Shown here: positions 1-64,000 of the stretch, one piece after another
Position numbering within the stretch: position 1 is the stretch's first letter
How the letters are laid out: every line of letters begins with the position of its first letter
Origin: Streptomyces drozdowiczii
Lineage (GTDB): Bacteria > Actinomycetota > Actinomycetes > Streptomycetales > Streptomycetaceae
Length of the DNA stretch: 64,000 nt
Direction of reading: 5' to 3'
Assembly: GCF_026167665.1 (NCBI RefSeq)
Contig: NZ_CP098740.1
Location: 2,728,001-2,792,000, forward strand
The notes under the pieces: model-generated
What the model saw: only the letters and a program-made list of their open reading frames with translations
The model's database searches: none
Told to the model about the DNA's origin: nothing
Program-made: the position numbers and the translations under genes

Positions 1-917
1 GCGGACGAGACGAACCGGTCCTCGTCGCGCAGGAGTCCGGCGACCTTGGTCATCCACCGGGCGATGGGGCGGTCCGGGGCGGCGAAGAGGTGCTCGTACC
101 AGCCGGGGGACTCGATGCCCGCGCCGTATCCGCTGTGCCGGGCGAGCCGGCGGTGGGTCCAGGGCACCCAGGTCAGTTCGGCCTTGGCCTTGGGCAGGCC
201 CTTGAGCAGGGCCCGGTCGGCGGTGAGCGTCGTCCGGGTGAGGAGGGCGGGGACGTGCCAGGCACCGCAGACCACGGCGAAGTCGTCGCTGAACTCCTTC
301 TTCGCCGTCCGGATCCGGATGCGCATGTACGCCTCGCGCACCGCGTCCCTGGGATGCCCGCCGTCCCCGTACGCCTCGCGGAGCGCGGTCATCGCCTCGC
401 CGAGCGCGGCGAACGCGGCGAGCGGTCCGGCCGCCTCGCCGCTGCCGGGGACGCGGTGCTCGACCACGTCCTCCCACCAGCGCTCGGGGTCGTCGTACCC
501 GGCGGTCTCGGCGAGCACGCGGATCGGGTCGACGGGGACGGGCCGTGCGTCGGGCTCCTCCTGGGAGGCGTCGTCGGCCTCCATCGCCAGCGAGTGCGCG
601 GCGGGCAGGTCGATGAAGCGGACGGGCACGTCCCGGGCCAGGGCCCAGCGGATCGCGACCCACTCGGGGGAGAACTCGGCGAACGGCCAGAACGCGGCCC
701 GGCCGGGGTCGTCCACCGCGTGGGCGAGCAGGGCGACCGGAGGCCGCATCTCCTCGTCGGCGGCGAGCGGCAGCAGCGCGTCGCCCTCGGGCGGGCCCTC
801 GATGAGGACCGCGCGCGGGTTCGCCGTGTCGAGGGCGGCGCGGACGGCGCGGGCCGAGCCGGGGCCGTGGTGCCGCACCCCCAGCAGCAGCGGCCCCGCT
901 CCACGGGTCTCGGTCAT
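1..917 (-). CDS. DUF5682 family protein, C-terminal part cut by window edge
   Basis: About 305 codons are visible and the frame is open to base 1, so the C-terminus lies outside the window. The start ATG overlaps the stop of the upstream MoxR ATPase gene in an ATGA junction, which implies coupled translation. The N-terminus carries a GVRHHGPGSARAV segment followed by LIEGPPEGDALL, both features I associate with DUF5682. No activity is established for this family. Relatives usually sit beside MoxR ATPases and vWA proteins, so a vWA gene is expected just beyond base 1. Function is inferred only from this context: a partner of the ATPase in a damage-responsive cassette. Confidence 0.8.
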   Translation of the reverse strand, partial: MTETRGAGPLLLGVRHHGPGSARAVRAALDTANPRAVLIEGPPEGDALLPLAADEEMRPPVALLAHAVDDPGRAAFWPFAEFSPEWVAIRWALARDVPVRFIDLPAAHSLAMEADDASQEEPDARPVPVDPIRVLAETAGYDDPERWWEDVVEHRVPGSGEAAGPLAAFAALGEAMTALREAYGDGGHPRDAVREAYMRIRIRTAKKEFSDDFAVVCGAWHVPALLTRTTLTADRALLKGLPKAKAELTWVPWTHRRLARHSGYGAGIESPGWYEHLFAAPDRPIARWMTKVAGLLRDEDRFVSS

Positions 918-2026
918 GCGGACGCCTCCCGGCAGGCGCGGTAGAAGTCCTTCCAGCCGTCCCGCTCGCGCACCACGGTCTCCAGGTACTCCTGCCAGAT
1001 GACCCGGTCCGCCGCCGGGTCGCGGACGACGGCGCCGAGGATGCCGGCCGCGACGTCGCCGGGGCGGAGCACGCCGTCCCCGAAGTGGGCGGCGAGCGCG
1101 AGGCCGTTGGTGACGACGGAGATGGCCTCGGCCGTGGAGAGCGTCCCCGAGGGGGACTTGAGCTTGGTGCGGCCGTCGGTGGTGACGCCGTCGCGCAGTT
1201 CGCGGAAGACCGTGACGACGCGGCGGATCTCGGCGAGGCCGTCGGGCGCGGGCGGCAGGTCCAGCGAGCGGCCGACCTGGTCGACGCGGCGGGAGACGAT
1301 CTCGACCTCCGCCTCCGGGGTCGCGGGCAGCGGCAGCACCACGGTGTTGAACCGGCGGCGCAGCGCGCTGGACAGCTCGTTGACGCCCCGGTCGCGGTCG
1401 TTGGCGGTCGCGATGACGTTGAACCCGCGCACCGCCTGGACCTCCTGGCCCAGCTCGGGCAGGGGCAGGGTCTTCTCGGAGAGGATCGTGATCAGCGAGT
1501 CCTGCACATCGGCGGGGATGCGGGTCAGTTCCTCGATGCGGGCGGTCATGCCCTGGGCCATGGCGCGCATCAGCGGGCTGGGCACGAGCGCGTCGCGGCT
1601 GGGGCCGTTGGCGAGCAGCTGCGCGTAGTTCCACCCGTAGCGGACGGCCTCCTCCGGGGTACCCGCGGTGCCCTGGACGAGCAGAGTCGAGTCCCCGCTG
1701 ACGGCGGCGGCCAGATGCTCGGACACCCAGGTCTTCGCGGTGCCGGGGACGCCGAGGAGCAGCAGCGCGCGGTCGGTGGCGAGCGTGGTGACGGCGACCT
1801 CGACGAGGCGGCGCGGGCCCACGTACTTGGGTGTGATGACGGTGCCGTCGGGCAGGGTGCCGCCGAGCAGATACGTCGCGACGGCCCAGGGCGACAGGCG
1901 CCAACGCTCGGGCCTGGGGCGGTCGTCGGCCGCCGCGAGCGCCTTCAGCTCGTCGGCGAAGGCGTCCTCGGCATGCGGGCGCAGGGCCTCGGCTGAGCTC
2001 GTCTGGGTAGTTGCGGACACGGTCAT
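914..2026 (-). CDS. MoxR-type AAA+ ATPase
   Basis: This 370-residue protein has a Walker A loop GVPGTAKT near residue 93 and a sensor-1 stretch IATANDRD near residue 207. An RRRF arginine motif follows near residue 225. That matches MoxR-family AAA+ ATPases, which remodel partner proteins, usually with vWA proteins. The start ATG has a strong Shine-Dalgarno sequence (GGAGGGGG) a few bases upstream. It heads a leftward operon with the overlapping DUF5682 gene and is divergent from the SWIM gene. Its promoter region shares a 12-bp inverted repeat with the rightward damage-type promoter, although its own -10 is a weaker match. The ATPase call is firm; the process it serves is not known. Confidence 0.9.
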   Translation of the reverse strand: MTVSATTQTSSAEALRPHAEDAFADELKALAAADDRPRPERWRLSPWAVATYLLGGTLPDGTVITPKYVGPRRLVEVAVTTLATDRALLLLGVPGTAKTWVSEHLAAAVSGDSTLLVQGTAGTPEEAVRYGWNYAQLLANGPSRDALVPSPLMRAMAQGMTARIEELTRIPADVQDSLITILSEKTLPLPELGQEVQAVRGFNVIATANDRDRGVNELSSALRRRFNTVVLPLPATPEAEVEIVSRRVDQVGRSLDLPPAPDGLAEIRRVVTVFRELRDGVTTDGRTKLKSPSGTLSTAEAISVVTNGLALAAHFGDGVLRPGDVAAGILGAVVRDPAADRVIWQEYLETVVRERDGWKDFYRACREASA

Positions 2027-2076
2027 GGATCCCCCTCCGGATCGGTCGCCAGGTCGGTCGGCCGGATGTGGTTCCC

Positions 2077-2099
2077 ACCGTGCACCATGGCACTGACAA
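2077..2099 (-). promoter_or_regulatory. weak PafBC-type (RecA-independent) promoter for the MoxR operon
   Basis: On the minus strand TTGTCAGTG (2099-2091) is followed after 8 bases by CACGGT (2082-2077). The known motif is TGTCRGTG-N8-TAnnnT; the upstream element is perfect, but the -10 has C instead of the first T. It is the mirror half of the inverted repeat at 2091-2133. The predicted transcript would have a leader of about 45 bases with a good ribosome binding site. Confidence 0.5.
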
Positions 2100-2133
2100 T
2101 CGGCCTTTGCGCAGGTCAGGGCGATTGTCAGTG
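2091..2133. promoter_or_regulatory. 12-bp inverted repeat between divergent MoxR and SWIM genes
   Basis: CACTGACAATCG (2091-2102) and CGATTGTCAGTG (2122-2133) are perfect inverted copies separated by 19 bases. Each arm contains the TTGTCAGTG upstream element of the RecA-independent DNA-damage promoter, one facing each operon. One regulator could therefore drive both directions. Confidence 0.75.
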
Positions 2134-2147
2134 GGGCCGCCTAACGT
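2125..2147 (+). promoter_or_regulatory. PafBC-type DNA-damage promoter for the SWIM gene
   Basis: TTGTCAGTGG at 2125-2134 is followed, eight bases after TGTCAGTG, by TAACGT at 2142-2147. This is an exact fit to TGTCRGTG-N8-TAnnnT, the RecA-independent damage-response promoter described in mycobacteria and Streptomyces and later tied to PafBC. The predicted start of transcription is about 2154, next to the ATG at 2155. Confidence 0.75.
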
Positions 2148-2154
2148 CGTTGGC

Positions 2155-3681
2155 ATGCTGCTGACTGACGGGGGAGAACCCTTGGCCGACGCTGCTTCGG
2201 CCGCGCGCTGGACGGTGGAGCAGGTGCTGGCACTGGCTCCTGACGACGCCTCACGCAAGGCGGGGAACAAGCTCGGTGCGGCCGGCTCCTGGTCGGAGAC
2301 CGGGTGCGAGGCGACGGGTGCGGTGTGGGGGCTGTGCAAGGGCAGTGGGAGCAAGCCGTACCGGACGGTGGTCGACACCACCGGCCCCGCGTACAAGTGC
2401 AGTTGCCCCAGCCGGAAGTTCCCGTGCAAGCACGCGCTGGGGCTGCTGCTGCTCCGTGCCGCCGACGAAGCGGCGGTGCCCGCCGGGTCCCCGCCGGACT
2501 GGGCGCGGGAGTGGCTGACCGGCCGCCGCGCCCGCGCGGAGGCGAAGGCGCGGCCCGCCGGGGGTGACGGCACGTCGGGCCCCGCCGATCCGGAGGCCGC
2601 GCGGAAGCGGGCCGAGAAGCGCGCCGAGCGGATCGGCGGCGGAGCCCGGGAGTTGGAGCAGCGGCTCACGGATCTGCTGCGGGGCGGTCTCGCGGCGGCC
2701 GAGCAGGCGGGGTACGGGCTGTGGGAGGAGACGGCGGCCCGGATGGTCGACGCGCAGGCGCCGGGCCTCGCGGGCCGGGTGCGGGAGCTGGGTGCCGTCC
2801 CGGCGTCCGGTCCGGGCTGGCCGGTGCGGCTCCTGGAGGAGTGCGCGCTGCTCCATCTGCTGGACTCCGCCTGGCTGGGCCGCGACCGGCTGCCGCCCGC
2901 GCTGGCGGCCACGGTCCGTACGCGGGTGGGGCTGCCGGCCTCCCCGGAGGGTCCGCCGGTCCGCGACCGGTGGCTGGTCCTCGCCCAGTACGACACCCCC
3001 GAGGGCAAGATCGTCACCCGCCGCATCTGGCTGTACGGGGAGGAGTCGGGGCGCACCGCGCTGCTGCTGTCCTTCGGGGCGGCCGGCCGCTCCCCCGCCC
3101 AGGCCCTGCCCGTGGGCGTCACGATCGACGCCGGGCTGACGCCCCATCCGGGGTCGGGGCAGCTCAGGGCCGAGCTGGGCGAATGCTTCGGCGTGCCCGA
3201 GCCCGCCGTCGCGCCCCCGCCGGGTGTCACGGTCACCGAGGCGATCGCCGCGTACGGGCGGGCCCTGGGCGACGACCCGTGGGCGGAGTCCTGGCCGGTG
3301 GTCCTGCGCGACGTCATACCGGTGCCGTCCCCGGACGGCTGGCAACTGGTGGACGCGGAGGGCCGCGAGGCCCTGCCGGTGGCCCCCGCCGCGCTGAACC
3401 GCCCGTCGCTCTGGAAGCTCGTCGCGGTCTCGGGCGGCAACCCGCTCACGGTCTTCGGCGAGTGCGGCCACCGGGGCTTCGACCCGCTGGCGGCGTGGAC
3501 CTCGGGGGCCGCGGCGGGCGGGGCGGTGGTGGCCGGGTCCGCGGGCCGGGGGGCCTCCGGCGCGTCCGCCGGAAGCGTGGCCGCTGCGCCCACGGCCGTC
3601 GACGCCTCGCTCTCGCGGGCCGGGACCGGCGTATCCGTGCCGATCCCGCCCGGCGGCATCGAGACCGTCACGCTCATCTGA
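2155..3681 (+). CDS. SWIM zinc-finger family protein
   Basis: The protein is about 508 residues. A SWIM zinc-finger signature, CSCPSRKFPCKH (CxCx7CxH), lies near residue 83, inside the region that aligns with other bacterial SWIM proteins. SWIM fingers bind DNA or protein partners. The start is uncertain. ATG 2155 sits one base after the predicted transcription start (leaderless), while TTG 2182 has a Shine-Dalgarno sequence GGGGGAG five bases upstream. The DUF5691 gene follows after 29 bases in the same direction, so the two form an operon. The damage-type promoter just upstream suggests induction by DNA damage. The molecular role is not known. Confidence 0.85.
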   Translation: MLLTDGGEPLADAASAARWTVEQVLALAPDDASRKAGNKLGAAGSWSETGCEATGAVWGLCKGSGSKPYRTVVDTTGPAYKCSCPSRKFPCKHALGLLLLRAADEAAVPAGSPPDWAREWLTGRRARAEAKARPAGGDGTSGPADPEAARKRAEKRAERIGGGARELEQRLTDLLRGGLAAAEQAGYGLWEETAARMVDAQAPGLAGRVRELGAVPASGPGWPVRLLEECALLHLLDSAWLGRDRLPPALAATVRTRVGLPASPEGPPVRDRWLVLAQYDTPEGKIVTRRIWLYGEESGRTALLLSFGAAGRSPAQALPVGVTIDAGLTPHPGSGQLRAELGECFGVPEPAVAPPPGVTVTEAIAAYGRALGDDPWAESWPVVLRDVIPVPSPDGWQLVDAEGREALPVAPAALNRPSLWKLVAVSGGNPLTVFGECGHRGFDPLAAWTSGAAAGGAVVAGSAGRGASGASAGSVAAAPTAVDASLSRAGTGVSVPIPPGGIETVTLI

Positions 3682-3710
3682 CCCCGTAGTCCGGCTCCGA
3701 AGGAGGGGCG

Positions 3711-5360
3711 ATGTCCCGTACGACCACACCAGCCGCCACCCCGAAAGCCGCCGCGCCTGCGGCGTCCGTGCCGTGGGAGGAGCTGGTCACCTCGGCCCTG
3801 CTCGGCACGGACCGGCGGCCGCCCGAGGACCTGTCCGGCGCAGGCCCGGACGGCACCGCCGCCGCGCTGCTGGACGCCGCCGCGCTGCACACCGTGCGGC
3901 GGCGGGCGGGGCTGCTGCCCGCCGCCGCGTCCCCGCGCCCCGCCGTGGCGCCCGACGACCCCCGGCCGCCCCTGCCGGAAGCGGCCCGCGGCCGGCTGGC
4001 CCAGCTCCTGGCGGACCGGGCCGCCGGCTCCGGCGGCAGGCGGGGCACGGCCCCGGACCTGACGGAGCTGATCCCGCAGTGGCTGGCCGCGGCCAACCTG
4101 CACGGCTACCGGGCACCGGACTCCGCACTGCCCGCGCTGCTGGACGCGGCCCGGGCCCGCACCGATCTGCGCCCGCAGACCCTGGAGTTCGCCGGGCCGC
4201 GCGGCCTGTGGCTGGCCGGGCTGAATCCGGAGTGGAAGTTCGCGCTGCGCGGCGCGTCCGGCAGCGCACTGCTGCCCTCGCCGGACGACGCGGAGGCGGT
4301 GCGACGGCTCTGGGAGGAGGGCCTGTTCGCGGAGCGGATCGCGCTGCTCGGGACCGTACGGGCGCATGACGCGGAGGCGGCCCGCGCGCTGCTTGCCACC
4401 ACATGGAAGACGGAACGGGCCGAGGACCGGCTGATGTTCGTGGACTCGCTGCGCACCGGGCTGTCCGCCGACGACGAGGAGTTCCTTGAGCAGGCGCTCG
4501 CGGACCGGAGCCGCAATGTCCGGGCGACGGCGGCCGAGTTGCTGTCCGCGCTGCCCGGCTCGGCGCTGGCCCGGCGGATGGCGGACCGGGCGCTGTCCTG
4601 CGTGAGCCCGGGGCTCACCGGCGACGAGCCGTTCGTCGCGGTGGAGGCGCCGCACGAGTGCGACGAGGCGATGCAGCGCGACGGGGTGGCGCCGCTCCCG
4701 CCGTCCGGCCGGGGCGAAAGGTCCTGGTGGCTCGGCCAGTTGGTGGAGGCGGCCCCGCTCTCCGTCTGGCCGGCGCGGTTCGGCGGGCGAGGCGCGGCGG
4801 AGATCGTGGGCCTGCCCGTGGCGGACGGCTGGGGCGAGGAGCTGCACGCGGCCTGGTGCCGGGCTGCCGTGCGGCAGCGCGATGCCGGGTGGGCGCGGGC
4901 GCTGCTGGGACCGCCGTCGACGCCCCCGTCGAACGCCCCCGGTACGGCGTCGCTCGCCGAGCGGGCGAAGCTCCTGGCGGTGCTGCCCCCGGCGGAACGG
5001 GCCGTCTGGGTGGCGGATTTCGTCGCCGCGCACGGTTTGTCGGAGGCGTTCCAGCTGCTGGGGGTCTGCCCGGTCCCGTGGGCGCCGCCGCTCGGCCGGG
5101 CCGTTGTCGACGCGCTCGACATCGCGCGGGACGCGGGCAGCTACCCGTGGAGCTTCAGCGGCGTCATGGGCCTGGCCGAACGCTGTCTCGACCCGGCCGA
5201 GGCGGCCCGCCTGGAGGTCCTGACCACCACCCCCGCCGAACCGGCGGACGCCTCCCCCGGCGCGAACGGCTACTGGACGGAGGCGTTCCAACGCCTGGTC
5301 TCGACGCTCCGCCTACGCGCGACGATGGACAGCGAGCTGTCCGGGTCCCCGATGGGGTGA
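3711..5360 (+). CDS. DUF5691 family protein
   Basis: A 549-residue protein starting with ATG behind a strong AGGAGGGG ribosome binding site. It is rich in Ala, Leu and Arg and looks mostly helical. The central part (roughly residues 190-290) reads like HEAT-type helical repeats (SRNVRATAAELLSALPGS). No catalytic motif or signal peptide is visible. Proteins of this family typically follow SWIM-finger genes and accompany MoxR/DUF5682 genes, as here. A scaffold role in that complex is only an inference. Confidence 0.8.
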   Translation: MSRTTTPAATPKAAAPAASVPWEELVTSALLGTDRRPPEDLSGAGPDGTAAALLDAAALHTVRRRAGLLPAAASPRPAVAPDDPRPPLPEAARGRLAQLLADRAAGSGGRRGTAPDLTELIPQWLAAANLHGYRAPDSALPALLDAARARTDLRPQTLEFAGPRGLWLAGLNPEWKFALRGASGSALLPSPDDAEAVRRLWEEGLFAERIALLGTVRAHDAEAARALLATTWKTERAEDRLMFVDSLRTGLSADDEEFLEQALADRSRNVRATAAELLSALPGSALARRMADRALSCVSPGLTGDEPFVAVEAPHECDEAMQRDGVAPLPPSGRGERSWWLGQLVEAAPLSVWPARFGGRGAAEIVGLPVADGWGEELHAAWCRAAVRQRDAGWARALLGPPSTPPSNAPGTASLAERAKLLAVLPPAERAVWVADFVAAHGLSEAFQLLGVCPVPWAPPLGRAVVDALDIARDAGSYPWSFSGVMGLAERCLDPAEAARLEVLTTTPAEPADASPGANGYWTEAFQRLVSTLRLRATMDSELSGSPMG

Positions 5361-5874
5361 CCCCACTCCCGGGCGGCCCCCGTGCGCGGGGCGCCCGCGC
5401 GGAAGAGAGGCGGACACCCGGCCCACGTACATGCGGCTGCGTCCGGGGCCCCGGCCCGCCCCGGCGGCGGCGTGCACACGGGTCACGACCCGACACGGAC
5501 CGCCGTTTCCCCGGGCGCCCCCGCCGGCTCCGCCCGGGCACGGAGCCGACACGGACCGCCCCGCGAGTGCGCGGGGCGCCAGAGGGGGGGCGGCAACGCA
5601 GAAGGGCCGCCCAACGGACCCGGTCGCGCGGGGCCGACACGGACCACCCGCCCGGCGCAACATGCGCGGAGGTCGCGGCCCGGGACGCTCACGCGGCCGG
5701 ACCCGACCCGCGGCGCCCCTGTACGCCGGACCCGGGCACATTCACGCGCCCCGCGCCCGACGCGCGGCGCCCCTGTACGCCGGTCCCGGGCACATTCACG
5801 CGCCCCGGACCCGGCGCACCGCCTACCCGGTCGCCCCGGACCGCAGCGCCTCGGACCCCGGCGTCTCCGACGCC
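5361..5874. repeat. gene-free convergent region with degenerate tandem repeats
   Basis: No convincing gene lies here. Two copies of a 54-bp unit, 5707-5760 and 5761-5814, are nearly identical and contain CCCGGGCACATTCACGCG. A partial third copy precedes them around 5689-5706. Further upstream CCGACACGGACC occurs at 5490, 5546 and 5634. The block lies between the 3' ends of the DUF5691 and icmB-like genes. Short GC hairpins near 5375-5400 could end transcription from the left. Confidence 0.6.
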
Positions 5875-6288
5875 CTACGCCTCCGCCGCCTGGCGGACGT
5901 TCGCGTTGACCCAGTCGACGATCGCCGTCGTCGTCGCGCCCGGGGTGAAGATTTCCGCGACGCCCTGGTCCTTCAGGGGCGCGATGTCGGCCTCCGGGAT
6001 GATGCCGCCGCCGAAGACCTTGATGTCCGCCGCGTCGCGGTCCTTCAGGAGTTCGATCACCTTGGCGAAGAGCGTGTTGTGTGCGCCGGAGAGGATCGAG
6101 AGGCCGATCGCGTCGGCGTCCTCCTGGATCGCCGTGTCCACGATCTGCTCGGGTGTCTGGTGCAGGCCGGTGTAGATGACCTCCATACCCGCGTCGCGCA
6201 GGGCCCGCGCGATCACCTTCGCCCCGCGGTCATGGCCGTCGAGGCCCGGCTTGGCCACCACCACACGGATCGGACCGGTCACACCCAT
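5875..6288 (-). CDS. icmB: cobalamin-binding subunit of an acyl-CoA mutase (IcmB-like)
   Basis: The 137-residue protein is a stand-alone B12-binding domain. It has KPGLDGHDRGAKV (the DxHxxG cobalamin loop, with the cobalt-ligating His), then LSILSGAH and VFGGGIIP. That is the set found in the small subunit of isobutyryl-CoA mutase and in the C-terminus of methylmalonyl-CoA mutase. I chose ATG 6288 because GGAGG lies five bases upstream; GTG codons at 6291 and 6300 are less well placed. The large subunit is not in the window, as in Streptomyces where icmA is unlinked. It may instead partner another B12 mutase. Confidence 0.85.
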   Translation of the reverse strand: MGVTGPIRVVVAKPGLDGHDRGAKVIARALRDAGMEVIYTGLHQTPEQIVDTAIQEDADAIGLSILSGAHNTLFAKVIELLKDRDAADIKVFGGGIIPEADIAPLKDQGVAEIFTPGATTTAIVDWVNANVRQAAEA

Positions 6289-6603
6289 CACTGCCTCCAC
6301 ATGCGTCTCCCGTGCCTGAAGGGCCGGGGATGTGAACGAACGTTATCCACAGCATCCCGCAAGCCGCCGTTTCGCGGTGAGCCGGGAGGGGGAAATCACA
6401 CATGGGACATTGTTCACGGGCACCGGCCCCGGAGCCCACGGCGCTTTCGCCGTGCGGAGCCGACTGCCCGGGGAGCCGCATCGGGTCGCCGTATCACCGC
6501 GCCGTCAGCCGCACGGCACGGTGGTACGGGCCTCCGTCCGCACGGGCCGCGGCCCGCCCGGACCTCCGCCGGCGCGGCGCCCGTCCGGAGCAGGAGGCCG
6601 ACC
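6289..6603. other. divergent intergenic region icmB-like / lipase
   Basis: This 315-base gap holds the promoters of both flanking genes, though I cannot place them with confidence. A perfect E. coli-type DnaA box TTATCCACA lies at 6343-6351 in a locally AT-rich patch (6330-6420). The right end carries AGGAGG, the ribosome binding site of the lipase gene. Confidence 0.4.
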
Positions 6604-7476
6604 ATGAAGACCCCCAGCCTGCCGTTCCCCGCCCCGCCGACCGCACTGCTCAGAGCGACCGCACTGGAGCTGTTCGTGCTCGCCGGGCACGCCCTGCTGT
6701 ATCCGACCGGGATCGCCGGTGAGCGCCACCCGGACCGCCGCCCAAACCGCGACCAGGCCGCCGGTGAAGGGCCCGAGCCCGCCGACCGCCCGGACATCGC
6801 GCCCACCGACCGGCCACCCGTCGTATTTCTTCACGGTTTCATCGACAACCGCTCCGTCTTCGTCCTGCTGCGCCGCTCCCTGGCCCGGCACGGCTGGCCG
6901 CATCTGGAATCGCTCAACTACTCCCCGTTGACCAGCGACATCCGTACGGCCGCCGAGTTGCTGGACCGGCACATCGAGGAGATCTGCGCCCGCACCGGAC
7001 ACCACCGGGTGGACATCGTGGGCCACAGCCTCGGCGGCCTCATCGCCCGCTATTACGTACAGCGGCTGGCCGGTGACCGCCGGGTGCGCACCCTCGTCAC
7101 GCTCGGCACCCCGCACTCCGGGACCGCCGTCGCCCCGCTGGCCGGGGCGCTGCCCATCGTGCGGCAGATGCGCCGGGGCTCGGCCCCCGTCGAGGAGTTG
7201 CGGCTGCCCGCGCCCGGCTGCCGGACCCGGTTCGTCAGCTTCTGGAGCGAACTCGACCGGGTGATCGTCCCCGCCGAGGCGGCCTGCGTCGACCACCCGG
7301 ACCTGGACGCGGTCAACGTGCGCGTGACCGGCATCGGACACCTCGCGCTGCCGGTGCACCCGGCCGTGGCGGCGGCCGTGCGCCAGGCGCTGGAGGAGGC
7401 GGAGCCCGTACAGGAGGCGCCCGGCACCACGCCTCGCACCGCCCCCGGAACCACCCGCCCCACCCCCGCCGCCTAA
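6604..7476 (+). CDS. alpha/beta-hydrolase, triacylglycerol lipase-like
   Basis: The 290-residue protein has the lipase signature VFLHGF (oxyanion region, near residue 77) and the nucleophile elbow GHSLGG with its Ser near residue 142. A candidate acid is the Asp in SELDRV and a candidate His is in GIGHLALP near residue 241. The N-terminus has one hydrophobic stretch (about residues 10-35) that may be a signal or anchor. The last 30 residues are a Pro/Thr/Ala-rich tail. ATG 6604 has AGGAGG upstream. It resembles secreted or membrane-attached bacterial lipases and esterases; the substrate is unknown. A short hairpin follows the stop. Confidence 0.85.
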   Translation: MKTPSLPFPAPPTALLRATALELFVLAGHALLYPTGIAGERHPDRRPNRDQAAGEGPEPADRPDIAPTDRPPVVFLHGFIDNRSVFVLLRRSLARHGWPHLESLNYSPLTSDIRTAAELLDRHIEEICARTGHHRVDIVGHSLGGLIARYYVQRLAGDRRVRTLVTLGTPHSGTAVAPLAGALPIVRQMRRGSAPVEELRLPAPGCRTRFVSFWSELDRVIVPAEAACVDHPDLDAVNVRVTGIGHLALPVHPAVAAAVRQALEEAEPVQEAPGTTPRTAPGTTRPTPAA

Positions 7477-7493
7477 ACCGAACAAACTTCGAA

Positions 7494-7534
7494 CATAGAG
7501 CCAAGGCTCTGTGCGGGCGCCGTCGAAAGACGGC
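7494..7534 (+). terminator. two small hairpins after the lipase gene
   Basis: CATAGAGCC-AA-GGCTCTGTG (7494-7513, one wobble pair) is followed by GCCGTC-GAAA-GACGGC (7519-7534) with a GNRA tetraloop. Neither has a clear U-tract. They are candidate terminators or mRNA end structures. Confidence 0.45.
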
Positions 7535-7574
7535 CGATTGCCCGTTTTCCCGCGCGCCCCGGCGCCGTCGAAGA

Positions 7575-7604
7575 TTGTCGATGGCGGATACCGCCGGGTA
7601 CAGT
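7575..7604 (+). promoter_or_regulatory. candidate sigma-HrdB promoter for the M23 peptidase gene
   Basis: TTGTCG (7575-7580) and TACAGT (7599-7604) are separated by 18 bases, about 70 bases upstream of the GTG start. No riboswitch-like consensus was seen in this leader. Confidence 0.45.
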
Positions 7605-7675
7605 CGCCGCCAGTTCTCCCGGGGTACCCCACGCCCCCGGAACCTGGTCCTGCTGCCGAGGCGAGAGAGAAGTTG

Positions 7676-9058
7676 GTGAACGACCAGCACCCCCACGCCG
7701 GGTATGCCGGATACGACGGCTACACCACGGGCAGCTTCGAGACGGACCCGCTCTTCGGCTCCCTCCCCGGCACCGGCGTCACCTACGACGGCGCCTACGA
7801 CGCCTCGTACGACACCTCGCAGGGCTACGGCATCCCGTACACCGGCGGTGAGACCGGATACGGCGGCTCGTACGACACCACCCAGTGGGACACCGGCGCG
7901 CACCACGGCTATCAGGCCCAGCAGCAGCCGCAGTACGACACCGCCACGACCTGGCTGCCGGCGGAGGGCTACGACTCCGGCCAGTGGGACACCACCACCT
8001 GGACCGCCGCGGCGACCGCGTGGCCCTCGGACGACACGGGGACGTACGACACCGGCGTGTACGACGCCACCGCCTGGAACACCGGCGCCACGCCCGGGCA
8101 CGAAGAGCAAAATGTGCAAAGCCCGGCCGCCTCGAACGAAGCCGAACAGGCCGCCCCCTCGGAGACGTACGAGACCTACGAGTCCTACGACGGGCACGAC
8201 TCCTACGACTACGACCCCTACGAGGCCCACCGCCGGGCCGACGACGGCGGCGAGCCGGACGAGGCCGCCGAGCCGCACCCCGATCTCGCCCCCACGGAGC
8301 CCCGCCGCGGCGGCCGCAGCCGCAGGCGTTCCCCCGCGAAGCGCTCCGCACTCCTCACCGTCGCCGTTCCCTCCGCCTGCGTGATGAGCGTGGCCGGGAT
8401 CGCCGCCGCCTCCGTGAGCGGCATGGGCGGGGACGAGACGAAGGCGGACGCGACCACCACCATGGCCGCCGCCGACCCCGGCACGGTCAAGCCGGTCGCG
8501 GCCAACAACGCGCTGGACACCCAGCTCGCCAACCTCAGCGCCGACGCCGAGAACTTCGCGGACCGCGCCAGCCGCACCCAGGAACGCATCGACCTGAAGC
8601 AGCGGCAGGATGCCGAGAAGAAGAAGCGCGCGGCCGAGGCCGCCCGCAAGGAGGCCCTGCGCCCCAAGTTCGTGATGCCGGTCAAGCAGCACGGGCTGAG
8701 CGCCTACTTCGGGCAGGCGGGCGTCAACTGGATGTCCGTGCACACGGGCATCGACTTCCCCGTCCAGTACGGCACCCCGGTGATGGCGGCGACCGACGGC
8801 ACGGTCCGTACGCAGTACAACACCGCCTACGGCAACATGGCCATCGTGACCATGGCCGACGGCACGGAGACCTGGTACTGCCACCTCAGCAGCACCCGTA
8901 TCCGCTCGGGCCCGGTCAAGGCCGGCGATGTCATCGCGTACTCCGGGAACTCCGGGAACTCGACCGGCCCGCACATGCACTTCGAGGTGCGGCCGGGCGG
9001 CGGCGCGGCGATCGACCCGCTGCCGTGGCTGCGCGGCCACGGGATCAACCCGACCTGA
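7676..9058 (+). CDS. M23 family metallopeptidase (LytM-type), membrane-anchored
   Basis: A 460-residue protein. The first 200 residues are a Tyr/Asp/Thr-rich low-complexity region (repeated YDTxxWD-like units). A basic stretch and one transmembrane helix follow (about residues 222-245), then a short coiled coil. A C-terminal M23 domain completes it, with HTGIDF (Zn ligands HxxxD) and HMHFE (HxH). GTG 7676 is chosen over upstream in-frame codons because the homologous part starts there and a GAGAGAGAAG stretch precedes it. The domain predicts peptidoglycan cross-bridge cleavage outside the membrane. NlpC/P60 hydrolase genes are close by. Confidence 0.88.
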   Translation: MNDQHPHAGYAGYDGYTTGSFETDPLFGSLPGTGVTYDGAYDASYDTSQGYGIPYTGGETGYGGSYDTTQWDTGAHHGYQAQQQPQYDTATTWLPAEGYDSGQWDTTTWTAAATAWPSDDTGTYDTGVYDATAWNTGATPGHEEQNVQSPAASNEAEQAAPSETYETYESYDGHDSYDYDPYEAHRRADDGGEPDEAAEPHPDLAPTEPRRGGRSRRRSPAKRSALLTVAVPSACVMSVAGIAAASVSGMGGDETKADATTTMAAADPGTVKPVAANNALDTQLANLSADAENFADRASRTQERIDLKQRQDAEKKKRAAEAARKEALRPKFVMPVKQHGLSAYFGQAGVNWMSVHTGIDFPVQYGTPVMAATDGTVRTQYNTAYGNMAIVTMADGTETWYCHLSSTRIRSGPVKAGDVIAYSGNSGNSTGPHMHFEVRPGGGAAIDPLPWLRGHGINPT

Positions 9059-9074
9059 GGCAGCGGGAGACGTC

Positions 9075-9109
9075 GTCACGGCCGGGGCCTCGGGGGCTCC
9101 GGCCGTGAC
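9075..9109. terminator. bidirectional terminator between M23 peptidase and pcrA
   Basis: GTCACGGCCGG (9075-9085) pairs perfectly with CCGGCCGTGAC (9099-9109). It separates two convergent genes. Confidence 0.8.
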
Positions 9110-9116
9110 GCGTGTC

Positions 9117-11554
9117 TCAGAGCTTCTGCACCGGCGCGTACCGCAGGAGCAGCTTCTTGGGGCGGTCGTCGCCGAAGTCGACCGTGGCCTTCGCCTGGTC
9201 TCCGACGCCCTCGACCGCCGTCACCGTGCCCAGGCCGAACTGGTCGTGCGTGACCCGGTCGCCCGCGACCAGGGTGATCGTCGGCTTGTCCGAGGTCCGC
9301 CGGGTCGCGAAGCCGGAGGGGCCGGAGCGGGCCCGGGAGGCGGAGAGCGACGAGGTGATCCCCGAGGTGGGGCCCGCCGGGGCGGCCATCGGGCCCTTGC
9401 GCTTCCAGTCCAGGTGCTGGTCCGGGATCTCCTCCAGGAACCGCGACGGCGGGTTGTACGAGGGCTGGCCCCAGGCGCTGCGCATGGCGGCGCGGGTCAG
9501 ATACAACCGCTCGCGGGCGCGGGTGATGCCGACGTAGGCGAGGCGGCGCTCCTCCTCCAGCTCCTTGACCTGGCCGAGCGCCCGCATGTGCGGGAAGACG
9601 CCGTCCTCCATGCCGGTCAGGAAGACGACCGGGAATTCGAGGCCCTTCGCGGTGTGCAGGGTCATCAGCGTGATGACGCCGGAGCCGTCGGTGTCCTCGT
9701 CCGGGATCTGGTCGGAGTCGGCGACGAGCGCGACCTGCTCCAGGAACTCCGCGAGCGTGCCCGACCCCTCCTCCTCGCCCCGGTCCTGCTCGAATTCGAG
9801 GGCGACGGCGGCGAGCTCCTGGAGGTTCTCGATGCGGGTCTCGTCCTGGGGGTCGGTGGACGCCTGGAGCTCGGCGAGATAGCCCGTACGCTCCAGGACC
9901 GCTTCCAGCACCACGGCGGGACCGGCGCCGGACTCCACGACCGTGCGCAGCTCCTCCATCAGCGTGTTGAACCGCTTCACGGCGTTGGCCGAGCGGGCGG
10001 CCATGCCGTACGCCTCGTCCACCCGGCGCAGCGCCTGCGGGAAGGTGATCTTCTCGCGCAGCGAGAGCGCGTCGATCATGGCCTCGGCGCGCTCTCCGAT
10101 GCCGCGCTTGGGCACGTTGAGGATGCGGCGGAGCGGGACGTTGTCCTCGGGGTTGGCGAGGACCCGCAGGTAGGCCAGGACGTCCCGGACCTCCTTGCGC
10201 TCGTAGAAGCGGACGCCGCCGACGACCTTGTAGGGCAGGCCGACGCGGATGAAGATCTCCTCGAAGACACGGGACTGCGCGTTCGTCCGGTAGAAGACGG
10301 CGACGTCGCCGGCCTTCGCGTCGCCCGCGTCGGTGAGGCGGTCGATCTCCTCGGCGACGAACTGCGCCTCGTCGTGCTCGGTGTCCGCGACGTAGCCCGT
10401 GATGCGGGCGCCGGTACCGGCGTTGGTCCAGAGGTTCTTGGGGCGGCGGCTCTCGTTGCGCTCGATGACCGCGTTGGCGGCGGACAGGATCGTCTGCGTG
10501 GAGCGGTAGTTCTGCTCCAGGAGGATCGTCGTCGCGTCCGGGTAGTCCTCCTCGAACTGGAGGATGTTGCGGATGGTCGCGCCCCGGAAGGCGTAGATCG
10601 ACTGGTCCGCGTCACCCACGACGCACAGCTCGGCGGGGGCGTTCTCCGGGCCGGCCGGGCCGACCAGCTCGCGTACCAGCGTGTACTGGGCGTGGTTGGT
10701 GTCCTGGTACTCGTCGACGAGGACGTGCCGGAAGCGGCGGCGGTAGTGCTCGGCGACGTCCGGGAACGCCTGGAGCAGGTGGACCGTCGTCATGATGATG
10801 TCGTCGAAGTCCAGCGCGTTGGCCTCGCGCAGCCGGGCCTGGTACATCGCGTACGCCTGGGCGAGCGTCTTCTCGAAGCCGTCGGCCGCCTGGCCCGCGA
10901 AGGTCTCCTCGTCGATCAGCTCGTTCTTGAGGTTGGAGACCTTGGCGGTGAAGGACTTCGGCGGGTACCGCTTCGGGTCCAGCTCCAGATCGCGGCAGAC
11001 CAGGGCCATGAGCCGCTTGGAGTCGGCGGCGTCGTAGATCGAGAACGAGGACGTGAAGCCGAGCCGCTTGGACTCGCGGCGCAGGATGCGGACGCAGGCG
11101 CTGTGGAAGGTCATCACCCACATCGCGTTGGCCCGGGGCCCGACCAGCTGCTCGACGCGCTCCTTCATCTCGCCGGCGGCCTTGTTGGTGAAGGTGATCG
11201 CCAGGATCTGGCCGGGGTGGACGCCCCGCTCGGCCAGCAGGTGGGCGATGCGGTGGGTGAGCACCCTGGTCTTGCCGGAGCCCGCGCCGGCCACGATGAG
11301 CAGGGGCGACCCGGCGTGCACGACGGCGGCGCGCTGCTCGGTGTTCAGCCCGTCGAGCAGCGCCTCGGGGTCGATGACGGGGCGGTGCGCGCCGTCGCGG
11401 TAGTACGCGTCACGGGGCGGCGGGGGCCTTCGAACACGCCCGCGAACAGGTCCTCCGGCACCGCTTCGGGTGCGGGGTCCTCGGGGGGCGGCGGGGGCGC
11501 GTCCTCCTCCTGCTGGAGGCCGGCCAGGAAACTGTCGTCAAAGAGGCTGCTCAT
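9117..11554 (-). CDS. pcrA: ATP-dependent DNA helicase PcrA/UvrD, frame broken by a 1-base deletion
   Basis: The body of the protein has Walker A AGAGSGKT, the DEYQDTN box and the superfamily-1 motifs QNYRST and TLHTAKGLEF. A C-terminal Tudor-like end (VTHDQFGLGTV) binds RNA polymerase in PcrA proteins. The first 45 residues (MSSLFDDSFLAG onward, start 11554) lie in a different frame. Adding one G to the GGGGG run at 11422-11426 joins them into an 812-residue helicase with the expected PPPPRDAYYRDGAHRPVID linker. The helicase acts in nucleotide-excision and recombination repair. The promoter at 11564-11585 matches the damage motif. Without the repair the frame could only start internally, near 11321, losing the region before the ATP-binding loop. 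Confidence 0.92.
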
Positions 11555-11563
11555 CGCTGTCCG

Positions 11564-11585
11564 AGTCTAAGGCGCCCGACTGACA
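11564..11585 (-). promoter_or_regulatory. PafBC-type damage promoter of pcrA, near-leaderless
   Basis: On the minus strand TGTCAGTC (11585-11578) is followed after 8 bases by TAGACT (11569-11564). It fits TGTCRGTG-N8-TAnnnT with one mismatch, the last base of the upstream box. The predicted start is near 11557, three bases before the ATG at 11554. No Shine-Dalgarno sequence is visible, so the mRNA is probably leaderless. Confidence 0.65.
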
Positions 11586-11641
11586 CCCGGCCCCGGTCCG
11601 AAAAGGTCACGGAAATGTATCGGGCATATCGCACACCAACC

Positions 11642-11671
11642 TTCACAGCGGCCCCATCAGTTGGCTAGCGT
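11642..11671 (+). promoter_or_regulatory. candidate promoter of the riboswitch-controlled hydrolase
   Basis: TTCACA (11642-11647), an 18-base spacer and TAGCGT (11666-11671) lie about 25 bases upstream of the riboswitch. It is a plausible vegetative-sigma promoter, divergent from the pcrA promoter. Confidence 0.45.
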
Positions 11672-11700
11672 GCACGTTCGGACGGCCCGTACCCCCAGAG

Positions 11701-11852
11701 GCGACCTACGCCGAGCGTGCCGCCACGCCGAATCCGGGCCCGCCCGGAACCGGGGACCCACACGTAGTACCGGGGTGAATCGGTCCTTCCCCACCGGACC
11801 GTAGGGCAGCCTTCCGTTCCGCCCGAACCCGACAGCTAACCCGGTAGGCGGT
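11701..11852 (+). ncRNA. c-di-AMP (ydaO-yuaA) riboswitch
   Basis: Several conserved elements of the ydaO class appear in order: GCCGAATCCGGG (11728-11739), CGGAACCGGGGA (11745-11756), GGGGTGAATCGG (11772-11783), GTAGGGCAGCC (11801-11811), then CCCGAACCCGACAGC and TAACCCGGTAGGCG (11822-11850). The closing CCTAC (11705-11709) and GTAGG (11844-11848) can pair. Streptomyces uses this class before resuscitation factors and other cell-wall hydrolases, turning them down when c-di-AMP is high. The hydrolase gene starts 22 bases later. Confidence 0.88.
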
Positions 11853-11873
11853 CCACGGAAGGAGATGCCGGCC

Positions 11874-13019
11874 TTGGCGTCGCATCGCAAACCGCGCACC
11901 CGGATGCGCTCCACCGTCCCCGCCGTCGGGCTGACCTCGGCCGCGCTGGCCTCGGTGACGCTGCTGTCCTCCCAGAGCGCGATGGCCGCGCCCGCGCCGA
12001 AGCCGAGCATCGAGGAAGTCCAGAAGAGGGTCGACGACCTGTACCGGCAGGCCGGGACCGCCACCCAGAAGTACAACCAGGCCAAGGAGGCCACGGACCG
12101 GCAGAAGTCCAAGGTCGACACGCTCCTGGACAGCGTGGCCGAGCGCACCGAGAAGCTGAACGACGCCCGCAGGACGCTGGGCAACTACGCCGCCGCCCAG
12201 TACCGCAACGGCGGCCTCGCGCCGACCGCGACCTTCTTCCTGGCCGACGACCCGCAGTCGTTCTTCGACCAGACGCACCTCATGGACCGGATGGCCGAGC
12301 GCCAGCAGCAGGCGGTCACGGAGTTCCGTACGCAGCAGGCGAAGGTGTCCAAGCAGCGGGCCGAGGCCGTGGAGAGCCTGGAGACGCTGACCGAGTCGCA
12401 GGCCGATCTGCGCACCAGCAAGCAGAACGTCCAGACGAAGCTGACCGAGGCCCGGACACTGCTGTCGAAGCTGACCGCCGAGGAGAAGGCGCGCCTGGCG
12501 GAGCTGGAGCGCAAGAAGGAGGCGGAGGCGAAGCGGAAGGCGGCGGAGCTGGCGAAGAAGCAGGCCGCCGCCCGTAAGGAGGCCGAGCAGAAGGCCAAGG
12601 AGTCGGGGAGCGGCGGTACGGAGACGGGCTCGGGCTCCGGCTCGGACACCGGCTCCGGGAGCAGCGCCTCCACGAAGGCGGAGAAGGTCCTCGCGTTCGC
12701 CCGCGCCCAGATCGGCAAGCCGTACGTCTGGGGGGCGACCGGCCCCGCCTCGTACGACTGCTCGGGACTGACGCAGGCGGCCTGGAAGGCGGCGGGCGTC
12801 GACCTCCCGCGGACCACCTGGGACCAGGTGAACGTCGGGACCCGGGTCGCGACGGCCGATCTGCAACCCGGTGACCTGGTCTTCTTCTACGACGACATCA
12901 GCCACGTCGGGATCTACAAGGGCGACGGGATGATGATCCACGCGCCGAAGCCCGGGGCGAACGTGCGCGAGGAGTCGATCTACTACATGCCGATCTACGG
13001 GAGTGTGCGCCCGGCCTGA
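11874..13019 (+). CDS. NlpC/P60 family cell-wall hydrolase under riboswitch control
   Basis: A secreted 381-residue protein. It has a signal peptide ending near SQSAMAAP and a long Lys/Glu/Ala coiled coil (roughly residues 45-230). A Gly/Ser linker leads to a C-terminal NlpC/P60 domain with catalytic Cys in YDCSGLTQ and His in ISHVGIY. A second polar site lies in MIHAPKPG. These enzymes cut peptide stems of peptidoglycan (D,L-endopeptidases). TTG 11874 is the likely start: GGAAGGAG at 11857-11864 is nine bases upstream, whereas ATG 11865 abuts it. The paralogue at 13741 begins with the same A-x-H-R-K-P. Confidence 0.88.
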   Translation: MASHRKPRTRMRSTVPAVGLTSAALASVTLLSSQSAMAAPAPKPSIEEVQKRVDDLYRQAGTATQKYNQAKEATDRQKSKVDTLLDSVAERTEKLNDARRTLGNYAAAQYRNGGLAPTATFFLADDPQSFFDQTHLMDRMAERQQQAVTEFRTQQAKVSKQRAEAVESLETLTESQADLRTSKQNVQTKLTEARTLLSKLTAEEKARLAELERKKEAEAKRKAAELAKKQAAARKEAEQKAKESGSGGTETGSGSGSDTGSGSSASTKAEKVLAFARAQIGKPYVWGATGPASYDCSGLTQAAWKAAGVDLPRTTWDQVNVGTRVATADLQPGDLVFFYDDISHVGIYKGDGMMIHAPKPGANVREESIYYMPIYGSVRPA

Positions 13020-13023
13020 CCGG

Positions 13024-13061
13024 GGAAGAGGGCCGGTCCGCGCGGACCGGCCCGCTCTTCC
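13024..13061. terminator. bidirectional terminator
   Basis: GGAAGAG and GGCCGGTCC (13024-13039) pair with GGACCGGCC and CTCTTCC (13044-13061) around a GCGC loop. It ends the hydrolase transcript and the convergent membrane-protein transcript. Confidence 0.8.
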
Positions 13062-13077
13062 GGGGCGCGTCCGCCGC

Positions 13078-13431
13078 TCAGGTCCAGAGCGTGGCGATGA
13101 AGATGTTCGCCAGGGTCAGCGCGCCGACCGCCGCGAAGGCGCCCTTCTCCACCTTCTCCTCGTCCCGCTTGATGTAGACGAGCCCCAGGATCACGACCAG
13201 GAACAGCAGCTTGATGCCGATCTTGACGTTGTTCACGGGGTGGTCGTCGGCCTGGTCCAGGCCGACGAGGGCGACGCCGGTGACGAGCATGGTCAGCGCA
13301 CCGTGCAGCATGCCGGGGACGAACCGGGCGGTGCCGGCCTTCATCGCCTTCATCTGGCCGAGGAAGCCGCCGAGCAGGGCGGCGATGCCGATGATGTGCA
13401 GGGCGACGACGAAATCGATGAGTACACGCAT
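13078..13431 (-). CDS. conserved small integral membrane protein
   Basis: A 117-residue protein with four hydrophobic segments (about residues 5-25, 43-62, 70-88 and 97-115). The first and second are linked by a short loop with basic residues (QMKAMKAG). It is transcribed opposite to both flanking NlpC/P60 genes and ends at a shared terminator. I do not recognise a functional family; there are no catalytic or metal motifs. ATG 13431 is the only sensible start. Confidence 0.75.
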   Translation of the reverse strand: MRVLIDFVVALHIIGIAALLGGFLGQMKAMKAGTARFVPGMLHGALTMLVTGVALVGLDQADDHPVNNVKIGIKLLFLVVILGLVYIKRDEEKVEKGAFAAVGALTLANIFIATLWT

Positions 13432-13740
13432 GGTTCCGCACCCTAGAACCCTCTTCCCGTACCGCTCCGGGCAGGGTGGGGCCTACGGGCCGCTTGAATG
13501 ATGAATGCACTTTTTGCCTGATTCTGCGACCCTTTTCCCGGTCAGCAGGGCTGCAAGAGCGATCACGCAGTGACAATGCCACGCCAAGAGCGGGCAATAA
13601 CCGTCATAACGACACCTTCCCGTGACCTGGGATTAGCGTCCCTTCCCGGTGGCCGTGGACCAGGAACCGTCCTCCCCGGCCACCGGAGAAGCCCGCCGGT
13701 ATACCCCGCCGGGCCGTCGCACGGAAGGACGCCCGCCCCC
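13432..13740. other. divergent intergenic region before the second NlpC/P60 gene
   Basis: This stretch of 309 bases holds an AT-richer patch (13495-13620) likely to contain promoters. A hairpin CCGGTGGCC / GGCCACCGG spans 13646-13686, and the palindrome GGTATACC lies at about 13698-13705. The ydaO consensus elements present upstream of the paralogue are absent. GGAAGGA about ten bases before GTG 13741 is the ribosome binding site. Confidence 0.4.
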
Positions 13741-14787
13741 GTGGCAGCGCATCGCAAACCCAGGCAGCGCCTCACCACCGCCTCCGCGGCCCGCGCCGCG
13801 GCGACCCTCGCCGTCGCCGGAGCCGCGACGGCCGCCGTGCTGCCGGGAGCCGCGCACGCGGACCCCGCGCCCACCGCGAAGCAGGTCAAGGCCCAGGTGG
13901 ACCGGCTGTACCGGGAGGCGGAGGTCGCCACCGAGAAGTACAACGGCGCGAAGTCCGAGGCGACCGCCGCCGCCAAGTCGGTCGACGCCCTGCGCGACGA
14001 GGCCGCCCGCAGGACCGCCCGCCTCAACACCGCCCGCGACGTGCTCGGCGCGTACGCCGCCGCGCAGTACCGGTCCGGCGGCATCGACCCCTCCGTGCAG
14101 CTGGCGCTCTCCTCCGACCCCGACCAGTACCTGCGCCGCGCCACCTACGCGGAGCGGGCCGGAGAGCGCCGGGCCGCCGAGGTGCGCTCGGTGCGCCGCC
14201 AGGTCGCGGAGATCGCCCAGGTACGCGCCGAGGCGGCCGGGAAGCTCACCGAGCTGGCCTCCCGGCAGGCCGCCCTGAAGGAGCACCGGGCGACCGTCCG
14301 CGCCAAGCTGGCCGAGGCCCGCCGCCTGCTCGCCCGCCTCACCCCGGCCGAGCGCGCCTCCTACGACGCCTCCGAGGAGGGCCGCGGGGCCGGCCACGCC
14401 GACCGCAGCGCCCCGCGCTCCCCCGTCGCCGCGCCCAACTCCCGCGCCGCTCAGGCGGTCGCCTTCGCGTACAACGCCCTGGGCAAGCCGTACGTATGGG
14501 GCGCGACCGGGCCGAACTCCTTCGACTGCTCCGGGCTCACCCAGGCCGCCTGGCGCGCCGCCGGGGTGTCGCTGCCCCGGACCACGTACACCCAGATCAA
14601 CGCCGGGCAGCGGGTGCCGCGCTCCCAGCTGGCCCCCGGGGACCTGGTCTTCTTCTACTCGGGCATCAGCCATGTCGGCCTGTACATCGGGAACGGCCGG
14701 ATGATCCACGCGCCGCGTCCCGGGGCCCCGGTCCGGATCGCGCCCCTCGACGAAATGCCCTTCGCGGGGGCGACCCGGGTGGCATAG
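13741..14787 (+). CDS. NlpC/P60 family cell-wall hydrolase (paralogue)
   Basis: A 348-residue secreted protein with the same plan as the gene at 11874: signal peptide ending near GAAHADPAP, a coiled coil (about residues 45-210), then the NlpC/P60 domain. The catalytic Cys is in FDCSGLTQ and the His in ISHVGLY, with MIHAPRPG at the end. GTG 13741 is supported by GGAAGGA upstream and by matching the paralogue's N-terminus. The two genes look like a tandem duplication split by the small membrane protein gene. Only the first has a riboswitch, so their regulation has diverged. Confidence 0.87.
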   Translation: MAAHRKPRQRLTTASAARAAATLAVAGAATAAVLPGAAHADPAPTAKQVKAQVDRLYREAEVATEKYNGAKSEATAAAKSVDALRDEAARRTARLNTARDVLGAYAAAQYRSGGIDPSVQLALSSDPDQYLRRATYAERAGERRAAEVRSVRRQVAEIAQVRAEAAGKLTELASRQAALKEHRATVRAKLAEARRLLARLTPAERASYDASEEGRGAGHADRSAPRSPVAAPNSRAAQAVAFAYNALGKPYVWGATGPNSFDCSGLTQAAWRAAGVSLPRTTYTQINAGQRVPRSQLAPGDLVFFYSGISHVGLYIGNGRMIHAPRPGAPVRIAPLDEMPFAGATRVA

Positions 14788-14829
14788 GCTCCGGCCCTCC
14801 GAAGCCAACGGCCCGAAGGACACCCGCAC

Positions 14830-15591
14830 ATGCCGATGGACGCCGACGTCCAGACCCATGCCCGTACGCTCACGCTGCGCTCCCCGGACCATGTCCGCGT
14901 CGGGCCGTTCGTGATCCGCTACAACCCGAACTGGTCGCTGAAGTACGCCAACTACGCGATCCCGGACCAGGACGCCGAGCCCACCCCCGGCGAACTCGAC
15001 GCACTCATAGCGGCGTTCCGCGAGCGGGACCGGATGCCCCGCCTGGAGTTCCTGCCCGGCTGGGCGCCCGCCGTCGAACCGGCGCTGCTCGCCGCCGGGT
15101 TCACCGTCGAGAACCGCGCCCCGATCCTCGCCTGCGCCCCCGGCGGCCTCGTGGACCCGAAGCCGGTCGCGGGCCTGGTCATGGCCGAGCCCGCGTCCGA
15201 CGCGGAGTTCGCCGCCGCCGCGCTCGTCCAGCACCTGGGCTACGGCGGGGAGGGCGAGCCCGAGGACGGCACGGTCGAGTGGCTGCGCGACGCGGTCGCC
15301 GGCGGCGGGGTCGCCGCGCTCGCGACGGTCGGCGGCGTACCGGCGGGCGCGGGCGGCTGCTCGGTCCCGGTGGACGGGCTGAGCGAGCTGGCGGGCCTGG
15401 CGGTCGGCGCGGACTTCCGCCGCCGGGGCATCGGCGCCGCGCTCTCCGCCCACCTGACGCGCACCGCGTTCGCGCGGGGCTGCCGGGTGGTGTGGCTGGA
15501 GCCGGGCGACGCCGACGTGGAGCGGATCTACGTCTCCATCGGCTACCGCAGGATCGGCGAGAAGTTGAACATCTCGCTGGACCCGGCCTGA
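14830..15591 (+). CDS. GNAT family N-acetyltransferase
   Basis: A 253-residue protein. The C-terminal half has the acetyl-CoA-binding signature VGADFRRRGIGAAL (Q/RxxGxG/A) near residue 195 and a typical ending IYVSIGYRRIGEKLNISL. The N-terminal 120 residues form a second, more divergent GNAT-like half, so a tandem-GNAT arrangement is possible. The substrate cannot be deduced. ATG 14830 starts 42 bases after the hydrolase stop with no clear terminator between, so read-through is possible. Confidence 0.8.
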   Translation: MPMDADVQTHARTLTLRSPDHVRVGPFVIRYNPNWSLKYANYAIPDQDAEPTPGELDALIAAFRERDRMPRLEFLPGWAPAVEPALLAAGFTVENRAPILACAPGGLVDPKPVAGLVMAEPASDAEFAAAALVQHLGYGGEGEPEDGTVEWLRDAVAGGGVAALATVGGVPAGAGGCSVPVDGLSELAGLAVGADFRRRGIGAALSAHLTRTAFARGCRVVWLEPGDADVERIYVSIGYRRIGEKLNISLDPA

Positions 15592-15604
15592 TCCGAAAAG
15601 GCCC

Positions 15605-16309
15605 CTAGACCAGCCGTCGCGCCGTCGCCCAGCGGGTGAGTTCGTGGCGGTTGGAGAGCTGGAGTTTGCGGAGCACCGCCGAGACGTGGGACTCGACCGT
15701 CTTCACCGAGATGAACAGCTGCTTGGCGATCTCCTTGTACGCGTAGCCCCGGGCGATCAGGCGCAGCACCTCGCGCTCGCGCTGGGTCAGCCGGTCCAGG
15801 TCCTCGTCGACCGGGGGCGCGTCCGTGGAGGCGAAGGCGTCGAGGACGAAGCCGGCCAGGCGGGGCGAGAAGACGGCGTCGCCGTCCTGGACCCGGAAGA
15901 CCGAGTCGACCAGGTCGGTGCCGGTGATCGTCTTGGTGACGTACCCCCGGGCGCCGCCCCGGATGACGCCGATGACGTCCTCGGCGGCGTCGGACACGGA
16001 GAGCGCGAGGAAGCGCACCGGGTTCTCGGCGGCGCCCATCAGGGGCGCGCAGCGGCGCAGCACCTCGACGCCGCCGCCGCCGGGGAGGTGGACGTCGAGG
16101 AGGACGACCTCGGGGCGGGTCGCCGTGATGACGGTGACCGCCTGGTCGACGTCGGCCGCCTCGCCGACGACCTCGACGCCGGTCTCCTCGGTGCGGCCGA
16201 TCTCGGCCTGGACGCCGGTGCGGAACATCCGGTGGTCGTCGACGAGCACGACTCGTACCCGGCGCTGCGGGTTCTCCTGGCCCCCGGCCGCCTCACTGGT
16301 CCCGTTCAT
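15605..16309 (-). CDS. LuxR-type (NarL family) response regulator
   Basis: A 234-residue regulator. The receiver domain (residues about 18-140) has VVLVDDH near the start and the phospho-accepting Asp in VVLLDVHLPG. The C-terminal helix-turn-helix reads LTQREREVLRLIARGYAYKEIA then VKTVESHVSAVLRKL. ATG 16309 lies inside the last codons of the kinase gene (17-base overlap), so the pair is co-translated. The neighbouring PspC protein suggests an envelope-stress role, which is an inference. Confidence 0.9.
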   Translation of the reverse strand: MNGTSEAAGGQENPQRRVRVVLVDDHRMFRTGVQAEIGRTEETGVEVVGEAADVDQAVTVITATRPEVVLLDVHLPGGGGVEVLRRCAPLMGAAENPVRFLALSVSDAAEDVIGVIRGGARGYVTKTITGTDLVDSVFRVQDGDAVFSPRLAGFVLDAFASTDAPPVDEDLDRLTQREREVLRLIARGYAYKEIAKQLFISVKTVESHVSAVLRKLQLSNRHELTRWATARRLV

Positions 16310-17591
16310 CGCTCGTCCTCTCCATCTCAAGCTCGACCTCGGTGCCCCCGCCGGGCACCGAACGCAGCCGGGCCGTGCCGCCGTTGCGCTGCATCCGGCC
16401 GATGATCGATTCTCGTACGCCCATTCTGTCCCCCGGTACGGAGTCCAGGTCGAACCCCGGGCCCCGGTCCCGAACGGAGACGAAGACCGTGCGGCCCTCG
16501 ACCTCCGCGTAGACCTGGACGGCGCCGCCCTCGCCACCGTACTTGGCGGCGTTGACCATCGCCTCGCGTGCGGCCTGCAGCTGCGCGGACAGCTTCTCGT
16601 CCAGCGGGCAGTCGCCGACCACGACGACCTCCAGCGGGACGCCGTGCTTGTCCTCGACCTCGGCGGCGGCCCGTTTGACGGCCTCGGCCAGGGTCTCCGG
16701 CTCGTCGTCCTCGTCCTTGCCGGTGCCCTCGGGGTTGTACAGCCAGTTGCGCAGCTCGCGCTCCTGGGCGCGGGCGAGCCGGCGGACCTCGCCGGCGTCG
16801 TCGGCGTTGCGCTGGATCAGGGTGAGGGTGTGCAGCACGGAGTCGTGGACGTGGGCGGCGACCTCGGCGCGCTCCTGGGCCCGGATGCGCATGAGGCGTT
16901 CCTCGGAGAGGTCCTGGGTCATGCGGACGAGGTAGGGGCCGGCGAGGAGGGCGATGCCGGTGAGCACGGCGATGGCGGCGGTGATGACGTTGCCGAGCTG
17001 GGCGGCGGAGCCGCGTACGACCATGAAGACGGCGAGCCCCAGGCCGACGAGGGCGACTCCGGCCAGGGCGCGGGCCAGTTGCAGGACGCGGCGGCGGCGG
17101 CCGACCTCCATCCAGCGGGCGCGGCGGGCGTTGTCGGCCTGGCGCCAGACCAGGACGGAGCCGGCGCCGATGAGGAGGCTGGGCCAGATGTAGCGGTCGG
17201 CCTTGCTGCCCATGTCGACGTTGCCGACGAAGACGAAGGCGCCGATGAGCAGCGCGATGAGGGCGAAGAGCTGGCCCTTGTCGGGTTTGCGGAGGCGCCG
17301 GGTGCCGTCGGGGGCGGTCTCGAAGACGGACCGGGGGCCGTCCACACCGCCGACGCCGAGCGGGACCACGATCCAGAACACCGCGTACAGCAGGGCGCCG
17401 AGGCCGTCCGCGAAGAACAGGCCGAGGAAGACGAAGCGGAGCCAGGCGACCGGGAGTCCGAGGTGTCCGGCGAGTCCGCGCGCCACTCCGCCGAGGAGCC
17501 GGCCGTCGGCGCTGCGGTACAGCTTGCGCAGCGGGGGCTCCTCCGGGTCGGGGGCGTGGGAGCTTGCGGCTCGGGCGGTGGCGGCGGGCAT
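16293..17591 (-). CDS. sensor histidine kinase with N-terminal PspC domain
   Basis: A 432-residue HisKA_3-type kinase. The N-terminus (about residues 22-85) is a PspC domain (LYRSADGRLLGGVARGLAGHLGLP) with its hydrophobic helix. More transmembrane helices follow, up to about residue 205. The phospho-acceptor His is in AHVHDSVLHTL. The ATPase domain has NAAKYGG and DRGPGFD. It pairs with the overlapping NarL-type regulator and is divergent from a second PspC gene. ATG 17591 follows the homology; an upstream in-frame ATG about 14 codons earlier is possible. Confidence 0.9.
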   Translation of the reverse strand: MPAATARAASSHAPDPEEPPLRKLYRSADGRLLGGVARGLAGHLGLPVAWLRFVFLGLFFADGLGALLYAVFWIVVPLGVGGVDGPRSVFETAPDGTRRLRKPDKGQLFALIALLIGAFVFVGNVDMGSKADRYIWPSLLIGAGSVLVWRQADNARRARWMEVGRRRRVLQLARALAGVALVGLGLAVFMVVRGSAAQLGNVITAAIAVLTGIALLAGPYLVRMTQDLSEERLMRIRAQERAEVAAHVHDSVLHTLTLIQRNADDAGEVRRLARAQERELRNWLYNPEGTGKDEDDEPETLAEAVKRAAAEVEDKHGVPLEVVVVGDCPLDEKLSAQLQAAREAMVNAAKYGGEGGAVQVYAEVEGRTVFVSVRDRGPGFDLDSVPGDRMGVRESIIGRMQRNGGTARLRSVPGGGTEVELEMERTSDERDQ

Positions 17592-17777
17592 GGTCCGATC
17601 GTCACATGCGCGTACGGGTGAGGGCATCAGGGTCGGCCCCCGGTTCGACCCTGAGACGTCCGGGGCGCGAGGGCGGTGCGGGGCCCGGCGTCCCTGAGAG
17701 GCGGGCGGGCCAATATCAGGGACCGGCCAGGGTCGGGGCGGGTGCCGGTGGGGTGCGGGGCCCGTCACCATGGAGCC

Positions 17778-19094
17778 ATGACCGTTCCCCAGGACGCGCC
17801 GCCCGGCGCCGCACCTCCCCCGGACCCCGCTCCGCGTCTGCACCGCAGTCCGCGGCACAAGGTGGTGGCCGGGGTGTGCGGCGGGATGGGCCGGTACTGC
17901 GACGTCGATCCGGTGATCTTCCGGATCGTGCTCGGGGTGCTCTCGGTGACCGGCGGCTTCGGGCTGATCTTCTACGGCTTCGCCTGGCTGCTGATCCCGG
18001 CGGAGGGCGAGGACGAGAACGAGGCGCGGCGGCTGCTCTCGGGACGGGTCGAGCTGGCGTCGCTGAGCGCGGTGCTGTGCGCGCTGATCGGCTGCGGTCT
18101 GTTCCTGTCGATGCTGGGGAACGGCGGCACGCTGGCGTTCTCCGCGATGCTGTCGGTCGCGGTCCTCGGCTTCTCCATGTGGACGCAGGCGCGCAAGAAG
18201 GCCGGTCCGGAGGACCCGCTGCACCAGGCGGCCGCGCAGGCGGCGTCGGAGGCACCGCCCGAGGTGAAGGCGCCGCCGACCCCGTCCGGCCCCTCCTGGT
18301 GGCGCGACCCGATCGTCAAGGACGGCACCACGGGGCCGGTGGCCCTGGGCTATCTGTGGGGGCCGCCGGACGTGGTGGTCGCCGGGGAGCGGGAGCCGCG
18401 CGGGGCGACGCCCGACGCGCCGTTCCGCCCGCCGCCGCCCCGGTCGCGGGAGGTGCGGGGGCCGCGGTCGATCGCCGGCCTCGCGTTCCTCGGCGCCCTG
18501 CTCGCGGGCGGTCTCGGTACGGGGCTGACCTGGGGGTCCCAGCCGCTGGGCACCAGCCTGGAGGTCGGGCTCGCCGCCGCGCTCGGGGTGTTCGGCCTGG
18601 CGATGCTGGTGAGCGCGTTCGTCGGGCGGACCGGGTTCGGCACGCTGCTGCTGGCGATGATCACGTCGGGGCTGCTGGTGGGCGCCGCCTCGCTGCCCAA
18701 GGACATCAGCACGCACTGGGTGCGCGAGGAGTGGCGCCCGGCGTCCGTCGCCGCGGTCCGGCCGGTGTACGCGATCGGCTCGGGCCAGGCCGAGCTGGAC
18801 CTGACCCGGGTCACCGTGCCCAAGGGCGACACCGTGCGGACCCGGGTGGCGGCCCGGGCGGGCCGGGTCCTGGTGCACGTCCCGCCGGAGGTCACCGTCC
18901 GGGTGCACGCGCGGACCCGGTTCGGGGCGCTCGTGGTGGTGGACGGGCGGCACAAGGGCGATCTGGACATCCGCGCCACGCAGGACCAGCGCAAGACGCT
19001 GTCACCGGCCGAGGGCAGCACCCCGGGCGGCACGGTCGACCTGGATCTGGAAGTGGACTACGGACAGGTGGAGGTCAACCGTGCCGCGTCATGA
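17778..19094 (+). CDS. PspC domain-containing membrane protein
   Basis: A 438-residue protein. An N-terminal PspC domain (LHRSPRHKVVAGVCGGMGRYCDVDP, about residues 20-80) is followed by five or six further hydrophobic segments. The extracytoplasmic C-terminus (about residues 320-438) is beta-rich, of the LiaF/toastrack-like kind (IGSGQAELDLTRV, VEVDYGQVEV). It is divergent from the PspC kinase and likely regulates or senses with it at the membrane. ATG 17778 has GGAG only two bases upstream, so the precise start is not certain. Confidence 0.85.
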   Translation: MTVPQDAPPGAAPPPDPAPRLHRSPRHKVVAGVCGGMGRYCDVDPVIFRIVLGVLSVTGGFGLIFYGFAWLLIPAEGEDENEARRLLSGRVELASLSAVLCALIGCGLFLSMLGNGGTLAFSAMLSVAVLGFSMWTQARKKAGPEDPLHQAAAQAASEAPPEVKAPPTPSGPSWWRDPIVKDGTTGPVALGYLWGPPDVVVAGEREPRGATPDAPFRPPPPRSREVRGPRSIAGLAFLGALLAGGLGTGLTWGSQPLGTSLEVGLAAALGVFGLAMLVSAFVGRTGFGTLLLAMITSGLLVGAASLPKDISTHWVREEWRPASVAAVRPVYAIGSGQAELDLTRVTVPKGDTVRTRVAARAGRVLVHVPPEVTVRVHARTRFGALVVVDGRHKGDLDIRATQDQRKTLSPAEGSTPGGTVDLDLEVDYGQVEVNRAAS

Positions 19095-19344
19095 GTTCCG
19101 GCCGGGGCGCGCCGTCACCGGCCTGGCGATGCTGGCCCTGGCCGCCGGATACGCGGCGGACGCGGCGGGCGCCTGGGACGCCCCGCCGCAGTTCTTCGTC
19201 GTGCTGTTCTGCGGCGGGCTGTTCACGGCCGCGTGGGCGACGTGGATCGGCTACCGGATCCGGCGGCGGCGCGCGGCGAGGAGCGCGTCGAGCGAGAGCG
19301 ACGGGGCCCCGCCCAGCAGCAGCGGCAGCCACGCCATGAGGTAG
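19081..19344 (+). CDS. small two-helix membrane protein
   Basis: An 87-residue protein with two hydrophobic segments (about residues 10-28 and 38-56) followed by an Arg-rich turn RIRRRRAARS. GTG 19081 overlaps the last 14 bases of the PspC gene, so it is the downstream gene of that operon. Its last 94 bases overlap the 3' end of the convergent DoxX gene. The Ser-rich tail within the overlap looks unconserved. I do not recognise a family. Confidence 0.65.
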   Translation: MPRHEFRPGRAVTGLAMLALAAGYAADAAGAWDAPPQFFVVLFCGGLFTAAWATWIGYRIRRRRAARSASSESDGAPPSSSGSHAMR

Positions 19345-19772
19345 ATCAGGTCGTTGCCGAGGTAGTACGGGGAGACCTGCCAGCTGACGGTGAGCCACAG
19401 GCTCAGCGAGATGAGGGCGCCGCCGAGCGCGGCGATCCTCGTCCACAGGCCGAGGAGGGTGCCGATGCCGACGGCCAGCTCGCCGATCGCGATCGCGTAG
19501 CCGAAGCCGGACGGGCCGTTCAGCGCCAGGTCGACCAGGCCGGGGATGGCGGCGGAGTCGCGGACGGCGTGCATCTGCTCGCCGATCGACCCCGGGCCGG
19601 AGGCGTGGAAGAACGCGCTGTCGGTGAGCTTGTCGAGCCCCGCGTACACGAAGGTGATGCCGAGGAAGATCCGCAGCGGCAGCAGGGCGTGCTCCCGCGC
19701 CAGGTCCCGCAGGCTGCTGCCCTCGCCCTGGACCCGTCCCAGGCCCCGCCCGTTACCGCCGTACCCGTACAT
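19251..19772 (-). CDS. DoxX family membrane protein
   Basis: A 173-residue protein with four transmembrane segments and the DoxX hallmark LRIFLGITFVYAGLDKL near residue 33. A second conserved block is AIAIGELAVGIGTLLGLWTR near residue 93. DoxX proteins are quinone- or redox-associated membrane proteins; the substrate here is unknown. The C-terminus LSLDALLAARRRRIR overlaps the convergent membrane-protein gene by 94 bases. Confidence 0.85.
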   Translation of the reverse strand: MYGYGGNGRGLGRVQGEGSSLRDLAREHALLPLRIFLGITFVYAGLDKLTDSAFFHASGPGSIGEQMHAVRDSAAIPGLVDLALNGPSGFGYAIAIGELAVGIGTLLGLWTRIAALGGALISLSLWLTVSWQVSPYYLGNDLIYLMAWLPLLLGGAPSLSLDALLAARRRRIR

Positions 19773-19889
19773 GCTGCTCCCGCCTTCCGCGGCCGTGCCG
19801 TGCGCCTCCGGACCGTACGGCCCGTCACCCGACCTTACGTACGAACGCGGCGAAGGCGTTCAGCGCGGTGCGGGTTCGCGGGGAGCGGG

Positions 19890-21155
19890 TCAGTCCGTGA
19901 CGTCGATGGCCACCGGGGCGGTCTCCGTCCCGGCGGCGGTCACCACCTGCACCTCGACCACGCCCGGCTCCACCTCCACCGGCACCGGCACGGTCAGCAG
20001 CGTGTCGGAGGGGTTCGCGAAGCCCCCGGGGACCGGCACCAGCGGGACATGGACGTGCACGGTCCCGATCCGCACCACGACCCGGGCCAGCCGGTCCGGG
20101 GCCCCCGCGCCGGGCGGCACGAATCCCGCGCCCCGGATCTCGATGTCGTCGCCGGTCCGGATCGGCGCGTCCAGGTCGCCCGCCTCGCGGGCCCGGACGA
20201 CCGAGAGCACGACGGGCCGGCCGCCCTCGCCGAACTTGCCGGTGAAGTAGACGGCCGCCGAGACGGCCACCAGGAGGGCGAGGCCCCACGGCAGGTCGGG
20301 CAGCTGCTCGGGCCTGCGGGCGAGGCGGACGGCGGCGAACACCACGGCGACCGTGGACACCAGCACGTACTGCACGTCCGTGAAGCCGCCGCGCCCCGAG
20401 TCGTCGGTGAGCAGGTCCGCCGCGCGCGGCCGGTCGGCGCGCAGCTTCTGGAGCCGCCCGGACAGCACCCGTACGCTCACCACCCGGCGCACGGCCACCG
20501 CCACGGCGCACACCAGCGCGAGCACCGCCACGATGCCCGCGCCGCGCGCCAGGTCCAGGCCCTCGATCAGCTCGTCGCGCCGGGCGTGCCCGGAGGCCGC
20601 GGCCAGTTCGAGGGCGAGGACGAGCACGGAGAACACGGCGAGCAGCACCCAGGAGGCGGCGACCGCGCGTGAGGTGGAGAGCCGGTTGTCCTCGCCGATC
20701 AGCGGGGCGAGGAGGCCGCCGCGGGCCCGGTGGACATGGGCGGCGGCGGTCAGCAGCACGGCGGTGACCAGTCCGGCGACGAGTCCGGCGGTACGGGCAT
20801 GGGTCCACCCGGCCCCGATCGCGGTGGCGGCCTCGGCGAGGGCGAGGACGGCGAGGCCGCCCCAGACGACGACCAGGGTGCGCTGCCACACCCGGTACAG
20901 CCAGGCGTCCCCGGCCTCGCGGCCCCGGTCGGCCACCTCGCGGGCGGACTCGGTCAGCTCGTCGGAGACCCACTGCCGGGTCGCGGACGCCGACTGGGCG
21001 ACCCCGGCGGGCAGCCCCTGTCCGGCGGCGAACCCGTCGCGCTTGGCCAGGAAGGCGGCCACCGCGCGCCGGTGTCCCTGGCGCGCCCCGTGCGGGCAGT
21101 CCCCGCAGGTGCAGCCGCCGCCGTGCGCGCCCTGTCGTGCCTCGTCCAACGCCAC
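19890..21155 (-). CDS. membrane protein with N-terminal Cys cluster and C-terminal IPT/TIG-like domain
   Basis: A 421-residue protein. The N-terminus carries CTCGDC (CxCxxC, about residues 15-20), a possible metal or redox site. Six or so transmembrane helices follow between residues 90 and 300. The C-terminal 120 residues (DIEIRGAGFVPPGAGAPDRL onward) resemble an IPT/TIG immunoglobulin-like fold. I do not know a function. ATG 21155 is the first start after the intergenic region; no operon partner is visible. Confidence 0.7.
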   Translation of the reverse strand: MALDEARQGAHGGGCTCGDCPHGARQGHRRAVAAFLAKRDGFAAGQGLPAGVAQSASATRQWVSDELTESAREVADRGREAGDAWLYRVWQRTLVVVWGGLAVLALAEAATAIGAGWTHARTAGLVAGLVTAVLLTAAAHVHRARGGLLAPLIGEDNRLSTSRAVAASWVLLAVFSVLVLALELAAASGHARRDELIEGLDLARGAGIVAVLALVCAVAVAVRRVVSVRVLSGRLQKLRADRPRAADLLTDDSGRGGFTDVQYVLVSTVAVVFAAVRLARRPEQLPDLPWGLALLVAVSAAVYFTGKFGEGGRPVVLSVVRAREAGDLDAPIRTGDDIEIRGAGFVPPGAGAPDRLARVVVRIGTVHVHVPLVPVPGGFANPSDTLLTVPVPVEVEPGVVEVQVVTAAGTETAPVAIDVTD

Positions 21156-21321
21156 GGAGAACGCCGCCCTTTCCCACCCCTGTTACCGCCGTCGGCGGTC
21201 CAACTCGTCTGCGAACGCTGCGAATTGTGCCGTACGGGGCGGAGGGCTGCCGCATCGGGGCGCACCGGAGGGGCGCCTTCGCCAGCGCGTTCGAAATTCG
21301 CTCGGGCCCCGAGGGCTTCGC

Positions 21322-22077
21322 TCAGGTCCCGAGGACGAGGTAGGCGAGCCCGAACGTGCCCCGGTAGCCGCCGTAGTAGCCGGTGCGCCGCTCATCGACG
21401 GCGGCGACGACACCGTCGTGCAGGGGGTGGTCCGGGTGCGCCAGTGCCCAGCGCTCGCCCCGGCCGATGTTGGCGTGCGACTCGAAGAGGTCCCATTCCC
21501 GCTGGTCGGCGACGGTTACCTGGAGCGCCCGCAGCCCCGCCGTCTCGGCCTGCCGGATCAGGTCGAGCAGTGAGCCGAAGTCGCCGGGTTCGGCGCCGAG
21601 CCCGACCAGCGCTGCCGTGTCCGGCTCCCGCTCCCAGAAGCCCTCGCCGAACAGCACCCGGCCCCCGGGCCGTACGGACGCCCGCAGCGCGGCCAGCGCC
21701 TCGGCGGTCCCGCCGGGCCAGGCGTGCGAGGCGCCGATGGACACGGCCAGGTCGTAGTCCTTCTTCGGCCACTCGGCGGCCGGCACCTCGTGGAACCGTA
21801 CGCGCTCCGCGAGCCCCCGCTCCCCCGCGAGCGCCCGGCCGCGCGCGACGGCCTCCGGATCGGTCTCGACGCCGTCGCCCGTGCTGCCGGGCGCCGACTC
21901 CACGAGGCGCGTCAGCAGCTCGCCCCAGCCGCTGCCGAGGTCCACGATCCGCGCGCCGGGCGCGGGTGCGCAGGCGGCGACGAGCCGGGCGGCGTGCTCG
22001 TCGGAGAGCGGGGTGTTCCAGGTCAGGCGGTCGTTGTGGGCGGCGGACATCAGGGCGCGGATCTCTTCGGACGGCAT
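21322..22077 (-). CDS. class I SAM-dependent methyltransferase
   Basis: A 251-residue protein with motif I VDLGSGWGELLTRL near residue 42 and the acidic ribose-binding residue in GVETDPEAV. Motif IV is near DLAVSIGASHAW and post-motif near RPGGRVLFGEGFWE. The substrate is not deducible. ATG 22077 fits relatives that begin MPSEEIRxLM; an upstream GTG (22116) is possible and neither has a good ribosome binding site. It lies just beyond the guaA terminator and is probably a separate unit. Confidence 0.8.
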   Translation of the reverse strand: MPSEEIRALMSAAHNDRLTWNTPLSDEHAARLVAACAPAPGARIVDLGSGWGELLTRLVESAPGSTGDGVETDPEAVARGRALAGERGLAERVRFHEVPAAEWPKKDYDLAVSIGASHAWPGGTAEALAALRASVRPGGRVLFGEGFWEREPDTAALVGLGAEPGDFGSLLDLIRQAETAGLRALQVTVADQREWDLFESHANIGRGERWALAHPDHPLHDGVVAAVDERRTGYYGGYRGTFGLAYLVLGT

Positions 22078-22173
22078 GGGGGCGGAGCCTGCCACGGGCG
22101 CCTCGGCGCGCGCCACGCGTTTTCGGGGGCGCGGCTGCGGGGGTGATGCGCCTGCGGCGGAGCTCCGGTACGG

Positions 22174-22209
22174 CGATGCCGCCGCCCGGTTCGTCGGGCG
22201 GCGGCATCG
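22174..22209 (-). terminator. guaA terminator
   Basis: A perfect 15-bp stem, CGATGCCGCCGCCCG (22174-22188) with CGGGCGGCGGCATCG (22195-22209), has a six-base loop. It lies 20 bases after the guaA stop. Confidence 0.8.
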
Positions 22210-22229
22210 TCAGGGGTTCGCGGGGAGGG

Positions 22230-23816
22230 TCACTCCCACTCGATCGTCCCCGGCGGCTTGCTCGTCACGTCGAGCACGACGCGGTTGACGTCGGCGACCT
22301 CGTTGGTGATGCGGGTGGAGATCTTCGCCAGGGTCTCGTACGGCAGGCGCGACCAGTCCGCGGTCATGGCGTCCTCGGAGGAGACCGGACGCAGCACGAT
22401 CGGGTGGCCGTAGGTGCGGCCGTCGCCCTGGACGCCGACGCTGCGGACGTCCGCGAGCAGGACCACCGGGCACTGCCAGATGTCGCGGTCCAGGCCGGCC
22501 GCGGTCAGCTCCTCGCGGGCGATGGCGTCGGCCTCGCGGAGCAGGTCGAGGCGGTCCTTGGTGACCTCGCCGACGATGCGGATGCCGAGGCCGGGGCCGG
22601 GGAAGGGCTGGCGCTGGACGATCTCGTCCGGCAGGCCGAGCTCCTGGCCGACCATCCGGACCTCGTCCTTGAACAGCTGGCGCAGGGGCTCGACGAGCTC
22701 GAACTCGATGTCCTCGGGGAGGCCGCCCACGTTGTGGTGGGACTTGATGTTGGCGGTGCCGGTGCCGCCGCCGGACTCCACGACGTCCGGGTAGAGCGTG
22801 CCCTGGACGAGGAAGGCGACCTCGGGGCCGTCCTCCTGGAGGATCTCCAGCTGGGCCTGCTCGAAGACGCGGATGAACTCGCGGCCGATGATCTTCCGCT
22901 TCTGCTCCGGGTCGGAGACGCCGGCCAGGGCGTCGAGGAAGCGCTTCTCCGCGTCGACCACCTTGAGCTTGGCACCGGTCGCGGCGACGAAGTCCTTCTC
23001 GACCTGCTCGGTCTCGCCCTTGCGCATCAGGCCGTGGTCGACGTACACGCAGGTGAGCTGCGAGCCGATGGCCTTCTGGACGAGGGCGGCGGCGACGGCG
23101 GAGTCCACACCGCCGGACAGGCCGCAGATGGCGCGCTTGTCGCCGACCTGGGCGCGGATCGCGGCGACCTGCTCCTCGATCACGTTGCCCGTGGTCCAGG
23201 TGGGCTCGATGCCCGCGCCCCGGTACAGGAAGTGCTCCAGGACCTGCTGGCCGTGCGTGGAGTGCATGACCTCGGGGTGGTACTGGACGCCGTAGAGCTT
23301 CTTCTCGTCGTTCTCGAAGGCGGCGACCGGGACGACGTCCGTGGACGCGGTGACGGTGAAGCCCTCGGGGGCGGCGGAGCAGGCGTCGCCGTGCGACATC
23401 CACACCGACTGCTCGTCCGGGGTGCCCTCGAAGAGGGTGGAGCCGGACTTGGAGACGGTCAGCGGGGTGCGGCCGTACTCGCGGGCGCCGTTGTCGTCCA
23501 CGGTGCCGCCGAGCGTGGTCGCCATCAGCTGGAAGCCGTAGCACATGCCGAAGACGGGGACCCCGGCCTCGAAGAGCGCGCGGTCGAGCGAGGGCGCGCC
23601 CTCGGCGTAGACGGAGGAGGGGCCGCCGGAGAGGATGATCGCGCGGGGGTTCTTGGCCAGCATCTCGGCCACCGGCATCGTGGACGGCACGATCTCGCTG
23701 TAGACCCGGGCCTCACGGACGCGGCGGGCGATGAGCTGGGCGTACTGCGCGCCGAAGTCGACTACCAGGACCACGTCGGTGGCGGTGTCGGGGGCGGCGG
23801 GGGGTGCTGCTGGCAC
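22230..23816 (-). CDS. guaA: GMP synthase (glutamine-hydrolysing)
   Basis: The 528-residue enzyme converts XMP to GMP using ATP and glutamine. The class-I glutamine amidotransferase domain has its nucleophile in GMCYGFQ and catalytic His in HPEV. The PP-loop ATP pyrophosphatase domain has SGGVDSAV near residue 225. The C-terminal dimerisation domain ends [20 protein letters not shown] 23816 is chosen: GGAAGG lies six bases upstream, whereas the ATG 13 codons earlier precedes non-homologous residues. guaB and guaB3 lie elsewhere in this window. Confidence 0.95.
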
Positions 23817-23972
23817 GGGCGGCCTTCCGGCGGTGGAGAGGGGTCGGTCCTCCAATTCTACCGGCGGCCGGAAGTGGCCTGCCCCGGTCCGGGGCCGCCG
23901 CCCCGGGTGTGCGCCGTCTCACGATCCGGGCCGGGTGTGAGCCCACCGGGGCGAGGGGGCCATACTGTCCCC

Positions 23973-24044
23973 ATGCGTCAGCACACGACCTCCGTCTTTA
24001 CCTATGGCATCCGGCCCGCCGGCTGCCATGGTCGTGCTGCTTGA
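23973..24044 (+). CDS. leader peptide of the chorismate mutase gene (23 residues)
   Basis: An ATG-started 23-codon frame lies directly after a -10-like TACTGT (23963-23968), so translation is probably leaderless. It encodes SVFTYG with Phe as TTT and Tyr as TAT, and also uses CAT, CGT, GGT and GCT codons. These are rare in a genome this GC-rich. Phe and Tyr are the end products downstream of chorismate mutase. A GAAA-tetraloop hairpin (24069-24094) lies between it and the gene. I infer ribosome-mediated attenuation, as at other amino-acid leader peptides. Confidence 0.6.
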   Translation: MRQHTTSVFTYGIRPAGCHGRAA

Positions 24045-24068
24045 GCAACTGACAAGCAACGTTCCAGG

Positions 24069-24094
24069 CGCCCCGGGCCGAAAGGCCCGGGGCG
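24069..24094 (+). terminator. attenuator-like hairpin before chorismate mutase
   Basis: CGCCCCGGGCC pairs perfectly with GGCCCGGGGCG around a GAAA tetraloop, followed by TTCTGCGTT. It starts 24 bases after the leader-peptide stop and ends 56 bases before the chorismate mutase ATG. Confidence 0.7.
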
Positions 24095-24150
24095 TTCTGC
24101 GTTCCGGGCCCGTCCGGCCCCGGGGTGCCGCATCTCACCGGGAGACCGTC

Positions 24151-24441
24151 ATGAGCAGCACCACCGGCACCGAGATCACCGGCGCCCGCACCGACGAGGC
24201 CGCGTCCCTGATCGGCGACGCCCGTACCCGTATCGATTCCCTGGACGACCGGATCATCGGGCTGGTCCAGGAACGGATGGCGGTCTCGGCGGTGATCCAG
24301 GAGGCCCGCATGACGTCGGGCGGCCGCCGGGTCAACCTGTCCCGCGAGACGGAGATCCTGGTCCGCTACCGCGAGGCGCTGGGCAAGCCGGGCACCTCGC
24401 TGGCGATGACGCTCCTGGAGCTGTGCCGGGGCCGGGTCTGA
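24151..24441 (+). CDS. chorismate mutase (AroQ type)
   Basis: A 96-residue all-helical AroQ-fold enzyme. It has IDSLDDRIIGLVQERMAVS (active-site Arg and Asp/Glu pattern), IQEARMTSGGRRVNLSRETEIL, and ends with LLELCRGRV. It isomerises chorismate to prephenate, the branch to Phe and Tyr. ATG 24151 has GGGAG seven bases upstream; in-frame codons further upstream lie inside the leader and hairpin. No other shikimate-pathway gene is near. Regulation is probably through the leader peptide and hairpin. Confidence 0.88.
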   Translation: MSSTTGTEITGARTDEAASLIGDARTRIDSLDDRIIGLVQERMAVSAVIQEARMTSGGRRVNLSRETEILVRYREALGKPGTSLAMTLLELCRGRV

Positions 24442-24759
24442 ACGGCGCTCCCCCGCCGTATCCCAGTTCGGGCGGAGTCTCACCCGTACGGCGCGTGACC
24501 GGGTCCCGCGCGGCTTCGTTGGTCCCGGTGTCCGCGTCGGCCAGGTGCGGATCGTCAGGGGAACCACGCGTGGCTCCGCCGGGGTGTGTGGCGTACCGCG
24601 TGTACGCCGTGGGACCACGCACCGGCGTGCGTGACCGGTCGGCAGGGGACAGCAGCCCGGTCACTCGGAGGGACCGCCAGGTCTCTCCAGGGAAACGGCC
24701 GGCTCCGGGGACGCCCGGGGCCGGCCGTTTCTCCTTGTACGGCTTTCTCCTTGTACGGG
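24442..24759. other. convergent intergenic region after chorismate mutase
   Basis: A 318-base gap. It holds a strong terminator at 24693-24730 and a perfect 15-base direct repeat, TTTCTCCTTGTACGG, at 24728-24742 and 24744-24758. Several small inverted repeats (for example GCGTACCGCGTGTACGC at about 24590-24606) suggest structured RNA. I see no gene. Confidence 0.45.
24693..24730. terminator. bidirectional terminator
   Basis: AAACGGCCGGC (24693-24703) pairs with GCCGGCCGTTT (24720-24730), with a second internal CCGGG/CCCGG stem. A/T-rich ends on both sides fit a terminator for both convergent genes. Confidence 0.8.
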
Positions 24760-26463
24760 TCAGCGCGTCGCGCGCCGCCTGGACACCGTGAACAGGGCGC
24801 CGCCCGCGAGCAGCGCGACGAGGGCCGCGCCGGACGCGGCGAGCGTGCCGGTGCCGGTGGAGGCGAGCGAGCCGCCACCGGAGCCGGAGGTACCGGAGGT
24901 GCCGGTGCTGCCGGAGGTACCGGTGCTGCCGCTCGTACCGCTCGTGCCGTTCGTACCGCTCGTGCCCGACGAGGTCGAGCCGCCGGTGGCCGTCGAGCCG
25001 CCGTTGTCGGAGCCGCCCGTCGTGGCGTCCGTGTCCTCGCCGTTGAGCTCCACCCATGCCGCGTTGTTGGCGGGCTCCGGGTCGAAGGGCAGCGGGGGCG
25101 CCTGGAGGTGGGTGTTGCGGACGACGACCGCGCCCTTGCTGCCGGGGTCGGCCGAGACGAGCTTCAGCCGGAAGGGCAGGGCGAAGTCGGCGTCCTCCAG
25201 CACGGACATGGGCGTGGAGCAGAAGTAGCGCGGGGCCCCCTCCTGGTTCTCGCGGTACTCGCCGGTCGCGGTCACGCCCCGGCAGATGTCCGGCTTGAAG
25301 ACGACCTGGCTGCCGCGGGGCACGGTGAAGTCGACGGTGGCGACGGGCTCGCCGGAGCGGATGTACCCGATCCAGGCGGGGCCCTCGTTACGGAAGCCCA
25401 GGGTCACGTCCACGGTGTCGCCCGGCTTGCCCGCGGCCTTGTCGCCGTAGGCCGCGAAGTCGGCGGTGTTGGCGGTCCGGAAGTCGGCTTCCTGCTGGTT
25501 GTCCGTCGGGTCCAGGTCGGCCGAGCGGACGGCAGGGGCCTCGCGCAGGGCCAGCTTCGCGCCCTTGCCGGGGCTGAAGCGGGCGCCGGAGCGCAGCGCC
25601 GCGCGGGCGTCGGTGCCGTCCTCGTTGATCCGGTAGAGGAGGGTGTCGTAGAAGGCGCGCTCCGTGGCCCGCAGGGTGGGCGGCACCTCCAGCGTGTACG
25701 TGGCGCCGGGCTCGTAGCTGCCGGGGAAGGTGCAGAGCGCGGTGGACCAGGTGCCGGGCCCCATGCCCAGGTCCTCCTCGCTGTACTCGCAGTTCTCGTA
25801 GCGCTCGGTGAATTCCAGGCCGCGCGTGTTGCGCAGGGTGAGCAGGACGCCCTGGGCGGCGCGGGTGCCGTTGTTGGTGAAGGTGACCGGGACCGGCTGG
25901 CTGTCGCCGGGCTTGAGCTCCGTCTTCAGCGGCAGCGGCTTCATCGACAGGTCGGGCCCGCCGATCGACACCCGCGCGGTGAACGGGCGGAAGGTGGCGC
26001 CCTCCGCCTCGGCGGTGACCTCGATGGTGCCCCAGTCGCCGTCCTCGCTCCCCTCGGCGGCGCTGACCTGGAGTTCGGCGAGGGTGTTCAGGCCGGGCCG
26101 GATCCCGTAGTCGTGGCAGACGGCGGTGGTCCCGGTCCGCTCGCAGTCCGGGCTGCCCTCCTTGTCGAAGGAGACATCCGCGACGCCCGCCAGCTTCCCG
26201 AAGTCGAAGCGGACGGTGAACTCCTCCGCGAAGTCCCCGTTCTCCTCGTCCTCGGACGGGTTGGTCACCGTGATGTCCAGGCTCGACTTCCGCGGGGAGC
26301 CCGTGGCCGGATACGGGTGCAGGGCGGTCTCGGCGGGGCCGCCGATCGTGAACTCGGGGTCGGCGGCCTGCGCGGGGCTGCTCAGCGTGAGCAGACCGCC
26401 CGCCAGCAGGCCTGCCGAGGCGACGATGCCCGCCGCACGGCGGAACGGGGTCGTGCTTCTCAT
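24760..26463 (-). CDS. secreted cell-wall protein with LASTG sortase signal
   Basis: A 567-residue surface protein. It has a signal peptide (residues 1-33, cut near SSPAQAAD) and then several beta-sandwich-like domains with paired Cys residues. A Gly/Ser/Thr repeat stretch follows (GTSGTSGSTGTSG type, about residues 490-525). The C-terminus has the sorting signal LASTG, a hydrophobic helix and RRRATR. LAxTG is the motif of class E sortases in Streptomyces, which anchor long chaplins. The protein is therefore probably linked to peptidoglycan. Ligand and function are unknown. ATG 26463 begins a typical twin-Arg-rich signal sequence. Confidence 0.85.
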   Translation of the reverse strand: MRSTTPFRRAAGIVASAGLLAGGLLTLSSPAQAADPEFTIGGPAETALHPYPATGSPRKSSLDITVTNPSEDEENGDFAEEFTVRFDFGKLAGVADVSFDKEGSPDCERTGTTAVCHDYGIRPGLNTLAELQVSAAEGSEDGDWGTIEVTAEAEGATFRPFTARVSIGGPDLSMKPLPLKTELKPGDSQPVPVTFTNNGTRAAQGVLLTLRNTRGLEFTERYENCEYSEEDLGMGPGTWSTALCTFPGSYEPGATYTLEVPPTLRATERAFYDTLLYRINEDGTDARAALRSGARFSPGKGAKLALREAPAVRSADLDPTDNQQEADFRTANTADFAAYGDKAAGKPGDTVDVTLGFRNEGPAWIGYIRSGEPVATVDFTVPRGSQVVFKPDICRGVTATGEYRENQEGAPRYFCSTPMSVLEDADFALPFRLKLVSADPGSKGAVVVRNTHLQAPPLPFDPEPANNAAWVELNGEDTDATTGGSDNGGSTATGGSTSSGTSGTNGTSGTSGSTGTSGSTGTSGTSGSGGGSLASTGTGTLAASGAALVALLAGGALFTVSRRRATR

Positions 26464-26701
26464 CTTGGGCCTTCGGGGTCGTCGGGAGCTGTGTGACCGC
26501 TGGGGCGGCGACAGCGGGTACGACCGGGGGCGACCCGGAAAAGTTGCCCGGAATCAGATCACGGATCAGGCACGACAAGCGGAGTGATCCACCTCACATA
26601 AGGATTTCATCAGTACGAGGACAACCATCCGGGGGTCCGGCAGGTCATGCATGCGGAACACCGGTTGTCGGTTGTTGAACGACGGACCGGTTACAGCGTG
26701 A

Positions 26702-26731
26702 GGGGCTGCACTGGGAGGGGGGTGCAGCCCC
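26702..26731. terminator. terminator of the GMC oxidoreductase gene
   Basis: GGGGCTGCAC (26702-26711) pairs with GTGCAGCCCC (26722-26731) around a ten-base loop; TTCTGCTGTT flanks it. The gap 26464-26750 otherwise shows only the upstream region of the surface-protein gene. Confidence 0.75.
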
Positions 26732-26750
26732 TTCTGCTGTTCCCGTGCCG

Positions 26751-28574
26751 TTACGCCTTCTCCTTCGGCGGCACCGCCGGAATCCCCAGGAACGGCAGCC
26801 TGAGCGCGCCGAACGCCTCCTTCGGGACCGCCGGTGCCTGCGGCTCCACCGCCGCCAGCCGCTCGTATGCCTCACCCTGCGCCGGGCGCGGGTCCGGCTC
26901 GCCCTTGTTCGGCCAGAAGGACATGGCGCGCTCGGCCTGGGCGGTGATCGTCAGCGACGGATTGACCCCGAGGTTCGCGGAGACCGCGGAGCCGTCGACC
27001 ACCGAGATGCCCGGGTGCCCGAAGAGCCGGTGGTACGGGTCGATGACGCCCTCGTCCGCGGTGGCCCCGATCGGGCAGCCGCCGAGGAAGTGGGCGGTGA
27101 GCGGGGTGCCCATCAGCTCACCGATGTTGGACCCGGGGAAGCCGTTGATCTCCTCCGCGAGCAGGGTCGCGCTCTGCGTCGCCTCCGCGATCTGCGTGGG
27201 GTTGGGCGCGCCGTGGCCCTGGCGGGCGGTGAGCAGGCCCTTGCCGATGCCGCGCGGCTTGCGGTAGGCGGTCAGGGAGTTGTCGAGCGACTGCATGACG
27301 AGCCCGATGATGACCCGCTCCGACCAGCGCCGGTTGGAGAGCGAGCGGGCGGCGATCGTGGGGTGCTTGACCAGGTTGGCGAGCCAGGCGCGGACCCGGT
27401 GGGCGCTGTAGGGGACCTGGACGATGGTCAGGCCGCCCATGGCGTTGGAGCCCTTGCCGTAGCGGACGGGCTCGATGTGGGTGTTGGCGTCCGGGTGGAT
27501 GGACGAGGTGATGGCGACGCCCTTGGTGAAGTCGGGCTTCGTACCGTGCCTCTTGCGGTAGCGCCGGTCGGAGGTCTGGGCGCCGACCAGGCCCTCGGAG
27601 TTGGTACGGGTCAGCTCACCGAGCCTCGCGGAGAGCCGGGGCAGCAGCCCCTTGTCCTTCATGGTGTGCAGCAGGGTCTGGGTGCCGTACGTGCCCGCCG
27701 CGACGACCACCTTGCGGGCGCGCAGGGCCGTGGGCTTCGCCTTCTTCCGCCGGTCGGTGGGCACGGTGGCGACGCGGTAGCCGCCCTCGGGGTGCTCGGT
27801 GACGGCGACCACGGAGGTCATGGGGTGGATGACCGCGCCGGCCCTCTCGGCGAGGTGGAGGTAGTTCTCGTTGAGGGTGTTCTTCGCGCCGTGCCGGCAG
27901 CCGGTCATGCACTCGCCGCACTCGGTGCACGCCTTGCGCGCCGGGCCCGCCCCGCCGAAGTACGGGTCCGGGACCGTGCCGCCGGGTTTCGCGCGCGCGG
28001 TGCCGTCCGCGTCCCGGCCGTCTCCGAAGAAGACGCCGACCGGGGCGAGGTGGAAGGTGTCCCCGACGCCCATGGCCTCGGCGGTCGCCTTGAGGTGGAC
28101 GTCGGAGGGGGTCGTCGTGGGGTTGAGCCGGACCCCGAGCATCCGCTTGGCCTGGTCGTAGTACGGCTTCAGCTCGTCCTGCCAGTCCGTGATGTGCGCC
28201 CACTGCCGGTCCTCGAAGAACGGGGCGGGCGGCACGTACAGCGTGTTGGCGTAGTTCAGCGAGCCGCCGCCCACCCCGGCACCGGCCAGCACCATCACCT
28301 TGCCGAGCAGGTGGACGCGCTGGATGCCGAAGAGGCCGAGGGCGGGCGCCCAGAGGTAGTTCCTCAGGTCCCAGGAGTTCTTCGGCAGGGTCCCAGGGGT
28401 GAAGCGGCGCCCCGCCTCCAGGACGCCGACCCGGTACCCCTTCTCGGTCAGCCGCAGCGCCGAGACCGCACCGCCGAAGCCGGACCCGACGACGATCACG
28501 TCGTAGTCGTACGCGTCGTCGTCGGCCGCACCGGCCGGCCGGTCCTGATTCTGGGCAGGGCTGTCCTGGGACAT
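26751..28574 (-). CDS. GMC family oxidoreductase (cholesterol-oxidase-like)
   Basis: A 607-residue flavoprotein. The FAD-binding start VVGSGFGGAVSALRL is near residue 30. A Cys-rich CTECGECMTGC motif sits near residue 215. A GMC C-terminal signature includes GGCPIGATADEGVID and VVDGSAVSANLGVNPSLT. It oxidises an alcohol, possibly a sterol, but the substrate is unproven. It lies 51 bases downstream of the succinate-semialdehyde dehydrogenase gene in the same direction, so the alcohol and aldehyde enzymes may be co-transcribed. Confidence 0.88.
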   Translation of the reverse strand: MSQDSPAQNQDRPAGAADDDAYDYDVIVVGSGFGGAVSALRLTEKGYRVGVLEAGRRFTPGTLPKNSWDLRNYLWAPALGLFGIQRVHLLGKVMVLAGAGVGGGSLNYANTLYVPPAPFFEDRQWAHITDWQDELKPYYDQAKRMLGVRLNPTTTPSDVHLKATAEAMGVGDTFHLAPVGVFFGDGRDADGTARAKPGGTVPDPYFGGAGPARKACTECGECMTGCRHGAKNTLNENYLHLAERAGAVIHPMTSVVAVTEHPEGGYRVATVPTDRRKKAKPTALRARKVVVAAGTYGTQTLLHTMKDKGLLPRLSARLGELTRTNSEGLVGAQTSDRRYRKRHGTKPDFTKGVAITSSIHPDANTHIEPVRYGKGSNAMGGLTIVQVPYSAHRVRAWLANLVKHPTIAARSLSNRRWSERVIIGLVMQSLDNSLTAYRKPRGIGKGLLTARQGHGAPNPTQIAEATQSATLLAEEINGFPGSNIGELMGTPLTAHFLGGCPIGATADEGVIDPYHRLFGHPGISVVDGSAVSANLGVNPSLTITAQAERAMSFWPNKGEPDPRPAQGEAYERLAAVEPQAPAVPKEAFGALRLPFLGIPAVPPKEKA

Positions 28575-28625
28575 GGCACTCCTCGGTACGAAAAGGACAG
28601 AAGTGGTGCGGGGCGCGCGGGGGCG

Positions 28626-30254
28626 TCAGCGCAGGCGGAACGCCTTCATCGCCTTCAGGCTGCGGGTCATGAACGCGGCGTACTTCTCGTCGTCCATCCC
28701 GAAGGACGGGGCGAGCGGGATCAGCCGCTGCTGGGCGACGGTCTGGGCCTCGGTGTACTTGAGGATGCCCTCGGAGCCGTGGCGGCGGCCGAGACCGGAG
28801 TCCTTCATGCCGCCCATCGGGGACTGCACGCTGCCGTACGCGGGGGCGTACCCCTCGTTGATGTTGACGGTGCCGGTGCGCAGCCGGGCGGCGATCCGGT
28901 GGCCGCGCCGGGAGTCCTGGGTCCAGACACTGGAGTTCAGGCCGTACGGGGTGGCGTTGGCCAGCTCCACGACCTCGTCCTCGTCGCGGAAGCGGTAGAC
29001 CGAGACGACCGGGCCGAAGGTCTCCTCGGTGCAGACGGCCATGGGCGCCTCGACGCCGTCCAGGATCGTCGGCTCGTAGAAGAGCGGGCCGATGTCCGGG
29101 CGGGCGACCCCGCCGGCGATCAGCCTGGCGCCCTTCTCGACGGCCTCGGCGACATGCCGGCTGACGGTCTCCAGCTGCCGTTCACCGACCAGCGAGCCCA
29201 TGTCGGCGCCGTACGCGAGGGCGCTGCCGAGCCGCATCGCCTTCGTCCGGGCGGCGAACCGCTCCACGAAGTCGTCGGCGACCGACTCGTGGACGTACAG
29301 CCGCTCGATGGAGATGCAGAGCTGGCCGGCCGAGGAGAAGCAGGCGCGGACGGCTCCGGCGGCGGCCTTCTCCACGTCGGCGTCGGCCAGGACCAGCATG
29401 GCGTTCTTGCCGCCGAGTTCGAGCGAGACGCCGACCAGCCGGGCCGCCGCGCCCTGGGCCACCTCGCGGCCGGTGCGGGTGGAGCCGGTGAACGAGACGT
29501 AGTCGGCGTGCTTGACGACCTCGGGGCCGACGACCGGTCCCTCGCCGAGGACGACCTGGAAGACCTCGGCCGGGAGCCCCGCCTCGATCAGCAGGTCGCG
29601 CGCCCACAGGGCGGTGAGCGCGGTCTCGGTGTCGGGCTTCATCACCACGGCGTTGCCGGAGACGAAGGCGGGCAGCGCGTCGCCGACGGACAGCTCCAGC
29701 GGGTAGTTCCAGGGGGCGATCTGGCCGACGACACCGCGCGGCTGACGGAGTTCGGTGACCTTGGTGAGCGTCGGCACGACCCCGGTGTGCCGCCTCGGCT
29801 TCAGATACGCGGACGCCCTGCGGCCGTAGTGCCGGGCGGCGACGGCGACCGCCTGGACCTCCTCGTGGGCGTGCAGCCGGGCCTTGCCGGTCTCCAGCTG
29901 GATGAGGTCGAGGATCTCGGACTGGCGGCTCAGGACCAGGTCGTGGAAGCGCAGGAGCACCGCGGCCCTGGCGCGGACCGGCAGGGCGGCCCAGGCGGGC
30001 TGGGCGGCGCGGGCCCGCGCGAAGGCGGTGGCCACGTCCTCGGGGCTGGACTCCGGCAGGTCCGCCAGCTTCTCGCCGGTGAACGGCGTGTGGTTGGCGG
30101 TGCGGCCGGAGCCGGTGACGCCGCGCGTCAGCCGGGCGATCACCTCGGGCGTCGCGACATCGGCGGCCGTGCGCACGCCCGCGGGGGCGGCGGCCACGGG
30201 GTTGGTGCCGACCGTGGCGGCGGCGGGGGACGTGGGGGCCTGCGAGTCCGTCAT
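28626..30254 (-). CDS. gabD: succinate-semialdehyde dehydrogenase (NAD(P)+)
   Basis: A 542-residue aldehyde dehydrogenase. The cofactor-binding GSTRTGREVA is near residue 254. The catalytic Glu is in LELGGKN and the catalytic Cys in SSAGQLCIS near residue 307. The overall sequence fits the succinic-semialdehyde dehydrogenase group annotated in actinobacteria. The first 40 residues are an Ala/Pro-rich extension. It leads an operon with the GMC oxidoreductase. A 16-bp palindrome at 30351-30366, upstream of the start, is a candidate operator. Aldehyde specificity is inferred, not shown. Confidence 0.85.
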   Translation of the reverse strand: MTDSQAPTSPAAATVGTNPVAAAPAGVRTAADVATPEVIARLTRGVTGSGRTANHTPFTGEKLADLPESSPEDVATAFARARAAQPAWAALPVRARAAVLLRFHDLVLSRQSEILDLIQLETGKARLHAHEEVQAVAVAARHYGRRASAYLKPRRHTGVVPTLTKVTELRQPRGVVGQIAPWNYPLELSVGDALPAFVSGNAVVMKPDTETALTALWARDLLIEAGLPAEVFQVVLGEGPVVGPEVVKHADYVSFTGSTRTGREVAQGAAARLVGVSLELGGKNAMLVLADADVEKAAAGAVRACFSSAGQLCISIERLYVHESVADDFVERFAARTKAMRLGSALAYGADMGSLVGERQLETVSRHVAEAVEKGARLIAGGVARPDIGPLFYEPTILDGVEAPMAVCTEETFGPVVSVYRFRDEDEVVELANATPYGLNSSVWTQDSRRGHRIAARLRTGTVNINEGYAPAYGSVQSPMGGMKDSGLGRRHGSEGILKYTEAQTVAQQRLIPLAPSFGMDDEKYAAFMTRSLKAMKAFRLR

Positions 30255-30350
30255 GAGGGCGAGAGTACGTCGGCGGGAAGGCTTTGGGTACCCGTGGGTA
30301 ACACCTTTTCACCGTCTCTCCCGGAGTCCCGCCACGCCCCCGCCGACCCA

Positions 30351-30366
30351 GCCAGTGATCACTGGC
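30351..30366. promoter_or_regulatory. 16-bp perfect palindrome upstream of gabD
   Basis: GCCAGTGATCACTGGC is a perfect palindrome. On the minus strand a -10-like TATACC immediately precedes it, so a bound regulator would cover the transcription start. A second palindrome CCTGATCAGG lies at about 30377-30386. Confidence 0.6.
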
Positions 30367-30387
30367 GGTATAAGCCCTGATCAGGTG

Positions 30388-30419
30388 CTATTGCTCGGCC
30401 AGGGGCCTATTGCTCGGCC
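30388..30419. repeat. 19-bp tandem duplication at the kinase stop codon
   Basis: CTATTGCTCGGCC occurs at 30388-30400 and 30407-30419. The second copy encodes the last residues (AEQ) and stop of the kinase; the first is an untranslated duplicate. Confidence 0.6.
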
Positions 30420-32038
30420 GGGGGGCGCCAGCTGCGGAGGATCGCGTTGAAGCGGTCGCGGGTCTCGTCCCAGTCGTCCGCCGGGCCCGTCATGTAGAGC
30501 GCGTACTCCGGGCCGCCGTCCTTCTCGAAGTACATCTGGTCGATCGCGTGCCGCGCCTCGCCGTCCTTCTCGGTCCAGGTGAACTCCCAGATGGACCCGG
30601 GGTGGTCGCGGTAGAGGTTGGTGTTCAGCTCCACCCGCCGGTACTCCGGCAGCCGGGTGCTGAGCGTCTTCTCCAGCCCCGTCATGTGGTCGTAGGAGTT
30701 GTCGAAGTCGGGGGCCGGGTCGGAGCTGACCCGGAAGTAGTGCACGCCCCCGTCGGGGCTGTAGTCGATGTTGTTGTCGGTGACCTTGCGCGTCCAGCCC
30801 TCCGGCAGCAGCACGCTGAACCCGGACGGGTCCACCACGCGCCGCCAGCCGTCCGGCACGTCCCGCGTCACGGTGCCCGAGGAGCTCGGCGTGGGCGTCG
30901 GCTTCGTCTTCGACGTGTCCGGCCCCGGGGTCCGGCCGCCGTGCGCGGCCGTGCCGCCGTCCCCGCTCCCGGCCGCGTCCGAGCGGTGCGCGTACAGCAT
31001 CGCGGCGATCCCCGCGCCGCCGCCGAGCACCGCGGCCAGGACGATGACCAGGACCCTCGTACGCCAGCGGCTGCGGCGGGGAGCCGGGGCGGGGGGCGGT
31101 CCCGGCTGCACGACGGGGTGGGGCAGCACCGCGGTCCCCCCGCGCAGTATCTCCTCGGAGACCTGCTGCGTCGGCACGAACGCCTGGGCGGCCCGGGGCG
31201 AGCGGCCCTCCATGGCTTCCAGGAGCATCCGCTCGGTCTCCGCCGCCGACGGGCGGTCCGCCGGCTCCTTGCGCAGCAGCGCGGTGATGACGGGGGCGAG
31301 CGCCCCGGCCCGGCCGGGCGGCGGCGGTTCCTCGGTGACGACGGCCTGCATGGTCGATATGGGGGACGTCCGGCGGAACGGCGAGCGCCCCTCGACGGCC
31401 GTGTACAGCGTGGCGCCCAGGGACCAGAGGTCGGAGGCGGGCCCCGGGTCGCCGCCGCGTACCCGCTCGGGTGCCAGATAGTCGATGGAGCCGACGAGTT
31501 CACCGGTCCGGGTGATGGTGGAGTCGCCCTCGATCGCGGCGATCCCGAAGTCGGTGAGCAGGACCCGGCCGTCCCGGGCGAGCAGCACGTTGCCCGGCTT
31601 CACGTCCCGGTGCAGCACCCCGGCCCCGTGCGCGGCGCGCAGCGCGCCCAGGACGTGCAGCCCGATGCGGGCGGCCTCGCGGGCCTCGATCTCGCCGCCG
31701 GACTCCTTCGCCCGGTCGGCGAGCGACGGCCCGTCCACGTACTGCATGACGATCCACGGCCGGTTGTCGTACTCGACCACGTCATGGACGGTGACGACGC
31801 CGGGGTGGGTGATCCGGGCGGCGGCGCGGGCCTCCTTCTGCGTGCGCTGGTGCAGCACGATCCGGTCCGACTCGGCCACGTACAGACCGGCCGTCAGCTC
31901 CTTGACGGCGACCGTGCGGTGCAGCACCTCGTCGTGGGCGCGCCACACCTTGCCCATGCCACCGCGTCCGAGGACGTCGCCCAGCCGGTACCTCCCGGCC
32001 AGCAGCAGCCCCGCTTCCGTGCCCTGTGATCGATCCAC
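30407..32038 (-). CDS. Ser/Thr protein kinase with one transmembrane helix
   Basis: A 543-residue PknB-type kinase. The Gly-rich loop is LGRGGMGKVW and the invariant Lys is in VAVKEL. The catalytic loop is HRDVKPGN and the metal-binding motif DFG, all within residues 1-270. A Pro-rich linker is followed by a transmembrane helix (about residues 325-345). The extracytoplasmic domain is about 140 residues (GFSVLLPEGW onward). The related domain recurs in the two neighbouring kinase-family proteins, suggesting a common ligand type. GTG 32038 has GGGGA about five bases upstream; an in-frame start 23 codons earlier is less likely. Confidence 0.88.
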   Translation of the reverse strand: MDRSQGTEAGLLLAGRYRLGDVLGRGGMGKVWRAHDEVLHRTVAVKELTAGLYVAESDRIVLHQRTQKEARAAARITHPGVVTVHDVVEYDNRPWIVMQYVDGPSLADRAKESGGEIEAREAARIGLHVLGALRAAHGAGVLHRDVKPGNVLLARDGRVLLTDFGIAAIEGDSTITRTGELVGSIDYLAPERVRGGDPGPASDLWSLGATLYTAVEGRSPFRRTSPISTMQAVVTEEPPPPGRAGALAPVITALLRKEPADRPSAAETERMLLEAMEGRSPRAAQAFVPTQQVSEEILRGGTAVLPHPVVQPGPPPAPAPRRSRWRTRVLVIVLAAVLGGGAGIAAMLYAHRSDAAGSGDGGTAAHGGRTPGPDTSKTKPTPTPSSSGTVTRDVPDGWRRVVDPSGFSVLLPEGWTRKVTDNNIDYSPDGGVHYFRVSSDPAPDFDNSYDHMTGLEKTLSTRLPEYRRVELNTNLYRDHPGSIWEFTWTEKDGEARHAIDQMYFEKDGGPEYALYMTGPADDWDETRDRFNAILRSWRPPAEQ

Positions 32039-32152
32039 CTGTGTCCCCGCCCCCGTTGCCTCGGATGACAGGTTACGGAGGGGACGTGCGGCCACGGAAC
32101 CTCGCATCGCCCACGAGACCGCACTGTGATGCGAATCCCCGCCGGGAGCCGG

Positions 32153-34947
32153 TCAGTCCGTCACCCGGTAGGAGACGCTGGCCTGTTGATAGATCTCGGT
32201 GATCCGGTCCCGCTCGTCCTCCGGGCCGATGACCTGGAGGATGTGGTACCGCCCGCCGACGAGCATGACGAGATTGCGCACGTACACCTCGCGGCCGTTG
32301 GCGTCCTGCCAGGTGAACTGGCCCTCCGCCATGGCCTGTCGGCCGACGTCCGTGCGCCGCAGACCGCTCGCCGACGACCAGCTGGAGTCCCGGAACGGCT
32401 TCAGCTCCGGCTCCTTGTCCCGCTGGTAGTCCAGCGGATCGCTGCCGTTGGCCTTCGCGGTGTCGCGGCCGGGGACGATGAGCACGCTGAACCCGTCGCT
32501 CCCGTAGCGGATCTGACGCTCCGCGTTGGCGGGGCTGCGCTGCCAGCCCTTCGGCAGCCCGACCTCGAAGCCCTCGGCGTCCTTGCGCAGCGTGTACCCG
32601 GGCGCGAGCGCGGCGGCGGACCTGGTGGTCTGCGGCTTCTGCGCCCCGGAGGAGGCGGGCGCGGACGGCTTCTCGGACGCGCGCGCCGTGGGCTCGGGCG
32701 CCGCGGACGCCGGGGGCGCGGAGGCGGTACGGGAGGGGGCGGCGCCGGACCCCTTGCCGTCCTCCTCGCCGGACTTGGGCATGAACAGCACCGCGTACGC
32801 GATCGCCGCGACGAGCGCCAGCATGATGAGGATCAGCAGCGTCCGGCCGAGCCGGCGCGGCTGGTCGCCCTGCCGCAGCGCGCGGGGCTCCCGTGGCGCG
32901 CGGGGCTCACGCGGCGGCTTCAGGCGGGGCTCGCGGTGGGTGACGGCGGTGCGGTCCACGGCTTCCCGGTCCTGCCGGTGCCGGGCGTGCGTCCCCCGCC
33001 GCGCCGGGAGCGCCGCTTGCGGACGAGCTCGCCGCGCCTGCGGACGACGGGGAGCCGGGTGGCGTCCTCGGCGGGCAGCGGCACGACGTCGAACCCGGCC
33101 TCCGGCTCCGGCGCCGACCGTACGAGGGAGCGCAGCCAGCCGCTCAGCTCCTCCACGTCGGGCCGCTCGGTGGGGTCCTGCCGCAGCAGCGACTCCACGA
33201 CCGGGCGCAGCGGCCCGCACTCCTCGGCGAAGGCGGGCGGTTCGCCGCACACCATCTGGACCAGCTCGGCCGCGCTGTCCTCCGGGTAGGGCGCGTGCCC
33301 CTGGACGGCGCGGAAGAGCAGTGCGCCGAGAGCCCACAGGTCGGTGGCGGGGCCGATGGGCGGCGCCAGCTGCCAGTTGCCGTGGACGGGCCCGGCCTGC
33401 TCGGGCGCCCACCGCTCGGTGACCGCGCCGACGACGGCGATCCGCGCCTGCCGCGCCCGCTCGGCGGCGAGCGCGGTGGCGGGGCCCCGGTACGCGGCTG
33501 CGCCGGTGTCCTCGGCGTCCTCGTCGTCCCAGCGTCCGCCGGGAGCGTCGGGGCCCGGCTTCTCGGCGCGGTACGAATCGGAGGCGTCGCGGCCGCGCGC
33601 CTCGGGGCCGTACGCCTCCCGGCCCGTCGGCAGTGCGGCGCGCGCGCCGGAGGGCGTGCCCCGGCGCGCCGCGTCGGCGCGCAGCGCGTCCTCGCGGGAG
33701 CCGCCCGCGGGCACGGGGCGCCCGGCGGCGGGCCCGTCGTCCCAGGTGCCGGTGAGGTGGAGGCGGCGGGGCGGCGGGCCGTCGTCCTCGTCCTCGTCGT
33801 CGTCCTCGTCGTCGTAGGGGTGGGCGTCGTACGGCCCCGGCGCGTCCGGGCCGCGCACCCAGCCGCCGGGCAGCTGCGGCAGCTCGGGGCGGGGGCGCGG
33901 CGGGGTGCCGGGGCGCGGCTCGTCGGGGTCGTCGCCGTACGCGTCGTCCCGGGCCGGCGGCAGCGCGCTCCACGGCCCGGATTCCCCGTCGTACGCGTCG
34001 CCCTCCGGGCGTCCCTGCGCGCCGGGGCCCGACGGCGCGGTGTCCCGTGCCCACTCGTCCCGCTCCGGGGGTGCCTCCCGGCGGGCGGCGGCGCGGGTGC
34101 CCGCGCGGTACGCGGCGATGGCTCCGGCCCGGGCGCGCGCGGCGCTGTCCGCCCCGGCGGCGGGCAGGGGCAGCCCGGCGGGCGGCACCGGCCGGGAGGC
34201 GGTGTCCTCGGCGGGGCCCTCCTCGGAGCCGTACGGGCCGCCGGGCTCTATCGCCGCCGGGCCCCGGGAGGCGGGCAGCAGGCCGGCGGGCGGCACATAC
34301 GGGCCGGTGGGGCCGGTCTCGACGGCGGGCCCGCCGAATCCGTCCTCGTCCGGCTCCTCGTCCTCGGGGCGCGGCACCGGGCTGTAGCCGCACAGCGCCT
34401 CCTCGGCCGCCCCGGCGGCGAGGCCGGTCAGCACGACGCGCCCGTCGTCGCAGACGAGCACCGTGCGCACGGTGATGTTGCGGTGGGTCCAGCCGTGCGC
34501 GTGCAGCACGCGCAGCGCGGTCAGCACGTCGGAGCCGATCTCGGCGGCCCGGTAGGGATTCAGCGGGCGTTCGGCGAGGAGCGCGGCGAGCGGGCGGGAC
34601 GCGACGAGTTCGCTCACTATCCAGAGCGAGCCCTCCTCCGCGAACACGTCGAAGACCTGGTCCAGGCGCGGATGGTCGGGCACCTGGGCCGCCGCCTGGG
34701 CGGCCTCGATGGCGCGCCGGACGGCCGGGTCGGCGGGCCGCCGGGCGGTGCGCGGCGCGGCGGACGTGCGCCCGTCGCCCTCCACGAACTCCGCGTCCAC
34801 GACCTCGGGCAGCGGCACCTGACGGACCAGGACCTCCTGCCCGCTGTAGGTGTCGAAGGCCCGCGTCTCCACGAGTTCGTACGCGTCGGACGGGGGCAGC
34901 GGAAGGCGGTAGCGGTCGGCGAGCACCCGACCCGCGTAGTCGTCCAC
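32153..34947 (-). CDS. membrane pseudokinase with sensor domain, frame broken by a 1-base deletion
   Basis: Restoring one base in the five-C run at 32993-32997 joins two frames into a 931-residue protein. The N-terminal kinase-like fold lacks catalytic residues: no Gly-rich loop or VAVK Lys, HRN in place of HRD (WTHRNITV), and LTGLAAG where DFG should be. About 300 residues of low-complexity, Pro/Gly/acidic sequence (including a YDDEDDDEDEDDG run) separate the two kinase lobes' halves. After the junction come a transmembrane helix (LLILIMLALVAAIAYAVLF) and an extracytoplasmic domain like that of both neighbours. A regulatory, non-catalytic role is inferred. Confidence 0.82.
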
Positions 34948-35146
34948 GACGCCTCCCCAGAGCGCGCTGTCCCCCGGTCACGAAGACCGCACCGAATTGG
35001 TCAATCACAGTCGCTTGCGGTGCAATTGACTGCGTGTTTCGGCTGCGTACGGTCTCCAGGCTCTCACCATACGTGGCAAGCGGCGGCCACGCGGCAGGTC
35101 GGCCCAACCGGCCGAGCCGCCGGGCCGAATCCCGCCGCCGCCGACC

Positions 35147-37087
35147 TCAGTCGACCGGCTTGAACGAGTCGAACGCCGCCTTCCGCAGCGCCCGGCACTC
35201 CTTGCCGTCCCACGCGTCGGCCTTGCAGCTGATCATGATCGCGTAGCCGTGGTCGCCGTCCGCCTTGAAGCCCCGGTTGAGCACGCGTACCCGCTGTCCC
35301 TGCTGCGTACGCTCGAACTGCCAGTCGGCGACGGTCGGGTAGCCGTTGTACTCGACCTTCTTGATGCCCAGGTGGTGGTAGTTCGTGCTGGTGGCGGCGA
35401 CTCCGCCCCGGGCGGAGTTCCAGGAGGCGGCGGCGTCGTTGCCGGGCGAGGAGGTGTAGTCGACCTGGAGGCGGGGGAAGCCGCCGTCCTCGTTGTAGAT
35501 CGCACCGGCGCCCTGGCCGGAGGTGGTGTCGAAGCGGAAGTCCTTGGGCATGGCGATGGAGAAGTGGAACTGCTTGTTGGTCACCGTGTGGTAGCCGGCG
35601 GGCACGGCGTCGTCGGCCTTGCCGTCCTTCTTCCCGTCCTCGCCCTGCTCACCGGCCGCGCCGTCGTCCTGGCCCTTGTCCTTGTCCTTGTCCTCGCCCT
35701 GGCCGGGGTCCTGCTCCTTGCCGCTGTCGCCCTGCGCGGCGTCGGAGGAGCCGGACGGGGTGTCGGCGCTCGGGGCCCCGGCGGGGGCGGAGGCACCGGT
35801 GCTCTTCTTTCCGGAGTCGTCGGGCTTGTCGTCGCCGCCGCCGAGCGTGAGCGCCAGCACGGTGCCGAGGACCGCGAGCACGATGACCGCCGCGATGATC
35901 GCGAGGGTGCGGCGCGGGACCACGTCCGTGAGGGACGCCCGGGGCGCGGTGACCGGCGAGGGGGCCGGGCGCTGCGGCGGCACGGCCCCGGACGGGGACG
36001 CGGCGCCGGGCGCCGAGGTCGGCCGGGCCGGGACGGGCGGTGCGGTGACGGGGGCGGCGGCCGCACCGGCGGCGGGCGTCTTGGCGTTGCGCACGGAGCG
36101 CAGCGCGCCGCGCAGCCGGTCCCGGGTGCCCTCGCCCGCCTCACCGGACGCGGGCTTGGCGTCGGCGACGCCCTTGGGCAGCGCCATGACCTGGGTGGCG
36201 TCGGCGGGCGGCGGAACGGGGCGCTCCGGCTGCTCGAAGGAGCTGATGACGTCGTTGAGCAGGGCGCGCGCCCCCGCGTCGTCCAGCCGCTGTTCGGGGT
36301 CCCGGGTGAGCAGCCCGTAGATGACCTCCTCCAGCGGGCCCGCGTTCTTCGGCGGGTCCAGCGGCTCGGTCATGACGGCGGTCAGGGTCGCGATGGCGGA
36401 GCCCTTGTCGTACGGCGGGGTGCCCTCGACGCTCGCGTAGAGCAGGCCGCCGAGCGACCAGAGGTCGGCGGGCGGGCCGGGCTTGTGGCCGCGCGCCCGC
36501 TCCGGCGAGATGTAGGAGGGGGCGCCGACGAGCATGCCGGTGGAGGTGACCGAGGGGTCGCCCTCGACCTGGGCGATCCCGAAGTCGGTGAGCACGACCC
36601 GGCCGTCCTCGGCGATCAGCACGTTGGACGGCTTCACGTCGCGGTGCAGGATGCCCTCGCGGTGCGCGGAGCGCAGCACGTCGAGGAGGGCGAGGCCGAT
36701 CTCGGCGGCCCGCTTGGGCGTCAGGACGCCGTCCTCGCGGACCGCTTCGGCCAGCGACTTGCCCTCGATGAGCTCCATGACGATCCACGGCCGGTCGTCC
36801 TCGTCCACCACGTCGTAGACCGTGACCGCGCCGTTGTTCCGGATGCGCGCGATCGCCTTGGCCTCGCGCAGCGTGCGCGTGATGAGGCGGCGCTTCTCGT
36901 CCTCCTCGATGGCCGACGGGAACCGCAGTTCCTTGACCGCGACCGTGCGGCCCAGGGTCTCGTCAACGGCACGCCAGACCGTGCCCATACCGCCCCGGCC
37001 GAGCACCTCCCCCAGCCGGTACCGCCCCGCCAGGAGACGTCCGTCCGTGTCCCCTTGGGGCTCCCGTGCCTGCTCCGCCTCCGACAT
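35147..37087 (-). CDS. Ser/Thr protein kinase with extracytoplasmic sensor domain
   Basis: A 646-residue PknB-type kinase with an intact active site: LGRGGMGTVW, VAVKEL, HRDVKPSN and DFG. A linker rich in Pro/Ala follows, then a transmembrane helix (about residues 385-405). A charged Lys/Asp/Gly-rich spacer leads to a C-terminal domain (FHFSIAMPKDFRF onward) related to the other two kinase-family proteins here. It is the first of three same-direction genes with gaps of 199 and 114 bases, probably transcribed separately or as an operon. ATG 37087 is well placed. Targets are unknown. Confidence 0.9.
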   Translation of the reverse strand: MSEAEQAREPQGDTDGRLLAGRYRLGEVLGRGGMGTVWRAVDETLGRTVAVKELRFPSAIEEDEKRRLITRTLREAKAIARIRNNGAVTVYDVVDEDDRPWIVMELIEGKSLAEAVREDGVLTPKRAAEIGLALLDVLRSAHREGILHRDVKPSNVLIAEDGRVVLTDFGIAQVEGDPSVTSTGMLVGAPSYISPERARGHKPGPPADLWSLGGLLYASVEGTPPYDKGSAIATLTAVMTEPLDPPKNAGPLEEVIYGLLTRDPEQRLDDAGARALLNDVISSFEQPERPVPPPADATQVMALPKGVADAKPASGEAGEGTRDRLRGALRSVRNAKTPAAGAAAAPVTAPPVPARPTSAPGAASPSGAVPPQRPAPSPVTAPRASLTDVVPRRTLAIIAAVIVLAVLGTVLALTLGGGDDKPDDSGKKSTGASAPAGAPSADTPSGSSDAAQGDSGKEQDPGQGEDKDKDKGQDDGAAGEQGEDGKKDGKADDAVPAGYHTVTNKQFHFSIAMPKDFRFDTTSGQGAGAIYNEDGGFPRLQVDYTSSPGNDAAASWNSARGGVAATSTNYHHLGIKKVEYNGYPTVADWQFERTQQGQRVRVLNRGFKADGDHGYAIMISCKADAWDGKECRALRKAAFDSFKPVD

Positions 37088-37229
37088 GCGTCCCCTCTGC
37101 GATCAACCCGCCCTGGCAGAGCGTTCATTGTCCCTCACCCCGGGACCGGTCCCGGTGCCGGGTCCTGCTGCCGGGTCCCGGTACCGCTTCCGGCCCGGTC
37201 ATGGCGGGCCCCGCCGAAGGAGGATGAGG

Positions 37230-38939
37230 TCACAGCAGGGGCACGATGTCCGGTGCGCCCAGCCGCGCCGCGTCCGCCGTCAGGTCGTCCGGCTGGCGCT
37301 GCGACTCGCGTTCCGCCTCCACCCGCTTCTCGTAGTGCTCGGCCTCCCGGTCGATCCGCTCCGCGTCCCAGCCGAGGACCGGCGCCATCAGCTCGGCGCA
37401 GAGCCGGGCGGAGCGGGTGCCCCGGTCGAAGGTCTCGATGGAGATCCGGGTGCGCCGGGTCAGTACGTCGTCCAGGTGACGCGCGCCCTCGTGCGAGGCG
37501 GCGTACACGATCTCGGCCTTCAGATAGTCGTCGGCGGCCGGCAGCGGTTCACCCAGCGCGGGGTCGGCGACGATCAGCTCCAGCAGCTCCTCGGTCATCG
37601 AGCCGTACCGGTTGAGCAGGTGCTCCACCCGGGCGACGTGGAGGCCGGTGCGGGCGGCGATCCTGGCGCGCGCGTTCCACAGGGCGCGGTAGCCCTCGGC
37701 GCCGAGCAGCGGGACGTCCTCGGTGACGCAGTCGGCGACCCGCTGGTCGAGCCCGTGCACCGCCTCGTCCACGGCGTCCTTCGCCATCACCCGGTACGTC
37801 GTGTACTTGCCGCCCGCGACGACGACGAGGCCCGGCACCGGGTGGGCGACGGTGTGCTCGCGCGACAGCTTGCTGGTGGCGTCGGACTCACCGGCGAGCA
37901 GGGGCCGCAGGCCCGCGTACACGCCCTCGACGTCGTCCCTGGTCAGGGGCGTCGACAGGACCGCGTTCACATGTTCGAGCAGGTAGTCGATGTCGGCGCT
38001 GGAGGCGGCCGGGTGCGCCTTGTCCAGGTCCCAGTCGGTGTCCGTGGTGCCGACGATCCAGTGCCGGCCCCAGGGGATCACGAAGAGCACGGACTTCTCG
38101 GTGCGCAGGATGAGGCCGGTCGAGGAGTGGATGCGGTCCTTGGGGACGACCAGGTGGATGCCCTTGGAGGCCCGTACGTGGAACTGGCCGCGCTCGCCGA
38201 TCAGCGACTGGGTGTCGTCCGTCCAGACCCCGGTCGCGTTGACCACCTGTTTGGCCCTGACCTCGTACTCACCGCCCGCCTCGACGTCCTCCACACGGGC
38301 GCCGACGACGCGTTCGCCCTCCCGGAGGAAGCCGGTGACCCGCGCCCGGTTCGCCACCTGCGCGCCGTACGCGGAGGCGGTGCGCACCAGGGTGGCGACA
38401 TAGCGGGCGTCGTCCATCTGGGCGTCGTAGTACTGCAAGGCCCCCACCAGGGCGTCCCGCTTCAGGGCCGGTGCGACGCGCAGGGCCCGGCGGCGGGAGA
38501 GGTGGCGGTGCGTGGGCAGGCCCCGGCCGTGCCCGGAGGAGACCGACATCGCGTCGTACAGCGCGACGCCGGAACCGGCGTACAGCCGCTCCCAGCCCTT
38601 GTGCTGCAAGGGGTAGAGGAAGGGCACCGGCTTCACCAGGTGCGGCGCCAGCCGTTCGAGGAGCAGCCCGCGCTCCTTCAGTGCCTCCCGTACGAGGGCG
38701 AAGTCGAGCATCTCCAGATAGCGCAGGCCGCCGTGGATCAGCTTGCTCGACCTGCTCGACGTGCCGGACGCCCAGTCGCGCGCCTCGACCAGTCCGGTCG
38801 AGAGCCCTCTCGTGACCGCGTCCAGCGCCGTCCCGGCGCCGACCACGCCCGCTCCCACGACCAGCACGTCCAGTTCGCGCTCGGCCATGGCGGCGAGCGC
38901 CTCGGCGCGCTCCGCGGGTCCCAGTGTCGCTGTCCTCAC
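37230..38939 (-). CDS. glpD: glycerol-3-phosphate dehydrogenase (quinone-linked)
   Basis: A 569-residue FAD enzyme that oxidises glycerol-3-phosphate to dihydroxyacetone phosphate at the membrane. The dinucleotide-binding start LDVLVVGAGVVGAGTALDA is near residue 25, followed by SSRSSKLIHGGLRYLE, the GlpD signature. The C-terminal DAO_C domain ends around residue 540. GTG 38939 has GGGAGG four to five bases upstream. Neither glpF nor glpK is in the window, so the gene stands alone here. Confidence 0.93.
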   Translation of the reverse strand: MRTATLGPAERAEALAAMAERELDVLVVGAGVVGAGTALDAVTRGLSTGLVEARDWASGTSSRSSKLIHGGLRYLEMLDFALVREALKERGLLLERLAPHLVKPVPFLYPLQHKGWERLYAGSGVALYDAMSVSSGHGRGLPTHRHLSRRRALRVAPALKRDALVGALQYYDAQMDDARYVATLVRTASAYGAQVANRARVTGFLREGERVVGARVEDVEAGGEYEVRAKQVVNATGVWTDDTQSLIGERGQFHVRASKGIHLVVPKDRIHSSTGLILRTEKSVLFVIPWGRHWIVGTTDTDWDLDKAHPAASSADIDYLLEHVNAVLSTPLTRDDVEGVYAGLRPLLAGESDATSKLSREHTVAHPVPGLVVVAGGKYTTYRVMAKDAVDEAVHGLDQRVADCVTEDVPLLGAEGYRALWNARARIAARTGLHVARVEHLLNRYGSMTEELLELIVADPALGEPLPAADDYLKAEIVYAASHEGARHLDDVLTRRTRISIETFDRGTRSARLCAELMAPVLGWDAERIDREAEHYEKRVEAERESQRQPDDLTADAARLGAPDIVPLL

Positions 38940-39048
38940 GCTGCCTCCCGGTTGCTCGGGTCCGGCACGGATCGTGGCCCCGATCATGCGTTCGGTGCCC
39001 GTGCCCACAGATCGATTCTGTCCGCGCTGCGCGACTTCAGCCACCGCC

Positions 39049-39132
39049 TGTGGACAACACCCGGACGACAAGGGCCGCGCAATGCGACATAACGGTCATA
39101 TTTACGCCTAACCTGACATAGCGCTGTCCACA
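39049..39132. other. pair of DnaA-box-like sites flanking an AT-rich patch
   Basis: TTGTCCACA (minus strand, 39057-39049) and CTGTCCACA (plus, 39124-39132, one mismatch) flank a locally AT-rich stretch (39085-39115). It lies between the glpD and dehydrogenase genes. This is far from a dnaA-dnaN context, so it is not the chromosomal origin. Confidence 0.4.
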
Positions 39133-39136
39133 GCGG

Positions 39137-39165
39137 TTGCGCTTTCTGCCTCCTGGTCTTATGGG
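39137..39165 (+). promoter_or_regulatory. candidate promoter of the nucleotide-sugar dehydrogenase gene
   Basis: TTGCGC (39137-39142), a 17-base spacer and TATGGG (39160-39165). It places the ATG at 39161 inside the -10 box, which argues for the GTG at 39182 as start. Confidence 0.45.
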
Positions 39166-39181
39166 AAGGACGGCCCACCCC

Positions 39182-40444
39182 GTGCCTGCAGACCTCGCCG
39201 TCATCGGACTCGGTCACCTCGGCCTGCCCCTGGCCCAGGCCGCCGTCCACGCCGGTATCCAGACGATCGGCTACGACACCGACCCCCGCGCCTTCGCGGA
39301 GGTCGCCGCGGGGCGTGCCCCGGTCGAGGGATCGCTGCCGGCCTCCGACATCCGCCGCATGCTCTCGCTGGGCTTCCGGCCCACCACGGACCAGGCCGAG
39401 CTGGGCCGGGTCCGCACCGCCGTGATCTGCGCGCCCACCCCGCTCGGCCCCGACCGCACCCTCGACCTGAGCGCCGTCGCCGACGCGGCCCGCGCGCTGG
39501 CCGCCCGGCTGCGCCCGCACACCACCGTGCTCCTCGAATCGGCCGTGCCCCCCGGCACCACGGAGGGCTTCCTGCTCCCGATCCTGGAGGAGGGCTCGGG
39601 CCTGCGCGGCGGGCGCGACTTCCACCTCGCGCACTCCCCCAGCCGGCTCGACCCGGGCAACCGCACCCACGTCTACGCCAACACCCCCAAGGTCATCGGC
39701 GGCCTCACCCCCGCCTGCACCGAATCGGCCGCCGCCTTCTACGGCCGGCTCACCGACAAGGTGGTCCGCGCCCGGGGCACCCGCGAGGCCGAGATGACGA
39801 AGGTCCTGGAGACCAACTTCCGGTACGTCAACATCGCCCTGGTCAACGAGATGGCGGTGCTCTGCCACGACCTGGGCGTCGACCTCTGGGACGTCATCAG
39901 GTGCGCCGAGACCAAGCCCTTCGGCTTCCAGCCCTTCCGCCCCGGCCCCGGTGTCGGCGGCCACGGCGCCCCGGTCGACCCGGGCCATCTCCCGTACCAC
40001 CACCGCACCCCCGGCCCGCCGTTGCGGATGGTCTCGCTGGCGCAGGAGATCAACGAGCGGATGCCGCAGTACGTGATCCAGCGCTGCGCCACCCTCCTCA
40101 ACGAACACGGAAAAGCGGTGCGCGGCGCCAGAGTTCTTCTGCTGGGCGTCACCTACAAGCCCGACCTCGCCGACCAGGAGGCGTCGCCCGCCCGCGAGAT
40201 CGCCACCCGGCTGATGGACATGGGCGCCCAGATCGGCTTCCACGACCCGCACGTCCTGGACTGGCGCGTCCGCCAACTCCCCGTCCCCCGCGCCGATTCG
40301 CTGTACGAGGCGGCGGCGGGCGCGGACCTCACGGTGCTGCTCCAGCACCACCGTACGTACGACCTCCAGGGCCTCGCCGTGAAGGCGCAGCTGCTCCTGG
40401 ACACCCGCGGCGCGACCCCGGCCGGGGCCGCCCACCGGCTGTGA
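39182..40444 (+). CDS. nucleotide-sugar dehydrogenase homologue lacking the catalytic cysteine
   Basis: About 420 residues with the three-domain UDP-glucose/GDP-mannose dehydrogenase plan. The NAD-binding start is LAVIGLGHLGLPLAQA. The central part has the conserved Lys and Asn in EMTKVLETNFRYVNIALVNE. The C-terminal domain includes LLLGVTYKPDLAD. The active-site loop reads GPGVGGHGAPVDP, where active enzymes have GGHCIPVDP, so the nucleophilic Cys is Gly. It may be inactive as a dehydrogenase or catalyse something else. GTG 39182 is preferred to ATG 39161 because a promoter -10 overlaps the latter. Confidence 0.82.
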   Translation: MPADLAVIGLGHLGLPLAQAAVHAGIQTIGYDTDPRAFAEVAAGRAPVEGSLPASDIRRMLSLGFRPTTDQAELGRVRTAVICAPTPLGPDRTLDLSAVADAARALAARLRPHTTVLLESAVPPGTTEGFLLPILEEGSGLRGGRDFHLAHSPSRLDPGNRTHVYANTPKVIGGLTPACTESAAAFYGRLTDKVVRARGTREAEMTKVLETNFRYVNIALVNEMAVLCHDLGVDLWDVIRCAETKPFGFQPFRPGPGVGGHGAPVDPGHLPYHHRTPGPPLRMVSLAQEINERMPQYVIQRCATLLNEHGKAVRGARVLLLGVTYKPDLADQEASPAREIATRLMDMGAQIGFHDPHVLDWRVRQLPVPRADSLYEAAAGADLTVLLQHHRTYDLQGLAVKAQLLLDTRGATPAGAAHRL

Positions 40445-40566
40445 TGACGGGCCCTCGGCCCAGTCCCCCCAAGGATTTCGGTGGGCCGATGTCGGAACCG
40501 GCTGCTAGCCTGCGGCGTCACTCCTCGCACAGCAGTGCGTAGACGTCCCCAGGGGGAGAACCCAGC

Positions 40567-41097
40567 ATGAGCCAGTCCGTACCACCGCCGAACCAGCCCT
40601 ACGGCCAGCCGCAGGACGGCAACCCGTTCGCCGGCCAGCAGCCCGGCGCCCCGTTCGGCGGCGGCCCCGCGCCGTTCACCCCGGCCCCTCCGGCCCGCAA
40701 CAACATCGCGCTGGGTGTGGTCGTCGCGCTCGTCGCGGCCCTCGTCGCGGCCGGGATCTACGGCGCGATCATCGGCGCCACGAAGCACGAGATCGGCTAC
40801 GCGGCCGTGGGTGTCGGTGCCATCGTCGGCTTCGCGGCGGGCAAGCTCGGCGGACGCAACCCTGCCCTGCCGGTCGTCAGCGGCGCGTTCGCTCTGCTCG
40901 GCGTCTACCTCGGTCAGCTGCTGGGCGAGGCGATCATCATCAGCAAGCAGCTTCCGCTCTCGGTCACGGACATCTTCTTCGACCACTTCAGCGACCTGAA
41001 CACGGTGTGGAAGGAAGACTCCGACTTCCTGAGTTTCGTCTTCTTCGCGATCGCCGCCGTGGTGGCGTTCTCCACGGCCCGCAAGACGGCCGCGTAG
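40567..41097 (+). CDS. conserved hypothetical membrane protein
   Basis: A 176-residue protein. The N-terminal 45 residues are Pro/Gln/Gly-rich and cytoplasmic-looking. Four hydrophobic segments follow (about residues 48-68, 75-95, 102-122 and 158-174). A short acidic-aromatic loop with DIFFDHFSDLNTVW separates the last two. The family is common in Streptomyces but I know no function for it. Its transcript ends at the very strong hairpin 41110-41155. Confidence 0.72.
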   Translation: MSQSVPPPNQPYGQPQDGNPFAGQQPGAPFGGGPAPFTPAPPARNNIALGVVVALVAALVAAGIYGAIIGATKHEIGYAAVGVGAIVGFAAGKLGGRNPALPVVSGAFALLGVYLGQLLGEAIIISKQLPLSVTDIFFDHFSDLNTVWKEDSDFLSFVFFAIAAVVAFSTARKTAA

Positions 41098-41109
41098 GCA
41101 CAGCCGGAC

Positions 41110-41155
41110 ACGCCGGAGGGCCCGGACCGCGAGCGCGGTCCGGGCCCTCCGGCGT
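41110..41155. terminator. strong bidirectional terminator (21-bp perfect stem)
   Basis: ACGCCGGAGGGCCCGGACC (start of the left arm, 41110-41130) pairs without mismatch with the right arm 41135-41155 around a GAGC loop. It separates the convergent membrane-protein and guaB3 genes. Confidence 0.88.
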
Positions 41156-41169
41156 ACCTACGGGAAAAC

Positions 41170-42294
41170 TCAGCGGCGGTGCTGCGAGTCCGCCACCGTC
41201 ACCTCGACGCGCTGGAACTCCTTGAGGTCGCTGTAGCCCGTGGTGGCCATCGCGCGGCGCAGGGCCCCGAAGATGTTCATCGAGCCGTCCGGGGTGTGCG
41301 AGGGGCCGGTCAGGACCTCCTCGGTCGTCCCGACCGAGCCCAGGTCCACCAGCTTGCCGCGCGGCACGTCCTCGTGGACGGCCTCCATGCCCCAGTGCCG
41401 GCCCCGGCCCGGCGCGTCCGTCGCGCGGGCCAGCGGGGAGCCCATCATCACGGCGTCCGCGCCGCAGGCGATGGCCTTCGGCAGGTCGCCGGACCAGCCG
41501 ACGCCGCCGTCCGCGATGACGTGCACGTAACGGCCGCCGGACTCGTCCATGTAGTCGCGGCGGGCACCGGCCACGTCCGCGACGGCGGTCGCCATCGGGA
41601 CCTGGATGCCGAACACGTTGCGCGTGGTGTGCGCGGCGCCGCCGCCGAAGCCGACGAGGACACCGGCCGCGCCGGTCCGCATCAGGTGCAGGGCGGCGGT
41701 GTACGTGGCGCAGCCGCCGACGATCACCGGGACGTCCAGCTCGTAGATGAACTGCTTCAGGTTCAGCGGCTCGGCCGCGCCCGAGACGTGCTCGGCGGAG
41801 ACCGTCGTACCGCGGATGACGAAGATGTCCACGCCCGCGTCGACCACGGCCTTGGAGAACTGGGCGGTGCGCTGCGGGGAGAGCGCGGCGGCGGTGACGA
41901 CGCCGGAGTCGCGCACCTCCTTGATGCGCTGCCCGATCAGCTCCTCCTGGATCGGCGCGGAGTAGATCTCCTGGAGCCGGCGGGTCGCCGTCTCGACGGG
42001 CATCTCCGCGATCTCGTCCAGAAGCGGCTGCGGGTCCTCGTGCCGGGTCCACAGCCCTTCCAGGTTGAGGACTCCGAGGCCGCCCAGCTCGCCGATGCGG
42101 ATGGCGTGCTGCGGGGACACCACGGAGTCCATGGGGGCGGCCAGGAACGGCAGCTCGAAGCGGTAGGCGTCGATCTGCCAGGCGATCGAGACCTCCTTCG
42201 GGTCGCGGGTCCGGCGGCTCGGGACGACGGCGATGTCGTCGAATGCGTATGCCCGGCGGCCGCGCTTGCCGCGCCCGATCTCGATCTCAGTCAC
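41170..42294 (-). CDS. guaB3: GuaB3 family IMP dehydrogenase-related protein
   Basis: A 374-residue IMPDH-barrel protein without CBS domains, the length and composition of the actinobacterial GuaB3 group. The barrel phosphate-binding loops are present (VHVIADGGVGWSGD, MMGSPLARA). Where GuaB has GSICTTR the sequence here is GAAHTTR, so the nucleophilic Cys appears to be His. The gene follows guaB in the same direction, with a strong terminator between them. Whether it is an active IMPDH or GMP reductase-like enzyme is open. Confidence 0.85.
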   Translation of the reverse strand: MTEIEIGRGKRGRRAYAFDDIAVVPSRRTRDPKEVSIAWQIDAYRFELPFLAAPMDSVVSPQHAIRIGELGGLGVLNLEGLWTRHEDPQPLLDEIAEMPVETATRRLQEIYSAPIQEELIGQRIKEVRDSGVVTAAALSPQRTAQFSKAVVDAGVDIFVIRGTTVSAEHVSGAAEPLNLKQFIYELDVPVIVGGCATYTAALHLMRTGAAGVLVGFGGGAAHTTRNVFGIQVPMATAVADVAGARRDYMDESGGRYVHVIADGGVGWSGDLPKAIACGADAVMMGSPLARATDAPGRGRHWGMEAVHEDVPRGKLVDLGSVGTTEEVLTGPSHTPDGSMNIFGALRRAMATTGYSDLKEFQRVEVTVADSQHRR

Positions 42295-42350
42295 GATGAT
42301 GTGGCCTTTCCCTCTGCGTCTGCGCTGTCCAGTATCCCCGACACGCGCCG

Positions 42351-42385
42351 GAGGGGCGGTCCGGGGAACCCCGGGACCGCCCCTC
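42351..42385 (-). terminator. guaB terminator
   Basis: GAGGGGCGGTCC (42351-42362) pairs with GGACCGCCCCTC (42374-42385). It lies 16 bases after the guaB stop and upstream of guaB3. Confidence 0.75.
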
Positions 42386-42401
42386 TCGCACGCGTGTCGC
42401 G

Positions 42402-43946
<1,545 letters not shown>

Positions 43947-44064
43947 CTAACGGCCTCGGGAGGCGTCTCATTCCACGAGCAAGATCACCCGCAGGTTCTG
44001 TAGCTTTCTACGGTTGTGGTGTACGTCTCCGAGGCGCCCGGCACACCGCGCGGCCCAGGCCGGC

Positions 44065-44730
44065 TCACTGCTCCGCGAGGGCCCGGAGCCGGCTGAGCGC
44101 CCGGTGCTGGGCGACCCGGACGGCGCCCGGGGACATGCCGAGCATCTGGCCGGTCTCCTCGGCGGTCAGCCCGACGGCGACGCGCAGCACGAGCAGTTCG
44201 CGCTGGTTCTCCGGGAGGTTGGCCAGGAGCTTCTTGGCCCAGGCGGCGTCGCTGCTGAGCAGCGCGCGCTCCTCGGGCCCGAGCGAGTCGTCGGGGCGCT
44301 CCGGCATCTCGTCGGAGGGCACGGCGGTCGAGCCGGGGTGCCGCATCGCGGCGCGCTGGAGGTCGGCCACCTTGTGACCGGCGATGGCGAAGACGAAGGC
44401 TTCGAAGGGCCTGCCCGTGTCCTTGTAGCGCGGCAGCGCCATGAGCACGGCGACGCAGACCTCCTGCGCCAGGTCCTCCACGAAGTGGCGGGCGTCGCCG
44501 GGCAGCCGGTTCAGCCGGGACCGGCAGTAGCGCAGGGCGAGGGGGTGGACGTGGGCGAGCAGGTCGTGCGTGGCCTGCGCGTCGCCCTCGACGGCGCGGT
44601 GCACCAGGGCACCGATCACCGTCGTCCCGTCGTCGCGCATCGGACCATGGTGCCCCGGTCCCGCTTCATCCGCGGCACCGCGTCCGTAGTTGTGCACCGA
44701 AGCGTTATGAGCGGGTGCGCCGGAAGTCAT
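44065..44730 (-). CDS. sigD: ECF-type RNA polymerase sigma factor (SigD)
   Basis: A 221-residue sigma-70 family protein. Region 2 runs through [21 protein letters not shown] and [18 protein letters not shown]. Region 4 has [29 protein letters not shown] with [19 protein letters not shown]. The guaB neighbour fits SigD of actinobacteria. ATG 44730 has GGAGGG about eight bases upstream; an internal ATG at 44640, nearer to the homology, is an alternative. No anti-sigma gene is adjacent. Confidence 0.85.
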
Positions 44731-44887
44731 GTCCTGCGCCCTCCCCTTCCGCTCGACCGAATCGTTCCCGAGGAACTCCACGTCTCAAGGATGCGGCATC
44801 GGCCGGGAAGCGTCACATACCGCCGGATCGGCGGGGTACGGCGGCGGGCGCCGCACCCCTGCCCGGGCCTGGGGCCCGGGCCGACTG

Positions 44888-45498
44888 TCAGCGCACCAGA
44901 CCCCATCGGAAGCCCAGGGCCACCGCGTGGGCGCGGTCCGAGGCCCCGAGCTTCTTGAAGAGCCGCCGGGCGTGCGTCTTCACCGTGTCCTCCGAGAGGA
45001 ACAGCTCGCGGCCGATCTCCGCGTTGGAGCGGCCGTGGCTCATCCCCTCCAGCACCTGGATCTCGCGCGCCGTGAGCGTGGGCGCCGCACCCATCTCGGC
45101 CGACCGCAGCCGGCGCGGGGCGAGCCGCCACGTCGGGTCGGCCAGCGCCTGGGTGACGGTCGCCCGCAGCTCGGCCCGGGAGGCGTCCTTGTGCAGATAG
45201 CCGCGGGCACCGGCGGCGACCGCGAGCGCGACGCCGTCCAGGTCCTCGGCGACGGTCAGCATGATGATCCGGGCGCCGGGGTCGGCGGAGAGCAGCCGGC
45301 GGACCGTCTCCACCCCCCGAGCCCGGGCATGCGTACGTCCATGAGAATCAGATCCGAACGGTCGGCACCCCAGCGGCGGAGGACTTCCTCGCCGTTGGCG
45401 GCCGTCGTCACACGCTCGACGCCGGGCACGGTCGCGACCGCGCGACGGAGCGCTTCTCGGGCAAGCGGGGAGTCGTCGCAGACGAGGACGGAAGTCAT
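44888..45498 (-). CDS. bldM: BldM, developmental response-regulator-like protein; frame broken by a 1-base deletion
   Basis: Adding one C to the six-C run at 45313-45318 gives a 203-residue protein, the size of BldM. The receiver-like domain has LVCDDSPLAREAL and LILMDVRMPGLGG. The LuxR-type helix-turn-helix reads LTAREIQVLEGMSHGRSNAEIG and VKTHARRLFKKL. BldM, with or without WhiI, activates genes for aerial hyphae and sporulation in Streptomyces. It is divergent from whiD, the conserved arrangement. As given, translation would leave the frame after residue 62 and lose the DNA-binding domain, so a real lesion should give a bald strain. Confidence 0.9.
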
Positions 45499-45676
45499 GA
45501 CCGCCCTCCGCAGCTGATGCGCGTCACCTTGAGCCTCCAGGCTGTTACAAGTCGTCACCTGTGCGGTTGACGCTCTCGGACATCTGCCCGATCGCTCTTT
45601 CTGCCAACCGCCTCCGCACTCTCAACGATGGTCACTCGAAAGAGTTACGGGTTGGAAGACCGAGTTCGGCACTCTA

Positions 45677-45694
45677 CGTGAGTAAGCGCTCACG
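45677..45694. promoter_or_regulatory. GTGAG/CTCAC inverted repeat, BldD-like
   Basis: CGTGAG-TAAGCG-CTCACG is a perfect 6-bp-arm repeat. It resembles the palindromic TGA/TCA sites bound by BldD, whose regulon in Streptomyces includes developmental regulators. Assignment to BldD is an inference. Confidence 0.45.
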
Positions 45695-45814
45695 GAGGAG
45701 AGCGCCACGGGTCGTCCAGTCGTCAACCGAAACTTTTGGCGGCTCCGTGCCCCATTTAGCGGGATTTCTTCCCTTTTGGTGGTGTCTGTGGCTAGATTCG
45801 CAATCAGTCATATT

Positions 45815-45839
45815 TACATCTACTAACACCGTAGATGTA
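45815..45839. promoter_or_regulatory. 9-bp-arm inverted repeat upstream of whiD
   Basis: TACATCTAC (45815-45823) and GTAGATGTA (45831-45839) are perfect inverted copies with a TAACACC spacer. It lies 85 bases before the whiD ATG. It is AT-rich and lacks a T-tract, so an operator fits better than a terminator. Confidence 0.55.
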
Positions 45840-45924
45840 CGGTCTTGTACACGGTCATCGACAAGCACCCACCCACGACGCACGACGACGCTTCCGACTC
45901 AGCACGGTTTCGAGGGGACAAGCA

Positions 45925-46248
45925 ATGGCCGATTTCTCCCGACTTCCCGGACCCAACGCCGATCTGTGGGACTGGCAGCTGCTGGCGGCCTGCCGCGGGG
46001 TCGACAGCTCGCTCTTCTTCCATCCCGAGGGGGAACGGGGTGCCGCCCGGAGCGCCCGGGAGACCTCCGCGAAAGAGGTGTGCATGCGGTGCCCCGTACG
46101 CGCGGAGTGCGCGGCGCACGCGCTGGCCGTCCGTGAGCCCTACGGGGTGTGGGGTGGACTCACGGAGGATGAGCGTGAGGAGTTGATGGGGCGTGCGCGG
46201 AATCGGTTGATCACCGCGGGGCCGGCGTCGCCGCCGGGGCATGGGTGA
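45925..46248 (+). CDS. whiD: WhiB-like [4Fe-4S] regulator WhiD
   Basis: A 107-residue Wbl protein. The four cluster ligands are the Cys in LLAACRG, the CMRCPV pair and the Cys in AECAAH. The G[VI]WGG turn appears as PYGVWGGLTEDERE, followed by a basic RARNRL tail. WhiD is needed for late sporulation and binds the principal sigma factor. ATG 45925 fits the family length; the upstream in-frame codons are not conserved. The divergent bldM neighbour supports the name. Confidence 0.92.
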   Translation: MADFSRLPGPNADLWDWQLLAACRGVDSSLFFHPEGERGAARSARETSAKEVCMRCPVRAECAAHALAVREPYGVWGGLTEDEREELMGRARNRLITAGPASPPGHG

Positions 46249-46311
46249 CCGTTGCTGCGCGTATCGGGGGAGAAACGTTTCTGCACCCCACCCCGCCCCT
46301 TCCCGAAACCT

Positions 46312-46324
46312 GGGGCTCCGCCCC
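46312..46324. terminator. short GC hairpin between whiD and the LysR gene
   Basis: GGGGC-TCC-GCCCC, a hairpin type seen very often at Streptomyces gene ends, lies between two convergent genes. Confidence 0.6.
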
Positions 46325-46336
46325 GGACCCCGCGCC

Positions 46337-47239
46337 TCAGACGCCGGAGGGGCTGGATGACGCCAGTGCCAGGTGGTCCAGGGTTGCCGCCACCGCCGGG
46401 ACCCTTGCCAGGTCCGGCAGGGTCAGGGCGACGATCTCGCGTTCGATGGCCGGGGACACCGTGAGGGTCCTGGCTCCTCGGGGGCGTACCGACTCGATGG
46501 CCAGGGCGGGCAGTACGGCGACGCCCAGGCCCGCGCCGACCAGGCCGATCACCGCCGGGTAGTCGTCGGTGGCGAAGTCGATGCGCGGGGTGAAGCCGGA
46601 CTCCTCGCACACCTCCACGAGCTGCCTGCGGCACCGCGGGCACCCGGCGATCCAGGACTCCCCGGCCAGCTCCGCGATGCCCACCTCGTCCCGGTCCGCC
46701 AGCGCGTGCCCCTCGGGGACCAGGCCCGTGAGGCGGTCCGTGAGCAGGGGCCGGACCACCAGGTCGTCCCATTCGGCGCCCGTATCCCCGTAGCGGAAGG
46801 CGAGGGCGATGTCGCAGTCGCCGTCGCGCAGCATCTCGACCGACCGGGGCGGCTCGGCCTCCACGAGGGAGACCCGGGTGCCGGGGTGGGCGGCGCGCAG
46901 GGCGGCCAGGGCGCCCGGGACCAGCGAGGAGCTGCCGCTCGGGAACGAGACGAGCCGGACCCGGCCGGCCCGCAGTCCGGCGATCGCCGCGACCTCCTCC
47001 TCGGCGGCGGTGAGCCCGGCGAGGATGCCCGACGCGTGCCGCACCAGCGCCTCGCCCGCCTGGGTCAGCCGCATCTCGCGGCCGGTCCGGATGAGCAGCG
47101 TGGTCCCCGCGGAGGACTCCAGGGCCTTCATCTGCTGGCTGACGGCGGGCTGGGTGCAGCCCAGTTCCCGGGCGGCGGCGGAGAAGGAGCCGGTGGCGGC
47201 GACGGCGCGCAGGACGCGGAGGTGGCGGGCTTCGATCAC
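46337..47239 (-). CDS. LysR family transcriptional regulator
   Basis: A 300-residue regulator. The N-terminal winged helix reads LRVLRAVAATGSFSAAARELGCTQPAVSQQMKALE, and the C-terminal substrate-binding domain is typical. GTG 47239 begins directly with IEARHLRVL. A -10-like TATGCT (47251-47246) puts the transcription start on this GTG, so the mRNA may be leaderless. It is divergent from the MOSC gene, with about 80 bases between them, and may control it. The inducer is unknown. Confidence 0.85.
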   Translation of the reverse strand: MIEARHLRVLRAVAATGSFSAAARELGCTQPAVSQQMKALESSAGTTLLIRTGREMRLTQAGEALVRHASGILAGLTAAEEEVAAIAGLRAGRVRLVSFPSGSSSLVPGALAALRAAHPGTRVSLVEAEPPRSVEMLRDGDCDIALAFRYGDTGAEWDDLVVRPLLTDRLTGLVPEGHALADRDEVGIAELAGESWIAGCPRCRRQLVEVCEESGFTPRIDFATDDYPAVIGLVGAGLGVAVLPALAIESVRPRGARTLTVSPAIEREIVALTLPDLARVPAVAATLDHLALASSSPSGV

Positions 47240-47319
47240 CCCTCCAGCATAAGCGGGCCTTGGGGCGGTCGCAGGATATTCGCGTGTGACTTTGGGAGGG
47301 GGTTGGATACCGTTCCGGT

Positions 47320-47999
47320 ATGACCGCGATGACTGTGCTGACCGTGAACGCGGGGCGTCCCACGCCGGCGTCCTACACCGACGCCCCGGGGGCAGGACCG
47401 GGATCGACAAGCACCCCGTGGACGGGCCGGTACGGGTCTCGGACCCCGGGCCCCGGGGCGAGGGCGGCAGCGGTGTCGCCGGGGACGCGGTGTGCGACCT
47501 GCGCCACCACGGCGGCTCGGACCAGGCGGTGTACGCGTTCGCCCGGGAGGACCTGGACGCCTGGGAGCGCGAGCTGGGCCGCGCGCTGCCCAACGGCACG
47601 TTCGGCGAGAACCTGACCACGGCGGGGCTGCGGGTCGGCGGGGCCCTGATCGGCGAGCGCTGGCGGATCGGCGGCGAGCTGGTCCTGGAGGTCGCGTCGG
47701 GCCGCATCCCGTGCCGTACGTTCCAGGGTCACCTGGGCGAGGCCCGCTGGGTGAAGCGGTTCACGCAGGCGGCGGCCCCGGGGGCGTATCTGCGGGTGAT
47801 CACGCCGGGCACCGTCCGGGCGGGCGACCCGGTCGAGATCGTGCACCGGCCGGACCACGACGTGACGGTGGAGTTGCAGTTCCGGGCCGTCACGACCCGG
47901 CGCGACCTGCTGCCGCTGCTCCTCCCGGCGGGCGAGGCGCTGTGCCCTTCGACGCTGCGCAAAGCGCGCGCGTACGCGGCGGAGCTCACCGCCTCCTGA
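47320..47999 (+). CDS. MOSC domain protein, frame broken by a 1-base deletion
   Basis: The N-terminus MTAMTVLTVNAGRPTP is in one frame and the rest in another. Adding one G to the five-G run at 47388-47392 gives a continuous 226-residue MOSC protein (GGRTGIDKHPVDGPVRV across the join). The domain has the conserved Cys in GRIPCRTF and the FGENLTTAG segment. MOSC proteins bind molybdenum cofactor and handle sulfur or reduce N-hydroxylated compounds (YiiM-like). As given, the start codon and the domain are not in frame. Confidence 0.82.
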
Positions 48000-48051
48000 G
48001 GCCGCGGGAGCGCCCGGAGGCGCCGTTCCGGGATGCTCTAACGTGCCGCGT

Positions 48052-48825
48052 ATGACGACTGCACTGATCACGGGCGCGACGGCGGGCATCGGTGCCGCCT
48101 TCGCCCGGCGGCTCGCCGCCGACGGGTACGACCTGGTCCTGGTGGCCCGGGACGCGGAGCGGCTGCGCGAGCAGGCGACGGAGCTGCACGACCGGCACGG
48201 CATCGAGGCGGAGGTGCTGCGGGCCGACCTGTCCGAGGACAAGGGCATCCGCGCGGTCGAGGAGCGCCTCGGGGACACCCGGCACCCGGTCGACCTGCTG
48301 GTGAACAACGCGGGCTTCGGCAACAAGGGGCGCTATCTGGAGGTCCCGATGGCCGACGAGCTGACGATGCTCAAGGTGCACTGCGAGGCGGTGCTGCGGC
48401 TGACCTCGGCGGCGGCGGCCTCGATGCGGGAGCGCGGCCGGGGCGGCATCGTCAACGTGGCCTCGGTCGCGGCGTTCGTGCCGCGCGGCACGTACGGGGC
48501 TTCGAAGGCGTGGGTCGTGCAGTTCAGCCAGGGCGCGGCGAAGGACCTGGCCGGGTCCGGGGTGCGGCTGATGGCGCTGTGCCCGGGCTTCGTGCGTACG
48601 GAGTTCCACCAGCGGGCCGGGATGGGCACCGGCAACATCCCGGGCTGGATGTGGCTCGACGCGGACAAGCTGGTGAGCGCGGCGCTCGCGGACCTGGCGC
48701 GCGGGAAGTCGGTGTCGATCCCGGACCCGCGCTACAAGGTGCTGATGGGCGCGGTGAAGCTGGCCCCGCGCGGGCTGCTCGGCGGGCTGACCTCGCGGAC
48801 GGGCCGCAAGTACGGGCCGCAGTAG
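48052..48825 (+). CDS. short-chain dehydrogenase/reductase
   Basis: A 257-residue SDR. The NAD(P)-binding TGATAGIGAAFAR is near residue 10 and NNAG near residue 86. The catalytic triad is a Ser in NVASVAAF with YGASK (Tyr and Lys) near residues 150-154. The substrate is unknown. ATG 48052 starts the homology; GTG 48043 is an alternative. A -10-like TCTAAC ten bases upstream suggests a very short leader or leaderless mRNA. Confidence 0.88.
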   Translation: MTTALITGATAGIGAAFARRLAADGYDLVLVARDAERLREQATELHDRHGIEAEVLRADLSEDKGIRAVEERLGDTRHPVDLLVNNAGFGNKGRYLEVPMADELTMLKVHCEAVLRLTSAAAASMRERGRGGIVNVASVAAFVPRGTYGASKAWVVQFSQGAAKDLAGSGVRLMALCPGFVRTEFHQRAGMGTGNIPGWMWLDADKLVSAALADLARGKSVSIPDPRYKVLMGAVKLAPRGLLGGLTSRTGRKYGPQ

Positions 48826-48836
48826 GGGCCTTCACT

Positions 48837-48864
48837 CCCCAGCAGGGCCTCCCCAGCAGGGCCT
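48837..48864. repeat. 14-bp perfect tandem duplication between convergent genes
   Basis: CCCCAGCAGGGCCT at 48837-48850 is repeated at 48851-48864, ending next to the stop codon of the DUF2264 gene. Confidence 0.6.
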
Positions 48865-50630
48865 TTACTCCTCCGGGAGTCGGAGTACGGCGGTGGTGCC
48901 GTCGTGCCAGGTCACATGGATCTCGTGGGGGCTCTGTACGCGGATCCCGGCGAGGGTTTCCACGGGGGCCGGGTCCGCCTCGCCGGTGAGCGAGGCGAGC
49001 GCGACGAAGAGGGACCGGGGTCCGGTGGTCGCGCCGTCGACGGCGAGGAGCCGGGAGGTCTCGTCGAACATGGTGTCGCCGCCGGGCAGTTCGCGGACCC
49101 CGTCCCCGTAGCCGTGGACCGGGTGGAGCTGGGCGGTGAGCGTTCCGTCGTCCCCGGTCGCCCAGCCGGTCTGTCGGACGGGCGTGCCCTCGGGCGCCCC
49201 CGTGACCAGATGCGCGCGGACCTCGGCGCGGCCGTGGGCGAGGGTGGCGGAGACGACGCGGATGCCGGGGAGCGGGGTGTGCGCGGAGGCGGCGGGGCCG
49301 AGCGGGTCGGCGGTGAGGCGGGCGGTCGGTTCTCCGTCGTCGGACAGCAGCGCGAAGTGGTTGTCGCGTGCGGCGCTCCCGTGCGTGGGGCCGGTGCGGG
49401 TGGAGTACGCGAAGCGGGCGTAGCCGGGGTCCTCCTCGTCGCCCACATGGTTCGAGCCGTGGTTGTGGAGCCGGACGAGGCCGTCCGCCGCGGTGGACTG
49501 GAGGAGCATCCCGGTCGGGCCGAGGACGGTTACGGCGTCCGCGGTCTCGGCGGGCAGCGGCTCCTCGTCGGCCGTCCAGACGGGGTGGTCCGGGGGCATC
49601 AGGAGGCCGAGGAAGCCCTTGGAGGCCCAGTACGGGGAGGCCGGGCCGGAGTACGTCTGGAGCATGGGCTCGTACGGGCGGTGCCAGCCGAGTGTGAGGA
49701 GGCCGTCCCGGTCGGTGGCGCCGTGGTCCAGGAAGTGGCGGAGGGTGCCGGAGGCGAGGCGGCGGGTCGCGCCCGGGGTGAGCGGGGTGTGGCCGGTCAG
49801 CGCGCCGAGCCAGGGCGCGGCCGCGGCGGCGAAGCGGTAGATCAGGGAGCGGCCGAACGGCATGGGGGCGCCGTCCGCGCCGAACATCCGGCTGTAGTCG
49901 TCCAGCTGGCGGTGCAGGCGGGGGCCGTAGCGGTCCAGGAGGTCCCGGTCGCCGGCGAGGTGGGCGTGCAGGACGGGGTAGAAGTGCATCGCCCAGGCGT
50001 TGTAGTGGTCGAAGGAGCGGTTCGGGCCGTCGCTGTACCAGCCGTCGCCCAGGTACCAGTCCTCGACGTGGGCCAGCGCGCGGTCGATGGTCTTCCGGGC
50101 CCGGTCGGTCTCGATGCCGGCGTCCTGGAGGAAGCCGGCGACGGTGAGCCCGAAGAACCACCAGTTGTTGTTCACCGGGGGCGCGTCGAGGGCGGGGAGG
50201 AGCCAGTCGGCGGCGCGCTGCCGGGTGGCGTCGTCCAGGGTGTCCCAGAGCCAGGGGCGGGTGAGGCGGAGGCCCAGGGCGATGGACGCGGATTCCACGA
50301 TGGCCTGGGGGACGTCCGCGATCAGGGGCCAGGCGTCGGGGCTGCCCGCCGGCTCCGACGTACCGGCGGCGAGCCCTTCGGCGTACCGGCCGAGGAAGCC
50401 GTGCGGGTCCTCGCCGCGCGCTCCGGCGGTCCGCAGGGCGGCGAGCAGCCAGGTGCGGGCGTAGCCCTCCAGGCCGTCGGAGAGGGGGCCGGACCAGCTC
50501 GGCCGGGGGCCGGGGAGGTCGATGCGGCCGTGGCGGGGCGAGGCGTAGGGGCGTACCGCGAGCAGCAGTCGGTCGGCCGTGCGCTCCCAATCGGCACGGG
50601 TGTACCCGTGTACGGACTGGTCGTGGGCAT
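48865..50630 (-). CDS. DUF2264 family protein, frame broken by a 1-base deletion
   Basis: ATG 50630 has GGGAG five bases upstream and begins MPTTSPYTG. The family motif SPYTGYTRADWE then continues in another frame, and one added base at the GGG (plus-strand CCC, 50605-50607) joins them. The result is a 588-residue protein. DUF2264 proteins resemble helical-barrel glycoside hydrolases or lyases; the middle has NNNWWFFGLTVAGFLQD and WYSDGPNRSFDHYNAWAMHFY, rich in aromatic residues. No signal peptide is seen. It is divergent from a sugar-type regulator and transporter, implying intracellular breakdown of the imported saccharide. Confidence 0.85.
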
Positions 50631-50683
50631 GATGCTCCCAGGGGAGGCGGACTTCGGCGTCGCAGGAAATCCTGAACCGCGGG

Positions 50684-50740
50684 TTGATCGAAGGTCAAGG
50701 GATGACGTTGCGAATGATCGAAACTTCCATCAATCGATCA
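50684..50740. promoter_or_regulatory. cluster of TTGATCGA-type operator sites
   Basis: TTGATCGAA lies at 50684-50692. A 7-bp-arm inverted repeat TGATCGA (50715-50721) / TCGATCA (50734-50740) follows, all between the divergent DUF2264 and regulator genes. On the minus strand TTGACC (50698-50693) is a possible -35 for the DUF2264 gene. The same TCGATCAA core recurs before the transporter operon. Confidence 0.6.
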
Positions 50741-50801
50741 CAGTGGATTAGGGTCTGGCGAGCCGAGCCACCACATCGCGATCAACAAGGGGACTGCCGC
50801 C

Positions 50802-51914
50802 GTGCGCGAGAGTGCAGCTGAACGTCACGACCGACTTCTGGCCCTGGTACGGGAGCGCGGCTCGGCCCGTGTCTCCGATCTGGCCGGCCTGCTGGGGGTC
50901 TCCCCCGTCACGGCGCGCCGCGACGCCGAGGCGCTGGCCGAGCGCGGACTGCTGGACCGGGTCCACGGCTCGGTCTCCTGGCCCCGGGACGCCGCCGCCC
51001 CCGACGCCCCCGTTCCGGGCGGCGGCCCGGTGCTCGGGCTCATCGCCCCCTCGGCCACGTACTACTTCGCCGAGGTCATCCGGGGGGCGCACGAGGCGGC
51101 CGCGCGCGCCGGGGGACGGCTCGTGCTGCGGATCTCCGACTACCGGCCGGAGGGCGACCGGGCGCGCGCCGAGGGGCTGCTCGCCTCCGGGGCCGACGGG
51201 CTGCTCATCGCCCCGGCCTGGCGGGGTGCCGAGGACCAGGCGGCGTACGGGGACTGGATGGCCGGGCTGCCGGTGCCCGCCGTGCTCCTGGAGCGGACCC
51301 CGGCGCCGGGGTCCGCGCTGGACGGCCTGGACCGGGTCTGCTCCGACCACCGGCACGGGGTGCTGCTCGCGGTGCGCCATCTGATCGGCCTCGGCCACGG
51401 CACCCCGCTCCTGGTGGCCCGCGCCGACAGCCCGACCGCGCTCGCGGTGCGCTCCGGGTACGAGGACGCGCTCGCGGTGCTGGGGCTCGCCGAGGGCGCT
51501 CCGGCGATGATCGGGACGTCCGGGCCGGAGGTGGACCCGGCGCGCTTCGAGGAGGCGGTGCGCGAGGTGCGCGACGCGGTGGTCTCCGGCCGGGCCACAT
51601 CGGTCCTCGTGCACAACGACGTGGACGCGATCCACCTGGTGCAGCGCCTGTCGGAGCTGGGCGTGCGGGTGCCGGAGGACCTGGCGGTGATCGCGTACGA
51701 CGACGAGGTGGCGGCGCTGGGCGACATCCCGCTCACCGCGGTCAGCCCGCCCAAGCGGCACGTCGGGCGGTACGCGACGGAGCTGCTGATCGGGCGGATC
51801 GGGGCCGGGCGGGAGGGGGCCGGGCGGGACGGTTCGGGGCCGGACGGGGACGAGCCGGGCAGGCATCTGGCGCTGCTGCCGCGGCTGCGGGTGCGGGCGT
51901 CGACCGCTCGATAA
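50802..51914 (+). CDS. transcriptional regulator with DeoR-type HTH and LacI-type ligand domain
   Basis: A 370-residue protein. The first 65 residues are a DeoR-style winged helix (RHDRLLALVRERGSARVSDLAGLLGVSPVTARRDAEALAERGLLDRVHG). The rest (from GPVLGLIAPSATYYFAEVI) is a periplasmic-binding-protein-like sugar domain as in LacI/GalR. GTG 50802 opens the reading frame. It lies between the divergent DUF2264 gene and the downstream ABC operon, and both promoter regions carry TTGATCGA-like sites. Local control by the transported sugar is the likely role. Confidence 0.87.
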   Translation: MRESAAERHDRLLALVRERGSARVSDLAGLLGVSPVTARRDAEALAERGLLDRVHGSVSWPRDAAAPDAPVPGGGPVLGLIAPSATYYFAEVIRGAHEAAARAGGRLVLRISDYRPEGDRARAEGLLASGADGLLIAPAWRGAEDQAAYGDWMAGLPVPAVLLERTPAPGSALDGLDRVCSDHRHGVLLAVRHLIGLGHGTPLLVARADSPTALAVRSGYEDALAVLGLAEGAPAMIGTSGPEVDPARFEEAVREVRDAVVSGRATSVLVHNDVDAIHLVQRLSELGVRVPEDLAVIAYDDEVAALGDIPLTAVSPPKRHVGRYATELLIGRIGAGREGAGRDGSGPDGDEPGRHLALLPRLRVRASTAR

Positions 51915-51929
51915 CGTTCTGATCTTTTC

Positions 51930-51980
51930 TCGATCAATCAATCTTTCGCTCTTGACTTCGGTCATCGGTGGACCAAGGAT
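51930..51980 (+). promoter_or_regulatory. promoter and operator of the carbohydrate ABC operon
   Basis: TCGATCAA at 51930-51937 matches the operator core found upstream of the regulator. TTGACT (51952-51957), a 17-base spacer and AAGGAT (51975-51980) form a plausible promoter. The AGGAG ribosome binding site follows before GTG 52022. Confidence 0.55.
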
Positions 51981-52021
51981 CACGCCCAACGTCCCTGTCA
52001 CCGTCGACTCAGGAGCCCGCC

Positions 52022-53350
52022 GTGAACCGCAGTTGGAGCAGAACGACTCTTTCCATAGCCGGAGCCGTCACCGCCCTCGCCGTCGTCACGGCCTGCGGCG
52101 GGAGCGGGGACGACTCCGGGGGCGGCGGCACCGGCACCGCCGCCAAGCCCGTGACCATCACCTTCTGGGGCTGGGCCAAGGGCACCAAGGAGGTCGTGGA
52201 CGCGTTCAACGCCTCGCACGAGAACATCCATGTGAAGTTCGAGGAGACCCCCTCCGGGAACGCCGGCGGCTACGCCAAGATCTCCAACGCGATCAAGGCG
52301 GGCAACGCCCCCGACCTGGTCTCCGTCGAGTACCCGCAGCTCCCCGAGTACGTCAGCCAGGGCGGCTTCCAGGACATCGGGAAGTACCTCACGGACGACG
52401 TGAAGAAGAAGTTCCTCCCGCAGGCGATCGAGCAGACCACGCTCGGCGGCAAGAGCTGGGCGGTCCCCTTCGACGCCGCGCCGCAGGCGTTCTTCTACCG
52501 CAAGGACCTCTTCACCAAGTACGGCATCGAGGTCCCCAAGACCTGGGCCGAGTTCAAGTCGGCGGCCGAGAAGGTGAAGAAGGCCGACTCCAAGGCCCGC
52601 ATCGGCACCTTCTTCCCGGACGACCCGACCACCTTCGAGGCGATGGTCTGGCAGGCCGGCGCCCAGTGGTTCAAGGCCGAGGGCGACACCTGGAAGGTCG
52701 ACACCTCCGACGCCGCCACCACCAAGGTCGCCGACTACTGGCAGGGCCTGGTGAAGGACGGCCTGGTCCGCACCGACGCCTCCTTCTCGCCCGCCTGGAC
52801 CAACTCCCTGAAGACCGGCTCCACCGTCGGCTACCTCGGCGCCTCCTGGGGCGGCGGCGTCCTCGGCTCCACCCTGCCCGAGCAGAGCGGCAAGTGGGCC
52901 GTCGCCCCGATCCCGACCTGGGACGGCGAGCCCGCCGGCGGCATGCTCGGCGGGACCACCTTCGCGGTGCCGAAGAACAGCGAGAAGGCCGCCGCGGCCG
53001 TCGAGTTCGCGACCTGGATGACCACCACGGAGGACGGCATCGAGGCCCGTATCTCCTCCGGCACCTCCAGCGCCTTCCCGGCCGCGCTCGCCCTGCGCCC
53101 GGCGGCCAAGAAGGCGTTCGACACCAAGTTCTACGGCGGCCAGGACATCTACCAGGTCTTCGAGGACGGCGGCGCCGCGATCAAGCAGGGCTGGACCTGG
53201 GGCCCCGCGATGGGCACCACCAACACCACGCTCAAGGACCGCTTCGGCAAGCTCGCCGGGGGCGGCACCACCATCCCCGACGCCGTGAAGGCCGCCCATG
53301 ACGCGACCGTCGCGGAGCTGTCCAAGCGCGGCCTGAAGGTCGAGGGCTGA
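52022..53350 (+). CDS. extracellular solute-binding lipoprotein, carbohydrate ABC transporter
   Basis: A 442-residue family-1 binding protein. A signal peptide ends in a lipobox VVTAC (Cys near residue 27), followed by a Gly-rich linker. The mature part begins VTITFWGWAKGTKEVVDAFNA, typical of sugar-binding proteins. GTG 52022 has AGGAG six bases upstream. Two permeases follow in an operon; no ATPase is present. In Streptomyces such systems usually share the MsiK ATPase encoded elsewhere. The sugar is not deducible, but a plant-polysaccharide fragment would suit the DUF2264 neighbour. Confidence 0.92.
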   Translation: MNRSWSRTTLSIAGAVTALAVVTACGGSGDDSGGGGTGTAAKPVTITFWGWAKGTKEVVDAFNASHENIHVKFEETPSGNAGGYAKISNAIKAGNAPDLVSVEYPQLPEYVSQGGFQDIGKYLTDDVKKKFLPQAIEQTTLGGKSWAVPFDAAPQAFFYRKDLFTKYGIEVPKTWAEFKSAAEKVKKADSKARIGTFFPDDPTTFEAMVWQAGAQWFKAEGDTWKVDTSDAATTKVADYWQGLVKDGLVRTDASFSPAWTNSLKTGSTVGYLGASWGGGVLGSTLPEQSGKWAVAPIPTWDGEPAGGMLGGTTFAVPKNSEKAAAAVEFATWMTTTEDGIEARISSGTSSAFPAALALRPAAKKAFDTKFYGGQDIYQVFEDGGAAIKQGWTWGPAMGTTNTTLKDRFGKLAGGGTTIPDAVKAAHDATVAELSKRGLKVEG

Positions 53351-53354
53351 CCGG

Positions 53355-54242
53355 ATGAAAGCCCGCACCCGCGCCGCCGCGATCCTGCTGACCCCGTTCT
53401 TCGTCCTGTTCACCGCCGTGATGCTGATCCCGATCGGATACGCGGTCTGGCTCAGCCTCTTCACCGAACAGCAGTCGGGGCTCGGCTTCGGCGGATCCGA
53501 GACGGTCTTCACCGGACTCGGCAATTACACGGCGGCGCTGGGTGACCGGGTCTTCCGCGACGGTTTCCTCGTCCTCCTCGGCTACTGCGCCGTCTACATC
53601 CCGCTGATGGTCGGCGGCGCCCTCGGCCTCGCCCTGCTGCTCGACTCGGCGCTCGCCCGCGCCCGGCGCTTCTTCCAGCTCGCGCTGTTCCTGCCGCACG
53701 CCGTGCCCGGCATCATCGCCGCGATGATCTGGCTGTACCTCTACACCCCGGGCCTCAGCCCCGTCGTCTCCGCGATGCACTCCGGCGGCATCGGCTTCGA
53801 CTTCTTCTCGCCCGGCGGCGCGCTGCCCTCCGTCGTGAACATCGCGCTGTGGGAATGGCTCGGCTACAACATGGTGATCTTCTACGCCGCCCTCCAGGCC
53901 ATCGACCGCTCGGTGCTCGAAGCGGCCACGGTGGACGGGGCGAGCGGCGGACGCATCGCGTTCAGCATCAAGCTCCCGCTGATCCGGTCCTCGGTCGTCA
54001 TGGTCGTGCTCTTCACGATCATCGGCTCGCTCCAGCTCTTCACCGAGCCGCTGATCCTCAACACCGGCTCCGGGTCCGCCGTCTCCTCCTCCTGGACACC
54101 GAACATGTACGCCTATACCGCGGCCTTCGCCCGTAACGACTTCGGACTCGCGGCCGCCGCCTCCGTACTCCTGGCGCTCACCGCGGCCCTGCTGTCCTTC
54201 GTCGTCACCCGCCTCACCGGCCGGAAGGGCGCGCACGCATGA
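53355..54242 (+). CDS. carbohydrate ABC transporter permease (MalF-like)
   Basis: A 295-residue membrane protein with six predicted helices. The EAA loop EAATVDGASGGRIAFSIKLPLI near residue 193 contacts the ATPase. It starts four bases after the binding-protein stop and overlaps the next permease by an ATGA junction. It forms a heterodimeric channel with that permease. Confidence 0.92.
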   Translation: MKARTRAAAILLTPFFVLFTAVMLIPIGYAVWLSLFTEQQSGLGFGGSETVFTGLGNYTAALGDRVFRDGFLVLLGYCAVYIPLMVGGALGLALLLDSALARARRFFQLALFLPHAVPGIIAAMIWLYLYTPGLSPVVSAMHSGGIGFDFFSPGGALPSVVNIALWEWLGYNMVIFYAALQAIDRSVLEAATVDGASGGRIAFSIKLPLIRSSVVMVVLFTIIGSLQLFTEPLILNTGSGSAVSSSWTPNMYAYTAAFARNDFGLAAAASVLLALTAALLSFVVTRLTGRKGAHA

Positions 54243-55093
54243 GCACCACGACCCGCAAGAACCCCTGGCTGTCCAAGGCGGCCGTCAACGGAGCGCTGCT
54301 CCTGGCCGTCCTCTACATGCTCTTCCCGCTCGTCTGGCTGGTCACCGCCGCCACCAAGGACACCGGCTCGCTGCTCGCCGGGGACACCTTCTCCTTCAAG
54401 GGCTTCGACCTCTCGAAGAACCTCTCCGACATCGCCTCGTACGGGGACGGCGTCTACTTCCGGTGGTACGGGAACAGCCTGCTGTACGCGGGAGTGGGCG
54501 CCGCGGTCTGCTCGCTGATCTGCGTCGCCGCCGGGTACGCCTTCGACAAGTACGAGTTCCGGGGCAAGGAGAAGCTGTTCGGGCTCGTCCTGCTCGGGGT
54601 GCTCGTCCCGACGACCGCGCTGGCCCTGCCGATGTATCTGCTGGCCAGCAAGCTCGGCCTCGTCAACACGTACTGGTCGGTGCTGATCCCCGTCCTGGTG
54701 AACCCGTTCGGCGTCTATCTCGCCCGGGTGTTCTCCGCCGGCTACATCCCGGGCGAGGCGCTGGAGGCCGCGCGCATCGACGGGGCGGGCGAGCTGCGCA
54801 CCTTCTTCTCCATCGGGCTGCCGATGATGATGCCGGGGTTCGTCACGGTCTTCCTCTTCCAGTTCACCGCGATCTGGAACAACTTCTTCCTCCCGCTGGT
54901 GATGCTCTCGGACCGCAAGCTCTTCCCGCTGAGCCTCGGCCTGTACTCCTGGAACACCAACACCCACAGCGAGCCGGGCTTCTACCCGCTCGTCGTCACC
55001 GGGTCGCTCCTCGCCGTCATCCCGCTGATCGTCGCCTTCGTCTCCCTGCAACGGCACTGGAAGGCCGGACTCACCGCCGGCAGCGTCAAGTAG
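54239..55093 (+). CDS. carbohydrate ABC transporter permease (MalG-like)
   Basis: A 284-residue membrane protein with six predicted helices. The EAA loop is EALEAARIDGAGELRTFFSIGLPMM near residue 175, and the conserved ending is PLIVAFVSLQRHWKAGLTAGSVK. ATG 54239 overlaps the stop of the preceding permease. Transcription probably continues into the hydroxyacid dehydrogenase gene, which begins 28 bases later. Confidence 0.92.
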   Translation: MSTTTRKNPWLSKAAVNGALLLAVLYMLFPLVWLVTAATKDTGSLLAGDTFSFKGFDLSKNLSDIASYGDGVYFRWYGNSLLYAGVGAAVCSLICVAAGYAFDKYEFRGKEKLFGLVLLGVLVPTTALALPMYLLASKLGLVNTYWSVLIPVLVNPFGVYLARVFSAGYIPGEALEAARIDGAGELRTFFSIGLPMMMPGFVTVFLFQFTAIWNNFFLPLVMLSDRKLFPLSLGLYSWNTNTHSEPGFYPLVVTGSLLAVIPLIVAFVSLQRHWKAGLTAGSVK

Positions 55094-55121
55094 CCCCACC
55101 CCGAGGGAGTCGTTCACCCCC

Positions 55122-56150
55122 ATGCAGTCCACCACTGACCCCCGGCCGTCCGTCCTGCTCGCGATGGGCCCGGACATCCACGAGCGCCTCTTCGAGCCCC
55201 GCCACCGCGACCGGCTCACCGCCCTCGCCCGTACGGACCCGGCCCTCGTCGCCCACGACCTGGCCGACCCGGACCCCCGCGTCGCCGCCGCGCTCGCCGA
55301 GGCGGAGGTCCTGTTCACCTGCTGGGGCGCGACCCCGCTCACCGCCCCGGTCCTCGCCGCCGCGCCCCGCCTGAAGGCGGTCGTCCACGCGGCCGGCTCC
55401 GTCAAGCACCACATCACCGACGCCTGCTGGGAGCGCGGCCTCGCCGTCTCCTCGGCGGCCGGGGCCAACGCGCTGCCGGTGGCGGAGTACACCCTGGCCA
55501 CGATCCTGCTCGCCAACAAGCGCGTCCCGCACTCCGCCCACGTCTACCGCGAGGTCCGCGCCGACCACGACTGGCGCGCCGAGCTGGACGGCGCCGGCAA
55601 CTACCGCCGCACGGTGGGCATCGTCGGCGCCTCCCGCATCGGCCGCCGCGTCATCGAACTGCTCCGCCCCTTCGACCTGGCGGTCCTGCTGTACGACCCC
55701 TTCGTCACCGCGGCCGAGGCGGCGCGCCTGGGCGTCGAGCCGGTCCCCCTGGACGAACTGTGCGCCCGCGCCGACGTGGTCTCCGTCCACGCCCCCCAAC
55801 TCCCCGAGACCCACCACATGATCGGCGCCCCCCAGCTGGCCCTGATGCGGACCGGCTCGACGCTGATCAACACGGCCCGGGGCTCCCTGATCGACGAGGA
55901 GGCCCTGCTCCGCGAACTGCTCCCGGGCCGCCTGCACGCCGTACTGGACGTAACGGACCCCGAACTACCGCCCCCCGACTCCCCCCTGTACGACCTCCCC
56001 AACGTCCTCCTGACCCCCCACGTAGCAGGCTCCCTGGGCAACGAACTCCACCGCATGACCGACCACGCACTGGACGAACTGGAACGCTACGCGGCAGGCC
56101 GCCCGTTCGCGGACCCGGTACACCCGGCGGCCCTGGCCCGATCGGCGTGA
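55122..56150 (+). CDS. D-2-hydroxyacid dehydrogenase family protein
   Basis: A 342-residue NAD(P)-dependent enzyme. The nucleotide-binding fold starts GIVGASRIGRRVIELL near residue 165. The catalytic Arg is in NTARGSLIDEEAL and the catalytic His in LLTPHVAGS. It is last in the sugar-transport operon. A role in converting a sugar-derived keto acid or uronate is plausible but inferred. Its last 64 bases overlap a possible small convergent gene. Confidence 0.87.
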   Translation: MQSTTDPRPSVLLAMGPDIHERLFEPRHRDRLTALARTDPALVAHDLADPDPRVAAALAEAEVLFTCWGATPLTAPVLAAAPRLKAVVHAAGSVKHHITDACWERGLAVSSAAGANALPVAEYTLATILLANKRVPHSAHVYREVRADHDWRAELDGAGNYRRTVGIVGASRIGRRVIELLRPFDLAVLLYDPFVTAAEAARLGVEPVPLDELCARADVVSVHAPQLPETHHMIGAPQLALMRTGSTLINTARGSLIDEEALLRELLPGRLHAVLDVTDPELPPPDSPLYDLPNVLLTPHVAGSLGNELHRMTDHALDELERYAAGRPFADPVHPAALARSA

Positions 56151-56272
56151 CGCCCGGGCACGCGCGAAGGCCCCGCCTTCACGCGTGCCCGCCGGTCCAG
56201 GACCGAGGCGGCTTCCTCGGTGAGCCGGTCGGCGATGTCGCACAGGACGGTGGCCTGCTCCGTGGTGTCCAT
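56087..56272 (-). CDS. possible 61-residue protein downstream of the ArsR gene
   Basis: The frame from ATG 56272 begins MDTTEQATVLCDIADRLTEEA, which looks protein-like and helical. It starts eight bases after the ArsR stop. Its C-terminus, which overlaps the convergent dehydrogenase gene, looks like random GC-rich translation. It is weakly supported and may be shorter, or not a gene. Confidence 0.35.
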   Translation of the reverse strand: MDTTEQATVLCDIADRLTEEAASVLDRRARVKAGPSRVPGRHADRARAAGCTGSANGRPAA

Positions 56273-56279
56273 GGCGTGC

Positions 56280-56618
56280 TCATTCCTGTTCCGCCGCCTC
56301 GGCGACGCGCTTGATGCGGGCCAGCCGCCGGTCCCAGGAGGCCGCGAGCGAGGCCATCCATCGCGCCGTCGCGTCGAGCGCCACAGGCCGTACCGTGTAC
56401 CGCACCTCGCGTCCGACCCGGCCGCCGGAAACCAGCCCGGCGGCCTCCAGGACGGCGAGGTGCTTGACCACCGCCTGCCGGGAGACGGGGAGCGGTCCGG
56501 CGAGCGTCGTGGCCGTGGCCTCGCCCTGCGCGGCGAGCAGGTCGAGCAGCCGGCGCCGCGTCGGGTCGGCCAGCGCGGCGAGCACACCGTCGACGGCCTC
56601 GGGGTGTTCCTCCGTCAC
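56280..56618 (-). CDS. ArsR family transcriptional regulator
   Basis: A 112-residue winged-helix regulator. Key parts are LADPTRRRLLDLLAAQGEATATTLAGPLPVSRQAVVKHLAVLEAAGLV followed by the wing GREVRYTVRP. It has no Cys, so it is not a metal sensor of the classic type. It belongs to the group linked to SRPBCC/AHSA1 proteins. It is translationally coupled (ATGA) to the upstream SRPBCC gene. Twin GCAACCC...GTTGC sites in front of the operon are its likely operators. Confidence 0.88.
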   Translation of the reverse strand: MTEEHPEAVDGVLAALADPTRRRLLDLLAAQGEATATTLAGPLPVSRQAVVKHLAVLEAAGLVSGGRVGREVRYTVRPVALDATARWMASLAASWDRRLARIKRVAEAAEQE

Positions 56619-57064
56619 GCGGCGGGCTGTTCTTCGGCACGGCCCTTGAGCGCGTCGAGCTCCAGAGGCCAGCCTCCGGCGTGGTCCTTCAGATTCTGAC
56701 CGCGCAGCTCCTCGGACGCGGCCAGCGCCGCGAACCCGCTCTCGACCACGCGCAACCGCGTCTGCCCGCCTTCCGGGGTCAACGTGAACTCCACGAGAGT
56801 GCTGTTGTCCTCGCGCAGCTCTTCTCCGGGGAACGCGCTGGTCCAGCGATACGCCAGGTACGTGGGCGGCTCGACCTTCTCCACCCGCACCGGAAAGTCG
56901 CCGTGCTCGGCGTTCCTCGCCGTCATCAGCGCCCCCTCCTCGGCCACGGTCCCGGGCAGACTCGCCTTGTCGGCCACCCAGAACCCGGGCTGGGCCACCA
57001 GCGACCAGACCCGCTCCAGGGGCGCCGCGATCAAGGTCTCGCTCTCGATCCGGTCCTCGCTCAT
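56615..57064 (-). CDS. SRPBCC (AHSA1/START-like) family protein
   Basis: A 149-residue helix-grip-fold protein: ESETLIAAPLERVWSLVAQPGFWVADK at the start, then PPTYLAYRWT and the closing helix GWPLELDALKGRAEE. It binds an unknown hydrophobic ligand. It is the first gene of a two-gene operon with an ArsR regulator, an arrangement common in actinobacteria. Twin operators lie 30-80 bases upstream of ATG 57064. Confidence 0.87.
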   Translation of the reverse strand: MSEDRIESETLIAAPLERVWSLVAQPGFWVADKASLPGTVAEEGALMTARNAEHGDFPVRVEKVEPPTYLAYRWTSAFPGEELREDNSTLVEFTLTPEGGQTRLRVVESGFAALAASEELRGQNLKDHAGGWPLELDALKGRAEEQPAA

Positions 57065-57092
57065 GAGGGCTCCTTCGTCGTCACCATTAGAT

Positions 57093-57108
57093 GCAACCCC
57101 AGAGTTGC
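57093..57108. promoter_or_regulatory. ArsR-type operator 1
   Basis: GCAACCCCAGAGTTGC, an imperfect palindrome, lies 28 bases before the SRPBCC start codon. Its centre is 33 bases from operator 2, about three helical turns, on the same face of the DNA. Confidence 0.65.
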
Positions 57109-57125
57109 ACTTCGACTCCCCGAAC

Positions 57126-57141
57126 GCAACCCAAGGGTTGC
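57126..57141. promoter_or_regulatory. ArsR-type operator 2
   Basis: GCAACCC-AA-GGGTTGC is a palindrome with 7-bp arms. It also overlaps a TTGCGC hexamer (57138-57143) that could be the -35 of the rightward zinc-ribbon gene, so ArsR may control both directions. Confidence 0.7.
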
Positions 57142-57168
57142 GCCTGCACGGGGTGGGATCGATAGCCT

Positions 57169-57435
57169 GTGTGGACGGAGAACACGGTTGAGACCGCTTG
57201 CCGTATCTGCGGGCTGGATGACGGGGAGGCTCTCTACGAGCACGGGTTCCCTCGATACGTCATCTGCGAGTGCTGCTACAACGAGTCCGGCATCGGTGAT
57301 GACACCGTGACGCAAGTCCGCCAGCTGCGCGGCTACTGGGTCGGTCACGGCGCCCAGTGGCACAAGCCGCAGCTGAAGCCGGCCGACTGGGATCTGCTGG
57401 GTCAACTGGCCAACATTCCACCGGAATGGCGCTGA
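57169..57435 (+). CDS. small zinc-ribbon-like protein
   Basis: An 88-residue protein with two Cys pairs, CRIC (residues 11-14) and CECC (about residues 34-37). They are spaced as in a zinc ribbon, and the C-terminus is aromatic-rich (GYWVGHGAQWHKPQLKPADWDLL). I do not recognise a named family. GTG 57169 is the only start that keeps the N-terminus; there is no clear Shine-Dalgarno sequence and the -10 lies within ten bases, so translation may be leaderless. It is divergent from the SRPBCC/ArsR operon and shares its operator region. Confidence 0.65.
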   Translation: MWTENTVETACRICGLDDGEALYEHGFPRYVICECCYNESGIGDDTVTQVRQLRGYWVGHGAQWHKPQLKPADWDLLGQLANIPPEWR

Positions 57436-57550
57436 CCCGGCGGCCGACCGTCGCTTCACAGCCCTTGTCGGCGTGGACGGTCCACGGCGGGACCGGGCGC
57501 CGAGAAGGCCGGCTCCCCGAGATCCCCGTGACGAAGCCCCGCGCAAGCAG

Positions 57551-57584
57551 AGAGGCCCGGCCCCCCGCAGGGGACCGGGCCTCT
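57551..57584 (-). terminator. groEL terminator
   Basis: AGAGGCCCGG (57551-57560) pairs with CCGGGCCTCT (57575-57584), just after the groEL stop codon. Confidence 0.75.
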
Positions 57585-57596
57585 TCGCGCTACGCG

Positions 57597-59240
<1,644 letters not shown>

Positions 59241-59253
59241 TCAAAAACAAGAA

Positions 59254-59303
59254 CTGCGCCCCTGCCGCCCGGCTGGTTAGTTCGCAGGGGGCCAGGGGCG
59301 CAG
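59254..59303 (-). terminator. hairpin in the groES-groEL spacer
   Basis: CTGCGCCCCTG (59254-59264) pairs with CAGGGGCGCAG (59293-59303). In Streptomyces a similar spacer structure is linked to separate groES and groES-groEL1 transcripts, by attenuation or processing. Confidence 0.6.
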
Positions 59304-59325
59304 AACAGAAGCAAACGTGGGTGAA

Positions 59326-59634
59326 TTACTTCTCGATGATCGCGAGGACGTCGCGCGCCGAGAGGACGAGGTACTCCTCGCCGTTGTACTTCACCTCGGT
59401 GCCGCCGTACTTGCTGTACAGCACGACATCGCCGGTCTTGACGTCGAGCGGCAGGCGCTCGCCGTTCTCGAAGCGGCCCGGGCCCACGGCCAGGACGACG
59501 CCCTCCTGGGGCTTCTCCTTGGCGGTGTCCGGGATAACCAGGCCGGAGGCCGTGGTCTGCTCGGCGTCGAGCGGCTGGACCACGATGCGGTCCTCGAGCG
59601 GCTTGATCGCAACCTTGGAGCTGGCGGTCGACAC
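59326..59634 (-). CDS. groES: co-chaperonin GroES
   Basis: A 102-residue Gro[37 protein letters not shown] (with mobile loop), then VGPGRFENG and [13 protein letters not shown]. It caps the GroEL ring. GTG 59634 has GGGGGAG nine bases upstream and matches relatives that begin [12 protein letters not shown]. The promoter and two CIRCE elements lie 108-181 bases upstream of the start. Confidence 0.95.
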
Positions 59635-59741
59635 GATCCGGTCTCCCCCTTCGGAGATCTCACGGGGTTTAACAGTCTTTGGGGTGGCGACCAGGTGGGC
59701 CCGTCGTCGCGGGTGCCGGACCTGCCGGTCGCGCAGTACTG

Positions 59742-59768
59742 CTGGCACTCTCCAGTGGGGAGTGCCAG
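59742..59768. promoter_or_regulatory. CIRCE operator 1 (HrcA)
   Basis: CTGGCACTC-N9-GAGTGCCAG is a perfect inverted repeat in the CIRCE layout, and the arms extend to 11 bp. It covers the predicted transcription start. Confidence 0.88.
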
Positions 59769-59773
59769 CACTG

Positions 59774-59803
59774 AGACTATGGCCGCGATTAGCACTCGGT
59801 CAA
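59774..59803 (-). promoter_or_regulatory. groES-groEL promoter
   Basis: On the minus strand TTGACC (59803-59798), an 18-base spacer and TAGTCT (59779-59774). The -35 lies inside CIRCE 2, and the start (about 59767) inside CIRCE 1. Confidence 0.75.
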
Positions 59804-59815
59804 GCGGAGTGCCAA
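59789..59815. promoter_or_regulatory. CIRCE operator 2 (HrcA)
   Basis: TTAGCACTC-N9-GAGTGCCAA matches the consensus TTAGCACTC-N9-GAGTGCTAA at all but one base. Confidence 0.9.
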
Positions 59816-59941
59816 TTCACGCCCCTCGTGGCGTACCCGGGAGCCGCCCGCCCCGCCGTACGGCTGCGACCGCACAACGTTCCGGACACCGTAGGGACAA
59901 CGCCGGGGCCGCCCGGACCGTTCCAGGTGGACGGTGGCGGC

Positions 59942-60352
59942 ATGCGCATACGAACCTCCGACCGCCCGGCCCCCTCGCGCCCCGGCCCCGTGGTGACCGG
60001 CTGCCTCGACATGGTGCTCGGCCTGCTGCTCATCGCGCTGGAGGGGTTGGTCAGCGCGGTCCTCTTCTACGCGTACACGGGCTCCGACCCCCGGCCGCCG
60101 GGGCCGGACATGGCAGAGGCCGGACCGCCCGGGATGGACTGGTCCGGCACTCTCGTCCTGGCCGCCGTCACGGCGGTGGCCTGCCTGATCGGCGTGGTGC
60201 TGCTGCGCCACGGGCTGCCGATCGCGGGGGCCGTCCAGCTGATCGGCGTATGCCTGCTGCTGGTCCTCACGCTGACGGCCTGGCACGACGCCTACGAGGA
60301 CGCGCACCCGGAGCCCGGGGACGTCCGCGCCTACGCCGCTTCCTATACGTAG
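59942..60352 (+). CDS. hypothetical membrane protein
   Basis: A 136-residue protein with three hydrophobic segments (about residues 22-45, 69-89 and 95-113), the first near the N-terminus after a basic stretch. I recognise no family. ATG 59942 is preferred; an in-frame GTG lies 15 bases upstream. It is divergent from groES, so its promoter probably lies just right of the CIRCE elements. The last ten bases overlap the 3' end of the convergent deacetylase gene. Confidence 0.7.
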   Translation: MRIRTSDRPAPSRPGPVVTGCLDMVLGLLLIALEGLVSAVLFYAYTGSDPRPPGPDMAEAGPPGMDWSGTLVLAAVTAVACLIGVVLLRHGLPIAGAVQLIGVCLLLVLTLTAWHDAYEDAHPEPGDVRAYAASYT

Positions 60353-61317
60353 TCCTCCAGGCGGGCCACCGAGTAGCCCTGGTCCGTGATGACCTTCATG
60401 ACGGACCGGACCAGGTCGGGCATGCTCCCCTTCCAGTCCGCCTTGCCCCGGAAGTGCGTGAGGATGATGTCGCCGGGGTGCAGCTTCCGGTCCTCCTCGC
60501 GCCACTCCATGTGGTCGGGGAACGCCTCCGCCTCCCACAGCGGCACGGCGGTGATGCCGCAGGACTTCGCGACCTTCAGCGTGTCGGTGTTGTAGTTGCC
60601 GTACGGCGGCCGGAAGAGCCGGGGGCGCTTGCCGAACTGCTCCTGGAGGATGTCCTGCTGGCCGCAGATCTCGCGCTTCTGCTCGTCGTGCGAAAGCCCC
60701 GGCAGGTAGCGGTGGTTGAGCGTGTGGTTGCCGAGGACCGTCCCGCGCGACTGGGCGTCCTTGAAGTACGTGTAGTCGTCGCGCACCAGGTAGTCGGTGA
60801 GGAAGGCGCTGTACGGGATGTTCAGCTCCGACATCATCTTCAGCAGCTCGGGGTCCTTGTCGTCCCCGTCGTCCATCGTCAGGAAGACGACCTTGTCCGT
60901 GGTGGGGACCCGGGTGAAGACCGGCGGCAGCGAGTCGTCCTGGCCCGAGACCTCGAAGCCCTTGCGGGTCGTGAGGTGCGGCTTCTTCGCGGGCGGTACG
61001 GGCGCCGCGAGCGGCGTGGTCGCCAGGCCCCACTTCTTGGCGGCGACCGCGCGGGCCGCCTGGGCCAGCCTGGCCCGCTCCGCCTGCGCCGCGCGGGTGC
61101 CGAGCGCCCCGCCCGCCGGTTCCGCAGGCGCGCCCGGCTGTCCCGCCTGGGCCTTCGCGCTCCGGGCCGCGGTGTCCGCGTCGTCCCCGGCCGCACAGCC
61201 GGACGCGGCGGCGGCGACCAGGAGCGCGGCGAGGACCGCGTAACCCGGTCCGCGCCGCAGCCGACCCCGTACCCGCTGCCGCCCGCCCGTCACCGCGCCC
61301 GGTTCACGCCCATTCAT
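60343..61317 (-). CDS. polysaccharide deacetylase (NodB-type) lipoprotein
   Basis: A 324-residue secreted protein. After a basic N-terminus comes a hydrophobic segment with a lipobox (AAASGC, Cys near residue 41), then an Ala/Gln-rich spacer. The NodB domain has LTMDDGDDKD (catalytic base and metal Asp), GNHTLNHRYL (metal His pair HTxxH), RPPYGNYN and LTHF. It probably deacetylates peptidoglycan or another wall polymer outside the cell. ATG 61317 has AAGGA about ten bases upstream; ATG 61350 is an alternative. A 9-bp-arm inverted repeat surrounds the upstream region. Confidence 0.87.
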   Translation of the reverse strand: MNGREPGAVTGGRQRVRGRLRRGPGYAVLAALLVAAAASGCAAGDDADTAARSAKAQAGQPGAPAEPAGGALGTRAAQAERARLAQAARAVAAKKWGLATTPLAAPVPPAKKPHLTTRKGFEVSGQDDSLPPVFTRVPTTDKVVFLTMDDGDDKDPELLKMMSELNIPYSAFLTDYLVRDDYTYFKDAQSRGTVLGNHTLNHRYLPGLSHDEQKREICGQQDILQEQFGKRPRLFRPPYGNYNTDTLKVAKSCGITAVPLWEAEAFPDHMEWREEDRKLHPGDIILTHFRGKADWKGSMPDLVRSVMKVITDQGYSVARLEDYV

Positions 61318-61336
61318 GGCCAATTTGTCCTTTTGT

Positions 61337-61372
61337 CGTACTGGCTGCATGGCGCCGGATCCTGCCAGTACG
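61337..61372. promoter_or_regulatory. 9-bp-arm inverted repeat upstream of the deacetylase
   Basis: CGTACTGGC (61337-61345) and GCCAGTACG (61364-61372) are perfect inverted copies with an 18-base spacer. It spans the alternative start codon at 61350, which argues for an operator or leader structure and for the start at 61317. Confidence 0.45.
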
Positions 61373-61452
61373 TGACGGGGCATCGGCCACGACACCGCCG
61401 CCGGGCGCGCGCGGTCCCCCGGGTGGCTCACACGGGGGCGGCCGAAGAGGCT

Positions 61453-62118
61453 TCAGCGGTGGACGCCGCCGCCCTCCGCGACCGGAGCGGGCCGCACGGC
61501 CGCCCCGGCCAGCGTCCGCACGATCCAGCGCCGGTGCCAGAACGCCTTGAAGACGCCGACGAGCCCGACGAGCCAGGCCAGCAGCCCGAGCCCCATGATC
61601 AGCGCCATCAGTCCGTACGTGTCCTCGCCCCGGACCGCTCCGGCGGGCACGACGACGCAGAGGTAGAGGCCCAGCGCGCCGAGCGCGAAGGAGGGCAGCA
61701 GCCACCCCAGGCCCGTGCCGGGCAGCCGGAGTCCGGCGTCGCGGGCGGGGTCGCGGTCCAGCTCGCCCCACTGCGTGAGCAGCCGGCGCAGCGCCACGTC
61801 CCGGCGCAGTCCGGAGACGAGCAGGACCGCCGCCGGGATCAGGGCGGCGGCGCCCATCGCGAGCATCACCACGCCCAGGATCGCGCTGATGACGTCGTAC
61901 GCATCCTCGAAGGCGATGATCGCCGTCCCGATGAACGACCAGCCGATCGCGCCGACCGCCCCCCACAGCCACAGCAGCCCCAGCCGGCCCGGTCCGATGT
62001 GCGCCCTGACCAGCACGCCGAGCAGGAAGGACCGGTCGGCGAGCAGCGCGTCCCGGTCGGGCCAGGAACGTATCTCCACGGGCGGCGGGGGCGGCGGCAG
62101 CACGAAGCGAGGGGACAT
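61453..62118 (-). CDS. hypothetical membrane protein
   Basis: A 221-residue protein. A Pro-run N-terminus (LPPPPPPVEIRSWPDRDALLADRSF) precedes four hydrophobic segments, at about residues 50-75, 80-105, 140-160 and 165-190. The last is followed by FWHRRWIVRTLAG. I do not recognise a family. ATG 62118 has GAAGCGAGGGG on the opposite strand only; no strong Shine-Dalgarno sequence was seen. An in-frame start 11 codons earlier is possible. Confidence 0.7.
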   Translation of the reverse strand: MSPRFVLPPPPPPVEIRSWPDRDALLADRSFLLGVLVRAHIGPGRLGLLWLWGAVGAIGWSFIGTAIIAFEDAYDVISAILGVVMLAMGAAALIPAAVLLVSGLRRDVALRRLLTQWGELDRDPARDAGLRLPGTGLGWLLPSFALGALGLYLCVVVPAGAVRGEDTYGLMALIMGLGLLAWLVGLVGVFKAFWHRRWIVRTLAGAAVRPAPVAEGGGVHR

Positions 62119-62165
62119 GGGGCCGACCCTATCGACCGCCCCTGGCCCCAATTGCCGGGCCGGGA

Positions 62166-62636
62166 TCAGGCGTTGCGGATGGCCTCGATGTCCAGGCGCT
62201 TCATGCCGAGCATGGCCTTCATCGCGCGGGCGGCCTTCTCCGGGTCCGGGTCGGTCAGCGCGTCACCGAGGCCCGGCGGGACGATCTGCCAGAACAGGCC
62301 GTACTTGTCCTTGAGCCAGCCGCACTGGATCTCCTGCCCGCCGCCGGAGGTGAGCGCGTTCCACAGGCGGTCCGTCTCCTCCTGCGAGTCGCACTCGACG
62401 GAGAGCGAGGCGGCCTCGTTGAAGGTGAACTCGGGTCCGCCGTCGAACGCGACGTACTCCGCGCCGTCCAGCTGGAACCGGACGGTCATCGCCTTGCCCT
62501 CCTCGCCGGGGCTCGCGGCGGTCCAGCGGGTGGTCTCCAGGACGCGCGAGTCGCCGCCGATCACGGAGACGTAGTAGTCGGCCGCCTCCTCGATCAGGTC
62601 CTTCGGGAACCACAGGAACGTGGTGACCTTCTGCAT
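62166..62636 (-). CDS. VOC family protein (PhnB-like)
   Basis: A 156-residue vicinal-oxygen-chelate protein of the PhnB/3-demethylubiquinone-methyltransferase-like group: TTFLWFPKDLIEEAADYYVSVIGG, then FQLDGAEYVAFDGGPEFTFNEAASLSV and CGWLKDKYGLFWQIVP. Many relatives lack a demonstrated activity. ATG 62636 is close to an AGGAG on the minus strand (GTGAGGAGTGG). It stands alone between the membrane-protein and monooxygenase-like genes. Confidence 0.85.
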   Translation of the reverse strand: MQKVTTFLWFPKDLIEEAADYYVSVIGGDSRVLETTRWTAASPGEEGKAMTVRFQLDGAEYVAFDGGPEFTFNEAASLSVECDSQEETDRLWNALTSGGGQEIQCGWLKDKYGLFWQIVPPGLGDALTDPDPEKAARAMKAMLGMKRLDIEAIRNA

Positions 62637-62699
62637 GGTCCACTCCTCACGTACAGGGGCAAAGTGCCGTGAAGGGTAGACCGCGCAGGCGTCGGGAAC

Positions 62700-62981
62700 T
62701 CATCGACCTGCCGGGTCGCCCAGCGATTCGAAGCGCCAGCGGTGCACCGCCCGGGTCACCAGGGCGGCGTCCGGCTCGGGCAGCTCCGGCAGCTCGTCGG
62801 CGTACTCGCCCTGCCACCAGGTGATGACGAGGACCCGGTCCTGCGGGGCGCGCAGCAGCTCGCTGCGGAGCGGGGGGCGGGGCAGCTCGGCGGCGCGGGC
62901 GCGGGCCCACTCCGCCAGTTCGCCGCCCCGGCCCTCGGCGGCGCGGGCCTCCCACATCAGGGCGGTGACCGGGGCGCTCAT
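62700..62981 (-). CDS. small ABM-like (antibiotic biosynthesis monooxygenase-fold) protein
   Basis: A 93-residue protein: [27 protein letters not shown] at the start, then [10 protein letters not shown] and [14 protein letters not shown]. The alternation of strand and helix resembles the dimeric alpha+beta barrel (ABM) fold, but the identification is tentative. Its ATG overlaps the tsaD stop (ATGA), so the two are co-translated. The link to tRNA modification is probably only positional. Confidence 0.7.
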
Positions 62982-64000
62982 GAGTAGAGGTTGTCCTTGC
63001 TGACCTCGTGTACGTGGTCGTGGTCGTGGGTGTGGACGCCCGGGACGTGGGTCTCGGTGACGGGCAGCGAGGAGTCGGCGGACAGCTCCAGGTCGGAGGC
63101 GGGCCGGTTGCGGGCGACCATCTCGGCGCCGAGCGCGGCGACCATCGCGCCGTTGTCGGTGCACAGCTTGGGGCGGGGCACGCGCAGCCGGATGCCGGCC
63201 CGCTCGCACCGCTCCTCGGCGAGCGCGCGCAGCCGGGAGTTGGCCGCGACGCCGCCGCCGATCATCAGGTGGTCGACGCCCTCGTCCTTGCAGGCGCGGA
63301 TGGCCTTGCGGGTGAGCACGTCGACCACGGCCTCCTGGAAGGACGCGGCCACGTCGCGTACCGGCACCTCCTCGCCGGCCGCCCGCTTGGCCTCGATCCA
63401 GCGGGCGACGGAGGTCTTCAGGCCGGAGAACGAGAAGTCGTACGCGGGGTCGCGCGAGCCGGTGAGCCCGCGCGGGAAGGCGATGGCGGCCGGGTCGCCC
63501 TCGCGGGCGAGGCGGTCGATGACCGGGCCGCCGGGGAAGCCGAGGTCCAGCACCCGGGCGATCTTGTCGAACGCCTCGCCGGCCGCGTCGTCGATGGTCG
63601 CGCCGAGCGGCCGCACGTCGTTGGTGATGTCCGGGGCGAGCAGCAGCGAGGAGTGCCCGCCGCTGACCAGGAGCGCCATGGTGGGCTCGGGCAGCGGTCC
63701 GTGCTCCAGCTGGTCGACGCAGATGTGGGACGCCAGGTGGTTGACCCCGTACAGCGGCTTGTTCAGCGCGTACGCGTACGCCTTGGCGGCGGAGACGCCG
63801 ACGAGCAGGGCGCCCGCCAGGCCGGGCCCGGCGGTGACGGCGATGCCGTCCAGGTCGCGGCCGCTGACCCCGGCCTCCTTCAGGGCGCGCTCGATGGTGG
63901 GGACCATCGCCTCCAGGTGGGCGCGGGAGGCGATCTCGGGGACGACGCCGCCGAAGCGGGCGTGCGTGTCGACGCTGGACGCGACGGCGTCCGCGAGGAG
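62978..64000 (-). CDS. tsaD: tRNA threonylcarbamoyladenosine transferase TsaD, N-terminus cut by window edge
   Basis: The visible 340 residues lack only the beginning. TsaD transfers the threonylcarbamoyl group to A37 of ANN-decoding tRNAs, with TsaB and TsaE. The metal-binding HxxxH appears as [11 protein letters not shown]. The ATP-site blocks [23 protein letters not shown] and [11 protein letters not shown] are intact. The C-terminus has an unusual His-rich extension ([11 protein letters not shown]). It overlaps the ABM-like gene by four bases. Confidence 0.93.

Follow-up and report, generated by a model that had tools for sequence, protein, structure and literature searches.

What are the two mirror-image boxes that lie between a leftward MoxR-type ATPase gene and a rightward SWIM gene in this Streptomyces chromosome? 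The gap between these genes, near the start of the 64-kb window (the whole stretch of DNA analysed), harbours two mirror-oriented copies of TGTCAGTG, and a preliminary description had proposed a divergent DNA-damage promoter of the PafBC type within a 12-bp inverted repeat. We consider it probable that the region contains two separate, outward-facing promoters of the PafBC (RecA-NDp) type, here designated P1 and P2, that co-induce both halves of a gene cassette on DNA damage. The relevant features are:

1..918, minus strand, start of the DUF5682 gene (783 amino acids, continuing beyond the window); YehM of E. coli is in the same Pfam family
914..2026, minus strand, MoxR-type AAA+ ATPase gene (AAA_5); product with 39% identity to E. 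coli YehL in the aligned part
2031..2038, minus strand, likely MoxR ribosome-binding site GGAGGGGG, judged from sequence
2077..2082, minus strand, -10 hexamer CACGGT of P2, with a TG directly before it (TGGTGCACGGT)
2091..2098, minus strand, damage box TGTCAGTG of P2, facing MoxR-DUF5682-VWA
2111..2118, plus strand, third conserved element GC[AT]GGT[CG][AG], between the boxes and 7 nt 5' of P1, recognised by eye as a pattern
2126..2133, plus strand, damage box TGTCAGTG of P1 (the -26 type element of PafBC promoters), facing SWIM-DUF5691
2142..2147, plus strand, -10 hexamer TAACGT of P1
2155..3681, plus strand, SWIM zinc-finger protein gene
3711..5360, plus strand, DUF5691 protein gene

The leftward operon comprises the genes for MoxR (ATG at 2026, preceded by the GGAGGGGG ribosome-binding site), DUF5682 and VWA_CoxE, followed by sucC, with VWA_CoxE and sucC lying outside the window; the rightward operon is SWIM-DUF5691. 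A MoxR/DUF5682 operon one way and a SWIM/DUF5691 operon the other had been described, and this gene content was borne out with VWA_CoxE added on the leftward side. Between the operons, CACTGACAATCG (2091-2102) and CGATTGTCAGTG (2122-2133) form the perfect 12-bp inverted repeat, which the repeat finder extends to 16-nt arms, 94% complementary, with a gap of 11 nt; both the repeat and its extent with the -10 hexamers (2077-2147) had been given correctly. Mirror-image boxes 10-40 bp apart occur at two places in the genome, this locus and C1:2248966-2249004 (L031, L152).

P1 has the TGTCRGTG box, the 8-nt spacer and the TAnnnT hexamer of a PafBC (RecA-NDp) promoter at 2126-2147, exact as previously stated; it is the only match in the window, and 100 shuffles gave none. 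P2 reads TGTCAGTG-N8-CACGGT on the minus strand, from 2098 down to 2077. On its own the 8-mer is frequent (8 occurrences in the window against 4.0 expected), so the evidence lies in the whole motif together with its position and conservation. The -10 of P1 ends only 7 nt before the SWIM ATG (2155), a point absent from the preliminary description, so a message from P1 would be leaderless; on these distances the transcription start is predicted at or adjoining the ATG, and the message is probably without a leader.

The motif TGTCRGTG-N8-TAnnnT, whose form we adopted from the preliminary description and take to be that of a PafBC (RecA-NDp) promoter, has 43 matches in the genome (7,386,614 bases); the reversed control pattern has none. 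Downstream proteins, chosen by script, were scanned for 35 of the 43 sites, the other eight being the SWIM gene itself and seven more, six of which had wrong or doubtful-looking predicted frames. Thirteen of the 35 are of repair or replication types: RecA, UvrB, ExoIII (XthA), a UvrD/AddA-like helicase, DnaX-like, DnaN-like, O6-methylguanine-DNA methyltransferase, dGTPase, a RecB-like PD-(D/E)XK nuclease, RarA-like, UDG, HhH-GPD and AlkZ-like; 22 have no recognised repair function. Downstream of genes resembling pafA, prc and dop (Pup-proteasome locus neighbours, recognised by eye), the genome also contains an adjacent pair of WYL genes, the second with an HTH_PafC domain; PafB and PafC are both encoded, and the motif is common to DNA-repair genes of the same genome. 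Exact promoters of the P1 type also lie 6 nt before the start of a gene whose product has the C-terminal domain of Shedu SduA, an anti-phage nuclease family (L019, C1:3678882), and 6 nt before the starts of two TPR-repeat protein genes near a chromosome end (L001 and L002; C1:79522 and C1:82542).

The genome-wide counts bear on the possibility that the boxes are conserved for some other reason, as housekeeping promoters of the same shape, and that the cassette is not damage-inducible. Such a view can point to several of the 43 sites preceding genes without a known repair role; it has to account for 43 matches against none in the control, recA, uvrB, xthA, ung-type and ogt-type genes among them, and for the UV inducibility of a Streptomyces gene that has a RecA-NDp promoter, S. 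coelicolor SCO6735, as described in the part of the report available (PMC5087735). We think this view very unlikely. The same portion of that report cites RecA-NDp work on S. rimosus recA, and RecA-NDp promoters in Streptomyces have already been described, which qualifies the earlier statement that no description of the arrangement was known; that statement holds for membership of the cassette in the regulon and for paired divergent PafBC promoters, on which no paper was found in a search of titles and the openings of abstracts, with subscription papers mostly outside its reach.

Conservation was examined in two sets of Streptomyces loci. A search of 61 genomes with the SWIM protein found it in 46, i.e. 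34 of 37 from the same genus and 12 of the same order outside the genus. P1 is exact in all 34 same-genus loci (own included) and P2 in 33, with one mismatch in L065; the P1 -10 is 7 nt from the start codon in 33 loci and 6 nt in one. The second set was obtained via MoxR: the best 80 loci were taken out of at least 577, and without the two from Catenulispora this leaves 78 loci of named Streptomyces. Here P1 is exact in 77/78 (one mismatch in L180) and P2 in 78/78, and for the 77 loci the distance from the P1 -10 to the start codon is 7 nt in 74 and 6 nt in two, with no value for one. The sets share at least three species, and their 112 loci represent 109 distinct spacers, three spacers each occurring in two loci. 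Searching for the repeat before orthologous genes had been proposed as a check, a motif that was not conserved there counting against the proposal; since both boxes are conserved before the orthologues, that outcome did not arise.

The distance between the boxes is far from constant, ranging from 27 to 722 bp across the 112 loci. Both P1 and P2 are retained in 11 loci (L034, L035, L044, L045, L058, L059 plus five named ones) where the boxes are over 500 bp apart. This range of arm distances argues for two promoters rather than one palindrome, and a single palindrome or stem-loop was rejected on that basis; the idea of divergent promoters stood, and that of a promoter inside the inverted repeat as a single element did not. 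The perfect 12-bp arms, with their 16-nt extension, would suit a single element, either a palindromic operator bound by a dimeric regulator or a stem-loop acting as terminator or attenuator, but a fixed arm distance is not what is seen, each arm holds its own -10 at a fixed distance, and in other families a P1-type box stands alone before SWIM, and we give an explanation by one element hardly any credence.

P2 raises a question of its own. It has the box and the 8-nt spacer of the strict PafBC motif and CACGGT in place of TAnnnT, so we treat it as a PafBC-like promoter of a CAnnnT variant and not as a strict member. Several points count against reading the region as two PafBC-type promoters, two of them in the -10 region of P2: the hexamer does not begin with T, and the TG stands immediately before it, where a classic extended -10 has TGn. 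The P2 hexamer is CAnnnT in 112/112 loci and never TAnnnT, which indicates a conserved class and not a decayed copy. The perfect leftward box and CACGGT were as first described; calling that -10 'weaker' was too narrow for a member of this class.

Similar sites recur genome-wide, and on this and the fixed hexamer a degraded copy was rejected: 79 sites have a -10 that begins with C, A or G compared with 5 for the control, and 65 rows (62 sites) compared with 0 when a start codon 4-9 nt downstream is required. Among TGTCAGTG sites with a start codon at that distance, TG occurs in the last four spacer bases of 14/20 non-T sites and 1/22 TAnnnT sites (Fisher p = 1e-5); a TG close to the hexamer may compensate for the missing first T. 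From the 79 non-T sites, 20 were hand-picked among those with TGTCAGTG and fetched, and ten downstream proteins were scanned; four of the ten, behind CAnnnT/GAnnnT sites, are a DNA ligase, an Lhr-type helicase, PolI and a PolA-family protein. TGTCAGTG-N8-(C/G)AnnnT with TG before the -10 forms a genome-wide class (e.g. L149, L150, L151, L155, L159 and L164) that lies close upstream of likely leaderless starts, those of the four proteins just named and of a NADAR protein and a pentapeptide-repeat protein.

The invariance of CAnnnT could also mean that only P1 is a PafBC promoter, with P2 a relic or the site of another regulator sharing the TGTCAGTG box, TGTCAGTGGCGnGGTG-CAnnnT then being a second promoter class; the consensus of its own that the class has around the -10 fits this. 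A relic, however, would not persist in 78/78 loci, and a different regulator would have to share with the TAnnnT class the box, its distance to the -10 A and T, the 6-7 nt to start codons and the repair genes downstream. We regard this account of P2 as unlikely and retain P2 as the second of two damage promoters.

Outside the genus the cassette takes another form. A class-wide search with DUF5691 gave 38 of 197 genomes; 22 of the 38 are from outside the genus, and gene order was examined in 24 loci (20 of these 22 plus four same-order loci). In 24/24 the detected genes are co-directional, in the order SWIM-DUF5691-MoxR-DUF5682-VWA (in L136 VWA falls off the contig). A P1-like box with at most one mismatch precedes SWIM in 12/12 same-order loci outside the genus (exact in five), and a start codon, sought within 5-9 nt, follows at 6 or 7 nt. 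In other families (13 loci with an aligned N-terminus) TGTCRGTG-N8-YAnnnT was present with at most one mismatch in eight, compared with a rate of 0.0028 in shuffles made as first-order Markov resamplings; in seven of the eight a start codon lies 6-8 nt downstream, a combination seen in 0 of 3900 resampled sequences. Five of the 13 have at least two mismatches (three or four in L135, L140 and L146), and in L147 no match closer than three mismatches was found. In the Catenulispora group, ten same-order loci carry TGTCAGTGGCGTGGTGCACAAT or a close relative downstream of SWIM, with the box exact in eight and one mismatch in two; this element is nearly the Streptomyces P2 sequence, and in two long loci the P2-like element sits between SWIM and DUF5691.

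From this distribution we infer, direction of change included, that an ancestral operon carrying two damage promoters broke into two halves, with one promoter staying on each. At the head of that operon, SWIM-DUF5691-MoxR-DUF5682-VWA, there would have been a P1-type box, and a box of the P2 type would have lain inside it, as seen in the Catenulispora group; in Streptomyces the orientation of the MoxR half would have been reversed and a damage box kept by each half, so that, as we propose, the five gene products stay co-induced. Single-stranded DNA activates PafBC, which acts by sigma adaptation at the -26 motif, PafB contacting the motif and PafC region 4 of SigA with RNA polymerase already at the promoter, according to the accessible portion of PMC11804915. 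P1 and P2 both have their box at the -26 position. We expect both halves to be induced together on damage. In the proposed mechanism, DNA damage would generate single-stranded DNA that activates PafBC, which would enable the housekeeping RNA polymerase to initiate simultaneously at the two boxes; P1 would then yield a (probably leaderless) SWIM-DUF5691 message, and the MoxR-DUF5682-VWA message from P2 would have an ordinary leader. The sequence-level predictions of the preliminary description for P1 and P2 are supported, and the arrangement suggests that the cassette may serve the RecA-independent DNA-damage response. Residues 262-451 of the SWIM protein, beside the SWIM finger, have a predicted fold like OB-fold/HIN-type nucleic-acid-binding domains, with a middling Z; as a lead only, the model points to OB folds in tandem alongside the zinc finger, an architecture that would fit DNA binding.

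The two promoters may not be independent. Of the 112 loci, 93 have box spacings of at most 80 bp, and 91 of these fall at 27-29, 38-41, 50-51, 60-63 or 73 bp (the exceptions being 34 and 36), i.e. in classes near 28, 39, 51, 62 and 73 bp that were named after the data had been seen. No clear phase is visible in the eight loci spaced at 86-186 bp, and the remaining 11 lie beyond 500 bp. When each sequence cluster contributed a single value, p was 0.004, 0.018 and 0.0007 at the three loosest cut-offs (0.62, 0.66 and 0.70), and the two tightest gave 0 of 3000. Length changes inferred on the MoxR tree favour a period of 11.4 bp (reached by 0 of 5000 uniform draws), and 10.5 bp fits poorly (0.33 versus 0.63). 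On a tree of MoxR, SWIM and DUF5691 the spacing class changed 31 times, and 19 of 20 changes ending at 73 bp or less landed on the classes. Helical phasing is only suggested by these data, as the preferred period is 11.4 bp rather than 10.5 bp and larger spacings lack phase.

In 86/112 loci the third element lies 7-8 nt behind just one box, which may be either of the two; no locus has it behind both, and in seven more it is 18-20 nt away (chance 0.004 per side). We know of no regulator that fits it. It was not seen as a shared position-specific upstream signal at 63 genome sites (43 TAnnnT, 20 others), and is thus particular to the P1/P2 locus; a general upstream element was rejected on this comparison. 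A speculative extension, resting on the spacing classes and the third element, which are not the basis of the main reading, is that two PafBC-RNA polymerase complexes and a factor at the third element assemble on one DNA face, with spacing fixed in helical turns (approximately 28, 39, 51, 62 and 73 bp) and damage firing both operons as one cooperative switch; we hold this to be doubtful.

For S. venezuelae, an initial search suggested no conservation of the PafBC motif known from M. smegmatis, and the part of that paper available leaves open a RecA/LexA-independent damage response in Streptomyces (PMC9380542). Contrary to that search, the present genome argues that the motif exists in Streptomyces. 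If correct, our reading bears on this printed question, which the 43 TAnnnT sites and the CAnnnT/GAnnnT class make directly testable; it would place in a physiological setting a MoxR/VWA/SWIM/DUF5682 machine that is widespread but uncharacterised and is found in E. coli as yehLMPQ, and the paired promoter would offer a natural test of cooperation between sigma-adaptation complexes.

Among known systems, the closest in gene content is yehL-yehM-yehP-yehQ of E. coli K-12, annotated as uncharacterised in function, which like this cassette has MoxR ATPase, DUF5682, VWA_CoxE and SWIM proteins in one gene run; the gene order differs, and DUF5691 was not among the four proteins scanned. The MoxR and VWA pair also recalls the MoxR-VWA ternary systems (Pfam bpMoxR), although the bpMoxR match of the cassette MoxR is weak (score 21.8, below the cut-off of 27). 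PADLOC anti-phage defence models gave a weak IetA match for the ATPase (E 0.0078) and none for the remaining four proteins. In M. smegmatis, a pafBC deletion is reported, in the text available, to lower MoxR1 and MoxR2 (PMC5656591), any relation of these to the cassette MoxR being putative. In regulation, the locus resembles the RecA-NDp/PafBC promoters of mycobacteria, S. rimosus recA and SCO6735 in the TGTCRGTG-N8-TAnnnT form of P1 and in the class of target genes; it differs from them in having two such elements in mirror orientation over one intergenic region, with CAnnnT at P2.
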